Part shown: positions 1-64,000 of the stretch, piece by piece
Numbering within the stretch: position 1 is the first letter of the stretch
Layout of the letters: every line of letters starts with the position of its first letter
Origin: Thioploca sp.
Lineage (GTDB): Bacteria > Pseudomonadota > Gammaproteobacteria > Beggiatoales > Beggiatoaceae
Reading direction: 5' to 3'
NCBI GenBank assembly: GCA_012032555.1
Contig: JAAUSR010000002.1
Span: 62,001-126,000 of the forward strand
DNA: 64,000 nucleotides
Notes under the pieces: generated by a model
Databases searched by the model: none
Seen by the model: only the letters and a program-made list of their open reading frames with translations
What the model was told of the DNA's origin: nothing
Translations under genes and position numbers: made by a program

Positions 1-49
1 GAGCTAAAATGCTAACAATTAATTTACTAACGCTCAGAAGGTTCGGTAA

Positions 50-120
50 CTACCATTAAATGAAATGGTAGGCGTAATTTAACTACCCAACCAGGAATCG
101 AGTTGCAACCTTTCAAGGTT
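50..120. other. Two short inverted repeats upstream of the antitoxin remnant
   Basis: Positions 50-57 (CTACCATT) pair perfectly with 64-71 (AATGGTAG) around a 6-base loop. Positions 107-112 (AACCTT) pair with 115-120 (AAGGTT). No T-run follows either stem, so they do not look like intrinsic terminators. They precede the small antitoxin-like gene at 188 and could be operator or RNA structures, but nothing in the sequence decides this. Confidence 0.3.
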
Positions 121-187
121 ATCAACCGAGAGCGAATTACCTAAAAATGTCTAATTTTGTCTAACTCTTTAGGAGTAGCAGTAGGCT

Positions 188-442
188 ATGGCGCTCACTT
201 TAACAATTCCCGATGAAGTCCTTGAATCTTTAAAAATTCCTAAAAAACAACTTGAGAAAGAATTAACTAAAGAAGTTGCTTTTTCTCTCTAGGAGAGAGG
301 TTTGCTATCTATGGGTATTGCCAGACGTTTTGCTCATTTAAGCAAGTGGGCTTTCATAGAAGGTTTAGCTGAACGAAATATTCAAAGACATTACTACCAA
401 GAAGCAATGGACGAAGACTTAGCTTATGCCAAGCGTTATTAG
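188..442 (+). pseudogene. UPF0175-family antitoxin gene interrupted by an in-frame TAG
   Basis: An ATG at 188 opens a frame that starts MALTLTIPDEVLESLKIPKK, meets TAG at codon 35 (290-292), and continues in the same frame to a natural stop at 440-442. The combined 84 codons match the size and layout of UPF0175 proteins, which are small antitoxin-like DNA-binding proteins usually paired with a PIN-type toxin. The TAG sits where the family often has Tyr (L-Y-x-x-G), so a single TAT/TAC to TAG change explains it. The second half contains the expected helix-turn-helix-like stretch (ARRFAHLSKWAFIEGLAER). No toxin gene is visible downstream; the TIR gene begins 72 bases later. It may be a decayed antitoxin, or readthrough or a sequencing error may be involved. 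Family assignment is by recognition of sequence pattern only. Confidence 0.65.
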
Positions 443-514
443 CAACTCGTCTCTTTACTTTATACAATAACTTTTTGTCTAAAGCAGAATTTACAACTAA
501 CTAACAACTAACCG

Positions 515-757
515 ATGTCGCCCAGTTTCGACGCTTTTATCTCTTACGGACGTGCTGATAGCAAAGTCTTTGCTACTGAACTGTACTCCCAGTTAACTGA
601 ACAAGGTTTTAAAGTCTGGTTTGACCAAAACGATATTCCGCTAGCAGTTAACTTTCAAACCAAATTGATGATGGTATTGAAAAAGCTCATAATTTTCTAT
701 TTATCATTGCACCGCATTCTGTTAACTCACCGTATTGCCTCAAAGAAATTAACTTAG
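515..757 (+). CDS. First TIR domain, 5' part of a frameshifted TIR-WD40 gene
   Basis: This is the start of the large TIR/WD40 gene that continues from about 661 in another frame. It begins MSPSFDAFISYGRADSKVFA, a canonical TIR betaA segment, and runs through the BB-loop region (VWFDQNDIP). After FQT at 659-661 the reading frame is lost. In the neighbouring frame the sequence resumes as QIDDGIEKAHNFLFIIAPHS, which aligns residue for residue with the later TIR copies (FQQEIYRGIENTNNF). One missing base, most simply a C in the CC at 660-661, restores one protein of about 1449 residues. There is no clear Shine-Dalgarno sequence; the leader has short tandem CTAACAA-like repeats (493-513). The true gene is therefore probably 515-4863. 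Confidence 0.75.
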   Translation: MSPSFDAFISYGRADSKVFATELYSQLTEQGFKVWFDQNDIPLAVNFQTKLMMVLKKLIIFYLSLHRILLTHRIASKKLT

Positions 758-765
758 CAGTCCAG

Positions 766-3700
766 TTGAATAAACGGATTATTCCCTTGTTTCATGTTGG
801 TGAAATTAAGAAAGCGACTTGGCAACAGCGAAACCCAGAAGGGACTGATGCTGATTGGAAACTATTTAAACAACAAGGCAAGCATAATAGTTTTCCCAAT
901 ATGCATTCTAAAATTGCCGAAATTAATTGGATCTATTTTCACGCGGAGGTGGATGGTTTCAAAATAGCGCTACCAGGCTTAATCACGGCTTTGCGTAAAC
1001 ATGCCGATTATGTTAGCCAACATACGCAGTTTTTAATTAAAGCCTTGGCTTGGCAACGGCACCATAAACAAAACCACTATTTGCTCATTGACGAAGAACG
1101 TATTCAAGCCGAATCTTGGTTAAAAATACGGTTTGAAAATGAACAACCGCCTTGTGAACCAACTGATTTACACTGTGAATTCATTTGCGAAAGCACTAAA
1201 AATGCTAATAACTTAATGACTCAGGTATTTCTGAGCTATTCCGCGCTAGATAAAATGCTAATGCAACAAATTCGACGAATCTTGATGCGTCAGGGTATCA
1301 CAGTGTGGATGAGTAAAACCGATATTCAAACCAGAACTGAATTTCAAGAAGAAATCAACCAAGGCATTGAAGGCGCGGATAATTTCATCTATTTAATTTC
1401 TCCTGATTCAGCGCAATCCAAATATTGTCAACAAGATCTGCAACATGCTACCAATCTCAATAAACGCATTATTTTCTTATTAATTCGAGCTACGGAGCCT
1501 GAATTTATTCCGCTGCCGGTACGCAAGCAACAATTTATTGATTTTACTAAATATCCACATGAAACGCTGGGAATAGACGAATTACTGAAGGAATTGAACC
1601 AATCGGCTTATTATTACCAACAACACAAAATTTTGTTAGTTAAAGCCTTGAAATGGGATCGGCAAAATGCCAATCCCAGTATTTTGCTACGCGGGCATAC
1701 TCTACAACATTTTGAAAATTGGCTGAAAGTGGCTAAAACACGCCAACAACACGGGACTTTACCGCTGCAGGAACGGTTTATTGCGGAAAGTGCTAATCAG
1801 CCAGCGGATTTGATCCAAGAAGTTTTTATTTCCTATTCGCGGGCTAATGCCGATTTTGCACGCCGACTGAATGAAGCGTTACAACTCCAAGGTAAAACGA
1901 CTTGGTTTGATCAAGAAAGTATTGCCGCTGGCGTTGATTTTCAGCAAGAAATCTATCGCGGGATTGAGAATACCAATAATTTTCTGTTTATTATTTCTCC
2001 GAGTTCGATTCATTCGCCTTATTGTCTTGATGAAGTAAATTATGCCCAAAGCCTTCATAAACGTTTTGTTACGGTGTTGTACCGAGCGGTTCCGTCCGCA
2101 GAGTTACCTTTAGCCCTAGCCAGCGTACAGTGGCTGGATTTCAATCGACATGATGCTGATTTTTATGCTAATTTTAGTGAATTAATCCGCATGTTAGACC
2201 TGGATCGAGAACATGTTCATCATCATACGCAATGGGCTCATCGGGCTAATGCTTGGATTCACAAAGAGAAAAGTGTTGATTTGCTTCTGCGTAGTAGTGA
2301 ATTTGTCATTGCCGATCAATGGTTACGAGCAGCCAAACAACAGCATAAAAATCCATCACCGACTAAATTACAACAAGAATATATTCAAACTAGTCAAGCA
2401 GCCATTGTTGCCGAACAGCAGCGCAAACGAAGACAACTGGTAGTTCTTCGTATACTGCTCAGTTGGTCGGTCATTGCCCTGATCATTTCAGTTTTGTTAG
2501 GTTGGTTTAATTACCAACAAAAAAATCGCACTGAAATTGCTCTGAAAACTGCCCAACGCACCCAATCCTTATTTTGGTCGGCCTTATCTCAGCATGAAAC
2601 TCGACAAGGTAACGCTGCTAATGGTACTTTGTTAGCGTTAGCCGCTTTGCCAAAAGCGGTGAATCATCCGGATAGGCCTTTGTTACCCACGGCCAAACAG
2701 GCACTATTTCATGCCGTTACCCAATTACACGAACAAACTGTGCTCAGTGGTCATCAGGGCTCAGTAAATCAGGCGGTTTTTAGTCCAGATGGTACGCTGA
2801 TTTTAACGGCTTCCGATGATAAAACCGCCCGGCTCTGGCAAACTGAAAGTGGTAAACTTTTACAGACTTTGATAGGGCATCAAGCTAAAATTGAGCAAGC
2901 TGCTTTTAGTCCTGATGGGCAATGGGTGATCACGGTTTCCTCAGATAAAACTGCCCGACTGTGGCCAGTTAAATCCGGACAATTATTACATACTTTCACT
3001 GGGCGTGCCGGTACCATTTATTATGCCGATTTCAGTCCAGATAGTCGTTTGCTCGTAACCACCACCTGGGATGAAGAAGCTCAAGATCCGAATGCCCGCT
3101 TGTGGGATGTTAACAGTGGTAAACTACTACATGTTCTTGCTGGTCATACTCGAGGCATTAGACATGCCGATTTCAGTCCCGATGGTCAGTACATAGTAAC
3201 CGCTGCTGACGATAAAACCGCACGGTTATGGGAAGTGAGTAATGGTCAGTTACGACATATCTTTACAGGACACCAAGATGGTGTTGCTCGCGTCGCTTTT
3301 AGCCCTGATGGTACTCAGGTTGCCACCGTCTCTTGGGATCAAACGGTACGATTATGGGAAACCCCAAGTGGTCGATTGCAACACATTCTTGCCAAGCACA
3401 CCGATGTGGTTTATCGGGCGGTCTTTAGTCCCAATGGCAAGTTGTTGGTTACGGTTTCTAACGATAAAACTGCCCGAATTTGGGAAGTTGCAACGGGTAA
3501 ACAGCGGCAGGTACTAACTGGACACCAAGCCGGGATTGCTCGCGTCACGTTCAGTCCAGACGGTTTGCTTATCGCGACCACTTCTTGGGATAAAACTTTA
3601 CGATTATGGCAAGTGAATGATGGCCAACCCTTAGCGGTATTAGCCGGACATGAGGATATTATTCGGGATATCGCTTATCATCCGTTGGGTCACCAAATAA

Positions 3701-4863
3701 TCACGGCTTCTAATGACCATACTGCCCGACTATGGCAGATCAAAGCCAATGAATTACCACGAACTTTAGTAGGACATGAGAACTGGCTTTGGTTTGCGGC
3801 TTATAGTCCGGATGGTCAAACGGTTGTGACTACCTCAGATGATCATACTGCGCGGTTATGGCAAACCGAAACTGGTCGTTGGTTACACACCCTCACTGGA
3901 CATCAAGGAGAAGTGAACCAAGCCGCCTTTAGTCCTGATGGTACTTACCTTGCAACGGCTGCTTTTGATAAAACCGCTCGCGTGTGGGAAACCAACACCG
4001 GTCAGTTACGTCATATCCTAGTCGGACACCAAGGTTGGGTTTATCATGTGGCCTTTAGTTCGGATGGACAACAAATCGCGACGGCTTCTGGTGATCACAC
4101 CGCCCGGCTATGGAATGCCAATGATGGTCAATTACGTCATATACTTAAAGGCCATCAAGATGAAGTTTATCGCCTTGACTTCAATTCTGCCGGGACTCGC
4201 CTCGTAACCGCCTCAGCCGATCACACTGCCCGATTATGGGACAGTCAAAGTGGGCAATTGTTACAGGTATTAGTGGGACATCAAGGCAAGGTTAACCAAG
4301 CGGTGTTTAATCCGGACGGTTCGCAAATTCTTACCGCCGCTTTTGATAAAACCGCCCGGTTGTGGGATACTCAGACCGGTCACCTTCTCCAGGTTTTAAG
4401 GGGGCATGATGATAAGATTTACCGTGCTCAGGTTAGTCCGGATGGTCTGTGGGTAGTAACTGCTTCAGCGGACCACACCGCCGGTCTCTGGGAGGTTGCT
4501 AGCGGCCAATTGTTTCACCAGCTTAAGGGTCACGAAAATGAGGTAGTCAGTGCGGTTTTCAGTCCCAATAGTCAACAGGTGATTACCGCTTCAAAAGATA
4601 ATACGGCACGCCTTTGGGATGTTAACAGTGGCGAACTGTTGTTTGTGTTTGAAGGACACACCTACGCAGTTAATTATGCCACTTATCACCCCAATGGTCG
4701 GCAAATAGTAACTGTTTCCAGAGATAAAACCGCAAAACTTTGGCCAGTTTATAGCCTGCCAACCGATATCCAAACACTGATTGATTATGCTAACCAAGTG
4801 GTACCACGGCAACTAACCACTCAACAACGGCAACAATTTTTCCTAGAATCACCAGGTGATTAA
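766..4863 (+). CDS. Triple-TIR, transmembrane, 16-repeat WD40 protein (main frame)
   Basis: This long frame, whose nominal TTG start is an artefact of the upstream frameshift, carries most of a putative membrane-anchored sensor or effector. In order it has the end of TIR1, a helical linker (H-x-x-LL-x-x-AL-x-WQR, then a WL and a F-I-x-x-S motif), TIR2 from about residue 152, a second linker, TIR3 from about 352, a third linker, a basic stretch, one transmembrane helix (about 559-585) and 16 WD40 repeats from about 661 to the C-terminus. TIR domains in bacteria are commonly NAD+-cleaving enzymes or self-association modules. TIR1 and TIR3 keep the SPYC-x-x-E element with the likely catalytic Glu, whereas TIR2 has SKYCQQD with Asp. 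The WD40 part presumably forms two propellers sensing a ligand or partner. The gene ends two bases before the CHAT gene, indicating co-expression. A paralogue lies at 39.2-42.6 kb. Confidence 0.85.
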   Translation: MNKRIIPLFHVGEIKKATWQQRNPEGTDADWKLFKQQGKHNSFPNMHSKIAEINWIYFHAEVDGFKIALPGLITALRKHADYVSQHTQFLIKALAWQRHHKQNHYLLIDEERIQAESWLKIRFENEQPPCEPTDLHCEFICESTKNANNLMTQVFLSYSALDKMLMQQIRRILMRQGITVWMSKTDIQTRTEFQEEINQGIEGADNFIYLISPDSAQSKYCQQDLQHATNLNKRIIFLLIRATEPEFIPLPVRKQQFIDFTKYPHETLGIDELLKELNQSAYYYQQHKILLVKALKWDRQNANPSILLRGHTLQHFENWLKVAKTRQQHGTLPLQERFIAESANQPADLIQEVFISYSRANADFARRLNEALQLQGKTTWFDQESIAAGVDFQQEIYRGIENTNNFLFIISPSSIHSPYCLDEVNYAQSLHKRFVTVLYRAVPSAELPLALASVQWLDFNRHDADFYANFSELIRMLDLDREHVHHHTQWAHRANAWIHKEKSVDLLLRSSEFVIADQWLRAAKQQHKNPSPTKLQQEYIQTSQAAIVAEQQRKRRQLVVLRILLSWSVIALIISVLLGWFNYQQKNRTEIALKTAQRTQSLFWSALSQHETRQGNAANGTLLALAALPKAVNHPDRPLLPTAKQALFHAVTQLHEQTVLSGHQGSVNQAVFSPDGTLILTASDDKTARLWQTESGKLLQTLIGHQAKIEQAAFSPDGQWVITVSSDKTARLWPVKSGQLLHTFTGRAGTIYYADFSPDSRLLVTTTWDEEAQDPNARLWDVNSGKLLHVLAGHTRGIRHADFSPDGQYIVTAADDKTARLWEVSNGQLRHIFTGHQDGVARVAFSPDGTQVATVSWDQTVRLWETPSGRLQHILAKHTDVVYRAVFSPNGKLLVTVSNDKTARIWEVATGKQRQVLTGHQAGIARVTFSPDGLLIATTSWDKTLRLWQVNDGQPLAVLAGHEDIIRDIAYHPLGHQIITASNDHTARLWQIKANELPRTLVGHENWLWFAAYSPDGQTVVTTSDDHTARLWQTETGRWLHTLTGHQGEVNQAAFSPDGTYLATAAFDKTARVWETNTGQLRHILVGHQGWVYHVAFSSDGQQIATASGDHTARLWNANDGQLRHILKGHQDEVYRLDFNSAGTRLVTASADHTARLWDSQSGQLLQVLVGHQGKVNQAVFNPDGSQILTAAFDKTARLWDTQTGHLLQVLRGHDDKIYRAQVSPDGLWVVTASADHTAGLWEVASGQLFHQLKGHENEVVSAVFSPNSQQVITASKDNTARLWDVNSGELLFVFEGHTYAVNYATYHPNGRQIVTVSRDKTAKLWPVYSLPTDIQTLIDYANQVVPRQLTTQQRQQFFLESPGD
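2747..4762 (+). repeat. WD40-coding tandem array, about 16 units of 126 bp
   Basis: The 3' half of the TIR-WD40 gene is a tandem array with a 42-codon period. The recurring core is GH-Q-x(5-7)-FSPDG-x(5)-TAS-D-KTARLW. One unit (about 3000-3125) carries a five-residue insertion (EEAQDP). Units are highly alike in protein and partly in DNA, as in WD40 genes of fungal incompatibility and bacterial STAND proteins, where repeats recombine and diversify. The paralogue on the other strand has only one or two units at the same place, which supports expansion or contraction. Confidence 0.85.
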
Positions 4864-4865
4864 TA

Positions 4866-7073
4866 ATGAAATCTATGATTATGCAAGTTTTTCAACACTG
4901 GATAGTCTTATTATTTCTATTTGGGAACGGTGTATTGTTTCCCAGCCAGAGTATGGCTAAAACTCAAAATGAGTTAATTCAACCGGATCAATACGTCAAT
5001 ACACTTATTCGTACTGCGACCACTTATCAAGCTGACGGTCATTACCCAGCGGCACTCACCACTTTGCAGCAAGCCCAAGTTTGGGTCGACCAACACGGCA
5101 ACGCTGAACAACAGGTATTGGTGTCTAGCTATTTGGGAGATATTTTATTGGTGTTGCAACAACCAGAAGAGGCAGAAACTTATCTTGAGAAACAACTCGT
5201 TACTGCGCGCACGTTAGGTAAACCCATTGTCTTAATGCACTTATTAAATAACTTAGGCAATGCTTTCCTGGTTCAAGAAAAGTATGCCAAGGCATTGACG
5301 CTTTACCAAGAAGTCATTGAAATTGCTAAGAACCAAGATGATATCGCTCAGCAAATTCAAACAGCAGATAATTTAATCCTAACGCATCTGGAACTCGGTG
5401 AGGTTGTAGCGGGTTTCATAACTTTAGAAAATACATTGTCTTTAGTTCATCAACAAGCAGATGGTTATTTCAAAACAACTGAACTATTGCGTTTAGGTGA
5501 ATTAGCACTCCAAATCTACGCAGTACAACCGCAGCCGGCCACCCTGGCACACGCCTATCAAGCCGCTAACGAAGCTTGGCAACTGGCCCAATCAGACCAG
5601 GATAAGCGTTTAATGTCCTATGCCAAAAGCTTACTAGCACGTGTTTACGAGCTTAGGCAACGTTATCCGGAAGCACTACAACTAATACGAGAAGCTATTT
5701 TTCTGGCTCAACCAACCTCTGATCTGTTATATCAGTGGGAATGGCAACAGGGACAGCTATTAGAATCTCAACACGACTTGGTAGGGGCTGCTGCCGCTTA
5801 TCAATCGGCCTTTAAATATTTACAGCCGGTGGTGGGAGAACTGACCACGGGTTTGCGTAACGCTCATGAAACTTTTCAGAAACGTATCCGGCCTATCTAT
5901 TACGATCTGGCTGATGTGTTATTGCAACAATCCGCCATCGCGGCTGAGTCAAACAAGCCGGCTTTATTAAAACAGGCTAGAGAAGTCGTTGAGCAACTCA
6001 AAGCTGCTGAATTACAAGATTATTTCCAAGACGACTGTGTGGTTGCTGTCCAAGAAAAAGTAACCGCATTGGATCAAGTCGATCCACACACAGCGGTACT
6101 TTATCCAATTTTATTACCCGATCGAACTGAGTTATTGCTGAGTTTACCGACCGGTATTTACCAAGTCGTCGTACCAGTAACCTTTGAACAACTAGAACAA
6201 ACGGTACGGGATTTTCGGGAAAATTTACAAGTGAGCGCTAGTAATCGCTATTTTGTACAAGCTAAGCAGTTATATCAGTGGCTTATCGCCCCGGTCCAAG
6301 TTAACTTGAAAGAAATTAATACTTTAGTGATTGTCCCCGATGGCCCACTACGTACTATCCCGTTTGCGGCTTTCTATGATAACCAAGCTAAGCAATTTCT
6401 GGTTGAACAATTGGCATTGGCAACCACGCCGGGGATTCGACTGACTGATCCACGGCCGTTACCTCGGCAAAACGAATCTATTTTACTCAATGGCTTATCT
6501 GAATCAGTGCAAAATTTTCCCGCATTGCCTTATGTTAAAGAAGAAGTGGACGATATTGGTGCATTTTTTCAGGATAAACAGGTATTAATTAATCAGGCCT
6601 TTTCTCTAAAAGGGGTTAGTCAAGCATTACGGGCAACACCCTATTTGATTGTCCATATTGCCTCGCATGGTCAATTTGATCGTAATCCTAAGAATACTTT
6701 TTTGCTGGCTTATGATACGAAAATAAATATGGATCGTTTAGAAAACTTATTATCATTTAGCCAGTTTCGTGAAAACCCAGTAGAATTGTTAACCTTGAGT
6801 GCTTGTAAGACGGTTGAGGGAGATGAACGATCGGCACTCGGTTTGGCTGGTGTTGCCATTAAGGCTGGAGCGAGAAGTGCCTTAGCAAGTTTGTGGGCGG
6901 TAAATGATGAATCAACTTCACAACTGATCAGTGAATTTTATCGACAGATAAGTCATTCTCAAGTATCTAAGGCGCAAGCATTGCAAAGTGCCCAGCAAAA
7001 ATTGCTGGAACAAAAAACCTTTCGTCATCCCGTGTATTGGGCACCATTTTTGTTAATTGGTAACTGGTTATAG
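4866..7073 (+). CDS. Secreted TPR-CHAT domain protein (putative caspase-like protease)
   Basis: The 735-residue protein starts with a hydrophobic signal segment (about residues 9-31), followed by a TPR-type helical region (about 45-330) and a C-terminal CHAT domain (about 380-735). CHAT domains are clan CD (caspase-like) peptidases. The expected dyad is visible: His601 in IASHGQF and Cys647 in LSACKT, with the downstream G-A-R-S-A-L-A-SLWAV block. Location is probably periplasmic or exported. The start lies two bases after the stop of the TIR-WD40 gene, so the two are likely translationally coupled. The next gene encodes a haemagglutinin-type adhesin. CHAT proteins are often found beside such adhesins in cyanobacteria and Beggiatoaceae, so adhesin processing is one plausible role. 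Activation by the TIR-WD40 neighbour is another. Substrate unknown. Confidence 0.85.
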   Translation: MKSMIMQVFQHWIVLLFLFGNGVLFPSQSMAKTQNELIQPDQYVNTLIRTATTYQADGHYPAALTTLQQAQVWVDQHGNAEQQVLVSSYLGDILLVLQQPEEAETYLEKQLVTARTLGKPIVLMHLLNNLGNAFLVQEKYAKALTLYQEVIEIAKNQDDIAQQIQTADNLILTHLELGEVVAGFITLENTLSLVHQQADGYFKTTELLRLGELALQIYAVQPQPATLAHAYQAANEAWQLAQSDQDKRLMSYAKSLLARVYELRQRYPEALQLIREAIFLAQPTSDLLYQWEWQQGQLLESQHDLVGAAAAYQSAFKYLQPVVGELTTGLRNAHETFQKRIRPIYYDLADVLLQQSAIAAESNKPALLKQAREVVEQLKAAELQDYFQDDCVVAVQEKVTALDQVDPHTAVLYPILLPDRTELLLSLPTGIYQVVVPVTFEQLEQTVRDFRENLQVSASNRYFVQAKQLYQWLIAPVQVNLKEINTLVIVPDGPLRTIPFAAFYDNQAKQFLVEQLALATTPGIRLTDPRPLPRQNESILLNGLSESVQNFPALPYVKEEVDDIGAFFQDKQVLINQAFSLKGVSQALRATPYLIVHIASHGQFDRNPKNTFLLAYDTKINMDRLENLLSFSQFRENPVELLTLSACKTVEGDERSALGLAGVAIKAGARSALASLWAVNDESTSQLISEFYRQISHSQVSKAQALQSAQQKLLEQKTFRHPVYWAPFLLIGNWL

Positions 7074-7148
7074 TGGCTCATTGAATAAATCTTAGTGGTT
7101 TTTAATCTTTTTAATCTAGTTCTGAATGGAATTAGAAGGATTGATATT

Positions 7149-8168
7149 ATGCTAAAAAATTTTCTGGTCTTCTCGCTATATAGTCTCAGTTTACCGCTTC
7201 CAGCACAAGTGACCCTCGATGGCACTTTAGGTACTCAGCTAACCCTACCTGGCCCGGATTATCAAATTGGAGCGGCATTAGGCCAACAACACGGCAGCAA
7301 TTTATTTCATAGCTTTAGTGATTTTAATCTGGCGGCGGGGGAAAGTGCGACGTTTTCTGGCCCAGATTCTATTAACAATGTTATTACTCGGGTTACTGGT
7401 GGACGGGTGTCTCACCTCAACGGACTATTACGTTCCACCATTCCGAATGCGGATGTTTACCTAATCAACCCAGCGGGAATCTTCTTTGGTCCCCAAGCTA
7501 CTTTAGACATTTCGGGATCATTTCATGCTAGTTCCGCCGACGTGTTGCGTTTTGAGGATGGGGGCACTTTCAATGCTCGTCAACCCGAAGAAAGTGTGTT
7601 AAGCATCGCCCCGGTAGCGGCGTTTGGATTTTTAACTGACTCCCCGGGGACGTTGACGGTAGAAGGCAGTCACTTGTCCGTACCAGAACAACAATCATTC
7701 TCCTTGCTAGGTGGAGAAATTACGCTCAATCAAGCCCAACTTCAAGCCCCGTTTGGCCAATTAAATCTAGCAAGTGTGGCGAAGGCGGGAGAAATTGGTT
7801 TGGAACCAACCGCCTTAAAATTAACCGGTACACGAGGCAATATTAGCATTCGTGATTCACAGATTCATTTGAGTGGTGAAGGTGGTGGGGCGCTTGATTT
7901 GCAGGGTGGGCAAATTATCGTGACTGGGAGTGAGATAGATGCAACTACGATGGGTGTTGCTGCCGGTCGGGGTGTGAGAATTCAAGCCGATCAGTTTACG
8001 ATGACCGGGGGATATTTGTTTTCTAATACGGAAGGGTCTGGGCCGGGGGCAATATTGAAGTTGAAGCTGATTCGGTCAACTTGGAAGCTGGTACAGTACT
8101 TACTGCTAGCGTTGGTAGTTCTGGTGATGGTGGTAAAATCAAAATCACTGCTCAACAAGTCACGCTAA
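7149..8168 (+). CDS. Filamentous-haemagglutinin-type adhesin, N-terminal part (frameshifted)
   Basis: The likely start is the ATG at 7149, preceded by AGAAGGA at about 7134-7140 and followed by a signal peptide (MLKNFLVFSLYSLSLPLPAQ). The next 250 residues are a TPS secretion domain: the NPAGIFFG motif, the ITRVTGG and SHLNGLLR segments, and the FHASSADVLRF stretch typical of haemagglutination-activity domains. Such proteins cross the outer membrane through a TpsB (ShlB/FhaC) pore; none is encoded in this window. Frame is lost at a G5 run (8045-8049). Adding one G gives GPGGNIEVEADSVNLEAGTV and joins smoothly to the following frame, so the last 40 residues before the stop at 8168 are probably not real. 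Confidence 0.8.
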   Translation: MLKNFLVFSLYSLSLPLPAQVTLDGTLGTQLTLPGPDYQIGAALGQQHGSNLFHSFSDFNLAAGESATFSGPDSINNVITRVTGGRVSHLNGLLRSTIPNADVYLINPAGIFFGPQATLDISGSFHASSADVLRFEDGGTFNARQPEESVLSIAPVAAFGFLTDSPGTLTVEGSHLSVPEQQSFSLLGGEITLNQAQLQAPFGQLNLASVAKAGEIGLEPTALKLTGTRGNISIRDSQIHLSGEGGGALDLQGGQIIVTGSEIDATTMGVAAGRGVRIQADQFTMTGGYLFSNTEGSGPGAILKLKLIRSTWKLVQYLLLALVVLVMVVKSKSLLNKSR

Positions 8169-10996
8169 CCACCGGAGGAATGGTTTCCGTCAATACTTTT
8201 GGAACTGGCCATGCTGGCAAATTGACCTTGAACGCTACCGATAAGCTACTGGTTGCAGAAAATAGCTGGGTTAATGCTTTAGTATATTCTGGTGCTAATG
8301 GGGGTGATATCCAAATCGACGCCAAGCAAGTTGTACTAGAAACCGGCGGAATAATCTCAGCCAGCACGCTTGGGCAAGGTCAAGGAGGAAACCTCAACCT
8401 AACTGTTGCTGATACCTTGCTGATTACTGGAAAAGGTAATGATGATCGCTCTAGCGCTATTTGGGCATTGGTAGGTTCTAGGGCCACCGGTGATGGCGGT
8501 GAGGTCCAAATCAAGGCCAAACAAATTACAGTAGAATCGGGAGGACAAATCGCTGTTAATACTTTTGGAGCCGGTAATGCTAGTAAGCTTACCTTAATTG
8601 CTACCGATAAGTTGCTGATTACTGGGAAAAATGGTGATAACAATTCTAGTATTATGGCTGGAGTGGGTTCTGATGCTACGGGTGCTGGTAGTGAAGTCCA
8701 AATTGAGGCTAAACAAATCACAGTAGAATCAGGAGGACGGATCTCTGCTGACACTTTTGGAGTTGGTAATGCTAGTAAACTCACTTTGAGCGCTGCCGAT
8801 AAGCTACTGATTATTGGAAATAATAGCTTGGTTAGTGCCCGATCAGGAGGTGCTGGTAATGGGGGTGATATCCAAATCGAGGCTAAACAAATCACGGTAG
8901 AATCGGGAGGAGAGATTTCTGCTAGTACTCTTGGAGCCGGTAATGCCGGTAAACTTACCTTGACCACTACCGATAAATTATTAATTAGCAGTGGCGTCAT
9001 TTCGGCGGAGTCTATGGCTACCGGTGCTGGAGGTGAAATCCAAATTGAAGCTAAGCAAGTTACACTAGAAGCTAGAGGGCAAATCTTGACCAATGCCTAT
9101 GAAGAAGGCCATGCCGGTAAGATTACTTTGGTTGCAGCCGATGAGCTATTGATTACTGAGAATAGCTTTATTGGTGCTTCAACAGTTTCTGGTAGTAAGG
9201 GTAATGGCGGTGAAATCCAGGTTGAGGCTAAACAAGTTATATTAGAAACTGGAAGTCAAATCTTAGTGGGTACCCACGGAGAAGGCTATGCCGGTAAGCT
9301 CACTCTGAGTGTTGCTGATAAACTGTTGATTACTGGAGATAGCTGGGTTGAGACTTCAACATTTGGCGCTAGTGGTGCTGGAGGTGATCTCCAAATCAAG
9401 GCCAAGCAAGTGATGCTAGAAGCTGGAGGAAAAATCTCTGTCGGCACTTTTGGAACCGGCCATGCTGGTAAGCTTACCCTAATTGCTACCGATAAACTAC
9501 TGATTACCGGTAAAGAGAGCTTTGTTATAGCCGGGGTAGGACCTGATGCCAGTGGTGCTGGGGGTGATGTCCAAATTGAGGCCAAGCAAGTCACGTTAGA
9601 AGCCGGAGGAACAATCTCAGTTGGCACTGGTGGAGAAAAGCCCGCCGGTAAGCTTACCTTAATTGCTACTGATAAACTGCTAATTACTACGGGTGGTTGG
9701 GTTACAGCCACTGTAGGACCTGGTGCCAGTGGTGTTGGAGGTGATGTCCAAATTGATGCTAAGCAAGTCACGCTAGAAGCCGGAGGAGAAATCTCAGTTG
9801 GCACTCAGGGAAAAGGCCACGCTGGTAAACTCACCCTAATTGCTACCGATAAGCTGCTGATTAGTGGAGATAGCTTTATTGAGGCCGGAGTACAATCCGG
9901 TGCTACTGGTGCTGGGGGTGATGTCCAAATCAAAGCCAAGCAAGTCACGCTAGAAGCTGGAGGAAAAATCGCCGTCGATACTTTTGGAGAAGGTCATGCC
10001 GGTAATACCTTAATCGCTACCGATAAGTTGTTGGTTACTGGAAAAGGTAGTGATGGTACAACACCCAGTCTTATTGGTGCTTCAGTACAGCCTGATGCCA
10101 CCGGTGATGGTGGTAATATCAAAGTAGAAGCTAAACAAGTGATATTAGCCGCAGGAGGAACAATCTTTGCTAGCACGTTTGGTCCAGGCCAGGGAGGTAA
10201 CCTCAATTTAACTACTGATACCTTATTGATAACACAAGGAGGAGCTATCGGCGCTGGCAGTTCAGATAATGGTGGCACTGCTGGCGAAATTATTATCAAG
10301 GCTAATGGTAACATCCAACTCCAGAATCAGAATAGCCGTATTTCTGCCGCTACCGATGGTGCCGCCGGTGGCAATATTTCTATTACCACCACTGGTTTGC
10401 TCCAGCTCACCGATCAAAGTAGAATCAATACTAGTGTTCAAGCAAACCAAGGCAATGGTGGCAACATCACCCTACAACCACTCTTTCTAATCCTCGATGA
10501 CAGTAAGATTTTGGCTCAAGCGATTGAAGGTCATGGCGGTGATATTAACATTAAGACTAATGATATTTATGTGTTCCCCTCGTCCCAATTTCCGCAAGCT
10601 GATAACCAAGACCGGTTGAAACAAGCGATTAATGCCTCTTCTCAGTTGGGGGTGAGCGGCACTATCACGGTTAATTCTCCCGACATTAATATTGGCAAAA
10701 ATCTAGTCGTTTTTTCCACTAGTATAACCGACGCCAGTTCCAAACTAAAGAAATGTGTTGCCACGGCTTTATCGGAACGGAGTCATTTTTATATCAAACG
10801 TTTGCCGGCTCGACGGTTAGTCATCGATGATTTAAAAGCCAGTCGGTTGTTATTCGTTTCAACTACGACACCATCGGCTCAGACGCTTAACACCCCAGTA
10901 GATCAATCACCACCTCCAGTCGCTTTGTTAATAGGTTGTCATCAGGAACCCAATCAAGAATCATCGACGGATGCGGTGCCAACGCAGTTATTTTAA
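8081..10996 (+). CDS. Filamentous-haemagglutinin-type adhesin, repeat and C-terminal part
   Basis: This frame continues the adhesin begun at 7149. The joined protein would be about 1282 residues, secreted and built mainly of beta-helix repeats. From about 8154 to 10250 there are roughly twelve imperfect units of 57-66 residues with the pattern KQVTLEAGG-x-IS-x-GTFG-x-GHAGKLTL-x-ATDKLLITG, then GGDVQIEA. The tail holds a last helix-like stretch (NGNIQLQNQNSRISAATDGA), a segment ending LKKCVATALSERSHF and an unstructured Pro/Thr-rich C-terminus. This resembles large adhesins of cyanobacteria and Beggiatoaceae rather than enterobacterial FHA. Role: probably cell-surface adhesion, sheath or contact. 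It follows the CHAT gene in the same orientation, with 75 bases between the CHAT stop and the adhesin start. Confidence 0.8.
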   Translation: MEAGTVLTASVGSSGDGGKIKITAQQVTLTTGGMVSVNTFGTGHAGKLTLNATDKLLVAENSWVNALVYSGANGGDIQIDAKQVVLETGGIISASTLGQGQGGNLNLTVADTLLITGKGNDDRSSAIWALVGSRATGDGGEVQIKAKQITVESGGQIAVNTFGAGNASKLTLIATDKLLITGKNGDNNSSIMAGVGSDATGAGSEVQIEAKQITVESGGRISADTFGVGNASKLTLSAADKLLIIGNNSLVSARSGGAGNGGDIQIEAKQITVESGGEISASTLGAGNAGKLTLTTTDKLLISSGVISAESMATGAGGEIQIEAKQVTLEARGQILTNAYEEGHAGKITLVAADELLITENSFIGASTVSGSKGNGGEIQVEAKQVILETGSQILVGTHGEGYAGKLTLSVADKLLITGDSWVETSTFGASGAGGDLQIKAKQVMLEAGGKISVGTFGTGHAGKLTLIATDKLLITGKESFVIAGVGPDASGAGGDVQIEAKQVTLEAGGTISVGTGGEKPAGKLTLIATDKLLITTGGWVTATVGPGASGVGGDVQIDAKQVTLEAGGEISVGTQGKGHAGKLTLIATDKLLISGDSFIEAGVQSGATGAGGDVQIKAKQVTLEAGGKIAVDTFGEGHAGNTLIATDKLLVTGKGSDGTTPSLIGASVQPDATGDGGNIKVEAKQVILAAGGTIFASTFGPGQGGNLNLTTDTLLITQGGAIGAGSSDNGGTAGEIIIKANGNIQLQNQNSRISAATDGAAGGNISITTTGLLQLTDQSRINTSVQANQGNGGNITLQPLFLILDDSKILAQAIEGHGGDINIKTNDIYVFPSSQFPQADNQDRLKQAINASSQLGVSGTITVNSPDINIGKNLVVFSTSITDASSKLKKCVATALSERSHFYIKRLPARRLVIDDLKASRLLFVSTTTPSAQTLNTPVDQSPPPVALLIGCHQEPNQESSTDAVPTQLF
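8154..10250 (+). repeat. Adhesin tandem repeats, about 12 units of 171-198 bp
   Basis: Units vary in length mainly in the loop after KLLITG and before the GGD/E block. Units 8 to 11 (about 9370-10080) are the most alike, suggesting recent duplication or conversion. Long open frames occur on the opposite strand of this region only because the repeats lack the relevant stops; they are not genes. Confidence 0.8.
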
Positions 10997-11105
10997 AATG
11001 TAAATCTTCTTCGGACTCAGCAATGCTAGAATAATCCCATGAACCGGGTGTGCTCGTTATAAAATCATTTTTTAATTCAAGCAACTTATTCAAAGTATAT
11101 CTTCT

Positions 11106-11870
11106 ATGTCTTCTAATTTAGCGGGTTTAAAAATCTTAATTACTCGACCAATTCATCAATCTGAACACTTATGTCAACTTATCGAAGCTCAGGGTGGACA
11201 ATCGATACGGTTACCGACGATAGAAATCGTTGAAGTAGCGGATAAAAGTGCTTTATTGGCCTGTTGTCAGCAGTTGGATGAATTAGACATTGTCATTTTT
11301 ATTAGTGCTAATGCGGTAGAAAAAACTTTACCGATTTTATTAACCCAACGGACTTTACCACCCTCACTGCAAGTGATTGCAGTGGGTAAGGCCACTGCCG
11401 AAACACTAGCCGCTTGGGGAATAACTGCGCTTAGTGCGGCACCACCGTTTAATAGTGAAGCGGTTCTAGCGATGCCTCTCTTGCAAGCAGAAGTTATCAC
11501 CGGTAAAAAAATTGTGATCTTTCGAGGTGAAGGTGGACGCGAGTTACTAGCAGATACCTTACGTCAACGAGGTGCTACTGTGGATTATGTTTCGGTTTAT
11601 TCCCGAACACAACCATCGGTACCAGCATGGGCAATCCAACCCATTGATATAATTACAGTGACTAGTCGAGAAGGGTTACAAAATTTATTAAGTATGTTAG
11701 CGGGACAAGCTTGGGTACGCCAAACGCCATTAGTCGTTATGAGTCAACGCATTTTAATTGCTGCGCAAAAATGGGGAGTACAAGCGCCTATCTTTGTAGC
11801 TGCTCAAGCGAGTGATGAAGGATTAGTCGCTAGCCTGTTACAAGCTGCTCAGCAACTTTATAAAAAATAG
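11106..11870 (+). CDS. hemD: Uroporphyrinogen-III synthase
   Basis: This 254-residue cytoplasmic enzyme would close and invert ring D of hydroxymethylbilane to give uroporphyrinogen III, the precursor of haem, sirohaem and cobalamin. The length is typical for HemD. Visible family features are the N-terminal ILITRP motif, the two alternating Rossmann-like halves, a VIFISANAVE segment in the first half and the TVTSREGLQNLL motif in the second. The family is weakly conserved, but these segments together are characteristic. hemC, usually just upstream, is absent; the gene before it is the adhesin. It converges with uvrA, whose stop lies 13 bases away. No clear Shine-Dalgarno is seen at the ATG at 11106. 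Confidence 0.85.
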   Translation: MSSNLAGLKILITRPIHQSEHLCQLIEAQGGQSIRLPTIEIVEVADKSALLACCQQLDELDIVIFISANAVEKTLPILLTQRTLPPSLQVIAVGKATAETLAAWGITALSAAPPFNSEAVLAMPLLQAEVITGKKIVIFRGEGGRELLADTLRQRGATVDYVSVYSRTQPSVPAWAIQPIDIITVTSREGLQNLLSMLAGQAWVRQTPLVVMSQRILIAAQKWGVQAPIFVAAQASDEGLVASLLQAAQQLYKK

Positions 11871-11883
11871 CTTTAGTCAAGAT

Positions 11884-14727
11884 TCATTTCTTAGGGGAAC
11901 AATAGTTTTTGCAAAATTGACCCGTATAGGATTGTGGTTGTTGGGCAACTTGTTCTGGTGTCCCGGTGGCCGTGATTTGTCCACCTTGATCGCCACCTTC
12001 CGGGCCTAAATCAATTATCCAATCAGCGGTTTTAATGACATCCAAGTTGTGTTCAATAACCACAATGGTATTACCCCGATCCCGCAAACGATGTAGCACG
12101 GTTAAGAGTTGTTCAATATCATAAAAATGTAAACCGGTGGTCGGTTCATCCAAAATATATAAGGTCCTCCCAGTATCTCGCTTGGATAATTCTTTAGCCA
12201 GTTTGATCCGTTGCGCTTCCCCACCTGAAAAAGTCACGGCATTTTGTCCTAACGTAATATAGGATAATCCTACATCTACCAAGGTTTGTAATTTCCGCGC
12301 TAATACAGGTATAGCCTCAAAAAAAGTATAAGCCCATTCTACGGTCATCGAGAGAATTTCATGAATATTTTTACCTTTATATTGAATATCTAACGTTTCA
12401 CGATTATAACGTTGACCTTGACACACATCGCAAGTGACATAAATATCCGGTAAAAAATGCATTTCCACTTTAATAACGCCGTCTCCTTGGCAAGCTTCAC
12501 AACGTCCGCCAGTAACATTAAAACTAAAACGTCCCGGTTTATAACCACGAGAACGTGCTTCTGGGGTAGCGGCAAACAGTTCGCGAATAGGCGTGAAAAT
12601 GCCAGTGTAAGTTGCTGGATTGGAACGTGGTGTCCGACCAATTGGACTTTGATCAATGTCGACTACCTTATCTAATAAATCCAGACCAGCAATCGAATGA
12701 TAGGATGCCGGCGTTAAATTGGCACCGTTCAGTTGATTAGCTACGACCGGATATAAAGTGTCATTAATTAAGGTTGATTTACCTGAACCAGATACGCCGG
12801 TAACACAAGTCATTAAACCGATTGGTAATTCTAAGGTGAGTGCTTTGAGATTATGACTACTAGCACCGTATAAGCGTAATATTTTCTGCGTATCCACCGA
12901 GCGGCGAGTTGGCGGTAACTGAATTTGCCGCTGTTTAGATAAATATTGGCCGGTTAAAGAAGTGGTATTTTGAATAATATCCGTTAATAATCCTTGTGCG
13001 ACCACCTGTCCACCGTGGATACCCGCACCGGGACCGATATCAATAATATGATCAGCCGCTCGGATAGCTTCTTCATCATGTTCCACGACGATAACGGTAT
13101 TACCTAAATCACGCAAGCGAGTCAATGTGGCGAGTAACCGTTGATTATCACGTTGATGTAAGCCAATAGAAGGTTCATCTAAAATATAAGTGACACCCAC
13201 TAACCCAGCACCGATTTGACTTGCTAGGCGGATACGTTGTGCTTCACCACCGGATAATGTCTCAGCACGTCGATCTAAAGTGAGATAATCTAAACCCACA
13301 TTGATTAAAAAATTTAGTCTTTCAACGATTTCTTTAAGAATTTGAGCCGCAATTTGTCCGCGTTGACCTGGTAAACATAAATTTTCACAAAATCGCTTAG
13401 CTTGTCCAAGCGGTAACGCAGTCAGTTGCGGTAAATTGTGTTCGGCAATCATGACGTGACGTGCCGCTTCATTTAGACGTGTGCCTTGGCAAGCCGTACA
13501 AAGCTGTTGACTAAGGTATTGAGTTAACTCCTCGCGTACACGGGAAGAATCTGTTTCTCGATAACGTCGTTCTAAGTTGGGAATCACGCCTTCAAATGGT
13601 TTCTGCCGAGCGAACTGGGTGCCTTTATCCGTGTAGTTAAGAAAATGAATTTCAGTGATACCACTTCCATATAAAATAACTTGTTGAATAGATTCTGACA
13701 ACGTTTGAAACGGGGTATTTAGATCAAATTGATAATGTTGACTTAAAGACTCCAGCAATTGAAAACAAAAAGCATTATTCTTATCCCAACCACGGATGGC
13801 ACCTTGAGCTAAACTAAGAGAGGGGTTAACGATTTTTATAGGATCAAAGAATTGCTTAACACCTAAACCGTCACAAATTGGGCAAGCACCGTAAGGATTA
13901 TTAAAAGAAAATAACCGCGGTTCTAGCGCTTTTAAACTATACCCACATTCAGGACAAGCAAATTTAGCGGAAAAAACCATCTCCATTTCAGTCACATTGT
14001 TATTCTCAGTAGCTGCCATTAAACGAATTTGAGCTAAACCATCACCTAATTTCAAGGCAGTTTCCAACGATTCGGCTAAACGCAGTTGTAAATCAGCGCG
14101 CACTTTAAACCGATCGATAACGACTTCTATAGTATGCTTTTTATGGAGATCAAGTGTAGGTGGATCATCTAACAGAATCATCTCGCCATTAATATTAGCG
14201 CGAATGAACCCTTGCTTTTGCAAAGATTCTAATAATTGACGATGTTCACCTTTCCGTTCTTTAACGAGGGGTGCAAGTAACATCAAGCGAGTTCCCTCGG
14301 GTAGCGATAATACTTGATCAACCATTTGACTAATCGTTTGGGCTTGCAAACAAATACCGTGCTTAGGACAATGCGCTTCCCCCACTCGGGCAAATAATAG
14401 TCTGAGATAATCGTAAATTTCTGTCACGGTACCAACAGTCGAGCGCGGATTATGAGAAGTTGATTTTTGTTCAATAGCAATAGCCGGTGATAACCCTTCA
14501 ATATACTCCACCGGCGGTTTTTCCATGATAGCTAAAAACTGTCGAGCATAAGCCGATAAAGATTCCACATAACGTCGTTGTCCTTCTGCATAAAGGGTAT
14601 CAAATGCTAAAGATGACTTACCCGAACCAGATAACCCGGTAATAACAATCAATTTATTTCGTGGTAATTCCAAATCAATATTTTTTAAATTATGGGTTTT
14701 TACACCGTGTAGTTTAATAACATTCAT
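11884..14727 (-). CDS. uvrA: UvrABC excinuclease subunit A
   Basis: UvrA is the damage-recognising ATPase dimer of nucleotide excision repair; it loads UvrB onto lesions. The protein has two ABC modules with Walker A motifs [11 protein letters not shown] near the N-terminus and [11 protein letters not shown] in the second half. Each has an ABC signature ([12 protein letters not shown] and [12 protein letters not shown]) and a Walker B ([11 protein letters not shown] and [11 protein letters not shown]). Two zinc modules are clear: CPECG...CPICDG and CEACQG...CDVCQG. The insertion sequence [15 protein letters not shown] is perfectly typical. I place the start at the ATG at 14727 ([16 protein letters not shown]), which matches the usual N-terminus. 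An in-frame ATG at 14775 would add 16 atypical residues; neither has an obvious Shine-Dalgarno. It converges on hemD. Confidence 0.95.
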
Positions 14728-15377
14728 AGTTAAATTATTATTATTTAAACGAAATATTTTACTATCTCTCATCAAATAGAATTTATGATTAAATCAAATT
14801 ATTTATTAGCTAGTATTTTTACTATTAACTTACTCTTTATATTTGCAAAATGCAAAATAGTAGCAAATTGGGATGCAGAATGCAAAAACAGATAATATAA
14901 ATAAACCATAAAATAATTTATTATATTATAAACAATAAATTATAATTTTATTATAAAATGGTCTATTTTGTGCTTTTGTTAAATTAAACAGTAGAAACTC
15001 AATATTATGATGGTTTAAATTTACTTTGAGTCTTCATTAAATAAGAGTAATTCTTGCTGGTAAATGTTCGCTTTAGTCTGTAGGGTGGATTAGGGCGAAC
15101 GAAATTTTTTTATTTTAATTTTATACTGTCGGTTATAATTTTTATTACTTTAATAACAACTTAAGTGAGGCGATTCATTCCAAAATAAGGTTTATATTAT
15201 TTAATGAATAAAATAATAACTATAACTACAACTCGCTAAATAAAAAAATATTATTTGCTATTATTAATAATATAAGTCAAATTAGGTTAGTGGTTTATTT
15301 TTTGCTTTAAAAACCGATATAATACAAAATTTTAATTCCAGTGAACCTAATAAATTTGTTTAAACAAATGTATTAAT
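14728..15377. other. AT-rich intergenic region between uvrA and pip
   Basis: No coding frame is convincing here. The stretch 14800-15360 is very AT-rich with many TTATTA runs and should contain the promoters of the divergent uvrA and pip genes, but no single promoter stands out. A short degenerate repeat-like sequence (about 15066-15100) is bounded by GTTCGC and GCGAAC and contains TAGGGTGGATTAGGGCG. It resembles palindromic intergenic repeats common in sulfur bacteria. Confidence 0.4.
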
Positions 15378-16337
15378 ATGACTAATTTATATCCTAATAT
15401 TGAACCCTATGCGACTTATTCTTTGGCAGTTGGAGAAGGCCATGTATTAAGGGTAGAAGAATGTGGTAATCCCGAAGGCATTCCCGTGATATTTCTTCAT
15501 GGTGGGCCGGGTTCTCACTGTAAACCTTATCACCGCTGTTTCTTCGATCCAAGCGTTTATCGAATAGTATTATTTGACCAACGGGGTTCTGGACTTTCTA
15601 CTCCTAGAGGTAATCTACAAGACAATACAACCTGGGATCTATTAGCCGACCTAGAAGCGATTAGAAAGAAACTCAATATTGAAAATTGGGTTATATTTGG
15701 TGGTTCTTGGGGAGCGACCTTAGGTTTATTGTATGCTCAGCAGTATCCAGAACATATGTTAGGTTTGATTTTACGCGGAATTTTTTTAGCCCGAGAACGT
15801 GATATTCACTGGTTTTATGGCGAAGATGGCGTTAATCGATTCTTCCCGAAAGAATGGCATGAATTTACTCAGTTACTACCAGAAGGACATTGGGAAACCC
15901 CACTAGCGATTTATTATAATTACTTAACCAGTAACAACCTCAAAGAAGCAGAAAGTGCCGCTTTAGCTTGGGCCAAGTGGGGAAATTGTGTGGTTAATTT
16001 GGGTAAACCCACCCAACGCTTAGCAGAATCCGTTGAGCTTTTGAACGAAGCCCGAATTGAATGCCATTATATGTTTCATCATTGTTTTCTAGAAGAAAAC
16101 CAGTTATTACGTGATGTAGAAAAAGTAGCGGATATTCCGGCTATTCTTGTTCACGGACAGTGCGATTTGGTTTGTCCGCTGGAAAATTCTTTTCTGCTAG
16201 AACAACAATGGCCAGCGGCACAATTGAGTATCATACCCTCTGCTGGTCACTTAGCTTGTGAGCCAGAGATGCTCACCGCTCTCGTGGAAGCAACCAATGA
16301 AATGGCGAAGATGGTAGCGGCTTTTTGGAAAAGTTAA
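15378..16337 (+). CDS. pip: Proline iminopeptidase (alpha/beta hydrolase)
   Basis: This 319-residue cytoplasmic serine peptidase of family S33 removes N-terminal proline from peptides. The HGGPG oxyanion-hole motif, DQRGSG, and the nucleophile elbow GGSWGATL (Ser110) are present. An Asp (HGQCDLVCP) and a His (SAGHLACEPE) complete the triad in the expected order. The cap region with Glu-rich helices fits the family, and the length matches bacterial Pip of the Xanthomonas type. The gene stands alone with an AT-rich upstream region. It could act on other small substrates, but the GGSWG and DQRGSG motifs are those of true proline iminopeptidases. Confidence 0.9.
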   Translation: MTNLYPNIEPYATYSLAVGEGHVLRVEECGNPEGIPVIFLHGGPGSHCKPYHRCFFDPSVYRIVLFDQRGSGLSTPRGNLQDNTTWDLLADLEAIRKKLNIENWVIFGGSWGATLGLLYAQQYPEHMLGLILRGIFLARERDIHWFYGEDGVNRFFPKEWHEFTQLLPEGHWETPLAIYYNYLTSNNLKEAESAALAWAKWGNCVVNLGKPTQRLAESVELLNEARIECHYMFHHCFLEENQLLRDVEKVADIPAILVHGQCDLVCPLENSFLLEQQWPAAQLSIIPSAGHLACEPEMLTALVEATNEMAKMVAAFWKS

Positions 16338-16551
16338 ATGACCATCCATAAAGCCGGTGGCTTATCAAGGTGATCCCCTCAAAATGGCATAAACAGCAAA
16401 TCGTTCCAAGCGGTGGTTTTAATCAAAATCTCTGAAATTTTGTCTATTCATAATGTGTCTCTAAGGAACTCTGGTTGATGGATATCATTTCTGACCATCG
16501 CTTGCTCAAAACTTAATTATTTTAATAACTCAGGAAGAGGAACAACCAACT

Positions 16552-17088
16552 ATGTATTGGTACAACATAATAAAACCATTAGTCATCAGTGGATTAATAC
16601 TCTATTTCACTTTAAATAACGTTCAAGCAGCTACGATTTCCTATCCCGGGGTAGATGTGCAAGGCAACCCTTTCACCTCTTGAATAACCGTAATAGAACA
16701 AATAGGAAACCTATTTTTCTTACAAATTGAGGGAGGTATGCCGGATATTGATCCTCAAACGAAGAAGCCTTATTTAAGAACACTGCGATTTAATGAACTG
16801 GTTAATAATCCAGTCTATGCTATTTTTTCCGATCCATTTCTTGATGTGTTTGCCCCGGCACAAGTCAGCTACCATAAGCTGGTGGTTGACGTTAATCAGA
16901 TCTACATATTTCTCTGGCAAGGTCAAAATCAATTTCAACTGGATCATCTCTTTCGGGGAGGACTTTTTTGTGATGCACAACCTGGCACTAATGAAGAAGA
17001 AGCGGGTTTATTTTATGGTGAACCGGTTTGTCAATTGAAATCAGAAACGATATCCTTTGATACACCGGTTATCTACACTTATGAATAG
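16552..17088 (+). pseudogene. Secreted protein of unknown function with an in-frame TGA
   Basis: A good Shine-Dalgarno (AGGAAGAGG, about 16532-16540) precedes ATG 16552. The N-terminus is a signal peptide (hydrophobic core, cleavage likely after NNVQA), then TISYPGVDVQGNPFTS. Codon 44 is TGA (16681-16683). The same frame continues without interruption as ITVIEQIGNLFFLQIEGGMP to TAG at 17086-17088, giving 178 codons in total. The distal part is acidic and aromatic-rich with two Cys; I do not recognise the family. A Trp (TGG) or Arg (CGA) codon changed to TGA is the simplest explanation. The Met at 16738 lies mid-domain and is unlikely to be a real start. No selenocysteine-type context is apparent. 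Confidence 0.6.
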
Positions 17089-17223
17089 CGAGCACAGGTT
17101 AAGAACAATGCCATTTTAATGGCAGTGACGCTGGAACATGGGAACGAGACCATCCGACAGAATACGGTTTATTGGGAACTCATGGTGTATGACGCTGCGC
17201 TCATACACCTCGGGCTATAAAAA

Positions 17224-18060
17224 TTAACGAAGATTTATCCGATTCCAGTCCAGATCAAAAGTGAAGGTTGAAGGTTGTTGAATAAGATAAATTTCATAGA
17301 CTTGAGGATCGCCAAAAGGACCGGGGACATTAATAAAGGGAATGTAAACTTCACCATTTGCTGGATTGTAGCTTGCGTAGGCACCACCACTATTGCTATC
17401 ACAGTTTAAGGCAATGCCACAAGAGGCTGGGTTAGAAAGGCATTGTTGAATACCCGCTTGTAAACCGGATTCAAAATCACTACTATTGTTTGATGGTTGA
17501 GTACTGCCGCTAGAACCGCTGTTTTTTAGAGCGTATATTTTTTCAAAATCACCTATTCCTCGAATTATCAGTTGAGTGTAAGTCAGATCAGGTTTCAAGG
17601 TGATTTTTTGAGAGAAGACATCATTAGCGTAAAGCTTGGCAACGTTATTTTTGACAGAAAGTCTCCAAGCCCTTTTTTCAAACGACGACACGTTACTTTG
17701 ATCTCCGCCCGCATATTCATTGCCAGCGTAGAGATCACGACCATTTATCCTGATCTTGTACTCATCTGCAATCAAAAGAAGCTCTATCCAAAAATCTTCT
17801 TCAAAAAACACTTCAAAATTACCAGAGAGATTAACAGAAAATTTTAACTGACCGCTCACATTAATATCAGTTTTAATGCCAGTTATCCACTTCACGCCGG
17901 TTTTCTCACTCTGCGCAACCACAACATTTTCACCATAAGGTGGAGAATCTCCCTCCTCATAAGCTGACAAGTTTAATAAATCTGTCTCTGCTATCCCATT
18001 TCTAGCGAATAAAAAAACTATTGCCATCAGACTTAAAAACCAGTAGTTTGATATTCTCAT
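17224..18060 (-). CDS. Secreted hypothetical protein with C-terminal Cys-containing repeat motif
   Basis: The 278-residue protein has a signal peptide (NYWFLSLMAIVFLFARNGIA, cleavage near residue 24) and so is exported. The middle (about 55-175) is a beta-rich, possibly lectin-like region (KFSVNLSGNFEVFFEEDFW, YKIRINGRDLYAG). A Ser/Gly/Asn-rich linker follows, then a C-terminal module with the motif ESGLQAGIQQCLSNPASCGI and VYIPFINVPGP. That AGIQQC-x-x-(N/D)PASCGI motif recurs in surface proteins of sulfur-oxidising gammaproteobacteria, to my recollection. A Shine-Dalgarno AAGGAGG lies just upstream of the ATG (18060). It faces the TGA-interrupted secreted gene. Function unknown. Confidence 0.65.
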   Translation of the reverse strand: MRISNYWFLSLMAIVFLFARNGIAETDLLNLSAYEEGDSPPYGENVVVAQSEKTGVKWITGIKTDINVSGQLKFSVNLSGNFEVFFEEDFWIELLLIADEYKIRINGRDLYAGNEYAGGDQSNVSSFEKRAWRLSVKNNVAKLYANDVFSQKITLKPDLTYTQLIIRGIGDFEKIYALKNSGSSGSTQPSNNSSDFESGLQAGIQQCLSNPASCGIALNCDSNSGGAYASYNPANGEVYIPFINVPGPFGDPQVYEIYLIQQPSTFTFDLDWNRINLR

Positions 18061-18178
18061 TAGAACCTCCTTAACAAAATAGAAATGATTGAATTAAAGT
18101 GGTTTCATAATAAAAATGGGCAATTACTTTGTCCACCAACTCATACAGGTCTTTTAACTCACTGAGAGTGGTTTCATC

Positions 18179-18553
18179 ATGGAAATACATGAAAAAATTA
18201 GTGCCATCCGCCACCTAAGAGGTTGGTCGCAAGAAGACATGGCGGCAAAACTCAACTTGTCAAAAAATGGTTATGCCAAGATTGAACGGGGGGAAACGGA
18301 TATTCCGCTTTCTAGATTGAAAGAAGTAGCGGAGGTATTAGGGGTTAAACTGAAAAACTTATTTGACACCGATGAGAAAATCTTTTTTAGTTCACATGAC
18401 CATAGTAATCAATATAATTATATTTGTTTTCTAACACAACAAATCGAAATAAAACAAGAATTAGAAAAAGCCTTGTTACTATTAGAACAAAAAGACAAAG
18501 AAATTAATTATTTAAAAGAAATTATTCAATTGATGAAACCAGAAAAAACGTAG
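18179..18553 (+). CDS. XRE-family transcriptional regulator
   Basis: This 124-residue protein has an N-terminal helix-turn-helix of the Cro/C1 (XRE) type: ISAIRHLRGWSQEDMAAKLN, then LSKNGYAKIERGETDIPLSRL and LGVKLKNLF. The C-terminal half is charged and predicted coiled coil (KQELEKALLLLEQKDKEINY), probably for dimerisation. It would bind DNA as a dimer. The downstream gene (18651) for an AAA-like/nuclease protein is in the same direction with about 100 bases between, so the regulator may control it; this is inference from position. The start ATG at 18179 overlaps a TCATCATGG stretch without a strong Shine-Dalgarno. Confidence 0.85.
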   Translation: MEIHEKISAIRHLRGWSQEDMAAKLNLSKNGYAKIERGETDIPLSRLKEVAEVLGVKLKNLFDTDEKIFFSSHDHSNQYNYICFLTQQIEIKQELEKALLLLEQKDKEINYLKEIIQLMKPEKT

Positions 18554-18650
18554 AGTGGTTTTACAATCGGAACATGAAATAAAATAACCCTTTGTGAATT
18601 TCAACGGAGAATTATCATTGCCGAGAGAGTTATAAGAGACGGAGCACATT

Positions 18651-20216
18651 ATGAAAAAACTGCCCCTTGGCATTCAAACGTTTTCTAAATTAATCAAAAA
18701 CAACTGTTTGTATGTTGACAAAACCCAGTACATCGTTAATCTCATTCAAGCCGGTGATTACCTATTTCTTTCTCGTCCGCGCCGATTTGGAAAATCTTTA
18801 TTAGTTTCAACGCTGTATGAAATATTTTCCGGCAACCAAGCACTGTTCCAAGGCTTATCGATCTATAACCAGATTGACTGGCAACCTTACCCGGTCATCG
18901 TTATTGATTTTGCCACCCTCGATTTTTCAGCCGAGATGGATTTACAAAATAGCTTGATCCAATTTATGGACAGCATCAATGATGACTATCAACTGAATGT
19001 CAACTCCCAAGGTTTTAAAACTTATTTTAAGAATATTATTGTCGCCATCTATAAAAAATATGGGAAAGTCGTTATTTTAGTCGATGAATATGACAAACCC
19101 ATTGTCGAATATATGGACAATATCGCCCTAGCAACTAAAAATCGAGACCTACTGAATCAGTTTTTTGGGGTTTTAAAATCCTCAGAAGCTTTTCTACGTT
19201 TTGTGTTCTTAACCGGGGTTTCCAAATTTGCCCGCGTTTCGATTTTTTCCGGCTTAAATAACCTCAGAGACCTCACCTTTTCTCATCAATTTGCGAATTT
19301 ACTGGGATATACCCAAGAGGAACTCGAAACGAATTTTGAACCCCATTTGCAACATTTGGGTTTAGCATTAGGGCGCTCAAAAGCGGAATTATTGGCTCAA
19401 ATCAAGACGTGGTATAACGGCTATTCTTGGAATGCGAAAGATCGCCTGTACAATCCATTTTCGATTCTCAATTTATTGGCTGAACAGCAATTTGATAATT
19501 ATTGGTTTGCTAGTGGTACCCCAACTTTTTTAATGCAACTGCTTAAAAACAATGCTTATGAAGCTACGGTATTTGAAAATAAAAAAGTACCCAAAATCGT
19601 TTTTGACAGTTATAACATCGAAAATATGAATGTTTTCGCACTGTTATTTCAAACTGGCTATCTTACCCTCACTGACATTGACACCCAAGCTGATTTTACG
19701 GAATATACCTTAAACTATCCGAACTTTGAGGTAAAGCAAGCCTTTATCACTTATCTCTTTAAGAGTTTTACCCATAATGGTTTAGAAGAGATCCAACCGG
19801 CGGCTAAAAGTTTACGCCACTACTTACAAACGGAAAATCTCGAAGGCTTCATGACACTCATCCGGGCCTTATTGGCTAAAATTCCCTATCCATTGCACAT
19901 CGAACAAGAAGCTTATTACCATTCCCTATTTTATATGATTGCCATACTGATGGGCGTTGAGATTGATTTAGAAGTGCTCACCGATAAAGGACGGATTGAT
20001 GGTGTCTTAGCGTTAACTGATAAAATTTATCTGCTTGAATTTAAATATGGTAAAGCCAGTACCTCAATGAAAACTTTGATTAACCAAGCGATTCAACAAA
20101 TTCAAGCCAAACATTATGGTGAACGTTTTTTAAATGATCTACGTCCTCGTTTTTTGCTGGGTATTGGATTTGTAAACAAAGAAATGGATTATAAACTACT
20201 CAAGGCTAAAGACTAA
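18651..20216 (+). CDS. AAA-ATPase-like / PD-(D/E)XK nuclease family protein
   Basis: The 521-residue protein matches the PF09820-type layout. The N-terminus is LPLGIQTFSKLI and YVDKTQYI, followed by a P-loop-like FLSRPRRFGKSLLVSTL, a Walker-B-like VVILVDEYDKPI, and the GYTQEELE and WYNGYSW motifs. The C-terminal domain is PD-(D/E)XK-like, with GRIDGVLALTDKIYLLEFKYG giving the D...E-x-K residues. These proteins are very common in Bacteroidetes, Beggiatoa and other genomes rich in mobile DNA, and their function is still unclear. Nuclease activity is inferred from the fold signature only. An upstream XRE gene may regulate it. The start ATG 18651 fits the conserved N-terminus. Confidence 0.85.
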   Translation: MKKLPLGIQTFSKLIKNNCLYVDKTQYIVNLIQAGDYLFLSRPRRFGKSLLVSTLYEIFSGNQALFQGLSIYNQIDWQPYPVIVIDFATLDFSAEMDLQNSLIQFMDSINDDYQLNVNSQGFKTYFKNIIVAIYKKYGKVVILVDEYDKPIVEYMDNIALATKNRDLLNQFFGVLKSSEAFLRFVFLTGVSKFARVSIFSGLNNLRDLTFSHQFANLLGYTQEELETNFEPHLQHLGLALGRSKAELLAQIKTWYNGYSWNAKDRLYNPFSILNLLAEQQFDNYWFASGTPTFLMQLLKNNAYEATVFENKKVPKIVFDSYNIENMNVFALLFQTGYLTLTDIDTQADFTEYTLNYPNFEVKQAFITYLFKSFTHNGLEEIQPAAKSLRHYLQTENLEGFMTLIRALLAKIPYPLHIEQEAYYHSLFYMIAILMGVEIDLEVLTDKGRIDGVLALTDKIYLLEFKYGKASTSMKTLINQAIQQIQAKHYGERFLNDLRPRFLLGIGFVNKEMDYKLLKAKD

Positions 20217-20238
20217 TTAAGATTGAGATTTACCAAGA

Positions 20239-20275
20239 TAATCAAGGCCATAACGACCTTGAGACGACCTCTTTT
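20239..20275 (+). terminator. Possible weak terminator between convergent genes
   Basis: TCAAGG (20242-20247) can pair with CCTTGA (20257-20262), and a T6 run follows at about 20272-20277, somewhat distant from the stem. It lies between the convergent ends of the AAA-like gene and the HybE-like gene. The long spacer between stem and T-run makes this only a weak candidate. Confidence 0.25.
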
Positions 20276-20839
20276 TTATGACTTTTTGATTGGAACACTT
20301 CGCCTTAATTGAGCAAAAAATTCTCGCCGCGAAACTTCTTGTTGCCAATCACATCGCCGCTGTTGTTCAACAATAACTCGATTACGTGTAGTTATTACTT
20401 CATTCCAAGCGTCAAATGCCGCTTGCGGTGTGTTAAATTGTGCCATAGATTGGATAAGGGGCTGAATGAGGTAATGGCCTAACTTAGCGTGATAATTAAG
20501 ATGGGCTTTTTCTTTACCACCTAAAATTGGTAAAGAAATCGCTGGACCAATCACTAACAGGGGTGCCTGAAGTCGTTCTTCCGCTTGCCAACCGGTTGGA
20601 AGGATAAGCGTTGGTTTATGTTCAGGTAAAAAAATTCGCGCTAATGTCCAAGGGGTTAGAAGCAAGAAGATGCGCCAAATATCGGTGTGACGAAAGGCTC
20701 GAACTTCAATAGGCAACTGGTGATTAACTAACAACTCATGAATGAAATAAGTCTGATATAGTTCAGTGAAAACCCCTATTACCGTGTTGATAACAGCTTC
20801 ATCGCTCGCGGTTGAATCCAAAATTTGCCAATTTGACAT
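20276..20839 (-). CDS. HybE-like chaperone encoded with the Psr-type oxidoreductase
   Basis: This 187-residue cytoplasmic protein resembles the [NiFe]-hydrogenase assembly chaperone HybE family. The shared block is LPIEVRAFRH...IFLLLTPWTLARIFLP, which parallels the LTPWFMN-x-x-LLP signature, followed by the LPTGW and EERLQAPLL regions. It is the last gene of a minus-strand operon, four bases after the TorD-like gene. Because no hydrogenase is encoded here, it may instead assist export or cofactor loading of the molybdopterin enzyme upstream. HybE-like proteins are known to watch Tat substrates, which fits the twin-arginine signal on the catalytic subunit. Family match is moderate; function inferred from context. 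Confidence 0.6.
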   Translation of the reverse strand: MSNWQILDSTASDEAVINTVIGVFTELYQTYFIHELLVNHQLPIEVRAFRHTDIWRIFLLLTPWTLARIFLPEHKPTLILPTGWQAEERLQAPLLVIGPAISLPILGGKEKAHLNYHAKLGHYLIQPLIQSMAQFNTPQAAFDAWNEVITTRNRVIVEQQRRCDWQQEVSRREFFAQLRRSVPIKKS

Positions 20840-20842
20840 GGC

Positions 20843-21358
20843 TTAAAATAATTCCTTTAATTTAACGCCAAGTTGCTGATAAAGAATTAATTCACTATGA
20901 GATTGTAAGTCTTCAGCAAAGCGTGGCACCCACGGAACGATATGGTTTTGCCATAATTGTTGCCATTGCTCCACATCAACCGGCTGTTGTTCTGCTAAAT
21001 AAGCGGCACATTCTAATAAAACGCCTAAATAATCTGGTGGTAATCCATCAATCGTTTCTAAGCCAATGGATTGGTAAAATCGCTCAATGTCTTCGCAAAT
21101 TGCACCATTCATGACACCATGACGATAAACTGATTGAAAAGGTGGACAACAGGTTTGGGGATGACCATTGATAAACAGGCGGGTATGCTCTGCCTGCCAA
21201 TAATCGAGAGCCATCTGTTGAAGTTCGACCACAGCTGGTTGTAACCACAAGTTTTCTATAGTTAATTCAATAAGCACCGCTAAACTGTCTTTGCTGGGTG
21301 AAGCGAGTAGCCCAGCAAAGAGACGCAGTTTATCCGGTGTAATGTTATTAGGTAACAT
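20843..21358 (-). CDS. TorD/DmsD-family redox enzyme maturation chaperone
   Basis: This 171-residue all-helical protein has the family hallmarks: EHTRLFINGHPQTCCPPFQS (the E-Y/H-T-R-LF...CPP-x-x-S block), SVYRHGVMNG, FY-x-SIGLE and LPPDYLGVLLEC. TorD-type proteins bind the Tat signal and apo-form of a specific molybdoenzyme in the cytoplasm, keep it unfolded and promote molybdopterin insertion before export. The gene lies 19 bases after the membrane subunit gene in the psrABC-like operon, so its client is almost certainly the catalytic subunit at 23081-25903. The exact subfamily cannot be set by eye. Confidence 0.85.
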   Translation of the reverse strand: MLPNNITPDKLRLFAGLLASPSKDSLAVLIELTIENLWLQPAVVELQQMALDYWQAEHTRLFINGHPQTCCPPFQSVYRHGVMNGAICEDIERFYQSIGLETIDGLPPDYLGVLLECAAYLAEQQPVDVEQWQQLWQNHIVPWVPRFAEDLQSHSELILYQQLGVKLKELF

Positions 21359-21377
21359 TCGCCACCGTTAGCTGAGT

Positions 21378-22391
21378 TTACCCCTGAGGTTCTAGGGTAG
21401 TTTTAGGTTGAAGTTGAGCATGATGGGCATTGCTATTGACTGCTGGATAGGGACGTTCATAAACACCCGCATACATAAAGTAGTGACGCAGTAGGTAACC
21501 ACCACTTAAAACCATAATAGCGGCTAAAACGATCGGGGTTGGATTACCCCAACCTTTAGTCACGCCACGCAGTTCAATTAAGAAGGGCACAATTAGCCCA
21601 AAGCCGACGAACCCAATAATCCAACCCATATCATTCCACAAAATTTGCGCAGTATAACGAGCCGATTCCAAACCGTAAGTGGTGTAATGGAAGAATACAA
21701 AGATGATTAAGAGTTCAACGCCTATCAAAATGACATCAGTGCGTTCATACAGAACCCGCAAGGCATGATCTTCTTCGCGCTTCACGATTAAATACAACAC
21801 TAAGAGCAAAAATGCCATCGAAGTGGAAAAAGCCGATACAATAAAGAGTAAAGGCACCCCAGGATTATGCCATAAAGCCACAGCAGGGAAAGATTGTAAT
21901 AACAATCCCGTGTAGAATACCGTTCCCACACTATTAATGACTGCTAACCAACCAATAAGCTTATGGAATTTTTTCGATAGATTGCCTAACCAAGCAAACA
22001 GCTTTAACACGGTTCCAATAACCGGCATTTTGGTAAAAAATGGCGTTTCCAACATATAAGGCAACGCATAAATGATACTCCAAACCATCATCCATACAAT
22101 AAATTGAGTACCCCAACTAATCCACGCATCGGGCTTATTGATAAGTACCATCGGATTCAGAACATGAATCACATTAAATTTATTGAGTAGGTGAAGAAAT
22201 AACAAAAAAGAACCTAGGCTTAACATCACGAACGAGGAGACAATTCCCCATAATACTAGCGGTTTATGTTCTTTTACATACATGTTAGTCATACAGGTGG
22301 TGACCACCGTTGCACCACCTAAACCGCCTAAAAATAGGTAGATAGCAATCCACCAAGTCCACACTTCTTGAGTTGAATAGTACATCCCCAT
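21378..22391 (-). CDS. psrC: NrfD/PsrC-like quinone-interacting membrane subunit
   Basis: The 337-residue protein is mostly hydrophobic with eight to nine likely transmembrane helices, for example WWIAIYLFLGGLGGATVVTT, LLFIVSAFSTSMAFLLLVLY and VELLIIFVFFHYTTYGLES. The N-terminal YLFLGGLGGA pattern is typical of NrfD/PsrC membrane anchors, which exchange electrons with quinones or menaquinones without haem. Its ATG overlaps the stop of the iron-sulfur subunit gene (TAATG at 22391), indicating translational coupling. Together with the two upstream subunits it would form a membrane-bound complex facing the periplasm. The symbol reflects family resemblance, not proven substrate. Confidence 0.8.
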   Translation of the reverse strand: MGMYYSTQEVWTWWIAIYLFLGGLGGATVVTTCMTNMYVKEHKPLVLWGIVSSFVMLSLGSFLLFLHLLNKFNVIHVLNPMVLINKPDAWISWGTQFIVWMMVWSIIYALPYMLETPFFTKMPVIGTVLKLFAWLGNLSKKFHKLIGWLAVINSVGTVFYTGLLLQSFPAVALWHNPGVPLLFIVSAFSTSMAFLLLVLYLIVKREEDHALRVLYERTDVILIGVELLIIFVFFHYTTYGLESARYTAQILWNDMGWIIGFVGFGLIVPFLIELRGVTKGWGNPTPIVLAAIMVLSGGYLLRHYFMYAGVYERPYPAVNSNAHHAQLQPKTTLEPQG

Positions 22392-23017
22392 TAGGTTGCC
22401 CTCTCTAAATCGCTGATATAATAAACATTAGGTCGAGTACCCAGATGAGCCATTAGTGGTTTAGCAACGCCACTCTCCACTATTTTAGCTACCGGATCAT
22501 TCGGATCATTTAAATCACCAAATTGACGAGAAAAGCCGACGCAAGTTTCCACGCAAGCCGGCTTAAGTCCTTTCATTACCCGATGGGCACAGAAGGAACA
22601 TTTATCGACACTGGGATGTTCACGATGAAGTAATTCACCGTAAAACCCTTTCCCTTGTTCAAGATCGTCATTAGTCATATCCAAACGGGCATCATACGGG
22701 CAAGCCATCGCACAAGCCCGACAACCCATGCACAAGCTATCATCTACGAGTACAATCCCATTATCTAATTTATGAGTGGCACCAGTGGGACACACGCTCA
22801 TACAAGGTGGATTGTCACAATGATTACATAAACGGGGGAGAAATCGCCGCCGGACTTCGCCACCCTCTTTACCGATTTCCATATCATGAACGTAAGTACG
22901 CCATTGATTTTTCCAGACTGGCGTTTGATTTTCCATTGCGCAAGCTGCCATACAAGCATTACAGCCTACGCAAGTATTTAGGTCAATGACCATTGCATAG
23001 TGCGGGGTATTCGCCAT
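22391..23017 (-). CDS. psrB: PsrB-like four-cluster ferredoxin subunit
   Basis: The protein of about 208 residues is an electron-transfer subunit with four [4Fe-4S] sites. Visible Cys groups are CVGCNACMAAC, CNHCDNPPCMSVC, CMGCRACAMAC and CSFCAHRVMKGLKPACVETC. It would pass electrons between the molybdopterin subunit and the NrfD-like membrane subunit. I chose ATG 23017 (MANTPHYAMVIDLN) because AAGGAGAAAA lies about 8 bases upstream and the family N-terminus starts here. An in-frame start at 23041 would add eight atypical residues. It lacks its own Tat signal and is presumably co-exported with the catalytic subunit. Confidence 0.85.
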   Translation of the reverse strand: MANTPHYAMVIDLNTCVGCNACMAACAMENQTPVWKNQWRTYVHDMEIGKEGGEVRRRFLPRLCNHCDNPPCMSVCPTGATHKLDNGIVLVDDSLCMGCRACAMACPYDARLDMTNDDLEQGKGFYGELLHREHPSVDKCSFCAHRVMKGLKPACVETCVGFSRQFGDLNDPNDPVAKIVESGVAKPLMAHLGTRPNVYYISDLERAT

Positions 23018-23080
23018 AGTGAATTTTTCTCCTTTGATCAATTCTCAATTTGCAGTACACCTGCTGCTGAATGCCTAATT

Positions 23081-25903
23081 TCAAACTTTGGCAATTTTAA
23101 TGGTAAATTCTTGCGAACGGAAACCAGCAACGACCGGTTCGACATTATGTGGAATCAACTTGTTAGTGGCGGTACCACCCATCGCGTAACTCCGAGTCAA
23201 TTGGGGATTTTCTACTCCAAATGCTGAATGGAGGAATAAGGTATCCGGACGGACTTTACGGGTAACGTAAGCGGTTCCCTCAGCTTCCTGATTAGAAAGG
23301 GTATTGCGTAGTTTGATTTTATCGCCACTTTGGATATTAAGTTTGTTAGCCCGGTCCGGATGAATCCATACCCCAGTATAAATATCCTTTTTAAAGGTGT
23401 TAATCGCTGCCAATACCGCATTATTACTATTAGTGGAACCATAAGATACGGTCGGTACTTTACCATAAGAGAAATAGAACTCATCCGTCTCTAGCGGTTG
23501 CTCCATAGTCTTATCAGCACGACATTCTGCCGGAAAGTAGCTGGCTAGTACATTGAAATGGGGCGAAGTATGGCCTTGTGAACGCAGCATATCAAAGAAA
23601 CTACTAAAAAACTCAATGCGCCCACTGGCGGTAGTAGTGGGAAGTTTACGGGGTACGCTGGTATGTTCCAGCAAGTCACGCCAGTTTTCTTCATGATAGA
23701 CCCCTTTTTCCCGCAAAACTTTATCTAATTCTTCTGGGGTAGTATGTAAGCGTTTGGCGGTTTCTATTAAGCCCACCTCTCGACAAGCGACCATAAAGGG
23801 GCTCTTATACTTCGGACCACCCTGATCATCTTTTTCGTTACGGAGTTGTTCTAATCTTTGTTTAGTAGCCTCGGCGGGAAGCCCAGTCAACATTTCCATC
23901 CATTTAAACAGATCTTCGGGTTTACCGCTGATGATTTCAGTTAATTTCAGCAGAATATCGGGTAATTCTTGAGAGTCATATAAGGGATCAATCGCAGCAT
24001 AACGAGTAGTTATTGCTAAATCTTGATTGACACCATTGCCATAGAAAGTTGGTTCACTCCGTTCAAGATAAGTACTGTTGGGTAAAATAATATCAGCATA
24101 AGGTGTGGTGTCAGAAGGTAGGACATCAACCGCCAAAACTAACTCGATGTGGTTACTTTCCATGATATCTTTCCAATAAGTATCTGGATAGTAATGGCGT
24201 ACTGGATTAGCGGCGTTAACAAATAGTGCTCTAGTCAGGTAAGGTTTACCTTCCCACATCACTTTACCTTCGGCGGATTCTTTTAAGCCTTCATCAGCCA
24301 AGACTGGCAAAGCCACACCCTGTTTGCCCTCGGCTTTTTGTTGTTGCGAGTAAGCCCAGGCCCAGCCAGGATGTCCATGGGGAAAATTTTTCCCATCAGA
24401 AAACGCTTTAACCACAAACAGAGCGAAGTCCATTCCGGCTTTAGTAGCCATTGGTGCTGGCAATTCTTTATTATCTTGTTTGGCTTTATCTTGATTAGCC
24501 AGTTTGTGATGAAATTCACCACTCAAGATCCAACCGCCTTCTTTATCAATGCCACCATTTAAGGCTTGAATCATAGCTTGAACCCGACGAGTCATCATCA
24601 CATTGCCAAAACGGGCACCATGCCAACCAGGATCAATTAATGCTGGACGGCTATTCCCAAATTCATGGGTAATCCGACGAATTGTAGCCGCTGGGATGCC
24701 CGTCGTTTTTTCTGCCCATTCTGGGGTACAGAAATCAATTTCTTCTAGTTGGGCTTGCAGTACCGTGATCGCCCGTTTGCCAGCACCGGCAGCGGCAGTT
24801 TCTGGAACGACTAATCCTTCTGGTGCGTGAAGACTCGGACAGAAAATCTGGCCATTAATATCCATCCGATTGTAATTCGTATAAGCAGGAAGAATATGGA
24901 TATCTGCAGTACCATCCCAAACAATCATGGGGCGCCCTTCACTGTCCTTAACAAGTTGCCATTGGTTATTATCATCTTTGTAAACCAAGAAAGGCATATT
25001 AGTATGAACTCTTAGGAATTCTGCCTCATATAACTGTTCGACTAACATTTCTCGCAACATTGCGAGACAAAAATCTAAATCAGTTCCGGGTCGAATCGCT
25101 ACCCACTCATCCGCTTTAGAAGCGGTTTCAGATAAACGCGGATCTAAAACGACCACTTTAGCGCCATTCTTTTTACCTTGCGCAAACCGGACCGCACGAC
25201 AAGTTGAAACGCCAGCAATAGAAGAATTGTTACCCACGTAAATAATGTATTTAGCATTATCATAGTCAGGGAGAATTTCATCATGGACGTTAAAGGTACC
25301 GGTGACGGCATCAGTGCCCAAATGACCGGTGGTGACGCAATGTTGCATAGGGGAGGCGACAATATTGGGTATGGCATTAGCCATAGCAAAGGGAACTGAC
25401 CAATTCATGTAAAAGATACAAGAGGTCCAACCACCAATCATGGTCCATTCCCAAGGTTGGATATTGGCATCCTTCACTTTTTTATTAATGTGTTCCCACA
25501 CTTCTTCCCATGAAGCTTCGCGGAATTTCCATTCGCCGCGTTTACTTCCTTCTACTCGAATCAATGGTTTCTTAAAACGGTCGGGGTCATAGGTTTGCCG
25601 TAAACCGGCTTGACCGCGTGCACACATTTTTCCACGATTTAAAGTGGAATTTGGATTACCATCGAGCTTAACAACCCGTTTTTTACCATCATGACCTATT
25701 CGGCTAGTCACTTTAACATTACATAAAGAAGAACAGAAGTTACAGATAGTGTAATTAATCTCTTCTTTGTTTTCACTTTGATCGGCCGCTTGGGCTGATT
25801 TACTTAACAAAGGATTAAACTTTAACAAACTTAATCCGGCGGTACTAAGACCGGTGGTCTTTAAAAAAGTACGTCGAGAGAGCTTAGGAAAATTCCAAGC
25901 CAT
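23081..25903 (-). CDS. psrA: Tat-exported molybdopterin oxidoreductase, Psr/Phs/Sre-like catalytic subunit
   Basis: The 940-residue enzyme belongs to the DMSO reductase superfamily. The N-terminus has a twin-arginine signal (SRRTFLK followed by a hydrophobic stretch), so it is folded with cofactor and exported. A [4Fe-4S] motif follows (CNFCSSLC...GKMCARG), then the MGD-binding core. A Cys in SPMQHCVTTGH is the probable molybdenum ligand. GNNSSIAGVS, NAANPVRHY, LPNSTYLERSEPTFYGNG and the C-terminal NKLNIQSGDKIKLRNTLS are typical. With PsrB-, NrfD- and TorD-like neighbours it forms a complex-iron-sulfur-molybdoenzyme system acting on polysulfide, thiosulfate, tetrathionate or elemental sulfur; the exact substrate and direction cannot be read from sequence. 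AAGGAGAAAA precedes the ATG. It is the first gene of the operon. Confidence 0.85.
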   Translation of the reverse strand: MAWNFPKLSRRTFLKTTGLSTAGLSLLKFNPLLSKSAQAADQSENKEEINYTICNFCSSLCNVKVTSRIGHDGKKRVVKLDGNPNSTLNRGKMCARGQAGLRQTYDPDRFKKPLIRVEGSKRGEWKFREASWEEVWEHINKKVKDANIQPWEWTMIGGWTSCIFYMNWSVPFAMANAIPNIVASPMQHCVTTGHLGTDAVTGTFNVHDEILPDYDNAKYIIYVGNNSSIAGVSTCRAVRFAQGKKNGAKVVVLDPRLSETASKADEWVAIRPGTDLDFCLAMLREMLVEQLYEAEFLRVHTNMPFLVYKDDNNQWQLVKDSEGRPMIVWDGTADIHILPAYTNYNRMDINGQIFCPSLHAPEGLVVPETAAAGAGKRAITVLQAQLEEIDFCTPEWAEKTTGIPAATIRRITHEFGNSRPALIDPGWHGARFGNVMMTRRVQAMIQALNGGIDKEGGWILSGEFHHKLANQDKAKQDNKELPAPMATKAGMDFALFVVKAFSDGKNFPHGHPGWAWAYSQQQKAEGKQGVALPVLADEGLKESAEGKVMWEGKPYLTRALFVNAANPVRHYYPDTYWKDIMESNHIELVLAVDVLPSDTTPYADIILPNSTYLERSEPTFYGNGVNQDLAITTRYAAIDPLYDSQELPDILLKLTEIISGKPEDLFKWMEMLTGLPAEATKQRLEQLRNEKDDQGGPKYKSPFMVACREVGLIETAKRLHTTPEELDKVLREKGVYHEENWRDLLEHTSVPRKLPTTTASGRIEFFSSFFDMLRSQGHTSPHFNVLASYFPAECRADKTMEQPLETDEFYFSYGKVPTVSYGSTNSNNAVLAAINTFKKDIYTGVWIHPDRANKLNIQSGDKIKLRNTLSNQEAEGTAYVTRKVRPDTLFLHSAFGVENPQLTRSYAMGGTATNKLIPHNVEPVVAGFRSQEFTIKIAKV

Positions 25904-27136
25904 AGTTGTTTTTCTCCTTCATCCTTTAAATAATCGGAATTAAGAATGAATATCTCATGTAGTTAACATGGGTCTAAGTTGATTCAATGTATAAACTCAG
26001 ATCGCAGTAAAACCTTACTTTTGACAAATAATCTGAGTAAAAGTGTTTAATCTCAAATAAACTGACTTATATTCCTCGGGATATCGCATTGCACAATGAC
26101 CTGAGTAGATGAGTCATTAGTATGATTTTATCAGATAGAGTTTACACCACCATGACATGTTAGCATATTATTGAAAAAATAAAGCGCCTTGACAGGAAAA
26201 GAATAATTCAGCCTTATTAATTAATTTTATTAAAATAATTTAATTAAAAACAATTAGTTGATTCTTGAATATAAGAAAATAATAATATTATTATTTAAAA
26301 TAAAATATTAATTTTAAATGTTATTTAGAGTAGTAATTATTTAGAGATGCTAATACAACCAATTAGAATATTACTATTCATTAAAATTTAGATTTTTTAT
26401 TGTATTTTGGGGTTAAAGTATGAAGAGATACAATTACATAATTGTATAATAATTGTATAAAAAATGCGGAATAGAATTGGATTAGAAGAAATAATAATAA
26501 GATAAAATAAAATTTATTTCCTGATATTGGTATGGATATAGTATTAATAATATTGTAGTATTTTATACTTTATATAAATTGTCAAGTATTAATTGAATAA
26601 AAAAGCAGAGTCAATAGACTAAATAAAATTAAGATGAACCGGATATAGAAATTGTTACCTCATGAAATAACATAATTTTATCTAAAATTCTCCCGATAGA
26701 AGAGATGTTTTCTAAGCATTGCAGCGAATAAAAAATGACTTTTTTAATTTTGGGGATAGGCACCATAGCTAACGCCCCATTAAAACCCAATGTTGGTAAT
26801 GTCACACCATTCGCTATCAGCGTTAGATTAACTAATTATCTAGGAAGCATGCTAATCTGCAACGGTGTGATCGATTTAAAGTCTATTGTTATGTTAAGAA
26901 TATGGGTAATTTGGTTTATACGCGACAAAAATTTTCAACCGAATAATAAAATCAAAAAATAACAGAAAACCAACATTTAGAACCACCCCTAACCCTCCCT
27001 TGATAAAGATGGGAAGGGAGAAATACTTAACTTAATGGCAGTGTGGGTCTAAAGAGGCACGAACTCCCCCACCTGCAACTGTCATAATCTTTCAGTCCAA
27101 TGCATCAACAACTTTAGATTTCAAGCAGAACAGAGT
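25904..27136. other. Long AT-rich non-coding region upstream of the psr-like operon
   Basis: About 1.2 kb separates psrA from relA. The part 26200-26640 is extremely AT-rich, with many TTATTA and AATAAT tracts and no credible frame. The promoter of the minus-strand psr operon must lie near 25920-26200, but I cannot assign a -35/-10 pair or a regulator site with confidence. A 75-codon plus-strand frame (26735-26962) lacks recognisable features. A dispersed repeat copy sits at 26981-27043. Confidence 0.4.
26981..27043 (+). repeat. Dispersed intergenic repeat (REP/MITE-like), copy A
   Basis: The unit reads AACCACCCCTAACCCTCCCT, then TTGATAAAGATGGGAAGG, GAGAAAT, and ends in CTTAACTTAATGGCAGTG (27026-27043). 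Two further copies in opposite orientations lie at 42750-42810 and 42841-42901. The middle forms a hairpin (CC-TCC-CTT / AAG-x-GGGA). It lies just after the relA 3' end. Confidence 0.75.
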
Positions 27137-28486
27137 TTAGTTTTTACGCCATACTTTCATCACATTGGTTAAATTATCAATTTTAGCTAACAAGCGGCTA
27201 AGTTGTTCAACATTGAACACTTCAAGAGTAAACATCATTTTAACGTTGTTATCCATTTTATTAGTATAAGTATGTGTGGTAATAATATTGACCTTTTCGC
27301 TAGTGGCAATATTACAAATATCGCGTAGTAATCCGATGCGATCATAAGCACTGATCTCAATATCAACTGGGTAAACTAAATTCCGTTCTTCTAAAGGCTC
27401 ACTCCATTCGACTTCAATAAGACGTTGGTTGCCTTCATCTTGCCAACGTAACGCATTGGAACAATCGCGTCGATGTACGACTACACCACGTCCGGTCGTA
27501 ATATAACCTACGATGGGATCATAAGGCACCGGTCGACAACAACGAGCTGTTTGAGTTAATAAACCACCAACACCTTTGATATAAATACCACCTTTACTTC
27601 GGCTTGATTCAACGATAACTGGAATAATTTGACTATCTGTATGAAAAACTTGCTCATTAAAAGTAACGGTCATTTGAGTAGTCGTCATATCTCCACGCCC
27701 CAGTGCCGCTAATAATTCATCAACCGATTTAAAGCGAAATTTTTGCGCTAATTGTTCTAAATTACAATTCTTGATGTTGAGGCGACGTAATAATCGTTCT
27801 AATAACACTCGTCCTTCACTGATATGCTGTCGGAGATCTTGTTTTTTTAACCATTGTCTCACTTTAGCGCGAGCACGTGAGGTTTTAAGGTAACCCGCTT
27901 GCGTTAATAGCCAGTCACGGCTAGGTTTTTCCTCGTTAGAAGTTAAAATTTCCACTTGGTCACCGTTCTTCAGCGCGTAAGTAAGCGGAACAACACGATT
28001 ATTAATTTTAGCACCTCGACAACAGTGTCCTAATTTGGTATGAATCGAATAAGCAAAATCGAGAGGTGTGGAACCTTGTTGTAAATCAATCACTTGACCG
28101 GTAGGGGAAAATACATAAACTCGATCTTCAATAATCTCTGATTTGAATCGATCCAATAATTCATTGGGATCACCTTCTTCTTCTTTTCCTGATTGTAAAA
28201 TCTGTCGCAACCAAGCGATTTTTTTCTCAAAGTTTTTATCGAGGTTGCTGCCTTCTTCTTTATAACGCCAATGGGAAGCAATCCCTAATTCAGCATGATG
28301 ATGCATTTCATGAGTCCGAATTTGCACCTCAAAAATTTTTTGTTCTGGGCCGACGACAGCGGTATGTAACGATTGATAATTATTACTTTTGGGATTAGCG
28401 ATATAATCATCAAATTCACCACGTATTGGTTGCCATTTAGTATGAATGATACCTAAAGCAGTATAACATTCACTCACGGTATTCAC
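27137..28486 (-). CDS. relA: RelA (p)ppGpp synthetase, C-terminal part (frameshifted gene)
   Basis: This frame holds the end of the synthetase domain (GEFDDYIANPKSNNYQSLHT, VQIRTHEMHHHAELGIASHW), the TGS domain (VYVFSPTGQVIDLQQGSTPL), helical and zinc-finger-like regions (ARCCRPVPYDPIVGYITTGRG, VHRRDC) and a C-terminal ACT domain. The EFDD motif is the acidic signature of monofunctional RelA rather than bifunctional SpoT/Rel. The protein continues the frame at 28486-29349. Inserting one T in the T3 run (minus strand; 28523-28525) yields GLTFNQIFDVRAIRVLVNTV and one protein of about 737 residues. RelA is the ribosome-associated stringent-response enzyme that makes ppGpp when uncharged tRNA enters the A site. 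Confidence 0.9.
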   Translation of the reverse strand: MNTVSECYTALGIIHTKWQPIRGEFDDYIANPKSNNYQSLHTAVVGPEQKIFEVQIRTHEMHHHAELGIASHWRYKEEGSNLDKNFEKKIAWLRQILQSGKEEEGDPNELLDRFKSEIIEDRVYVFSPTGQVIDLQQGSTPLDFAYSIHTKLGHCCRGAKINNRVVPLTYALKNGDQVEILTSNEEKPSRDWLLTQAGYLKTSRARAKVRQWLKKQDLRQHISEGRVLLERLLRRLNIKNCNLEQLAQKFRFKSVDELLAALGRGDMTTTQMTVTFNEQVFHTDSQIIPVIVESSRSKGGIYIKGVGGLLTQTARCCRPVPYDPIVGYITTGRGVVVHRRDCSNALRWQDEGNQRLIEVEWSEPLEERNLVYPVDIEISAYDRIGLLRDICNIATSEKVNIITTHTYTNKMDNNVKMMFTLEVFNVEQLSRLLAKIDNLTNVMKVWRKN

Positions 28487-29349
28487 TAAAACTCGGATGG
28501 CCCTAACATCAAATATTTGATTAAAGTCAATCCTTTACGTTGCATTTTTCGCCAAATACTATAAATATGCTTAGGACGACCAGAAACCTCGGCATGAATG
28601 CCAGTCCGTTGCAGTGCCCCGGATAAAATTTTCACCACTTTTTGGATATAATTTTCTCGATCAATCCGGCGTTCATCTAGTAATTGCGCCATGTGTTGAT
28701 AAGTTTCTGGTTCCAAATAACGTAGTGATAAATCTTCTAATTCCCATTTGATTTGCCAAATACCAAGGCGATTAGCGAGCGGTGCGAATAAATCTAAGGT
28801 TTCACCAGACATACGTCGGCGTTTTTCTACCGGTAAGTAACGTAATACCCGCATGTCATGTAGTCTATCTGCTAACTTAATTAAGATGACTCGAACATCT
28901 TCTGCCATAGCTAATAGCATTTTACGTAGGCTTTCAGTTTGGTTTTCTGTTTCGACTCGTTTCGGTGATTGTTCATGAAGATTTTCAATCAATCTCATTC
29001 GAGCGACACCATCTACTAATCGCATTACCACGGGATTAAAACGTTTCTCTACTTCACTAAGAGTCAGCTGTTTGGTTTCAACACATTCATGTAACAAAGC
29101 CGCAACTAATACATCGGTATCTAAGCCTAATTGGGCTAAAATATCAGTCACATTCACCACATGAATAAGATAAGTTTCTCCAGAAGTCCGGTTTTGAGTT
29201 TGATGAATAGCTTGTATTAGGGAGTAAGCATCAATAATAGCTTGCTTATCGTTAACGGGATAGTTTTCAGTAATACGTTCTATCCAAGCATCTAAAGCAA
29301 TCGGACTTTCAGTACTAGAAATCAATAGTGGATTAGTAGTATTAACCAT
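28486..29349 (-). CDS. relA: RelA, N-terminal pseudo-hydrolase and start of synthetase
   Basis: The 5' part of relA, from ATG 29349. It contains the HD-type hydrolase region (YLIHVVNVTDILAQLGLDTD, LVAALLHECVE, LADRLHDMRVLR) and the start of the synthetase domain (GRPKHIYSIWRKMQRKGL). Where active hydrolases carry HD and ED pairs, this protein has HE and ET in ALLHECVETK, so the hydrolase is probably inactive, as in RelA. The last residues before the stop at 28486 (LIKYLMLGPSEF) are frameshift product. The gene reads away from the intergenic region containing the MITE-like element. Confidence 0.88.
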   Translation of the reverse strand: MVNTTNPLLISSTESPIALDAWIERITENYPVNDKQAIIDAYSLIQAIHQTQNRTSGETYLIHVVNVTDILAQLGLDTDVLVAALLHECVETKQLTLSEVEKRFNPVVMRLVDGVARMRLIENLHEQSPKRVETENQTESLRKMLLAMAEDVRVILIKLADRLHDMRVLRYLPVEKRRRMSGETLDLFAPLANRLGIWQIKWELEDLSLRYLEPETYQHMAQLLDERRIDRENYIQKVVKILSGALQRTGIHAEVSGRPKHIYSIWRKMQRKGLTLIKYLMLGPSEF

Positions 29350-30072
29350 AAAACGATACGAATTGCTTGATGAAAGGTAACCATTGGGGGGAAAACTTAA
29401 ATGGGTGGCTCACACAGTTCATAATTAGGAATAGGTCAATTAGGGTTTAAAATTATTAGAGATAGTTTTATCCGTAGCTATAACGCCAATGAAATTTAAA
29501 TGACTACTAAACCATAATAACTACTAGATGGTAAAAAATATAACAAACTTTAAAATTAATCATGCCTGTCAAAATGGGCTTTATTTTTTTACCATTTCAT
29601 ATTATACAATTAAATTGAAACAACTTAAGCCAATAGTTCGGACACTTTTTTCTAAGTCATTGATTTTATATGATACGACTTAAATGGTAACTCATTGATA
29701 AAATTATGTATTCTTAAAAACTGTCCGAAGTATTGTTAAGCTATCATAGGAAATATCAAGATGAGGGACATTCTGATTGCGAGAGGTGATATTGATGTTA
29801 ATAAACCAAATTATTATATAATAATAATAGCATTTACTCACCACAATATTTTCGGATTTGATTACCAGCGGTGGCTTCGTTAATTCTAAATTGACTAGCC
29901 ATTAGAAATTAAAATGAACTGAACTGATGAGAGATAATTCGATGCATCAGTAGTTTAAAGTCTTTTATAATCAAAGGAAAGTTTGACCTGTTCAAGAGTT
30001 GCTTTTAATGATTTTGCTGGTATGCCAAGTAATAAAAATGATAAACTGCTAAGTTCATTAAGGAGTTATATT
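29350..30072. other. Divergent intergenic region between relA and the NB-ARC gene
   Basis: This AT-rich region must hold the divergent promoters. It contains the 105-bp inverted-repeat element at 29631-29735. A plus-strand frame open from 29983 runs into the NB-ARC gene, but the real start is judged to be 30073. Otherwise nothing convincing is seen. Confidence 0.5.
29631..29735. mobile_element. MITE-like element with 20-bp terminal inverted repeats and 6-bp TSD
   Basis: The left end 29631-29650 reads CAATAGTTCGGACACTTTTT. The right end, read on the other strand from 29735, is CAATACTTCGGACAGTTTTT; the two differ at two positions. The element is flanked on both sides by TTAAGC (29625-29630 and 29736-29741), as expected of a target-site duplication. 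The 105-bp interior has no coding capacity. It is a non-autonomous element probably mobilised by an unlinked transposase; I cannot name the family. Confidence 0.7.
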
Positions 30073-31746
30073 ATGTCTTCAGAGTATACTTTGGAACAAG
30101 AAATTACTTTACTTGAACAGGATTACATTCTCTTAACCGAACTCCAAATAGAACTTCAACAACGCTTAGTCACAGAAAAAGAAAACCGACTTGTCTTACA
30201 ACAAAAAATCGCTGATAATGATAAAGAAATCAATGAAATTAAGCAGAAATTAGAACAATTTAAAGCTGAAGCTGGATTAGTACCCCATCAAACGTCAACT
30301 TTACCACCAGCCGATTTACATCAGGTGCCGGATTTACCGGCCTATTTAGTCATTAATTTACCGCTTTTCAATGAACTTAAAGCGAAATTAGTTATAAAAC
30401 CCAGCTTAGCAGAAATTTCTGAGGGTCAAAAAAGCCCGTTATTAATTCAATCTCCCAGTGGTATGGGGAAATCCGTTATTGCTGCTGTTTTAGCCCATGA
30501 CACGGCTATTCGTCGCACTTTTAGCGATGGCATCTTTTGGGTCCATTTAGGTCAACATTCTGATTTGATCAGTTGTCAAATGGCACTTATTCACGCTCTA
30601 GGAGAAGAAGTCAAACATTTTCTTAATCCTCGGTCGGGAACAGAACGACTACGCCAACTGTGTGCTAAACGAAATTGTTTATTAATTTTAGATGATGTAT
30701 GGGATGTGGATGAAGTGTTAGCTTTTAATGGATTAGGAAAGTATTGTCAGTTAGTTATCACGACTTGTGATAATACTTTGCTAGAATTCCTGTCCCGAAG
30801 TATACCCAGTATTCAAGGGTATGTGCTAACCGCGCTAGCCGAAGAACCGGCTATCCAATTTTTTTTGAATTGTACCGGTGGGCAACATTTAAATCCGGTA
30901 CCAATAGAAGTTAATGCGATAGCACGAGCTTGTGATTACTTGCCACTAGCACTCAAGTTGATAGCTGCGTTAGCCAGTAACCAACCGATATCTGTTTGGA
31001 AAACGTTAGTGGATAGTTTACAAAATGCAACTACCAATGAATTTCCAGACACCCATCCACGAACCTTGATGCAAGCCATGCAACTGAATGTAGATGCCCT
31101 TGGAGAACAAAGTGAATATTATCTCACTTTAGCTGTATTTGTTAATTATTCGGCCATTCCTCAGAAAACGGTAGTCATGTTATGGCAATATCTTTACCAT
31201 CTTTCTGCTGATCAAGCCGATACGCTTATTAGAAAATTAGTTATCCGGGGATTACTTCAAGTTGAAACCGTTTTATCTCAGCAATACCTTGGGTTACACG
31301 CTTTTCAATATGATTATCTATATACTTCTGCAGAGGTAGAAAAATTGCACCATCATTTATTAGCCGCTTATCGTCGTCATTGTCCCCATGGCTGGTCGAA
31401 TGGCCCTAATGATGGTTATTTTTTCGAGTATTTGTGCATTCATCTCCTCGCAGCGGAACGTACCACCGAACTGAAGTCTTTATTGCTTGATTTTGATTGG
31501 TTATATATTAAATTACAAAAATGTCCTTTACATCAATTACTAAATGATTATGATTTATTACCGGATCCGGAACTACAAACAATAAAAAAAGTGTTATCTC
31601 AATGGGTTAATGGTTTACAACCGGATCGTGAACAATTAGCTAACTATTTGCTTAGCCAATTAGCTGATCAAACTGCATCAGAGATACAAAAATTATTAAA
31701 TCAGCTCAAAGAAATATCTTCAGAATGGCAGCCACCTCTGAGCTAA
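30073..31746 (+). CDS. NB-ARC (STAND) ATPase with N-terminal coiled coil
   Basis: ATG 30073 is preceded by AAGGAGT at good spacing, so the in-frame upstream extension to 29983 is discounted. The 557-residue protein starts with a strong coiled coil (about residues 1-75, heptads with EKENRLVLQQKIADNDKE). An NB-ARC domain follows: P-loop SPSGMGKSVIAAV, Walker B CLLILDDVWD, LVITTC sensor and YLPLALKLIAAL (the GLPLA-type motif). A winged-helix and helical C-terminal region completes it; there is no WD40 or TPR array. NB-ARC ATPases are signal-dependent switches in apoptosis, plant immunity and bacterial antiphage defence (Avs/nSTAND-like). No effector domain is recognisable, so the effector may be the coiled coil's partner or the next gene product at 31822. 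Confidence 0.85.
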   Translation: MSSEYTLEQEITLLEQDYILLTELQIELQQRLVTEKENRLVLQQKIADNDKEINEIKQKLEQFKAEAGLVPHQTSTLPPADLHQVPDLPAYLVINLPLFNELKAKLVIKPSLAEISEGQKSPLLIQSPSGMGKSVIAAVLAHDTAIRRTFSDGIFWVHLGQHSDLISCQMALIHALGEEVKHFLNPRSGTERLRQLCAKRNCLLILDDVWDVDEVLAFNGLGKYCQLVITTCDNTLLEFLSRSIPSIQGYVLTALAEEPAIQFFLNCTGGQHLNPVPIEVNAIARACDYLPLALKLIAALASNQPISVWKTLVDSLQNATTNEFPDTHPRTLMQAMQLNVDALGEQSEYYLTLAVFVNYSAIPQKTVVMLWQYLYHLSADQADTLIRKLVIRGLLQVETVLSQQYLGLHAFQYDYLYTSAEVEKLHHHLLAAYRRHCPHGWSNGPNDGYFFEYLCIHLLAAERTTELKSLLLDFDWLYIKLQKCPLHQLLNDYDLLPDPELQTIKKVLSQWVNGLQPDREQLANYLLSQLADQTASEIQKLLNQLKEISSEWQPPLS

Positions 31747-31821
31747 ATAATACGGGTTGCCCCAGCAATTTTTTCTTAAAAATCTGGTATTAGAAGGCAT
31801 GAGTTATGCCTTGAACTTTTT

Positions 31822-32946
31822 ATGCGTCAGAAACCCCTAAGAATTCCCAAAGCTCGTAATAATGCTGCACATGCCTCTCTCCAAAGCTATTTTGACAGAA
31901 TTTCTCACAGCTTGGAAGACCGGTTAAGTGAGTATGTGCAAATGAAAAAATACGTCCGAATTTATGGAGAATCTAAGAAACTATTGGAAATTGAAAAAGC
32001 AGTTAATATTGCAGCTGGTAGTATCTATGAAATCAATATTGATAAAAGGTTTGATACACATTCTATGAAACAATTGCTCAAGCTATTAGAAGAAAAAACT
32101 AAGGAATTAACCGGATTAATACGAAATAAGCCAAAATCACTACAATTTAAATTTGTTCACCAAGTTATTAAAAGTATTCATATCGTTATGAATAATTTGA
32201 TTCAAATTAATAAAAATATTAATCGCGTCAATGAATTGATTCCAATCATTAAAGCACTTCTTAAAATGCCTGATAAAGAAAGTAATTATGATAATAACGC
32301 TGTTCTTATAGAAATTAATAATGCTTTATCCATTAGTATTACTGAACCCAATCTAACTGAAATTAAAAATGGCTTAGCTAGGGAACGAATTGATTTAGCG
32401 CAATATGATGCTCGATTGTTGTTCGAACATATGAACGATGTCAGTGATAAATTGATTGGCTTACTTAATGATAAACTATTGCTTATTATTGGAATATCTG
32501 AATTTCTCATAGCGGGTGTAGATGATGATGGTGCTAATGACGTCACGGCTACGCAAAGATTACCTGATGAACTGAGAGTGTTATTTTTAGCTTCTAGTTT
32601 GTTTGATATTATCTATCGAATTAAACAAATCAGAGAAAATATTAAAGGTATTTTTAATAATATTAAACTTTGTTTGCAAATTATGAATAGTGAACGATTA
32701 GAAATACAGTATCAAGGCGCTTTAAAAGGAGGAAATTCAAGTGTATATGAGCTACTGTCAAGTAATACACCACGTCTGTTGCAAAGAATTAAAAAAGCCA
32801 TTATTGAAACTGCTCCAGGCTTTGATGCTTTAGAGTTAAAATTAAAAATAGATACTCTGGATCTTAACACGATAATTAGAATGACCTATGGATTAATTTA
32901 TGAAAAGGCTAATAAGGTATGGGAAAATCCTTATGAAATGGAATAA
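31822..32946 (+). CDS. Helical hypothetical protein downstream of the NB-ARC gene
   Basis: I do not recognise this 374-residue protein. It is rich in Lys, Ile, Leu and Asn, predicted almost entirely alpha-helical, with long amphipathic stretches (for example FVHQVIKSIHIVMNNLIQIN) and no signal peptide or clear membrane segment. It begins 75 bases after the NB-ARC gene in the same direction; between them is a short stem (TTGC-CCCA-GCAA) followed by T6 at about 31755-31775, possibly a weak terminator. It may be the partner or effector of the NB-ARC ATPase, but that is inference from position only. No Shine-Dalgarno is evident at ATG 31822. Confidence 0.6.
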   Translation: MRQKPLRIPKARNNAAHASLQSYFDRISHSLEDRLSEYVQMKKYVRIYGESKKLLEIEKAVNIAAGSIYEINIDKRFDTHSMKQLLKLLEEKTKELTGLIRNKPKSLQFKFVHQVIKSIHIVMNNLIQINKNINRVNELIPIIKALLKMPDKESNYDNNAVLIEINNALSISITEPNLTEIKNGLARERIDLAQYDARLLFEHMNDVSDKLIGLLNDKLLLIIGISEFLIAGVDDDGANDVTATQRLPDELRVLFLASSLFDIIYRIKQIRENIKGIFNNIKLCLQIMNSERLEIQYQGALKGGNSSVYELLSSNTPRLLQRIKKAIIETAPGFDALELKLKIDTLDLNTIIRMTYGLIYEKANKVWENPYEME

Positions 32947-32993
32947 TTATATCAGCACCAACTATTAACATCTCAGCAAATACGGAGATTACT

Positions 32994-33251
32994 TTAAAAA
33001 AACAGTTGTAAAAAGTGATAAATAAGAGCCGAAACGAAATAATGCGTGGTTTCATACGGCAAAATACCTGATAATGTTATTTTATGGTTTAAACTATCCC
33101 AATCATCAGATTGTAATTCTATCGAATGACTTTGGATCGAGGTTAAAGATAAGTCCGGTAGGGTGAGCGAAATGCTATTAGCATGGTTACAGAACGAACA
33201 GAGTATTTTGCCCACCATCAAGCCAGTATGAGTCAGGAAAGTAATGGGCAA
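32994..33251 (-). CDS. Small hypothetical protein after the hybrid kinase gene
   Basis: An 85-residue frame with a TTG start at 33251, seven bases after the stop of the histidine kinase gene on the same strand. It contains a Cys pair (ILCSFCNHA), a Leu/Ser-rich segment (SLTLPDLSLTSIQ) and an aromatic C-terminus (YFVSALIYHFLQLFF). Composition looks protein-like and the tight spacing suggests translational coupling with the kinase. No family is recognised, and it could be a remnant of a longer gene. Confidence 0.4.
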   Translation of the reverse strand: MPITFLTHTGLMVGKILCSFCNHANSISLTLPDLSLTSIQSHSIELQSDDWDSLNHKITLSGILPYETTHYFVSALIYHFLQLFF

Positions 33252-33257
33252 TGCGCT

Positions 33258-36200
33258 TTACCGATATAACCAAACTCGCATCAGTGAAATTAATTTATTC
33301 GTATCGACCGGTTTTGATAAATAGTCATTCGCACCAGCTTCAATACATTTGGCTCTATCACCCCTCATTGCTTTAGCCGTTAACGCAATGAGCGGTAGTT
33401 TACGAAACTGTGGTTGTAAGCGAATCTGGCGCATAGCCTCGTAGCCATCCATTTCTGGCATCATAATATCCATTAAGATGATATCGACCGATGGTCCTTT
33501 GGCTAACAATTCTAAAGCTTCTTTACCATCTTTCGCTACAGTCACTTCCATCCCATGATTCTCTAAAATACTCGCTAAAGCAAAGAGGTTACGCATGTCA
33601 TCGTCAACGATTAACACTTTTTTGGTCTTTAAAATAGCCGTTTTGTCATGCATCATTTGCAACATGGTGCGTTTTTCTGGAGTTAAGTTGGCTTCCACTT
33701 GATGCAGGAATAAAGTTGTTTCTTCTAAGAGCCGTTCTGGCGAATAGACTGCTTTAACTGTCAATTGCTTAGTAGTCCGTTGTAAAATAGTTTCTTCTTC
33801 TTCAGTGAGTTCACGGTTCGCATAGATGATAACCGGGAATTGAGTAAGTGGATGATCTTTGTTGACGTGATCGAGTAACTTAATTCCAGTATGTTGTTCT
33901 AGATCCACATCGAGAATAATACAATCATAGGAATTATTGGATTGTAAATACTGTTCCGCTGCTAATCGAGTTGTCGCTAAAGTGGTTTGCACTTGATCAC
34001 TATTGACTAATTCTAAGATCTGCTGTTGATGAGCGTCGTGGTCAGTTATGATTAAAAGAGTTTTCACTGTTTGCGTTAAAAAATGTTCGATTTTCTTAAA
34101 AGCATTACCCAGTTGCGCCATATTAACTGGTTTGAGTAAATAACCAATCGCTCCCATTCGTTTTGCTTCTAAGACATGGTCAGAAGCGGACATGAAATGA
34201 ACCGGAATATGCCGCACATGAGGATTATCTTTTAAGCGTTCCATCACTGTCCAACCGTCTATTTGCGGTAAACCGACATCGAGGATGATCGCCTGAGGTT
34301 GATATTGTTCGGCGAGTTCCAGACCGTTTTTACCATCACCCGCTACTAAACACTTAAAACGCTTTTCCCGACTTAATTCCATTAAGATGCGTGCAAATTT
34401 ACGGTCATCTTCAATAATTAAAATAGTTTTATCTCCAAGTTTAATCTGATCTCTATCATCTTCTAATGGTTTATTCGCTGGCTGGTCCTCTAAAATAGTC
34501 GCGGTAGTTGGATTATCAGTTTTCTGCTGAGCCGGTGTTGTTGCAGCTACTTGAGGGAAATTACCCCATGTTTCTGGTAATGGCGTAGTTGGTGGTGTTT
34601 CAGGAAGATAAAGGGTGAAGATACTGCCTTTACCTTCTTCACTTTGTAAGTATATTTCACCACCTAGCCGACGGGCTAATTGTCGCGAAATGGATAAACC
34701 TAAGCCGGTTCCACCATAACGACGACTGGTGGTGCCATCTGCCTGTTGGAATGCTTCAAAGATAACTTGTTGTTTATCTTTAGGAATACCAATTCCGCTA
34801 TCCACTACACTAAATGCAATCATCTGACCGGCATCCAAGCCTAAGTTGGATAGATCTTCCGTAGGGCGTTTAATATCAAGTTTGACTTCCCCCTGAGAGG
34901 TGAATTTAAAGGCATTAGAAAGCAGATTATTAATAATTTGTTTGAGACGATGGGCGTCAGTATGGAGACTTTGGGGTAAATTGTTCGCTGAGTTGACTGT
35001 AAAAGTAATCTCTTTGTTCTGGGCTAAGGGCTGGAATTTCTGCTCGATGGTTTTGATTAATTCTGGTAAGGAGACCGCTTCAATTTGCACCTCGATTTTA
35101 CCCGCTTCAACTTTGGATAGATCGAGAATTTCATTGATAAGCGTGAGCAAGTCTGAGCCAGCACTGTGAATCGTTTGTGCATATTCCACCTGTTTGTCAT
35201 CTAAGTTGCCGTGCTTATTATCTGCCAATAATTGGGACAGAATAAGTAAACTGTTCAAAGGCGTCCGTAATTCATGGGACATGTTGGCGAGAAATTCTGA
35301 TTTATATTTACTAGCTAACTCTAATTCTTTGGCTTTGGTTTCAATAGCGGTTCGGGCTTTTTCAACCTCGGCTTTCGCTTGTTCCAGTGCGAAATTTTTA
35401 TCTTGAATCGCACCTTTTTGCAGTTCTAGTTCTTTGGTTCGTTCAAATAATTCGTCATTTTTTTGTTGAAGTTCTTCTTGTTGGGTTTGTAATTCTTCCG
35501 ATTGCGTTTGTAATTCTTCGGATTGGGTTTGTAATTCTTCATTACTTTGTTGTAATTCCGCTTGTTTAAGCTGCATTTCTTGGGCTTGTTGCTGGGTGAG
35601 CCGTAGTAATTGTTCCATTTGAGTGCGCGATTCGGCGGTATTTATCGCAATGCCAATAGTAGGTACGGCTTGTTCCAAAAATTCTTGTTGAACGGTGGTT
35701 ATGGGGTCCGTAGAACCTAATTCGAGAACACCAATAATGGTATTTTCATAGAGGATAGGCAGTAAAATGATGTAACGAGGTGATGCCATTGCTAAACCCG
35801 ACTGAATAATATGAGGACTTTCTTCTGGGGTGTGAGTTCGCACTATAGTTCGTTTTTCCCGAGCGACTTCACCAATCAATCCTTCTCCGAGTTGGAATTT
35901 ATCTGAGACTGATTTATCGGCAGTATAAGCATAGCTAGCGATGACTTGTAAGTAAGCGGCTTGCTCAGCCTGCTGGGGTTGTTTCAGCAAATAAAACAAA
36001 CCGACTTGGGCTTTTAAATAATTAGTTAAAAAGGCAATCGTGTTTTTAGCTAAGGTAATAACCTCTTGATCGCCTCTAATTTGATCATTTAATTGCGTGA
36101 TTCCGGTTTTCAGCCAATCTTGTAGGGCATTTTGTTGGGTAGCTTCACCTAATTTAAAATTCGCACTTTCTAAAGCCACTTTAATTTGAACTAAATCACC

Positions 36201-37076
36201 GCGATATTCGGCAGTAGATTTTAGCTGCTGATTTCCCGCTGCTAACCCTTGAGAAATTTGGACAATGTCTTCAATAACTGTCTTAAAATAACGGGTAACT
36301 TCATGAAAAGCATAACCAATATCACCCATTTCATCTCGATAGGTGGTAACTTTTTCTAGATTAGCTTGGTTGGACGCAGTTAGAGTGACTTGACCAGCAA
36401 CTAATTGAGCAGCCGTTGCGCTAATTGTTCGGACTGCGGTAACAATATTGATTGAAAGAACCAAACTGAGTAAAGTACTCAATATCACCACCATGATAAG
36501 TGCGACCAAAGTCGTAATAATGACTCTGGAACGGGTTTCCTGGGCACTGGTATACATACCATTGGCTTTATTGGCAGCATAATTAACTAATTCAGTCATC
36601 TTACTACTCAGTAAGGCAACCTGTTTGGCACCTTTCCCTCTCGTGATAGCCACAGCTTCTGCTCTTTTATTGGCTTCAATTAAGGTAATCACTTCTTCTC
36701 GAATAGGCGTCCAATCTTGGAAAATTTGAATCGTGTTGGCAATTAATTGAGCACCTTCTTCACCCAAAATCCATTTTTGTACAATAGCAAATTGTTCATA
36801 GACTTTTTCTTCATATTGGTTAATTGCTGCTTGGGCAACTTCCACTTGAGTAGTATTCTCAGCGAGAACAACATCTTTCATGCTGCGATGTATTCTGACA
36901 ATGCCACTATCTGCGGTCAGAACGGCTCGAGTGACTTGTAGGGGATGGTTATAGATCTGGGTAGTTAAACCGGCTAACACCTCCATTTGGAACAGTCCAT
37001 AAATATTGACCGCGCTGCTCAGCAATAAAATAATTGCAAAAGCTAAGAGTAATTTGGTACGGATTTTAAGCTTCAT
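33258..37076 (-). CDS. Hybrid sensor histidine kinase with 4HB sensor, HAMP, GAF and three receiver domains
   Basis: The 1272-residue inner-membrane kinase has an N-terminal TM helix, a periplasmic four-helix-bundle sensor (about 35-185), a second TM helix, HAMP, a GAF domain (about 335-490) and a Gln/Glu-rich coiled coil with a tandem EELQTQS repeat. HisKA (FLANMSHELRTPLNSLL, phospho-acceptor His) and HATPase_c (NLLSNAFKFTS, DSGIGIP, YGGTGLGLSI) follow. Three receivers end the protein: REC1 with ILDVGLPQIDG, REC2 with ILDVDLEQHTG, and REC3 with LMDIMMPEMDG and a final KPVD. In REC2 the conserved Thr/Ser position reads YANREL, so its switch may be altered. It most resembles orphan multi-REC hybrids that act by phosphorelay. 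No response regulator or Hpt gene is nearby, so the output is unknown. Confidence 0.92.
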   Translation of the reverse strand: MKLKIRTKLLLAFAIILLLSSAVNIYGLFQMEVLAGLTTQIYNHPLQVTRAVLTADSGIVRIHRSMKDVVLAENTTQVEVAQAAINQYEEKVYEQFAIVQKWILGEEGAQLIANTIQIFQDWTPIREEVITLIEANKRAEAVAITRGKGAKQVALLSSKMTELVNYAANKANGMYTSAQETRSRVIITTLVALIMVVILSTLLSLVLSINIVTAVRTISATAAQLVAGQVTLTASNQANLEKVTTYRDEMGDIGYAFHEVTRYFKTVIEDIVQISQGLAAGNQQLKSTAEYRGDLVQIKVALESANFKLGEATQQNALQDWLKTGITQLNDQIRGDQEVITLAKNTIAFLTNYLKAQVGLFYLLKQPQQAEQAAYLQVIASYAYTADKSVSDKFQLGEGLIGEVAREKRTIVRTHTPEESPHIIQSGLAMASPRYIILLPILYENTIIGVLELGSTDPITTVQQEFLEQAVPTIGIAINTAESRTQMEQLLRLTQQQAQEMQLKQAELQQSNEELQTQSEELQTQSEELQTQQEELQQKNDELFERTKELELQKGAIQDKNFALEQAKAEVEKARTAIETKAKELELASKYKSEFLANMSHELRTPLNSLLILSQLLADNKHGNLDDKQVEYAQTIHSAGSDLLTLINEILDLSKVEAGKIEVQIEAVSLPELIKTIEQKFQPLAQNKEITFTVNSANNLPQSLHTDAHRLKQIINNLLSNAFKFTSQGEVKLDIKRPTEDLSNLGLDAGQMIAFSVVDSGIGIPKDKQQVIFEAFQQADGTTSRRYGGTGLGLSISRQLARRLGGEIYLQSEEGKGSIFTLYLPETPPTTPLPETWGNFPQVAATTPAQQKTDNPTTATILEDQPANKPLEDDRDQIKLGDKTILIIEDDRKFARILMELSREKRFKCLVAGDGKNGLELAEQYQPQAIILDVGLPQIDGWTVMERLKDNPHVRHIPVHFMSASDHVLEAKRMGAIGYLLKPVNMAQLGNAFKKIEHFLTQTVKTLLIITDHDAHQQQILELVNSDQVQTTLATTRLAAEQYLQSNNSYDCIILDVDLEQHTGIKLLDHVNKDHPLTQFPVIIYANRELTEEEETILQRTTKQLTVKAVYSPERLLEETTLFLHQVEANLTPEKRTMLQMMHDKTAILKTKKVLIVDDDMRNLFALASILENHGMEVTVAKDGKEALELLAKGPSVDIILMDIMMPEMDGYEAMRQIRLQPQFRKLPLIALTAKAMRGDRAKCIEAGANDYLSKPVDTNKLISLMRVWLYR

Positions 37077-37529
37077 GGTAATTTTCCCTATTATCCTATA
37101 ATTATTTACTCGCTTTACTGTTGTCCCATCTACTAAATAACAAATATTTTTTATTTATGAGTTTAAAAACAAACGAGATGGAGTTTTTATATAGGCTCTT
37201 ATCAATAGATATAAGCTGTTATACCCAAATAATATACCCATGTTTCTACCTAAATTATTCCTATTCCTACCAGAAAAATAATATTTTGTGCAGTAATCTT
37301 GTTCTAAATGAGTTAGTGAAGATATTAAACTGATTTATTATAGCACTTGACTTAAAATTAAAAACACTACTACTAAAAAATGATAACGCTAAAATGTTGG
37401 AGTTGCTATCGTCACTCTAATCAACGTGCTTTTTTATTAATTGCCGTATTTTCTACTTGCTCCTCATTCCCAATGATTTGGGAAAAATAAATGACATGTG
37501 TAGTACCAATAGAATTCAAGGAAATTTCA
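37077..37529. other. AT-rich intergenic region between kinase and dctP remnant
   Basis: This holds the upstream region of the minus-strand kinase gene and of the plus-strand dctP remnant. Short open frames exist, but none has a convincing start, composition or motif. No repeat or terminator stands out. Confidence 0.4.
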
Positions 37530-38009
37530 ATGAAGCAATAGTTAGTTACCTGGGTAGACAATATTTTATGCCTGCCAACCTGGGTCGTAGCGGCGGATAC
37601 GCCATGCAAAGAAGAATATAAAATGAGTGTGGTAGTGGATTCCAAACTACCGTGGGGTGAAGCCGCTACTAAATTTGCTGATTTCGTTCGAGAACGTATC
37701 CAAGAGCGCATCAAGGCGAGAGTCTATCCAGCGGTGTCTCTTATGGCAGGTAAACAAACTAATGAGTTTTTAATGTTAAGACAAGGAATTGCTGATTTCG
37801 CCCTAGTTTCTACCATTAATTGGTCATCTACGATTAAGCCATTTAATCTTTTTAATCTACCTTTTTTCTTTCCAGACTATACTGCGGTTGACCAGATTAC
37901 GGGTGGAGTGGTTGGGGAACAACTTAACAATTTGATTAAGAACAAAGGTGTCACTATATTGGCTTGGGGAGAGAATGGCTACCGTGAACTGGTAGTGTTC
38001 CTAAAGTAA
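37530..38009 (+). pseudogene. dctP: TRAP transporter solute-binding protein (DctP family), truncated
   Basis: ATG 37530 follows AAGGA (37518-37522). Codon 4 is TAG (37539-37541), after which the frame continues through a short signal-like segment (VDNILCLPTWVVAADTPCKE) into clear DctP sequence: MSVVVDSKLPWGEAATKFAD, YPAVSLMAGKQTNEFLMLRQ, GIADFALVSTINWS, NLPFFFPDY and LAWGENGYREL. DctP proteins bind organic acids in the periplasm for TRAP transport. The gene is cut at residue 153 by the IS1-like element starting at 37991, and the missing C-terminal half is not found beyond the element. No dctQ or dctM is present. The gene thus carries both a nonsense codon and an insertion or deletion, and is surely inactive. 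Confidence 0.85.
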
Positions 38010-38053
38010 TGGTGATAAAATAATTTTCGGTTATAACCGCTGGAGATAACTTA

Positions 38054-38359
38054 ATGAAATGTCTGAGTGGTGAACAACAAGAAATTATAAAAAATGGCAA
38101 AATTCATAATGGTAAACAGAGGTATAAGTGTAAGAATTGTGGCCGACAATGGGTAGAAAATCCACAAAATCGTCGGATAACCGCAGAAACTAAAAAAATA
38201 ATGGCCAATGGTTTATTAGAGAAAGTTTCCTGGCGAGGGATTCATCGAATCACCGGCGTAGCCGTCAGTTGGATACCAGAATATAGCCATAAAATCTATC
38301 CTCAAGCTCTACTAACCCCTTTATCGAGTAAAAAAAAGTCCCATGACCATCGAAGGTGA
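38054..38359 (+). CDS. insA: IS1 InsA-like protein
   Basis: This 101-residue protein carries a zinc-ribbon pattern (a single N-terminal Cys, then CKNCGRQW) and a helix-turn-helix-like segment (WRGIHRITGVAVSWI). InsA binds the IS1 ends and represses transposition or supplies the N-terminus of the InsAB' transposase. Its last codons overlap the InsB frame by 17 bases across an A8 tract (38330-38337). Confidence 0.85.
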   Translation: MKCLSGEQQEIIKNGKIHNGKQRYKCKNCGRQWVENPQNRRITAETKKIMANGLLEKVSWRGIHRITGVAVSWIPEYSHKIYPQALLTPLSSKKKSHDHRR

Positions 38360-38747
38360 TGAAATGTGGAGTTATGTCGGTAACCAGGCTTCCAAGAGTT
38401 GGATCGGGTTAGCTTTAGATGTGGCTAGTCGGCAGAGAGTGGGATATACCGTTGGTCAACGTGAACCGAGAGAAGTATTAAGATTATGGCAATCGTTACC
38501 ACCCGTTTATCGCCAGGGTGCCGTTTGCTACACGGATAATTGGAAAGCTTATCGGGGAGTTTTGCCTAAAACTCGCCATCGAATTGTTGGGAAAAGTACT
38601 GGTAAGACTAATCATCTTGAGAGATTTAACCATACGTTACGTCAGAGAATTTCTCGTTTAGGTCGAAAAACACTCGCTTTCTCTAAAAAGCTTAAAAATC
38701 ACCTCGGAGCAATTGCCTATTTTATTCACTATTATAATTCATCATGA
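38343..38747 (+). CDS. insB: IS1 InsB-like transposase (DDE catalytic part)
   Basis: The 134-residue frame carries the catalytic residues: Asp in EGDEMWSYVG, Asp in CYTDNWKAY, and Glu in HLERFNHTLRQRISRLGRKT. Relative to InsA it is in the frame reached by dropping one A (or adding two) in the A8 tract. The classical -1 ribosomal shift of IS1 would give the third frame instead, so transcriptional slippage or an inactivating indel must be considered. The nominal ATG at 38343 is unlikely to be the native start because the zinc-ribbon half is encoded upstream. Confidence 0.85.
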   Translation: MTIEGDEMWSYVGNQASKSWIGLALDVASRQRVGYTVGQREPREVLRLWQSLPPVYRQGAVCYTDNWKAYRGVLPKTRHRIVGKSTGKTNHLERFNHTLRQRISRLGRKTLAFSKKLKNHLGAIAYFIHYYNSS

Positions 38748-38799
38748 CTTTAGGAACACTACCAAAATTTTATCAATGCACTGGTATCCATAAACTAAT

Positions 38800-39013
38800 T
38801 TATAGAGAGTGTCTTTCTTGAAGAATGTCCTCAGACCAGCTACCATAACTGGATTGGGTAAGAGCTTGAATTTGGGCAAACCATTTCTTTTCAAGTTCGA
38901 TATCTAGGTTAGGATATCATCACCACTTTGACTTGGGTGTGATCTGGAAAGGGGAGATTATCAAGATGTAATTGCCCCTGTTGGATATAGGTGTCTATCG
39001 TGACTTGAGCCAC
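38800..39013 (-). pseudogene. Small antitoxin-like gene remnant, frameshifted
   Basis: Read on the minus strand, a GTG at 39013 starts VAQVTIDTYIQQGQLHLDNL, continuing PFPDHTQVKVVMIS to a stop. In the next frame the sequence resumes as NLDIELEKKWFAQIQALTQS...DILQERHSL and ends at TAA (38802-38800). The two parts look like one short antitoxin-type protein of about 75-80 residues broken by an indel and possibly a small deletion near 38905-38920. Such small proteins typically precede a PIN or RelE toxin gene; none is present. Family unknown to me. Confidence 0.5.
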
Positions 39014-39117
39014 AGTCGTTTACCTTGGAGTTAGAAAGTGGCAATTTGAGTTAACTGGATCTAATTAAAGTTTAACACCAACAAAAGGTTTAATGAAGTA
39101 CTAACGCAATGCTATGC

Positions 39118-39184
39118 GGGAACAGGTTTGTAACCTGTTCCCAAACGTTTTCAAACGCTTGGGACGGGGTTACAAACCCCGTCC
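39118..39184. repeat. Pair of perfect intergenic palindromes
   Basis: The first palindrome has arms GGGAACAGGTT (39118-39128) and AACCTGTTCCC (39132-39142) around TGT. The second has arms GGACGGGGTT (39162-39171) and AACCCCGTCC (39175-39184) around ACA. They are separated by 19 bases. They resemble REP-type elements dispersed in sulfur-bacterial genomes. They lie 3' of the minus-strand TIR/TPR gene, whose stop is at 39216, and could also form a strong terminator-like structure, though no T-run follows. Confidence 0.75.
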
Positions 39185-39215
39185 AGCGTGGGATATTTTC
39201 TTGAGAATGCTTGAG

Positions 39216-39902
39216 TTAACGCAACTTCTCCAGCACCTCCTTCGTAAAGGGATTATTACCCGCTTGTAAGGTATCAACCCAACCTTGAACTAATTGATAA
39301 TTTTCTTCTTCATCCATTTTAAAAAACAACAGATTAGCAGCCTGTTGTAAATCGTCGATAGCACAAGCCATCTTACCGAGCAAAGCGTTAGCAATGCCCC
39401 TATTATGGAGATATTCCCAGTTATTCGGTTTAAGTGCGACGGCTTTCTCACAAGCCGCTATGACTTGAACCGCTTGTCCATAAACAATACCAGATTGGCA
39501 TAGCGTATTCCATTGATAAGCATCAATTTTTAGATCAGTTTTCAATTCTTGAGCAGCTTGAAATTTAGTTAGAGCAGTATCAATTTTGCCCTTCTCGGCC
39601 AACTCTACCCCTTTGTCTAGAAAAGCCAAAGCAGCTAATCCTTGAGCATACACTTCTAAGTTATTTAATTTAAAACGCGAATCGATAGCCAAGGCTTGTT
39701 TAAATTTTTCCACTGCAGCCGATATCTTACCGTCTTGAGCTAACACTTCGCCCTGATCTATTTTCGCTTGAGCAGCAAGTTGTTTAGCTTGTGCCTGGGG
39801 ATCAAATTTAAGACAAGCTGCCTGAGTTTGTGCTTGTTTAAATTGCTTAACTGCTTCGGTTAAATTACCTTGTTTAGCAAAATTTTCACCAGCCGTTATG
39901 AG
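39216..39902 (-). CDS. TPR-like C-terminal part of the second triple-TIR protein
   Basis: This frame is open upstream of the GTG at 39746 and joins the TIR gene at the T9 run (39925-39933). With eight Ts instead of nine the fusion reads RQAFFLSSTQADDLITAGENF, identical in style to the C-termini of related TIR/WD40 proteins. It contains several TPR-like helical hairpins (AVKQFKQAQ, AVEKFKQALAID, ALTKFQAAQ, WEYLHNRGIANALLGKMACAIDDLQQ). TPR tails mediate protein-protein contacts. A separate 176-residue protein starting at 39746 is possible but less likely. Confidence 0.7.
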   Translation of the reverse strand, partial: LITAGENFAKQGNLTEAVKQFKQAQTQAACLKFDPQAQAKQLAAQAKIDQGEVLAQDGKISAAVEKFKQALAIDSRFKLNNLEVYAQGLAALAFLDKGVELAEKGKIDTALTKFQAAQELKTDLKIDAYQWNTLCQSGIVYGQAVQVIAACEKAVALKPNNWEYLHNRGIANALLGKMACAIDDLQQAANLLFFKMDEEENYQLVQGWVDTLQAGNNPFTKEVLEKLR

Positions 39903-39906
39903 GTCA

Positions 39907-42585
39907 TCAGCTTGAGTAGATGATAAAAAAAAAGGCTTGACGTTGTGCTGATGTTAAACAACGCGGCACCATATGGTTAGCATAATCGATAAGTTCCTGA
40001 GTTTTAAACACTCGCCACAGCTTGGCGGTCTTATCAAAGGAAGCGGTCGCGAGGGTCTGGCCATCGGGACTGAAGGCTACACTGAAAACATAACCTTCAT
40101 GTCCTATTAAGATATGTAATAATTGACCATGGTTATTCCATAAATAGACCTGTTTATTTTTAGCTGTCGCTAAGGTTTTGCCATCTGGACTCCATATCAC
40201 TTGACCCCCTGTCAAAATCTGGCTTTCTGACCACTGGGTAGTGGAACTTAATACCGCTTGATAGAGTTGCTGTTCGGCTTGAGCAACATAAGGTCTATCA
40301 TCGTTATTTTTAGGTAATCCTTCTAAGGCGAGTAAAATACTATTAGTTATGCTCCCTTGAGCAGTTTGTTGACGAGAGAGATCAGCTAGGAATAATGATT
40401 GTGTTTTAAGGGCTTCATTTTTTTGTTGTTCAGCTTGAACCTTAGCTTCATCAGCTTCCTTCATTTTCACCCAAGAAAAAATCGATAACATAACTGCAAC
40501 AACTAACCCAACAGTTACTGAAATTAAAATCGTATTACGCCGGCGTCGTTCAATTTGTTCAGCTAATTTAATGGCTGTTCGACTTTCTTTAATAAAATCG
40601 TGCTGTAATGATGTAGGTTGTGGTTGTTTATGCTGAGTAAGTGTGAGGGCTTGCCACCACTCTGCATTCTTACAAGCGGTATTATTCAATAAAAAATCTT
40701 GACTGCGATCATTTCCCACCCAATCACTGGCACGTTGTTGTAAGAGGGTATGCTGATGAGCATGATCTCTATCTAAATCAATCGTTTCAATGAGTTCGGG
40801 AAACGCTTTAGTAAAGGGGAGCTTGTCAAAATCAATCCAGTGAATCGCTTGCAATGCCGGGGGTATAACCGCTGGTTCGGTAGTCCGCCACAGCACCGGC
40901 AAAAAGCGCTTGCCCTGAGTCTGGGCATAATTGACTTCCCGTTCACAATACGGCGATTCTACGGCATCTGGGGAAATAATGAAGATAAAATTATCAGTAT
41001 TATCGATGCCTTTAAAAATCTCATGGGCAAAATCGACGCCAGAGCTAATACTTTCTTGATCAAACCAGGTGGTTTTCCCAGCGTCTTGTAAAGCCAGATT
41101 AAGCTTTCTAGCAAAGTCACCATCTTTACGAGAATAGGAAATAAAGACCTCGGTACCTAATTGTCCTTTAGCGGCTTCACTGGCGGTAATTAACGCTTGA
41201 TGGGGTTCAGTCGGGGGATGAGCGGTGCGATTACGGTGGAGACGTAACCAGGTTAAGGCATGTTCAAGATTATGTCCACGTAGTAATAGTGCTGGTTGGT
41301 GATTTTCACGTTGCCACCGTAATGCCCGGGCTAACAGAATCTTGTGATCTTCGTAATAATCAGCTTCTAAACGCAAAATTCTTAGCAAGGCTTCGGGATA
41401 AATTCCTTTGGTGAAATCGAGGTATTGTAACGTTCGCAGGGCTTCGGGAATCGCCTCGTTGGTCAGGGGTGCAATCAGTAAGGGAATAATGCGTTTATGG
41501 TATTGTAAGGCATGTTGCAGTTCGGTTTGGCAATAGTGAGATTGAATTGCCGCTGGTGACAGGAAGTATAGGAAATTGTCTGCGGTTTCAATACCATATT
41601 CAATAGCACGGGTGAAATCTGAACCTTCTTGAATATCACGATCATGTCGCCAGGTGGTAACCGCATGACGAGCTAATAAGCGTACCACTTGATCGCGAAA
41701 CGGTTGGTCAGCAACGTCATAACAGACAAATACTTGTGTCATCATATTCAAGCTGTTCTTTCGCGACTCACAGATAAATTCACACTGTAAGTCGTTGGGA
41801 AAGCAGGGGGGTTGTTCACCTTCGCTAAATTCTGTTAGTAACCAATCTTCGGCTTGTAAACGTTCTTTGCCTACCAATAAGTAGCGGGTTAGTTGTTGGT
41901 GACGTTGCCAATGGAGGGTTTCTAAGAGAATCTCAGTATGTTTGTGGACGTAAGCCGTGTGGCGTTGCAAGACCAGTTGCAGCCGCTCCACGATGCTGGT
42001 TAAAGAATCGATAGTTTGGCCAAAAATGGGCAATTCTAGGGTGGTTAGGTAATCGGGATCTTCATGTTTATGCCAGTGATTTTCGTAACTTTGTGCCCAA
42101 TCGGCTAGTTGTTCACAGTCAGTTGTCGATAATGGTTCTTTCGCATCGAGCCAATCGGTTCGACCAATTAAATCTAGGGAACGCTCTAAAACATCTTGAG
42201 TCGTTTGGAGATTGGGATCGGGGAGATGATGAGTGACGTAAAAGTGCTGTAAAGCAGCTTGATCCTTGGCAGATAAGGTTTGGAAAGCGGTTTGAAAGAT
42301 CACCATTTGATTTAACGGAATGACGCGTTTGCCTAACCAACGAGCGTATTCTAATTCGATTAGACAATAAGGTGAGGTTAAACAGCGTGGTGCCATGACG
42401 TAAGCAAAGTGATGGGCGGTTTCGATGCCGTGGTTGATGCGTTCAGCGTAGTCCTCGCCATCGGGAATGTTGACTTTATCAAACCAAACTTCGTAACCCG
42501 CCAGTTTGAGTTGCTGGTGTAACCGTCCAACTAAACTGAGGCTTTCTCGACGTCCATAGGAGATGAAGAGATCTTTGGTGAGCAT
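39907..42585 (-). CDS. Second triple-TIR transmembrane protein, short WD40 segment
   Basis: A paralogue of the protein at 515-4863. From ATG 42585 it has TIR1 (LFISYGRRESLSLVGRL), linker, TIR2 from about residue 283 (TQVFVCYDVADQPF), linker, TIR3 from about 478 (TEVFISYSRKDGDFARKLN), linker, basic stretch and one TM helix (ILISVTVGLVVAVMLSIFSW, about 693-712). Then come only one to two WD40 units (VFSVAFSPDGQTLATASFDK) and the conserved tail LIDYANHMVPRCLT. All three TIR domains keep the SxYC-x-x-E glutamate (SPYCLIE, SHYCQTE, SPYCERE), unlike the first paralogue. A 9-T run near the 3' end shifts the frame to a stop; correcting it appends the TPR part (39216-39902), giving about 1120 residues. 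Probably a membrane-anchored NAD+-cleaving or signalling protein; role inferred. Confidence 0.88.
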   Translation of the reverse strand: MLTKDLFISYGRRESLSLVGRLHQQLKLAGYEVWFDKVNIPDGEDYAERINHGIETAHHFAYVMAPRCLTSPYCLIELEYARWLGKRVIPLNQMVIFQTAFQTLSAKDQAALQHFYVTHHLPDPNLQTTQDVLERSLDLIGRTDWLDAKEPLSTTDCEQLADWAQSYENHWHKHEDPDYLTTLELPIFGQTIDSLTSIVERLQLVLQRHTAYVHKHTEILLETLHWQRHQQLTRYLLVGKERLQAEDWLLTEFSEGEQPPCFPNDLQCEFICESRKNSLNMMTQVFVCYDVADQPFRDQVVRLLARHAVTTWRHDRDIQEGSDFTRAIEYGIETADNFLYFLSPAAIQSHYCQTELQHALQYHKRIIPLLIAPLTNEAIPEALRTLQYLDFTKGIYPEALLRILRLEADYYEDHKILLARALRWQRENHQPALLLRGHNLEHALTWLRLHRNRTAHPPTEPHQALITASEAAKGQLGTEVFISYSRKDGDFARKLNLALQDAGKTTWFDQESISSGVDFAHEIFKGIDNTDNFIFIISPDAVESPYCEREVNYAQTQGKRFLPVLWRTTEPAVIPPALQAIHWIDFDKLPFTKAFPELIETIDLDRDHAHQHTLLQQRASDWVGNDRSQDFLLNNTACKNAEWWQALTLTQHKQPQPTSLQHDFIKESRTAIKLAEQIERRRRNTILISVTVGLVVAVMLSIFSWVKMKEADEAKVQAEQQKNEALKTQSLFLADLSRQQTAQGSITNSILLALEGLPKNNDDRPYVAQAEQQLYQAVLSSTTQWSESQILTGGQVIWSPDGKTLATAKNKQVYLWNNHGQLLHILIGHEGYVFSVAFSPDGQTLATASFDKTAKLWRVFKTQELIDYANHMVPRCLTSAQRQAFFFIIYSS

Positions 42586-42640
42586 GGTTGCTGTTATCCG
42601 TTGGTAGAAATTGAGTATCTTTTAGTTTTATCAAGTAGTT

Positions 42641-42667
42641 GATGGGTTTCGCTGCGCTCTACCCATC
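42641..42667. repeat. Short palindromic repeat upstream of the second TIR gene
   Basis: GATGGGT (42641-42647) is mirrored by ACCCATC (42661-42667) around TTCGCTGCGCTCT. The sequence GGGTAGAGCGCAGCGAAACC is a familiar intergenic repeat type in several proteobacterial genomes. It lies about 55 bases upstream of ATG 42585 and may influence its transcript, but position alone is not proof. Confidence 0.6.
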
Positions 42668-42749
42668 TTACAGGATTACGATATCATGTTTGTTTTTAAG
42701 AGAAAACTCAATTTCCATCTGGTCGTTACGCATTTCCACGCGGGAGCGT

Positions 42750-42901
42750 CACTGCCATTAATTTAAGCAGGATCCTCCCCCTCCTTACCAAGGAGGGGGT
42801 TGGGGGTGTCATTAACCAGTTGAATAAGATTAACTTTTTCAACCACCCCCAACCCCTCCTTGATAAGGAGGGGAGAAATTTTTCTTAACTTAATGGCAGT
42901 G
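42750..42901. repeat. Two inverted copies of the dispersed repeat (copies B and C)
   Basis: Copy B (42750-42810, minus) and copy C (42841-42901, plus) face each other with about 30 bases between. Each ends outward in CTTAACTTAATGGCAGTG (copy C exact, copy B one mismatch). Each holds a strong internal hairpin, CCCCTCCTT-GAT-AAGGAGGGG in copy C and CCCCCTCCTT-x-AAGGAGGGGG in copy B. The pair forms a 152-bp long inverted repeat resembling a REP doublet (BIME) or MITE. It fills most of the gap between the TIR gene and the DUF29 gene. Confidence 0.8.
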
Positions 42902-42962
42902 ATCCTATGCGAGCTACCTATTTCTTGCTGAGAGAGCTACGCTAACTTATTTACGCAATTAA

Positions 42963-43397
42963 TTATTGAGGCCAAAAATGAGGGTTCATAGCTTGTTCAT
43001 AGGTAAACGGCATGATTTCAGGAAAGGCATTGAGAGGTAAATTGGTTTCTTTCGAGGCTGAAATTCTAGCATCTTCATAAACTTCGTATACGATATCAGC
43101 TAGCTTCGGTTTTAAGCTAGGATTTTCTTTCAAAAGCTTTTCCAGTTTCCGGCGTTGTTCGAGGATGCTAGCTTTCCAGCTATTACTTCGATTTTCGGGC
43201 TGAAATTGCCATTTCAGTAAGTGCATGAACAAGATTTCTAAGCGGCTTTCCAAGGCCCTTTTGCTACTTTTACCCATCTCCTCAAGTTCTTCCAGAAGAT
43301 TATCCAAGTCTAATTCCTCCCATCGACGCTTTTTAATTAATTCAACTTGCCGCTGGGTCCAAGCGTAATAATCGATTTCATAGAGTGGTTCGTTCAT
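42963..43397 (-). CDS. DUF29-family protein
   Basis: The 144-residue protein matches the DUF29 pattern: LYEIDYYAWTQRQVELIKKR, RWEELDLDNLLEELEEMGKS, LMHLLKWQFQPENR and SWKASILEQRRKLEKLLKENPSLK. DUF29 proteins are small helical proteins that are highly multiplied in cyanobacteria and large sulfur bacteria. Their function is not known, though they often sit near mobile elements and toxin-antitoxin genes, as here. Length and both termini look complete. Confidence 0.85.
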   Translation of the reverse strand: MNEPLYEIDYYAWTQRQVELIKKRRWEELDLDNLLEELEEMGKSSKRALESRLEILFMHLLKWQFQPENRSNSWKASILEQRRKLEKLLKENPSLKPKLADIVYEVYEDARISASKETNLPLNAFPEIMPFTYEQAMNPHFWPQ

Positions 43398-43525
43398 AAT
43401 GCCTTTTCCAGTGGATAAAATAATTATTTACCATTTTAAAAAAGCCAATCTAAGTAACTGCAAATATTTTTATCAAATATAAATTCTTGATTAAATTATC
43501 AAAAATAAAGGTAACTACCTACCCC

Positions 43526-44636
43526 TCAACTCACTACAATGGTCCGGAGCGAAAACAAATCGCGTAGGGTAGCAAACGCATTTAGCCCCTGCTTGCGGAA
43601 AGTTGAAACGGCCCCCAGCAAACGCGCGTAGACACGAGCACCTAAGCCGGTGCGAAAGCATCCACTCACTTGTGGCTTAACCTTGGCCGGGCGTAAGTCC
43701 CGTTCAGCTTGGTTATTCGTGAACGGGACACCGGCCTCCAAGGCAAAAGCTAGCACCCCTGGTTCGGGTTTTCTCAGCCGGTTGAGCAAATTACGGCTGG
43801 GGGATTGTTTAGGCTTACCTCGCTTACCCGATTTGGGGGGGGGTTCTTCAAGCTCTGCTTGAGAAAGAATGATACCATAGTGTTTGTGTACTTCCTCCAC
43901 CGCTACCACCGGGCGTGGCATCTTATACCAGTCAAGCAGAAACTCGTGCATCTGTTCTGCCCACAGAGAATCCAAGCTGGCCAGTTCGCGCCGTAAGTGC
44001 GCACCGCACAGAACCTGCCGCGCCGGTTTAAAGCTAAAATACGGCGACCCGCAGTCATGTACTGCTATGCCTTGAAAGTCTTTCAATACTGATGCCTCAC
44101 TCTGGAGCGCCTCGGTGCCACGTTTTTTATGCACAAACCGGTCGGGGTGCTGTTCGGTAGAGGCCGTGTGTAGCCCGTGCCGTTGGCCCTCACCGCGCAC
44201 ACCTGTTTCATCAAAATGCCCTAGCTGCCAACAGGCATACCTTAGTTTGCTTTTCAAGCGTTTCTGCCAATTTGTAAGCTGGTTCCAGGGTATTCTCCAT
44301 CGTGGTCGTGTTGAGGTTGTAGCCGTAGAGGTCCTTAAATAGTTGGCTGAGCTGTTCCAACGGCATCTTGTGGTCCACCGAGCGTTTGGTGAGCAAGGCT
44401 CTTACGCTTGGGCCATATTGCATACTCGCGGTGACCCGGGCTGGGTATTCTTCACGGTGCAATAGGCCACCGCATTCAATTTGTCCTCTACTGTGTTCAG
44501 TCACTTCTCGTTTCGGCGTGACTAAGTCGAATACTTGCCGGCTTTGAATGATTTCCACTTCAGCTAGCCTAAATTGGCGGTCGCAGCAGTGGCATTGCGC
44601 CGGGTGATGGATTAGTTGGTGCTCAGGTTGCTCCAC
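43526..44636 (-). pseudogene. IS66-family transposase (TnpC), 5'-truncated and frameshifted
   Basis: Two overlapping frames on the minus strand together form an IS66 transposase lacking its N-terminus. The upstream part (44636-44211) starts inside the zinc-binding region (CHCCDRQFRLAEVEIIQSRQ) and runs to AETLEKQ. The downstream part (44257-43526) carries HFDETGVRGEGQRHGLHTAS, VHDCGSPYF, LCGAHLRRELASL and the catalytic C-terminal motif PFTNNQAERDLRPAKVKPQVSGCFRT. A single-base indel between about 44215 and 44250 separates them. The first 80-100 residues, TnpA/TnpB and the terminal repeats are not visible, so the element is a remnant. Its truncated 5' edge abuts the end of recC (33 bases), suggesting it replaced what lay downstream of recC. 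Confidence 0.85.
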
Positions 44637-44668
44637 TTATCACTACCCCGGTAGGACTACCCTATTTT

Positions 44669-47600
44669 TTAGATTGAAATCAAATTATTCAATAACGGCT
44701 CAAAAAATTTCTGTGCTAACACTTGAAAGCGTTGATCTTTTAAGGGAGCATTCTGATCAAATTGACCAAAATTTAATTGATAATATTCATTTTCTGCTTC
44801 CCCTAGTGCAAATTCGTTACCTCGCCAAGCTTGCCAAGCTCGATCGTAAGATTCTTCGGTTGATTTACCACGGTGAAGTGCTTTAACAAAGGCAAAAGCA
44901 GATTGTGGAAAAAACGGCAGCGGTTGTAATAGTCCCTGCCAATAGTAATCCGTTAATAAAGTGATTAAAATCGTTTGGCTTTCCAATGGGTCAAGCGGTT
45001 GATAACACCATTCCCCGTCTTCACCGATTAATAAACTTTGACGAGGCAGGTTGTTATCCGATAACGTATTGAGAATGAGATGGTAAATCCAGGTATTAAT
45101 ATAATCTTTGGCTTTGAATTTGGCATAACGATAATAAATTAAGTGATCCCGCCAAATGCCACCCAATCGACCGATCAGGCGCATTTCTCCGAGATTCAAA
45201 TTAATTCGTGGTGCTGCTTGCTTTTCTTGCTGGGTTACTTGCTGGACCCGTTCTACAAAAGGTTGTATTTGTTCAACTAATTGGTTATAGACATAATCGC
45301 CAATTTGGCCATGGGGTAATTGTCCACGGGCTTTGACAATGCGCTGGTAAGCTTTCAAGTCTTTACCGGCTAACTGCTTAGCCACTAAAACTTGACTCAA
45401 GGCATAACGATCCAGTCCACGGATTTCAAACGGTTCAGTTTCGTCCAGTAAGTCTTGGTCAGTGGGTAATTTTATTCCTAAACGTTCTTGAAATAAAAAT
45501 TCAATGGGGTTAGCAAAAAAGCGAGTTAAGCGTTTAATCTCTACAGTTTGCCATTCTGCCACTGGTTGAGGTTCAGGTAATGAGGTGAAAATAAATTGTG
45601 GAGGGAGTTGCCGCTCCTTAAATAAAGCCGTGCTCGCTACACAATATTCATTAGAATAGCTAAATAACCGTTGATCTTCACTGTTGAAATAACGGGGACT
45701 AAAAGCTTGTAAGGGATGGTGAAGTACCAAATAATCAATAATATCTTGCTGTGGATGAATAAAACCATGATGAATATAATCTAGTAGTTCGCTGACTAAT
45801 ACCGACGGCGGTATAACGGTATCATCATGAATACTGCGTCCCACATAACTGATATAAAAATAAGCACGTGCTGATAATAACGCTTCCAAAAATAAATAGC
45901 GATCGTGCTGCCGACGTGAGCGGTCGCCGCGTTGAGGATGTTGGAAAATTAGGTCAAAACTCAAAGGTTGACTTGGACGGGGATAGGTTTGATCATTCAT
46001 TCCTAATAAAGCCACCACTTTGAATGGAATGCTACGCATGGGCAATAAAGTACAAAATAGGACTTGACCAGTGAGAAAATGAGTTGGAGACGGTTCTTTT
46101 TCTAAGTAATGTCGCAAATAAGCCAAAATGACTTCTCGACTTACTTCACTGTTAAAATGGGTAAGCTGGCTGTTTTCAACGAGAGTCGTTAATAATCGAC
46201 GAATTTGTTGGGCTTCAAACTCACTATTTTCATCAGTGCTCAATAACTGTTCAAATAACTCGGTTAATAAACTCGACCATTGTGGTAAAGGACGAGATTG
46301 TTCTAAAGATTTAATGTAATCAAATAGTTGTTCAATAAAAGCGAGCAATTTACCGAGGATCAATCGATCACTGCCTTCGATTTGATCAAAAGGTAAAATA
46401 TCTTGAAATAGCAATTCTTCTTGATTTATGGCTAACTGACTGTCAGTTGATTGAAACAATGGTGATGGTGGTAAAGCATAGCCAAGTAACAGTCGATTCA
46501 AACCGGCTCGCCAAGTATTTTCTTCCAAAGCCGGTAAATGCATTCGCTCTCGATCCGCCGCATCTATTCCCCAACGGATACCGGTTTGCTTTATCCACCA
46601 ACGAATCAAATCTAAGTCGGGTTCTAAAAAACCGAAACGTCTTTGTACAGCCTCTATTTCTAGAATAGTCAACACTTCATTTACCGTTAGGCGGCTTTGA
46701 CTTAATTCCAAAATAGCCATAAAGGCATCAATTAAAGTACTTTGACTACGTAAACTTCGATCGGCAATACTAAAGGGAATTTTTTTATGTTCTGCTGGTG
46801 TCGTAGCGAATACCGCTTCAATAAGTGGTGCATAAGTTTCAATTTCCGGCATCATCACCACGATATCTTTTGGTAATAAGCTGGGATCAGTTTCAAATAG
46901 AGCCAGTAGCTGATCATGTAAAACTTCGACTTCCCGCAGCGGACTATGACAAACGTGAATTTGGATAGATTTATCGGCTATCTGAATCGGTGCCGCTTTC
47001 ACTTCGCCACGTTCTCGTAAGTACAAAATATCTGCTTGAATGGTCGCTAATAAAGTGGTTGGCGTCGGTGCAGTAAAGTATTCGTGACTCGCATGCGGAT
47101 ATTCTTGTAGCAGGTCAATAAAGTCACGTCCCATTTTTCCCCAAGAAGCTAATAAAGGGTTACCTCTAGTAAAATAGAGCTCATCTGGGGTAGTTGACCT
47201 TTCCTGAATACGTGCGGTTTTATGTGCTATTTCGATATCGGAAACAATATCACCCCAATATTCTTGACAAGGATTTAATAAAAAGATATGGATGTCCCGG
47301 AATTGACCTAAATGAGCAAATACTTCTAAGTGAAAGGGGGGTAAAGCCGGTATACCAAATACTGATAAACGTTGCCAAGGGGCGGGTTGTGAATTCAGTT
47401 TGGGTAAATACTGAAAAAACTCAGCACGCAATTTTGCGCGATGATTATTGCCATACTGTTTTACTAAACTTTGCCATAAGATGGCTTGCCATTGAGCAGC
47501 AGAATTATTTTCTAACTCGGGTGGTTGTTGATTATTTTCCCAATGTGCTAACCAATGTGGGCGATAAACCATATATTGATTAAAGAGCGTCGCCAAACGT

Positions 47601-47983
47601 ACTGCTAATTGCAACCGTTGGATTTGTTGGATATCGTTTTGTAAATAATGCTGTAATTCTGCAAACGATTCTTGCTGCAAACAATCCGATAACTTTTCCA
47701 TTATGCTCCACACGAGTACTTCCGGTTCAAATGGAGAAGTATCTGGGAGATAGCCTAAAGCTTCTTTAAGCAGCCGCCAAACAATCGTATCTGCAAACGG
47801 GAAAGCTGCATTTGCCCATATTCCAAGTTCTTCAGCCAATTTCATCGATACCCAGCGTTGCATACCTTGACTTTGAACGACAATAATTTCTTTGGCCAAG
47901 GGGTTAGTTAACGGCACTTTAACGACGCTTGCTAATGCTTGGAGTAAATTTTCTAGACGATTACTGGTGTGAATATGAAGCAT
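44669..47983 (-). CDS. recC: Exodeoxyribonuclease V gamma subunit
   Basis: RecC is the Chi-recognising scaffold of the RecBCD helicase-nuclease, which repairs double-strand breaks and degrades foreign DNA. At 1104 residues the length is typical. The N-terminus (LHIHTSNRLENLLQALASVV, EIIVVQSQGMQRWVSMKLAE, GIWANAAFPFADTIVWRLL) and later blocks (VFGIPALPPFHLEVFAHLGQ, DIVVMMPEIETYAPLIEAVF, IPFSIADRSLRSQSTLIDAF, VVALLGMNDQTYPRPSQPLS) are characteristic. recB and recD, usually downstream, are absent: a truncated IS66 element begins 33 bases after the stop. It starts 9 bases after the methyltransferase gene at 47993, so the two may be co-transcribed. Confidence 0.93.
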   Translation of the reverse strand: MLHIHTSNRLENLLQALASVVKVPLTNPLAKEIIVVQSQGMQRWVSMKLAEELGIWANAAFPFADTIVWRLLKEALGYLPDTSPFEPEVLVWSIMEKLSDCLQQESFAELQHYLQNDIQQIQRLQLAVRLATLFNQYMVYRPHWLAHWENNQQPPELENNSAAQWQAILWQSLVKQYGNNHRAKLRAEFFQYLPKLNSQPAPWQRLSVFGIPALPPFHLEVFAHLGQFRDIHIFLLNPCQEYWGDIVSDIEIAHKTARIQERSTTPDELYFTRGNPLLASWGKMGRDFIDLLQEYPHASHEYFTAPTPTTLLATIQADILYLRERGEVKAAPIQIADKSIQIHVCHSPLREVEVLHDQLLALFETDPSLLPKDIVVMMPEIETYAPLIEAVFATTPAEHKKIPFSIADRSLRSQSTLIDAFMAILELSQSRLTVNEVLTILEIEAVQRRFGFLEPDLDLIRWWIKQTGIRWGIDAADRERMHLPALEENTWRAGLNRLLLGYALPPSPLFQSTDSQLAINQEELLFQDILPFDQIEGSDRLILGKLLAFIEQLFDYIKSLEQSRPLPQWSSLLTELFEQLLSTDENSEFEAQQIRRLLTTLVENSQLTHFNSEVSREVILAYLRHYLEKEPSPTHFLTGQVLFCTLLPMRSIPFKVVALLGMNDQTYPRPSQPLSFDLIFQHPQRGDRSRRQHDRYLFLEALLSARAYFYISYVGRSIHDDTVIPPSVLVSELLDYIHHGFIHPQQDIIDYLVLHHPLQAFSPRYFNSEDQRLFSYSNEYCVASTALFKERQLPPQFIFTSLPEPQPVAEWQTVEIKRLTRFFANPIEFLFQERLGIKLPTDQDLLDETEPFEIRGLDRYALSQVLVAKQLAGKDLKAYQRIVKARGQLPHGQIGDYVYNQLVEQIQPFVERVQQVTQQEKQAAPRINLNLGEMRLIGRLGGIWRDHLIYYRYAKFKAKDYINTWIYHLILNTLSDNNLPRQSLLIGEDGEWCYQPLDPLESQTILITLLTDYYWQGLLQPLPFFPQSAFAFVKALHRGKSTEESYDRAWQAWRGNEFALGEAENEYYQLNFGQFDQNAPLKDQRFQVLAQKFFEPLLNNLISI

Positions 47984-47992
47984 TTAAAAAAT

Positions 47993-48772
47993 TTAAGGTG
48001 ATATACCTAATCTCGCCATCATCTCATAATCTAAAGTGGTCGTTGGTGTTTGCGGTGGAACATAAAGTGTTGAGATTTCACTGACTTTTGCTTTAGGTAA
48101 TTGGGAAAGCGAAAGCGATTTAATCAACGGATGACAAACTGGGTAATAAGTCGCTGCTTCATAAATAACCACTTCATGTTCAAGACCATAATATTGCCCC
48201 AACACTTCTGCTAAGATAGTTAAACCCGGTGAAGGTGCGCCTTCTTTAAGAAAGCCTAAATTACCCACCATAGCCAACTGCCATAAAATTAGCATACTGG
48301 TTGGATCAAATTGACGACGTCGAATTAAAAAATCAGTCGCTTCAAAGCTTTGACAACCATTTCGTCCGGGATCAACCCCTAAATCCGCAAATAAACAATC
48401 CTCAGCAGAAATGCCCGGTAACATCTGAGCATGAAATCCTTCCTGACGGGCTTGTCTAATCGCCTCATGAGCTGGATCAGAGAACACCCCCGGATGACCA
48501 TAAAAAACCACACAAATATTTCCACCTTGACGAACAGCCGCTAAAATGTATTCAACCATTTCCTGATAGGTTTGGCGTCGCCGCTGATTATTGGTATTAT
48601 AAGGCAATGGTTCTACGATCTTATTAAGAGTTTGTAACCATTTAGCTGTAACGGGATCAGCTACTGCAAACAAAACTTTGTCAGCTTCTTTAATCCAAGC
48701 TTGAGCGGCTAAAGTTAAATGACCTACTAATTGAATACCTGTTCCTACAATCGTCAATGTTCCAGGTTCCAA
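47993..48772 (-). CDS. Split-borosin-type peptide alpha-N-methyltransferase (SonM-like tetrapyrrole-methylase fold)
   Basis: The 259-residue protein has the tetrapyrrole methylase fold: TLTIVGTGIQLVGHLTLAA at the N-terminus and FYGHPGVFSDPAHEAIRQAR in the SAM-binding half. Unlike CobA/CysG-type enzymes it closely follows borosin methyltransferases such as fungal OphMA and bacterial SonM. Shared blocks are IKEADKV, an Arg and a Tyr in RRRQTYQEMVEYIL at the position of the OphMA catalytic R/Y pair, FYGHPGVF, MLPGISAEDCLFADLGVDPG, FEATDFLI, EHEVVIYEA and STLYVPP. These enzymes methylate backbone amides of a RiPP precursor using S-adenosylmethionine. No precursor with a borosin-binding domain is visible next to the gene. 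TTG 48772 has a good AAGGAG upstream. Comparison is from memory of the family; a different peptide or small-molecule substrate remains possible. Confidence 0.78.
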   Translation of the reverse strand: MEPGTLTIVGTGIQLVGHLTLAAQAWIKEADKVLFAVADPVTAKWLQTLNKIVEPLPYNTNNQRRRQTYQEMVEYILAAVRQGGNICVVFYGHPGVFSDPAHEAIRQARQEGFHAQMLPGISAEDCLFADLGVDPGRNGCQSFEATDFLIRRRQFDPTSMLILWQLAMVGNLGFLKEGAPSPGLTILAEVLGQYYGLEHEVVIYEAATYYPVCHPLIKSLSLSQLPKAKVSEISTLYVPPQTPTTTLDYEMMARLGISP

Positions 48773-49131
48773 ATCAAATCTCCTTTTTTATAAGGTTATC
48801 GTTATTGATTTATTCAGGTTATGCATGGTTGCCGTCAACTTAAGTTATTATTCTCACACTTTATTTCAATAAAATTGAGAATTAGCTTTATTATCAACCA
48901 ATTAAATCCACACTGTCTTCATTTTTCAAATGGGGGAATCCTTAAAATGATTGATTTTTAATGTTATATACACCTTGTAGCTACGGATAAAATGGTTGCT
49001 TAACTCAATGGTAGTGGAGACTAAGGTATATTTACCAGCAGCCCATTTTCCGAAATCCTTCCTCCGTTATTAAAGTGTAACCGGAATTATTTAATTTCAG
49101 CATTAAAGATTCGGTGAGTAATTAATTAAAA
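48773..49131. other. Intergenic region between ffh and the methyltransferase gene
   Basis: No good frame is found. A 23-codon minus-strand frame (49103-49032) is too short and featureless to be called. A degenerate copy of the dispersed repeat motif occurs at 48999-49016 (CTTAACTCAATGGTAGTG). The Shine-Dalgarno of the methyltransferase gene (AAGGAG) lies at its low-coordinate edge. Confidence 0.5.
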
Positions 49132-49646
49132 TTAAAATCGCATTCCCGGTGGCAATTTACTTTTCATTGTACGCATAATACTGGTTATTCCGCCTTTTTT
49201 AGTCATTTGTTTAACCATTTTTTGCATTTGAGTAAATTGTTTTAGTAAGCGATTTACTTCTTGAATCTGGGTTCCTGAACCTTGGGCAATACGGCGCTTA
49301 CGTGAACCTTTAATAATACCGGGAAAGCGTCGTTCCTGAGGTGTCATAGAATTAATAATCGCTTCTAAACGACGCATTTCTTTATCATTAACTTGTGCTT
49401 TAGCTTTATCTGGCACTTGATCCATCCCGGGCATTTTTTCCATTAAACTAGCGACTCCCCCCATATTGCGCATTTGGATTAATTGGGTCCTAAAATCCTC
49501 TAGATCAAAGCCTTGCCCTTTTTTTAATTTGCCTACTAATTTGTCAGCTTGTTCTCTATCAACAGCACGTTCCGCTTCTTCAATTAAACTGAGAACATCA
49601 CCTTGACCAATAATTCTTGAAGCAATTCGATCGGGATAAAATGGTT
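49132..49646 (-). CDS. ffh: Signal recognition particle GTPase Ffh, C-terminal (M domain) part
   Basis: Continuation of ffh after a single-base shift. In the corrected frame the sequence reads GEKTSALEPFYPDRIASRII, then IGQGDVLSLIEEAE, a Met-rich M domain (QLIQMRNMGGVASLMEKMPGM, RRIAQGSGTQIQEVNRLLKQ, FTQMQKMVKQM) and a short end KLPPGMRF. The M domain binds hydrophobic signal sequences and 4.5S RNA. Read alone, this part has no proper start; a Met at 49473 is internal to the M domain. The whole gene spans 49132-50492, about 454 residues, the normal Ffh length. Confidence 0.9.
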
Positions 49647-50492
49647 CTAATGCGGACGTTTTTTCCCAATCCCAATAAATTTTATCGGTTTACCGGTAAT
49701 ATGACGAACCGATAAAGCGGCACCACCACGGGCATCACCGTCAGTTTTAGTGAGAATCACGCCGGTTAAAGACAAAGCGTCATTAAAGGCTTTAGCGGTA
49801 TTGGCTGCATCTTGCCCGGTCATGCTATCGACGATAAATAATGTTTCAGTGGGTTGCGTTACCGCATGTAATGCCTTAATTTCAGCCATCATGTAATCAT
49901 CGACATGCAGACGACCCGCTGTGTCAATGAGTAATACTTCAGCAAACTCCCGACGTGCTTGAGAAATAGCGTTTGTAGCAATATCAACGGGTTTTTGGTT
50001 AGTTTCACTCGGAAAAAATTGTGCTCCCACTTCAGCCGCTAAAGTTTCCAATTGTTTAATAGCAGCAGGACGATAAATATCACAACTGACTACCATGACC
50101 GTTTTCTTCTTGCGTTCAATTAACCAGCGAGCCAATTTCGCTACCGTTGTGGTTTTACCTGAACCTTGTAATCCAGCCATCAAGATAACCACCGGTGCTG
50201 GTGCATTTAAATTGATCTCATCACATTGTTCACCCATTAATTGGGTTAATTCATCTCGTACAACTTTAATTAACGCCTGACCTGGTGTTAGACTATTGAG
50301 GACTTCTTGTCCAACAGCACGTTGTCGCACTTGTTCTACAAATTCTCTGACTACCGGTAAAGCGACATCGGCCTCTAGTAAAGCCATACGGACTTCACGT
50401 AGCGCTTCTTTAATATTGTTTTCGGTTAGTCGACCTTGACCACGTAGTGTTTTCAAGGTTTTGCTTAACCGTTCGGTAAGACTTTCAAACAT
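49647..50492 (-). CDS. ffh: Signal recognition particle GTPase Ffh, NG-domain part
   Basis: From ATG 50492 the protein begins MFESLTERLSKTLKTLRGQG, the classical Ffh N domain. GTPase motifs follow: GLQGSGKTTTVAKLARWL (G1), the DIYRPAA insertion, LLIDTAGR (G3) and VILTKTDGDARGG (G4). After KFIGIG the frame is lost because GGGAAAAAA (49659-49667 on the plus strand as TTTTTTCCC) lacks one G; GGGGAAAAAA would restore GIGEKTSALEP. Ffh with 4.5S RNA targets nascent membrane proteins to FtsY and the translocon. Since ffh is essential in nearly all bacteria, this break is probably a sequencing or assembly error. Confidence 0.95.
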   Translation of the reverse strand: MFESLTERLSKTLKTLRGQGRLTENNIKEALREVRMALLEADVALPVVREFVEQVRQRAVGQEVLNSLTPGQALIKVVRDELTQLMGEQCDEINLNAPAPVVILMAGLQGSGKTTTVAKLARWLIERKKKTVMVVSCDIYRPAAIKQLETLAAEVGAQFFPSETNQKPVDIATNAISQARREFAEVLLIDTAGRLHVDDYMMAEIKALHAVTQPTETLFIVDSMTGQDAANTAKAFNDALSLTGVILTKTDGDARGGAALSVRHITGKPIKFIGIGKKRPH

Positions 50493-50553
50493 ATCACATT
50501 GACCTCTGTTATCTGTTATTAACTGATAATAAATTTATTATTAATATGAAAAA

Positions 50554-50985
50554 TCAAGTTTGTTGTTGTGCAATGAGTTCTTGTTCTCGTTGTATTAATT
50601 GTTCGGCTAGAAAAAAGTATGCTTCTTGCCAAGCTGAAATAATTTCATCTGTCATTGATTCATCTAGTATTTCTCTAAAGGCTTGTAACAAAGATTCTCC
50701 TACCAGCGGATAGTATTCTGGTTGTATACCGACAGCAACATGTTTACGAGCAATCTGTTCTAAAGCACTCGATAAAGCAGACAAATCATCAATATGCTCA
50801 CTATAGGCGATAATTGACTGGGTTAATATTTTTGATTGATTATCCGGGGCGTTAGCAAATAATGGTTTAACTTGTGAGTATTTCTCAAACAGTAACTCAT
50901 ACATTCTGGTAGTAATGGCATCACCTTGTTGTTTTAATACGAATAAAGTGGCTTTGATAAGTCCTTTAGTCATTTCAGTTATCAT
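50554..50985 (-). CDS. Vitreoscilla-type single-domain haemoglobin
   Basis: A 143-residue bacterial globin without a reductase domain. It shows the helix A/B region (LIKATLFVLKQQGDAITTRM with a Tyr in YELLF at about B10), the CD-corner Phe (PLFANAP), the distal-helix Gln region (QSKILTQSI), and the F-helix proximal His in IARKHVAVGIQPEYYPLVGE, followed by LLQAFREIL. These match Vitreoscilla haemoglobin and the haem domain of flavohaemoglobins. It likely binds O2 or NO in the cytoplasm and supports micro-oxic respiration or NO detoxification. It sits alone between ffh and the ABC-F gene on the same strand. Confidence 0.88.
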   Translation of the reverse strand: MITEMTKGLIKATLFVLKQQGDAITTRMYELLFEKYSQVKPLFANAPDNQSKILTQSIIAYSEHIDDLSALSSALEQIARKHVAVGIQPEYYPLVGESLLQAFREILDESMTDEIISAWQEAYFFLAEQLIQREQELIAQQQT

Positions 50986-51025
50986 AAAAATTTTCTCGTT
51001 ATGTAAAAGCTAAGTTAATAATGAT

Positions 51026-52903
51026 CTAATTTAAGATTTCTAACGCCTCGGTCACTTCTAACCACATGGCTTCTGTTTGTTGTAACTGTTCAGCCAGTGT
51101 AGTTTGTTGACGCAAATATTCCGTGACTTTCTGCTTATTCGTGTAAATAGTTGGGTCCGCTAACTTCGTTTCAATCGTGGTTTTTTGTTGGCTAAGTCTA
51201 TCTAAATCTTGTTCTATTTTTTTCAGCCGGTTTTGTAAAGGACGACGTTGCTCTCGTTTAAGTGTTGCCGCATTTTTCTTGTCTAAACGTTCTTGTTTGA
51301 GGGTACTAGCTTGGGTATTGAGATTGGGTTTGGCTCGATATTCCAATAACCATTGTCGATAATCCGCTAAATCACCAATAAATTCTTTTACTCGACCATC
51401 AGCAACTAACCATAATTGATCAGTTGTAGCACGAAGTAAATAACGATCGTGGGAAACCATAACCAGAGCACCTTCATAGTCTTGTAACGCTAGCATTAAA
51501 GCATGGCGCATTTCCAAATCTAAATGATTAGTCGGTTCATCTAATAGTAATACATTGGGTCGTTGCCATACTAATAGTGCTAATACTAATCGCGCTTTTT
51601 CACCACCGGAAAAAGGGGCTACAGGCGTCAATGCTTGATCACCGACAAAACCAAACCCACCTAAAAAATCGCGTAAAGTTTGTTCAGTCGCTTTAGAATC
51701 GAGACGTTGTAGGTGTTGTAGCGGCGTTTCTGCAAAACACAACTGTTCTAATTGATGTTGAGCAAAATAAGCGATATGCAAATTGTCATTAACTGTATAA
51801 TCACCGCTACTGGGCTTAAGTAATCCTGATAATAATTTAATTAACGTCGATTTGCCAGCACCATTGGGACCCAATAAACCTAATCGAATCCCTTTACTAA
51901 TCCGCAATTTAACTTGTGCTAAAATAGGATCATCACTATAACCAACACTAACTTGATCTAAATGAATGAGTAAATCAGGTGATTGTAACGGTGGTTGAAA
52001 ACTAAAATGAAAGGGAGAATCAATATGTGCTGGTGCGATTTTCTCCATCCTGGCTAGAGTATTGAGACGACTTTGAGTTTGTTTGGCTTTGCTAGCTTTA
52101 TAACGAAACCGCGCAATGAATGACTGAATATGAGCGATTTCCCGTTGTTGCTGTTGGTAATTCGCTTGTTGTGAAGCTAATTGTTCAGCGCGCTTGTATT
52201 CAAAGGCTTCATAATTACCGGTGTAAAGGGTTATTTTTTGTTGAGAAAGTTGCGCGATAGTGTCCACCACATTATCCAAAAAATCTCGATCGTGAGAAAT
52301 CAATAACACCGTACCAGGATAACGTTTTAACCATTGTTCAAACCATAATATTGCATCTAGATCGAGATGATTAGTGGGTTCATCTAATAAGAGTAAATCG
52401 GAACGACACATTAAAGCTTGAGCTAGATTTAACCGCATTCGCCATCCACCTGAAAATTCATTGACTGGCTTTTCATGCTCAATTGCCGCAAAACCGAGAC
52501 CATACAACAGTTGTGCAGCGCGTGATCGAGCAGTATAACCATCAATGGCTTCAAATTGGGCATGTAGTATCGCTTCCTGCATACCATCACTGGCTGATCT
52601 GAATAGGGCTAATTGCATTTCAATAAAACGCAATTGTTGATCACCATCTAATACATATTCAATAGCCGGAATTGAAGTAGCTGGCATTTCTTGCACAACT
52701 TGAGCAATCTGGATCTGGGGTGGCATAGCGATTTCACCGCTATCAGGATGTAATTCACCACACAGTAGTGCAAATAAGCTTGACTTACCGCAACCATTAG
52801 CACCAATAAAACCGATTTTTTGACCCGCATGGATTGTCAAATTAACTTGTTCAAATAATTGTTTAGTTCCTCGTTGTAAGGAAACATTGCGTAAAGTAAT
52901 CAT
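51026..52903 (-). CDS. ABC-F family ATPase, YheS/Uup-like
   Basis: The 625-residue cytoplasmic protein has two ABC domains and no membrane segments. The Walker A motifs are GANGCGKSSL and GPNGAGKSTL. The signatures are NEFSGGWRMRLNLAQALM and APFSGGEKARLVLALL, and the Walker B motifs are LLLLDEPTNHLDL and VLLLDEPTNHLDL. A linker of about 80 residues with basic helices separates the domains, and a C-terminal coiled coil (about 545-620) is present, as in YheS and Uup. ABC-F proteins act on the ribosome, resolving stalled or difficult translation. The length and coiled coil favour YheS over EttA. Tandem ATCAGTT repeats (52905-52924) lie directly upstream of the ATG. Confidence 0.9.
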   Translation of the reverse strand: MITLRNVSLQRGTKQLFEQVNLTIHAGQKIGFIGANGCGKSSLFALLCGELHPDSGEIAMPPQIQIAQVVQEMPATSIPAIEYVLDGDQQLRFIEMQLALFRSASDGMQEAILHAQFEAIDGYTARSRAAQLLYGLGFAAIEHEKPVNEFSGGWRMRLNLAQALMCRSDLLLLDEPTNHLDLDAILWFEQWLKRYPGTVLLISHDRDFLDNVVDTIAQLSQQKITLYTGNYEAFEYKRAEQLASQQANYQQQQREIAHIQSFIARFRYKASKAKQTQSRLNTLARMEKIAPAHIDSPFHFSFQPPLQSPDLLIHLDQVSVGYSDDPILAQVKLRISKGIRLGLLGPNGAGKSTLIKLLSGLLKPSSGDYTVNDNLHIAYFAQHQLEQLCFAETPLQHLQRLDSKATEQTLRDFLGGFGFVGDQALTPVAPFSGGEKARLVLALLVWQRPNVLLLDEPTNHLDLEMRHALMLALQDYEGALVMVSHDRYLLRATTDQLWLVADGRVKEFIGDLADYRQWLLEYRAKPNLNTQASTLKQERLDKKNAATLKREQRRPLQNRLKKIEQDLDRLSQQKTTIETKLADPTIYTNKQKVTEYLRQQTTLAEQLQQTEAMWLEVTEALEILN

Positions 52904-52940
52904 AATCAGTTATCAGTTATCAGTATCCATTATTGAGTTA

Positions 52941-53011
52941 CAATGCTATTAAGTTAAGCGAGTTGATCTCCATTTAGTACATACCTGACGGTTCACTGTT
53001 ATTAAATTAAG
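52941..53011. repeat. Two degenerate copies of the CTTAACTTAATGGCAGTG repeat
   Basis: CAATGCTATTAAGTTAAG (52941-52958) and CACTGTTATTAAATTAAG (52994-53011) are both minus-strand versions of the motif, each with two or three changes. A further plus-strand version is at 53410-53427 (CTTAACTTAGTGGCATTG). All are in the gap between the ABC-F and NRPS genes. Confidence 0.5.
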
Positions 53012-53165
53012 CCGTTTTCTCCCCTTTTTCAAACTAATCTTTATCCATCAGTAGGAAGATCAAAATAATTTTAAAAGGAATTAAAAATAAACACCGCTTT
53101 AGTAAAGTTATTGAGACATTGTAATCCGTGCTAGATAACAGTCGCACCCGGTAACATAAAAATAG

Positions 53166-53414
53166 CTACAAAAAAAAGCAGATGAAGCAAAATATCGGGT
53201 AATAAAAGAGTTAAGAGCGGTCGGCAATGAGCTATTAAGAGAATGGGCTAAGGAAAGAGTTAAAACAAGCGTAAAAAAGTTAAGGATAAAGCAAGAAAAA
53301 GTGAGGCATAATGGCAAAAAACTGCATTAACATACTACCTTTAATGGAGATAGAAGTAACCAAAATAGTTTTCAAATATATGGCGCTGGGGTGATTTATT
53401 GGTTTGATCCTTAA
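53166..53414 (+). pseudogene. Transposase N-terminal remnant (family uncertain)
   Basis: From about 53166 the plus strand encodes LQKKADEAKYRVIKELRAVG, NELLREWAKERVKTSVKKL and RIKQEKVRHNGKKLH, then TAA (53328-53330). After it the same frame continues HTTFNGDRS, and the next frame gives MEIEVTKIVFKYMAL, which looks like the original continuation. The pattern (helical N-terminus, GNELL-x-EW, then LHWHTTFG-x-IEV) reminds me of ISKra4-type transposases in cyanobacteria and Beggiatoaceae. There is no start codon, and the gene is broken at least twice. The assignment is tentative. Confidence 0.4.
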
Positions 53415-53462
53415 CTTAGTGGCATTGATCGCGGGCTACGATTAGCGCATCCTACATGGATT

Positions 53463-56400
53463 CTATTTTACCTGAGCATCATCCAAACACCTTTTCAACC
53501 GTTCAGCAAGTATTCGAACCTGAGGTTCTTGAAGTATTTCTCGGTGTCCACCGGGAATGACATGACGAACTAGGCCACCGGTTGTAAATTCAGACCAGCG
53601 CTTTGCCCAAGGTCCCTCGCCTTGGTTTTCTAAAGCTTCAAACTCACTGCTCCGAAACAAAATAACTTTGCCCGAATAAACTGGAATTCTATAATTCATA
53701 TTAGCCATCTGGTGAGCGGCCATAACGTTTTCAAGGCGACGGCGGTGTTGCGGATTCAGTTTCATTTTGAACCAACGGTAACGGCGGTTCATAAAATCCT
53801 TTAAGGCAGAGTATAGTTGATACCACTGACCACGTCGATAATGATAAATAGTACGATAGATATAATAACTGAGAGAATTTAAATTTTCAAATTCAGCCCA
53901 CTGAGGTAATTTGGAAACAATAGGTGCACCGGGATCCAATAAAGCTAGCAGAGCTATAGAGTCACCTTGTACTTGAAGTTGTTGTGCCATCTCCCAAGCG
54001 ATATGACTTCCAAAACACAAACCAGCCAAATAATAAGGTCCATCTGGTTGAAAAGTTCGTACTTCCTTAAGATAATAATCGGCCATTTCCTCGACCCGAT
54101 TGTGAGGAGCCTGTTTGCCATCTAAGCCCAGTGGCTGTAACCCATAAACGGGCTGATCTGAACCTAAATGACGCACTAAATCAATAAATCCAGTGACCGT
54201 GTTCCCAGCCGGGGGTATACAAAAAAGAGGGGGTTTAGAACCGTGAGGTTGAAGAGGCACCAGTGACAAATAAGAAGTTGAGTCTCTGGTTTGATAAAGA
54301 ATATGAGCTAATTGTTCAACCGTTGGGGCTTGGAACAGGGTAGCTAAAGGCAGATTTTGGCCTAGTTTTTTCTCAATCTTGCTTAACAAGATCACGGCTA
54401 ATAAGGAATGCCCACCCAAATCAAAAAAGTTGTCATAAATACCAACTCGTTTAACTCCCAACACTTCCGCCCAAATTTCGGCTAACCGTTTTTCCGTTTG
54501 GGTACGAGGAGCAACAAACGGTTTTGCTGAGACTTCTAAGTTTACCGATAATTGAGAAAGTGCACGGCGGTCGATCTTACCATTAGGTGTGAGTGGTAAG
54601 TGTTCCAAAGAGACAAAAGCCACTGGTATCATATAATCGGGTAGTTTCTCTTGAAGAAAAGCACGTAATTCACTTGGTTCAATGAGTTGTCCCGGCTGAA
54701 GGACTAAATAGGCCACTAAACGTTTCTCACCTGATTCTGATTCCTGGACAATAACTACATCTTCTTGGATGGTTGGATAACTTGCTAACACCACTTCAAT
54801 TTCACCAAGCTCAATACGGAAACCTCGAATCTTAACTTGATTATCGATACGACCTAAAAATTCAATATTACCATCAGGTAAATAGCGTACTAAGTCACCG
54901 GTTTTATAGAGGCGTGAATGGGAACTGAAGGGGTTGCTAATGAATTTTTCGGTGGTTAATTGGGGGCGATTAAGATAACCTTGAGCTAATCCAGCACCAC
55001 CAATATAGAGTTCTCCTGGCACACCAATAGGTACCGGTTGGTGATTTTGATCTAAAACATAAACTTGGGTGTTAGCAATCGGGCGACCGATAGGTATATT
55101 AGTTACCCCTGCTGGGACCTCGGTTACTAAATACCAAGTAGTAAAAGTAGTATTTTCGGTTGGCCCATAAACATGCAATAACCGTTGTGGTGGACCGTGG
55201 TTAAGTATTTTAGCAACCCATTTAGGTTCAACGGCTTCGCCGCCAAAGAGTACCTGTCGCATACCCTGAAAAATCGTCGGTTGCTCCCGCGCTAACTGAT
55301 TGAATAGAGCCGTTGTTAAAAAGATGACACTGATCTTGTGTTCACGCAGATAAGCAGCCAAGTTGGGGGGTGAGAGCAGGATATCTTTTGTTATCCCAAT
55401 AAGTTGTGCACCCTGGAGGAGTGCTCCCCAAATTTCAAAGGTTGCGGCATCAAAAGAAATATTTGACGCTTGGGCAACTCGGTCGGAAGTTTCTAAATGG
55501 ATGTATTGGCTGTTAAAGATAAGACGGTTGATGGCTTGATGAGGAATGGCTACTCCCTTCGGTTGGCCGGTTGACCCAGACGTATATATCACATAAGCCA
55601 AGTTGGTTGATTTGACCTGGTGGCTCGGGTTTGTTATAGGGTATGGTAACCGGGCTGCCGTTTCAACATCCAAATAAACTATTGTTACCCTGGTTTCAGG
55701 TAGTTGTTTGGCTAAGTGGGATTGAGTTAACAATATAGGAACGGGGGTATCTTCTAACATAAAGGCCAAACGTGCCTTGGGATAAGTGGGATCCATCGAT
55801 AAGTAGGCCCCGCCAGCTTTGAGAATTCCTAATAAACCGATCACCATAGACACCGAACGCTCTATGCAGATAGCTATCAAGGCCGCCGGTTTGACTCCCA
55901 AAGCGATGAGATGATGTGCGAGTTGATTCGCTTGGCGATTTAATTCACTATAGGTCAGTTGTTGATTTTCAAAAACCACGGCCACGGCATCCGGGGTTTT
56001 TTCAGCTTGAGCCTCAAATAACTGATGAATACACCGATCTTGAGGGTAATCGGTGGCGGTTTCATTCCAGGCTAACAGTTGTTGTTGTTCAGCAACGGTA
56101 AGTAATGGTAATTTATGCAGAGGTGTTTGTGGATTGTCCACAATACCAGTTAATAAAGTTTGCCAGTGACCTAATAAACGTTCTATCGTCGTACATTCAA
56201 ATAAATCAGTATTGTATTCTAACCAACCGAGCAGCCCTGATGAAGTGGTTTCATTGAGTGACAGAGTCAAGTCAAATTTTGCGATCACACTTTGCCATTC
56301 TAAAGTAGTTAAATGAAGCCCAGTGAATTCTAACTCTGTTCGAGGCGCATTTTGTAACACGAATAGGACTTGAAACAACGGTGAATGACTTAAATTTCGA

Positions 56401-59400
56401 GTTGGATTGAGTTTCTCCACTAACTTTTCGAAAGGAATATCTTGATGAGAGTAAGCTTCTAAGGCAACTCGCCGAGCTTGTTGCAAAACGGCATCAAAAG
56501 TGGGATTACCACTCAAATCCAGACGCAAGACCAAGGTATTAACAAAGAAACCGATTAGCGGTTCGGTTTGGCGATGGGTCCGATTGGCGATGGGAGAGCC
56601 AATGACAATGTCGGTTTGACCACTGTAGCGAGATAATAAGGTAGCCCAAGCTGACCACAAAGTCATAAACAAGGTGGTGCCAGCGTGTTGGCTAAGGTGT
56701 TTCAGTTGTGTGGTCAATTCGGGTGACAGGGAAATGGGAATATGGGCACCTTGGAAACGTTGTACTGGTGGACGTGGATGGTCAGTTGGTAATTCGAGTA
56801 AGACTGGAGCGTCAGCCAGTTGTTGTTTCCAATAAATTAATTGTTGTTCCAGGATATCTCCCGTGAGCCATTGCCGTTGCCAGTGAGCAAAGTCTACATA
56901 CTGAACCGGCAATGGGGACAAGGGAGATGGTTGACCTTGTGAAAACGCTTGATAAAGTGTTGATAATTCACGAAGCAAAACGCCTATAGACCAACCATCA
57001 CTGATAATGTGGTGCATCGTTAATATTAGAATGTGCGATTCAATTCCCAAATGTAGCAATATTGCTCGGAATAAAGGCCCTTGTTCTAAGTCAAAGGGAC
57101 GTTGGGCTTCCTCATTAACAAGGCGTTGAACTTCATGTTCTCGTTCTTCAACACTTAAAATGTGTAAATCAAACAGTGGCAACGATCCATGCTCAACTGG
57201 AGAAATGACTAACACGGGTTGTCCTTCAACCGTTTTAAAGGTTGTTCGTAGGGTCTCATGGCGTTGTACTACAGTTTGTAAACTCTTTTCAAGAGCCGTT
57301 TGGTTTAAGAATCCTTCTAAGCGCCGTGCCGAAGAGATATTATAAGTTGCACTAGCTCCCTCTAGTTGGTTTAAGAACCACAAACGCTGTTGGGCAAAAG
57401 AGAGCGGGAGCATTTTTGACCGATCCACCGAGGTGATTGACGGTAAAAGGGTCTGATAAGATGTCGCATCTAGTTTATGGCTCAAACCAGCGATAGTTGG
57501 TGATTCAAATAACTGACGTAAGGGCAATTCAATTTTAAAAGTTTCACGAATTCTCGACATCATTTGGGTAGCCAAGAGAGAATGTCCACCCAATTCAAAA
57601 AAATTATCGTGAACACCGACTCGCTCAACTTCCAGTACTTGGCTCCAAATTCCCGCTAATAATTCTTCTTCCTCAGTTCGAGGGGCGACAAAAGTTTTTT
57701 TGGGTAACTGATAGCTCGCTATGGCAAATTGAGATAAGGCTCGGCGGTCGACCTTATTATTGGGTGTGAGTGGCAAATGATCCAAAGAAACAAAGGCTAG
57801 AGGTATCATGTAATCGGGGAGTTTTTCTTGAAGAAAAGCACGTAATTCACTTGGCTCAATGAGTTGTCCCAGCTGAGGGACCAAATAGGCCACTAAACGT
57901 TTCTCACCCGCTTCCGATTCTTGGACAACGACGACATCTTCTTGTATGGTCGGATGACTTGCCAAGACCGCTTCGATTTCACCAAGCTCAATACGGAAAC
58001 CTCGAATCTTGACTTGATTATCGATACGACCTAAAAATTCAATATTACCATCGGGTAAATAACGCGCTAAGTCACCGGTTTTATAGAGACGTGAATGGGG
58101 ATCATTGCTGAAGGGATTCTTAATAAATTTTTCAGCAGTTAAGTCAGGACTATTCCAGTAACCGCGAGCTAAACCAGCACCACCGATGTGAAGTTCTCCT
58201 GGGACACCGATAGGAACTCTTTGAAGATTTGAATCTAAAAGATAAACTTGGGTATTAGCAATGGGATAGCCTATAGCAATGGTGTTGACAGAAGCACTCA
58301 TTGTTATGGCTGATACTTGAGTCATCGTTGAATAAATTGTAGTTTCGGTGGGACCATACAAATTCCACAAGGTTTGGCCTTTTTCCAACAATTGTGTCGC
58401 CAATGTAGAGGGGCAGGCTTCACCACCACAGAGTATTTTCAATTGAGGAGAATTATCCCAACTCGCAGCTAGCAGTAACTGCCATGTTGCTGGTGTTGCC
58501 TGTAGAATGGTAACGTTCCCCAATTTTAATTGGTCTAATAACTGAAAACCATCAGCAGCTACTTCACGACTAACTAATACGATCTTTGCGCCGGTAATCA
58601 GCGGCAAGTAGAGTTCTAGTGCGGCAATATCAAAAGAGAGTGTGGCGATAGCAAGTAGTACATCATTTGAAGTCAATTCTAGCTGTTGATGCATAGACAC
58701 TAATAAATTGAGTAATGATGAATGACAAATTTGTACACCTTTCGGTTTCCCAGTTGAACCCGAGGTGTAAATTACATAAGCCAAATTAGTAGGGTTCACT
58801 TCACCTAAAGGATTCGCTACGCTTAATAATGATCGTGCCGGGATCTCCATATCTAAACAAATGATCTTTGCTGGCGTTTCCGGCAATCCATCGATTAACT
58901 GGGATTGAGTCAATAGTACCGATATTTGAGAATTTTCCAACATAAAGGCTAAACGCGCCTTAGGATAAGTGGGATCCAGCGGCAAGTAGGCACCTCCCGC
59001 TTTGAGAATTCCGAGCAAACCGCTCATCATAATAAGTGAACGTTCTACACAAATACCCACCAAAACTTCCGGTTTGACTCCCAAAGCAGTAAGATGATGT
59101 GCGAGTTGATTCGCTTGGCGATTTAATTCACTATAGGTCAGTTGTTGATTTTCAAAAACCACGGCCACGGCATCCGGGGTTTTTTCAGCTTGATCCTCAA
59201 ATAACTGATGAATACACCGATCTTGAGGGTAATCGGTGGCGGTTTCATTCCAGGCTAACAGTTGTTGTTGTTCAGCGACGGTAAGTAATGGTAATTCATG
59301 CAGGGGCATTTGGGGATTGTCCACAATGCCAATTAATAAGGTGAGTAAATGGCCTGACAAACGTTCTATCGTCGCACGTTCAAATAAATCGGTATTGTAT

Positions 59401-60746
59401 TCTAACCGACCTCTTAGCCCAGAAGATGTTTCAGTCAGTTCCAAGGTGAGGTCAAATTTAGCGATAACACTTTCAAATTCTAAAGTAGTAAAATTCAGCC
59501 CGGCTAATTCCCAATCGGGTTTTGGTACGTTCTGTAACACCATCATCACCTGAAACAGGGGCGAATGACTCAGGTTCCGGGCCGGCTTGAGTTCCTCTAC
59601 TAACTTTTCAAAGGGAATATCTTGATAAGAATAGGCTTCTAAAGCGATTCGCCGAGCTTGTTGCAAAACGGCATCAAAAGTGGGATTACCACTCAAATCC
59701 AGACGCAAGACCAAGGTATTGACAAAGAAACCGATTAGCGGTTCGGTTTGGCGATGGGTCCGATTGGCGATGGGAGAGCCAATGACAATGTCGGTTTGAC
59801 CACTGTAGCGAGATAATAAGGTAGCAAAAGCTGACCACAAAGTCATAAACAAGGTGGTGCCAGCGTGTTGGCTAAGGTGTTTCAGTTGTGTGGTCAATTC
59901 TAGTGACAGGGAAATAGGAATATGGGCACCTTGGAAACGTTGTACTGGTGGACGTGGATGGTCAGTTGGTAATTCGAGTAAAACTGGAGCGTCAGCCAGT
60001 TGTTGTTTCCAATAAATCAATTGTTGTTCCAGGATATCTCCCGTGAGCCATTGCCGTTGCCAGTGAGCAAAATCGGCATATTGAATGGGTAATGGGGATA
60101 AAGGAGACGGTTTGCCGTTTAAAAAGGCTTCGTAAAGAATGGAAAGTTCTTGAAATAAAATTCCCGTTGACCAACCATCGGAGGCAATGTGATGTATCAC
60201 TAACAGTAAGATATGCTCGGTGGGTTCTAACTGTAATAAAGTGGTTCGCAGCATCAAATCTGAGGATAAATTGAAGAGACGTTGACTGGCCTCATTAATC
60301 AAATGTTGAACTTGAGCTGCTTGCTGGCTTCGAGTTTTTCCCTCTTCCACAGCAATCACTGGCAATTCCACCGTTTGGCTTTCGGTAATAAGTGATTTTG
60401 GCTTGCCATCCACAGAGACAAAAGTAGTACGTAGGACCTCATGACGGACCACAATGGCATCCAAGGCTTGTTGCAAGACATCCACATTGAGCGTCCCACT
60501 CAATCGTATGGCTTTGGTGACATTATAGAAAGGGCTATCTGGTTCGAGTTGTTGCAAAAACCATAATCTCTGCTGGGCAAAAGAGAGTGGAACGGTTTCC
60601 TGATTGACTCGGCGTGGAATCGCTGGTTGCCCCGTTGCTGCTGACTCTTGTTTTTTGATGAGCCTTTGCTTAAGGAGAGCACGTTTGACGGGTGAAAGTG
60701 TCGGCTGCTTATTGCTCAGCGTTTCTTGAGGAGATAGCTTGTTCAT
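53463..60746 (-). CDS. Two-module non-ribosomal peptide synthetase, C-A-T-C-A-T-TE
   Basis: The 2427-residue enzyme starts at ATG 60746 and overlaps the upstream gene by ATGA. Domains: C1 (about 50-480, HHIASDG), A1 (about 510-1010), T1 (LGGHSLL near 1054), C2 (about 1100-1540, HHIISDG), A2 (about 1565-2065), T2 (LGGHSLL near 2114) and TE (about 2180-2425). Reading the ten specificity positions by eye gives DILQLGLIYK for A1, very close to a known glycine code, and DAFFLGVTFK for A2, an aliphatic (Ile/Val) type. The TE nucleophile elbow is AGLCFGS, with Cys2244 where Ser is usual. A first C domain without a loading A domain implies that a starter acyl group comes from the ligase-carrier protein at 61646-63520. 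The likely product is a short acylated or capped dipeptide; no tailoring or export gene is in the window. Confidence 0.92.
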   Translation of the reverse strand: MNKLSPQETLSNKQPTLSPVKRALLKQRLIKKQESAATGQPAIPRRVNQETVPLSFAQQRLWFLQQLEPDSPFYNVTKAIRLSGTLNVDVLQQALDAIVVRHEVLRTTFVSVDGKPKSLITESQTVELPVIAVEEGKTRSQQAAQVQHLINEASQRLFNLSSDLMLRTTLLQLEPTEHILLLVIHHIASDGWSTGILFQELSILYEAFLNGKPSPLSPLPIQYADFAHWQRQWLTGDILEQQLIYWKQQLADAPVLLELPTDHPRPPVQRFQGAHIPISLSLELTTQLKHLSQHAGTTLFMTLWSAFATLLSRYSGQTDIVIGSPIANRTHRQTEPLIGFFVNTLVLRLDLSGNPTFDAVLQQARRIALEAYSYQDIPFEKLVEELKPARNLSHSPLFQVMMVLQNVPKPDWELAGLNFTTLEFESVIAKFDLTLELTETSSGLRGRLEYNTDLFERATIERLSGHLLTLLIGIVDNPQMPLHELPLLTVAEQQQLLAWNETATDYPQDRCIHQLFEDQAEKTPDAVAVVFENQQLTYSELNRQANQLAHHLTALGVKPEVLVGICVERSLIMMSGLLGILKAGGAYLPLDPTYPKARLAFMLENSQISVLLTQSQLIDGLPETPAKIICLDMEIPARSLLSVANPLGEVNPTNLAYVIYTSGSTGKPKGVQICHSSLLNLLVSMHQQLELTSNDVLLAIATLSFDIAALELYLPLITGAKIVLVSREVAADGFQLLDQLKLGNVTILQATPATWQLLLAASWDNSPQLKILCGGEACPSTLATQLLEKGQTLWNLYGPTETTIYSTMTQVSAITMSASVNTIAIGYPIANTQVYLLDSNLQRVPIGVPGELHIGGAGLARGYWNSPDLTAEKFIKNPFSNDPHSRLYKTGDLARYLPDGNIEFLGRIDNQVKIRGFRIELGEIEAVLASHPTIQEDVVVVQESEAGEKRLVAYLVPQLGQLIEPSELRAFLQEKLPDYMIPLAFVSLDHLPLTPNNKVDRRALSQFAIASYQLPKKTFVAPRTEEEELLAGIWSQVLEVERVGVHDNFFELGGHSLLATQMMSRIRETFKIELPLRQLFESPTIAGLSHKLDATSYQTLLPSITSVDRSKMLPLSFAQQRLWFLNQLEGASATYNISSARRLEGFLNQTALEKSLQTVVQRHETLRTTFKTVEGQPVLVISPVEHGSLPLFDLHILSVEEREHEVQRLVNEEAQRPFDLEQGPLFRAILLHLGIESHILILTMHHIISDGWSIGVLLRELSTLYQAFSQGQPSPLSPLPVQYVDFAHWQRQWLTGDILEQQLIYWKQQLADAPVLLELPTDHPRPPVQRFQGAHIPISLSPELTTQLKHLSQHAGTTLFMTLWSAWATLLSRYSGQTDIVIGSPIANRTHRQTEPLIGFFVNTLVLRLDLSGNPTFDAVLQQARRVALEAYSHQDIPFEKLVEKLNPTRNLSHSPLFQVLFVLQNAPRTELEFTGLHLTTLEWQSVIAKFDLTLSLNETTSSGLLGWLEYNTDLFECTTIERLLGHWQTLLTGIVDNPQTPLHKLPLLTVAEQQQLLAWNETATDYPQDRCIHQLFEAQAEKTPDAVAVVFENQQLTYSELNRQANQLAHHLIALGVKPAALIAICIERSVSMVIGLLGILKAGGAYLSMDPTYPKARLAFMLEDTPVPILLTQSHLAKQLPETRVTIVYLDVETAARLPYPITNPSHQVKSTNLAYVIYTSGSTGQPKGVAIPHQAINRLIFNSQYIHLETSDRVAQASNISFDAATFEIWGALLQGAQLIGITKDILLSPPNLAAYLREHKISVIFLTTALFNQLAREQPTIFQGMRQVLFGGEAVEPKWVAKILNHGPPQRLLHVYGPTENTTFTTWYLVTEVPAGVTNIPIGRPIANTQVYVLDQNHQPVPIGVPGELYIGGAGLAQGYLNRPQLTTEKFISNPFSSHSRLYKTGDLVRYLPDGNIEFLGRIDNQVKIRGFRIELGEIEVVLASYPTIQEDVVIVQESESGEKRLVAYLVLQPGQLIEPSELRAFLQEKLPDYMIPVAFVSLEHLPLTPNGKIDRRALSQLSVNLEVSAKPFVAPRTQTEKRLAEIWAEVLGVKRVGIYDNFFDLGGHSLLAVILLSKIEKKLGQNLPLATLFQAPTVEQLAHILYQTRDSTSYLSLVPLQPHGSKPPLFCIPPAGNTVTGFIDLVRHLGSDQPVYGLQPLGLDGKQAPHNRVEEMADYYLKEVRTFQPDGPYYLAGLCFGSHIAWEMAQQLQVQGDSIALLALLDPGAPIVSKLPQWAEFENLNSLSYYIYRTIYHYRRGQWYQLYSALKDFMNRRYRWFKMKLNPQHRRRLENVMAAHQMANMNYRIPVYSGKVILFRSSEFEALENQGEGPWAKRWSEFTTGGLVRHVIPGGHREILQEPQVRILAERLKRCLDDAQVK
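56470..56891 (-). repeat. Near-identical C-domain segments within the NRPS gene (partner 59650-60071)
   Basis: The segment 56470-56891 (C2 domain) and 59650-60071 (C1 domain), 3180 bases apart, differ at only a handful of positions over about 420 bases, whereas flanking C-domain sequence is clearly diverged. A second pair, about 55910-56120 and 59093-59303 at the C-to-A junctions, is similarly alike. This points to recent intragenic gene conversion or module duplication. Confidence 0.85.
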
Positions 60747-61591
60747 TTTTGATTTCTCCTCGCCATATTATCCTTTAAAATAGCAGTACAACTTTGTACA
60801 TCTACTTGTCCTTTGCCAGTTGGTAATAAACCATCGTTTTTATTGAGTGACTTCATCGCCGCTTCAATAGCCACTTGGGCGGCGAACAGACAAGGGGTAC
60901 TATATATCACCAGAGACACACCAGCATCCTTAAGTTCTTGTAGATGACCGACGGGAGATTTGCCACCAGCAATTTGGTTAAAGGCGATGGGCAAATTGAC
61001 TTCATTCTTCAGCGTTTTAATCAGAGCAATATCTGCTATCGCATCAACTAAGATAGCATCTGCTCCGGCTTGAGCGAATCCTCTAACTCTTCTGATGATG
61101 TCATCAAATTCGCTGGCATCGGTGCGAGCAATAACTAACATCTCGCGGCGAGTAGCTAACACACGATGTAATTTAGGCAGAAATTCTTCCAATTCCATCA
61201 GTTGTTTACCATCAAAATGACCGCATCGTCTCGGCCTTTTTTGATCTTCAATGACAATAGCCGAAGTACCTATAGCTTCTAATAGAGAAACAACATGACA
61301 TGCGGTTTCAGTGTCAGTATAGCCATCATCGATATCGACTAAAAGATGATGATGAGGTAAGACAGTTCTTACTCTTTGGACAAAGGCCACCATATCGGAC
61401 CAAGCGATAAAACCAATATCCGGCAAACCATAATAGCTAGCCGCAAAACTAAAACCACTGATGAAAATACCATCGTAAAACTGAGCAGCGAGCGAAGCCG
61501 AAAAAACGTCATAAACGCCAATAAAAGGGATTATTTCACGGGTGGTTAATTTTTGTCGCAAACTGTTCTCAAACGTGGAATGGCGTTTCAT
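60743..61591 (-). CDS. Isocitrate lyase/PEP mutase superfamily enzyme of the NRPS cluster
   Basis: The 282-residue TIM-barrel enzyme has the superfamily metal site (LLVDIDDGYTD) and the loop IEDQKRPRRCGH. The RCGH element resembles the K-(K/R)-CGH lyase motif of methylisocitrate lyase, whereas PEP mutases have EDK-x5-NS. It is therefore more likely a C-C lyase, hydrolase or decarboxylase on a small dicarboxylate than a PEP mutase. IARTDA and VDAIADIA are also typical. AAGGAG precedes ATG 61591, and its TGA overlaps the NRPS start (ATGA), so the two are translationally coupled. It probably makes or modifies the small acid used as starter unit by the adjacent ligase; this is inference from context. 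Carboxyvinyl-carboxyphosphonate phosphorylmutase is a common automatic name for such proteins. Confidence 0.8.
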   Translation of the reverse strand: MKRHSTFENSLRQKLTTREIIPFIGVYDVFSASLAAQFYDGIFISGFSFAASYYGLPDIGFIAWSDMVAFVQRVRTVLPHHHLLVDIDDGYTDTETACHVVSLLEAIGTSAIVIEDQKRPRRCGHFDGKQLMELEEFLPKLHRVLATRREMLVIARTDASEFDDIIRRVRGFAQAGADAILVDAIADIALIKTLKNEVNLPIAFNQIAGGKSPVGHLQELKDAGVSLVIYSTPCLFAAQVAIEAAMKSLNKNDGLLPTGKGQVDVQSCTAILKDNMARRNQK

Positions 61592-61645
61592 AAGTCATGC
61601 TCCTTTAAAAATTTATTTATAAATTACCGCTGGTTAATTACGTCT

Positions 61646-63520
61646 TCATGCTTTATCAAGTAGCTGCTTGGCTTCCTCGTCAGAAAGTTCATCCAATTCG
61701 GCAACTAATTCAGAAATGGTGCTTAAATCACTGGCATTTATTGATGTTGCTAGCAACTGAGAAAGTTCGGCTACAGTCGGTTTCATAAATAGGGTAACGA
61801 TAGGTATATCTATTGGAAAAAACGCTTGTAATTGGGAAATGACTCGAGTGGCTCGAAGTGAATCACCACCTAACCGGAAAAAATTATCATGTATTCCTAG
61901 TGTTTTAATATCAAGAATTTCAGCCCAAATATCCGTTATCAACATTTCTAGATTATTTCTTGGTGCCACGTAGTCACGCTGAAGTTGGTTAACTAATTTA
62001 GCGGCTAGTCCAATCCGCTGTAGCTTACCGGTAGCGCCTTTGGGAATCTCATCAACAATCACGACCTCACTGGGTACCTTAAAATCGGCTAATTGTTGAA
62101 AAGCAAATTCACGAATCATTGGCCCCGTTAAAGTAGCTTGGTCACGTAGCACTACCGCAGCGGCCAGATCTTCTCCTAAGGTAGGATGTGGAACTGCAAA
62201 AGCGACCGCTTGGAGGATATCAGGATGTTCCAACAGTGCTTCATCGATTTCCCGCGGAGAAATTTTTTCGCCACCCCGATTGATGATTTCTTTGAGGCGA
62301 CCGGTGATAAAAAGGTAGTTTTCACTATCCAAATAACCTTGATCACCGGTACGAAACCAACCCTTGGTAAAAGCACTTTGATTAGCTGAAGGATTATTTT
62401 CGTAACCCGATGTGACATTTGCGCCTCGAATCACGATTTCACCAAGTGTTTCCGCTGATAGCAAATGGCCTACCTCATCCATAATAGCAATCTCCGGACC
62501 GGCTGCTATCCCTACCGAGCCTAATTTACGCTGACGGGGTGGTAAGGGATTACTTGTCATTTGATGAGAAGCTTCTGTCATACCATAAGCTTCAATGACT
62601 GGGGCATTGAACACGGTTTCCAACTCGGTTAACACTAGCGGTGGTAAAGCAGCAGAAGAGGAACGGATCAATCGTAGTTGACAGTCGCTAATAATTTTAT
62701 GATGGTTTGAAGCATGGGCCAATATGGCTTGGTGCATGGTGGGGACTGCAGTGTACCAAGTTGGACCAAATATCTTCAGCCATTGAAAAAATTGGCTGGC
62801 ATTAAAGCCCAAGGAACAAACCACACTGGCACCCACACTCAGCGAGGATAATAAAGCACCGATGAGGCCGTGAATATGAAACAGCGGCATCATATTTAAA
62901 CAACGATCTTTCTCAGACAGTTCTAATATTGAACTAATATTGTGAGCAGAGATACAGAGGTTATTTTGAGTTAGCGGTACGATTTTTGGACGGGATGTGG
63001 TACCGGAAGTGTGTAGTACTAAAGCGATATCATCTGGCTGTGTCCAACTAGTATACTTGGAACTGTTCAGTTCACCACTGGTTAGTGTCGGTATAAGAGT
63101 AAAAATACCCGCTTCCGCTTCTAATACGGGTTGAAGTTCGATGATGGGGATACCACGCGCTTGGGCAACTGTTCGTGCTGGTCCGGCAACTCCGGCTTGA
63201 ATAATCAAGGCTTTCGCATTTAGATCGGATAAATAAAAGTCAAATTCTTCAGCCCGATAGGCTGGATTGAGTGGTGCACTGGTTGCAGCGACTGTAACTG
63301 CTAAAAATGCCACCGCCATTTCTGGGCCATTAGGAAGGACAATAGCTACTCGATCCTGGCGGCCCACACCACAAATATTTAGTGTCGCAACCAATTGATG
63401 AATATGTTGATTTAACTGGTGATATTTAAGGGGAGTACGCTCAGGTGCTGTAATAGCTATCGCATCGGGATGTTGTTTTGCTTGGATTTCCAGAAGGCTA
63501 TTTAAACATAATGGTTGCAT
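61646..63520 (-). CDS. AMP-dependent ligase fused to a carrier domain (putative starter-loading protein)
   Basis: The 624-residue protein has an ANL adenylation domain (about 1-515): HTSGTTSRPKIVPLT (P-loop), EAYGMTEASHQM, GWFRTGDQGYLD and a C-terminal KGATGKLQR catalytic Lys region. A phosphopantetheine carrier domain (about 525-600) follows, with FRLGGDSLRATRVI. Sequence style (LPNGPEMAVAFLAVTVAATS, MMPLFHIHGLIGALLSSL, TWYTAVPTMHQAIL) is nearest to Pcs60/AAE3 oxalate-CoA ligases, suggesting a small carboxylic acid substrate instead of an amino acid. It ends in an acidic segment LDELSDEEAKQLLDKA, a pattern often seen at NRPS/PKS docking ends. As first gene of the three-gene cluster it probably loads the starter onto its own carrier for the first C domain of the NRPS. 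Confidence 0.87.
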   Translation of the reverse strand: MQPLCLNSLLEIQAKQHPDAIAITAPERTPLKYHQLNQHIHQLVATLNICGVGRQDRVAIVLPNGPEMAVAFLAVTVAATSAPLNPAYRAEEFDFYLSDLNAKALIIQAGVAGPARTVAQARGIPIIELQPVLEAEAGIFTLIPTLTSGELNSSKYTSWTQPDDIALVLHTSGTTSRPKIVPLTQNNLCISAHNISSILELSEKDRCLNMMPLFHIHGLIGALLSSLSVGASVVCSLGFNASQFFQWLKIFGPTWYTAVPTMHQAILAHASNHHKIISDCQLRLIRSSSAALPPLVLTELETVFNAPVIEAYGMTEASHQMTSNPLPPRQRKLGSVGIAAGPEIAIMDEVGHLLSAETLGEIVIRGANVTSGYENNPSANQSAFTKGWFRTGDQGYLDSENYLFITGRLKEIINRGGEKISPREIDEALLEHPDILQAVAFAVPHPTLGEDLAAAVVLRDQATLTGPMIREFAFQQLADFKVPSEVVIVDEIPKGATGKLQRIGLAAKLVNQLQRDYVAPRNNLEMLITDIWAEILDIKTLGIHDNFFRLGGDSLRATRVISQLQAFFPIDIPIVTLFMKPTVAELSQLLATSINASDLSTISELVAELDELSDEEAKQLLDKA

Positions 63521-64000
63521 AATTTTACCCGTTTTTTAGTCTCATCTTTCCTAAATAATTTAGGAACTTATGATAATGTATAAATCAATACGTTATGCAT
63601 AAATTTATTATTTCATAATTCATGGCGTTTTAATATCATTCGATTATCAGTATTTTACAAATGAGGTGATCCTGTCAACCTACCTATGTCTATCCACCTA
63701 TCATTTTCAGGTTACCTTAATAAAAGTAATAAGTTGAAGGCGGTTCAGTTAGCCAATTATCAAAAGAAATCAGAAAAGGATTACTCGAATCCCACCCCAA
63801 CTGTGGAGGCAAGTCTTCCAAAAAAATTACCTTTGACAATCAGTGCCTAGTTAGAAGCCCCAACTGCAAATACCACGGTGATAGCCACGTATCCAGTAGA
63901 AACGGAACGTGAGGATTGGAGACCACCAGGATTAAGAAGTTTATTATCGTGGAGTTACGCACCAACGACTGGTGAAGTCAACCCAATTTGTGATAACTTA
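63521..64000. other. Region upstream of the NRPS cluster; possible broken gene at window edge
   Basis: The first 150 bases are AT-rich and should carry the cluster promoter (minus strand). On the plus strand a frame from ATG 63686 (MSIHLSFSGYLNKSN) meets TAG at 63848-63850 and then stays open to the window end (LEAPTANTTVIATYPVETER). A second plus-strand frame (63733-63912) encodes a His/Cys-rich stretch (HPNCGGKSS, SPNCKYHGDSH) without a start codon. Neither can be assigned; both may be part of a decayed gene. Confidence 0.3.

Follow-up and report, generated by a model that had tools for sequence, protein, structure and literature searches.

The borosin-type backbone N-methyltransferase encoded between ffh and recC in a Thioploca sp. 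genome raises the question of what it methylates. Genome mining for borosin peptides seeks precursors adjoining enzymes, and the sequence-only reading in which this enzyme was noticed found none beside it. Two explanations were offered there, namely that the substrate is encoded elsewhere or that the enzyme is a stand-alone methyltransferase with a different target. The window analyzed is the whole stretch of 64,000 nucleotides that contains the gene, and coordinates without further designation refer to it.

Enzyme gene and assignment of its product

The 259-codon open reading frame at 47993..48772 on the reverse strand is a genuine gene. It begins with TTG, and a Shine-Dalgarno sequence, AAGGAG, was read 7 nt upstream of this start (48780..48785, reverse strand) in a stretch that is identical in the sister genome, where start and ribosome-binding site are both kept. 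The sister genome, a single closed contig of 4.81 Mb, belongs to the same genus as the window genome. Its copy of the enzyme is 93.4% identical with a dN/dS of 0.057, and in this comparison the gene is under strong purifying selection.

The enzyme was placed in the Pfam family TP_methylase. When it was compared against the PDB using phmmer, SonM was matched over the full length with 46% identity (216 bits, E 4e-63), and OphMA and its relatives scored 189-205 bits, with 205 bits for OphMA itself. An AlphaFold2 model of the enzyme (pLDDT 91.6) was submitted to Foldseek, which returned SonM at the top (E 2.5e-33) and OphMA with a TM of 0.94; borosin enzymes accounted for all of the 50 matches listed. 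Mutation of SonM Y58, R67, Y71, or Y93 lowers activity or SAM binding (PMC8429565), and these residues correspond to Y58, R65, Y69, and Y91 of the window enzyme, in which all four are kept. The codon for Tyr58 (48599..48601, reverse strand) was located from the phmmer alignment, in which the nearby loop is shorter than that of SonM. Arg65 (48578..48580, reverse strand) is the same in the SonM alignment and nearly invariant among 40 relatives, and Tyr69 (48566..48568, reverse strand) and Tyr91 on the cofactor side (48500..48502, reverse strand) are invariant across those 40.

The TP_methylase family is common to borosin enzymes and tetrapyrrole methylases, and models for YabN, CobI, and CbiE gave weak matches, as might be expected if a CbiE/CobI/CobA-type tetrapyrrole methylase had been mistaken for a borosin enzyme. 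These matches fell far below their cut-offs, however (44.6 bits against 525 for the best NCBIfam match, 27 against 163 for cobI), and the best tetrapyrrole enzyme in the PDB, a uroporphyrinogen methylase, scored 21 bits against 216 and 205 for SonM and OphMA. As the scores were low and the active-site residues specific to borosins were present, tetrapyrrole methylase identity was rejected, and its probability is negligible. The earlier assignment to the OphMA/SonM style over the whole length and the claim of catalytic Arg and Tyr positions were thus borne out; of the two findings named as telling against them, closer similarity to CbiE/CobI and absence of those residues, neither applies. On sequence and modeled structure the product is a SonM/OphMA-type borosin alpha-N-methyltransferase, for which peptide methylation itself is predicted.

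Genomic neighborhood of the enzyme gene

The genes on either side are host context outside the borosin system. In the list of open reading frames, recC occupies 44669..47983 on the reverse strand and starts approximately 9 nt past the enzyme stop, and the two genes are probably co-transcribed. Upstream of the enzyme lies ffh (49132..50492, reverse strand), recovered by tblastn as two overlapping pieces in different frames. Because ffh is usually essential, this frameshift probably arose in assembly. The approximately 320 bp that separate ffh from the enzyme gene (48788-49110) lack a counterpart at the corresponding position of the sister genome, whose gap is far shorter. Broken transposase-like reading frames in overlapping frames adjoin recC at 43526-44636 on the reverse strand, and an NRPS-like reading frame of 2427 aa, which nothing ties to the borosin enzyme, lies upstream at 53463-60746 on the same strand. 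An Rfam scan of the window gave no match.

All reading frames of at least 25 aa on both strands of the window were compared with a profile of related precursors, and no precursor was found at E<=10. The ffh-enzyme-recC order is the same in the sister genome, again without a precursor there, so that the missing precursor noted on the ffh and recC flanks is a feature of both genomes. At the recC locus of 19 other relatives, the available flanks, a few of which are short, showed no ffh and no enzyme gene beside recC; the arrangement therefore appears special to this genus.

Small proteins beside cyanobacterial relatives of the enzyme

A scan of approximately 85,000 species genomes, from which records of the window genome itself or of one very close to it may be missing, identified the closest enzyme group in filamentous cyanobacteria at 65-74% identity, among them Microcoleus, Oscillatoria, Argonema, Moorena, Symploca, and other genera. 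In 15 of 17 cyanobacterial loci, one to three TPR genes come after the enzyme gene and lead to a gene for a small protein of 81-104 aa; the two exceptions are a 3.35-kb contig (L008) and a locus with a truncated enzyme (L020). The small protein is in turn followed by a giant Ser/Thr-histidine kinase gene in 12 of the 15.

A profile (A2) was constructed from 14 of the cyanobacterial neighbors of the enzyme gene, and its alignment shows a shared helical N-terminal domain and, after a hydrophobic stretch, a conserved DP-x-PDPDP tail. Compared against the PDB, A2 matched SonA (E 2.4e-7 to 6e-6) in an ungapped alignment over residues 1-66, and the methylated SonA core therefore faces the hydrophobic stretch. 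An AlphaFold2 model of one homologue (locus L016) has five helices (residues 3-13, 15-23, 25-32, 36-43, and 47-52) and a sixth short one. In a Foldseek search with this model, SonA chains ranked first, followed by OphMA clasp regions and LigAB, with E-values of at least 0.16 that are weak, as expected for only approximately 50 residues. A five-helix borosin-binding domain (BBD) was thus recognized through both the SonA profile match and the homologue model, which identifies the cyanobacterial small proteins as split-borosin precursors.

A candidate precursor gene elsewhere in the genome

The search proposed earlier, for small proteins with a borosin-binding domain across the genome, was performed using A2 and returned a single match in the window's own genome, on contig 94 at 39327-39563 of the forward strand (E 1.6e-29). 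The candidate precursor encoded there has 79 aa, with the sequence MANLFHFLTDLAVNPTKQMDFIRYPHTVITASGLSPMEQTIIESRNRRQISAIFADKRVPMANICGDPGPDPLPDPDPS, and gives the first of the two earlier explanations, a substrate encoded elsewhere, a specific form. The sister genome likewise contains one match (4580550-4580786, E 4.6e-31), 0.88 Mb from the enzyme at 3697311. In the window genome, enzyme and precursor are separately encoded on contigs 89 and 94; an assembly artefact was rejected as the source of this separation, the two genes also being apart in the single-contig sister genome. A broader profile (A4), built from 18 diverse precursors with the two of this genus among its rows, found no further precursor in either genome, and the presence of several precursors was rejected as well. 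The Pfam family LigA (PF07746) had no match in the window genome and fell short of its cut-off in the precursors, which are too divergent from that family. The C-terminal half of a fused borosin-like protein from Candidatus Venteria ishoeyi also found no match in the window's own genome.

The surroundings of the precursor gene are shared by both genomes and comprise TPR genes, a SnoaL-like gene, a further TPR gene, and a giant kinase gene. In the window genome these encode TPR proteins of 246 and 294 aa, a SnoaL-like protein of 123 aa, a TPR protein of 289 aa, and a kinase of 1792 aa (locus L100, 1236-6614, reverse strand; L101 in the sister genome), and adk is the next gene after the set. The 1792-aa protein contains protein kinase (Pkinase), AAA_16, GAF, and histidine kinase (HATPase_c) domains. 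The 294-aa TPR protein is 57% identical to its cyanobacterial counterpart. Matches to the kinase family are numerous, 12 in the window genome and as many as 31 in a single cyanobacterial genome. Of five cyanobacterial genomes compared with the kinase beside the precursor, four had their best match in the gene that immediately follows the borosin precursor; the corresponding gene of the fifth was highest in identity, but over a shorter span. The partner genes and the kinase matching therefore indicate that the genome contains the remainder of the cyanobacterial cluster, with the enzyme gene alone elsewhere.

Between the two species the precursor is 83.5% identical with a dN/dS of 0.185, which points to purifying selection. 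This bears on two other accounts of the locus. The enzyme stands apart from the precursor, adjoining recC and ffh in both genomes, and could have become a stand-alone methyltransferase whose substrate changed after separation of the cluster, leaving the precursor on contig 94 unmodified. Against this, a precursor of the matching cyanobacterial family is kept under selection in the same two genomes, its tail DPGPDPLPDPDP is intact, and the Tyr and Arg residues facing the substrate are conserved in the enzyme. The second of the earlier explanations, a different target, is accordingly disfavored and considered very unlikely. Decay of an acquired system that no longer functions would agree with the broken-up cluster and with the reading of open reading frames near the enzyme and precursor loci, in which no dedicated transporter or protease was recognized. 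It is, however, at odds with the dN/dS values of both genes, the absence of stops, and the conserved ribosome-binding site, and is rated as highly improbable.

Putative core of the precursor

The precursor consists of a helical N-terminal domain, then a hydrophobic stretch and a DPxPDPLPDPDP tail. If the alignment is ungapped, SonA L63 and I65 stand opposite N63 and C65 of the precursor, the register being uncertain. This uncertainty, and the presence of a proline and small residues in the presumed core, count against the proposed reading. In Sorangium cellulosum So ce26 (locus L022, 4471-4827), a gene with a TPR gene on each side and two borosin-type enzymes nearby encodes tandem VAFHAAVTC-(T/A)-DPDPDPDPDP units with no recognizable binding domain, and its product is likely a multi-core precursor. 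Each unit is similar to the tail that occurs once in the precursor of the window genus, VPMANIC-G-DPGPDPLPDPDPS, and this analogy suggests that the hydrophobic stretch and the Asp-Pro tail together form the core unit.

Co-occurrence and origin

Among 339 cyanobacteria chosen as an even sample, an enzyme of the cyanobacterial type (at least 70% identity) was found in three, and the precursor was found in the same three, within approximately 3 kb; a fourth genome has a distant enzyme (42%) only. Among 58 relatives, the window's own genome included, the cyanobacterial-type enzyme occurs in two, both of the window genus, and the precursor in the same two, which count as one evolutionary event because they are of one genus. 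In one further relative, Candidatus Venteria ishoeyi, the enzyme is of another type and fused. Across all phyla, a BBD-type reading frame was detected in the flank or fused in 66 of 80 enzyme loci (none with shuffled reading frames), a count that describes rather than tests the association because the profile was built partly from those loci.

In the enzyme tree, the window gene and its sister are nested within the cyanobacteria in a 14-row clade (support 97/92). Oscillatoria and Argonema are nearest, with 80-90% support, which does not settle the exact branch; Sorangium lies outside the cyanobacterial clade as its nearest outgroup. The simplest reading is that the gene set was probably acquired from cyanobacteria by horizontal transfer. 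Gene exchange between cyanobacteria and Beggiatoaceae was argued earlier (PMC4679880), and the present locus adds one more case.

Proposed pathway

The system is very probably a type IV split borosin whose enzyme and substrate genes have become separated, the substrate being the 79-aa precursor on contig 94 and the enzyme acting in trans. One cluster, comprising the enzyme, the TPR proteins, the precursor, the SnoaL-like protein, and the giant kinase, apparently came from a filamentous cyanobacterium, and the enzyme gene would have moved between ffh and recC during or after the transfer. With its gene in that position, the enzyme has to reach its substrate in trans and would be expressed from a housekeeping neighborhood. 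The precursor leader (five helices, approximately residues 1-57) is predicted to dock on the enzyme in the way that SonM is bound by the borosin-binding domain of SonA; the enzyme would then act as a SAM-dependent peptide alpha-N-methyltransferase, methylating backbone amides in VPMANIC, ahead of the acidic Pro-Asp tail. From their linkage, the TPR proteins may be guessed to serve as adaptors or substrate handlers and the kinase as a sensor or regulator. As an extension that we regard as speculative and rather unlikely, the product might be a regulatory and not a toxic molecule, a backbone-methylated signal peptide. The giant Ser/Thr kinase-ATPase-GAF-histidine kinase, whose gene adjoins that of the precursor both in cyanobacteria and in this sulfur bacterium, would then sense how far the peptide has matured or how much of it is present, the TPR proteins would serve as adaptors, and the enzyme would be under housekeeping (ffh-recC) expression.

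A conserved enzyme-precursor pair with genes this far apart implies that the substrates of other "orphan" borosin enzymes may be encoded at distant places in their genomes. The pair also supplies a testable enzyme and substrate for large sulfur bacteria, and it draws attention to a gene cluster of cyanobacteria in which the TPR and kinase genes are unusual partners.

Comparison with known borosin systems

The literature searched, a set outside which the papers defining types V-X lie, contained no article that dealt with borosins in connection with either Thioploca or TPR proteins. Among the closest known systems is the type IV pair SonM-SonA of Shewanella oneidensis (PMC8429565). Its methyltransferase is likewise separate, with 46% identity and the same active site, and in its precursor a five-helix borosin-binding domain at the N-terminus likewise leads into a short hydrophobic stretch. 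In type IV borosins a precursor gene beside the enzyme gene is usual, not definitional (PMC8429565); in the window genus the precursor is non-adjacent, 0.88 Mb away in the closed genome, and differs further from SonA in its conserved DPxPDPLPDPDP tail and in a cluster with TPR, SnoaL-like, and giant kinase genes. OphMA and the fungal fused borosins (types I-III) share the homologous methyltransferase domain, but there enzyme, clasp, and core form one polypeptide, whereas in the window genus they are split over separate loci. Candidatus Venteria ishoeyi, of the same bacterial family, has a homologous enzyme domain (47%) in a fused protein of 519 aa on another branch of the tree (L004, 1465-3024; L050, 5962-7521), the C-terminal half of which gave a weak BBD-like match (E 0.1). 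With the methyltransferase-TPR-precursor-kinase clusters of Microcoleus, Moorena, Oscillatoria, Argonema, and other cyanobacteria (loci L005-L024), the window genus shares the enzyme clade (65-74%), the precursor family, the TPR and SnoaL-like partners, and an orthologous kinase; in the cyanobacteria all of these genes are adjacent, whereas in the window genus the enzyme gene stands alone, elsewhere in the genome.
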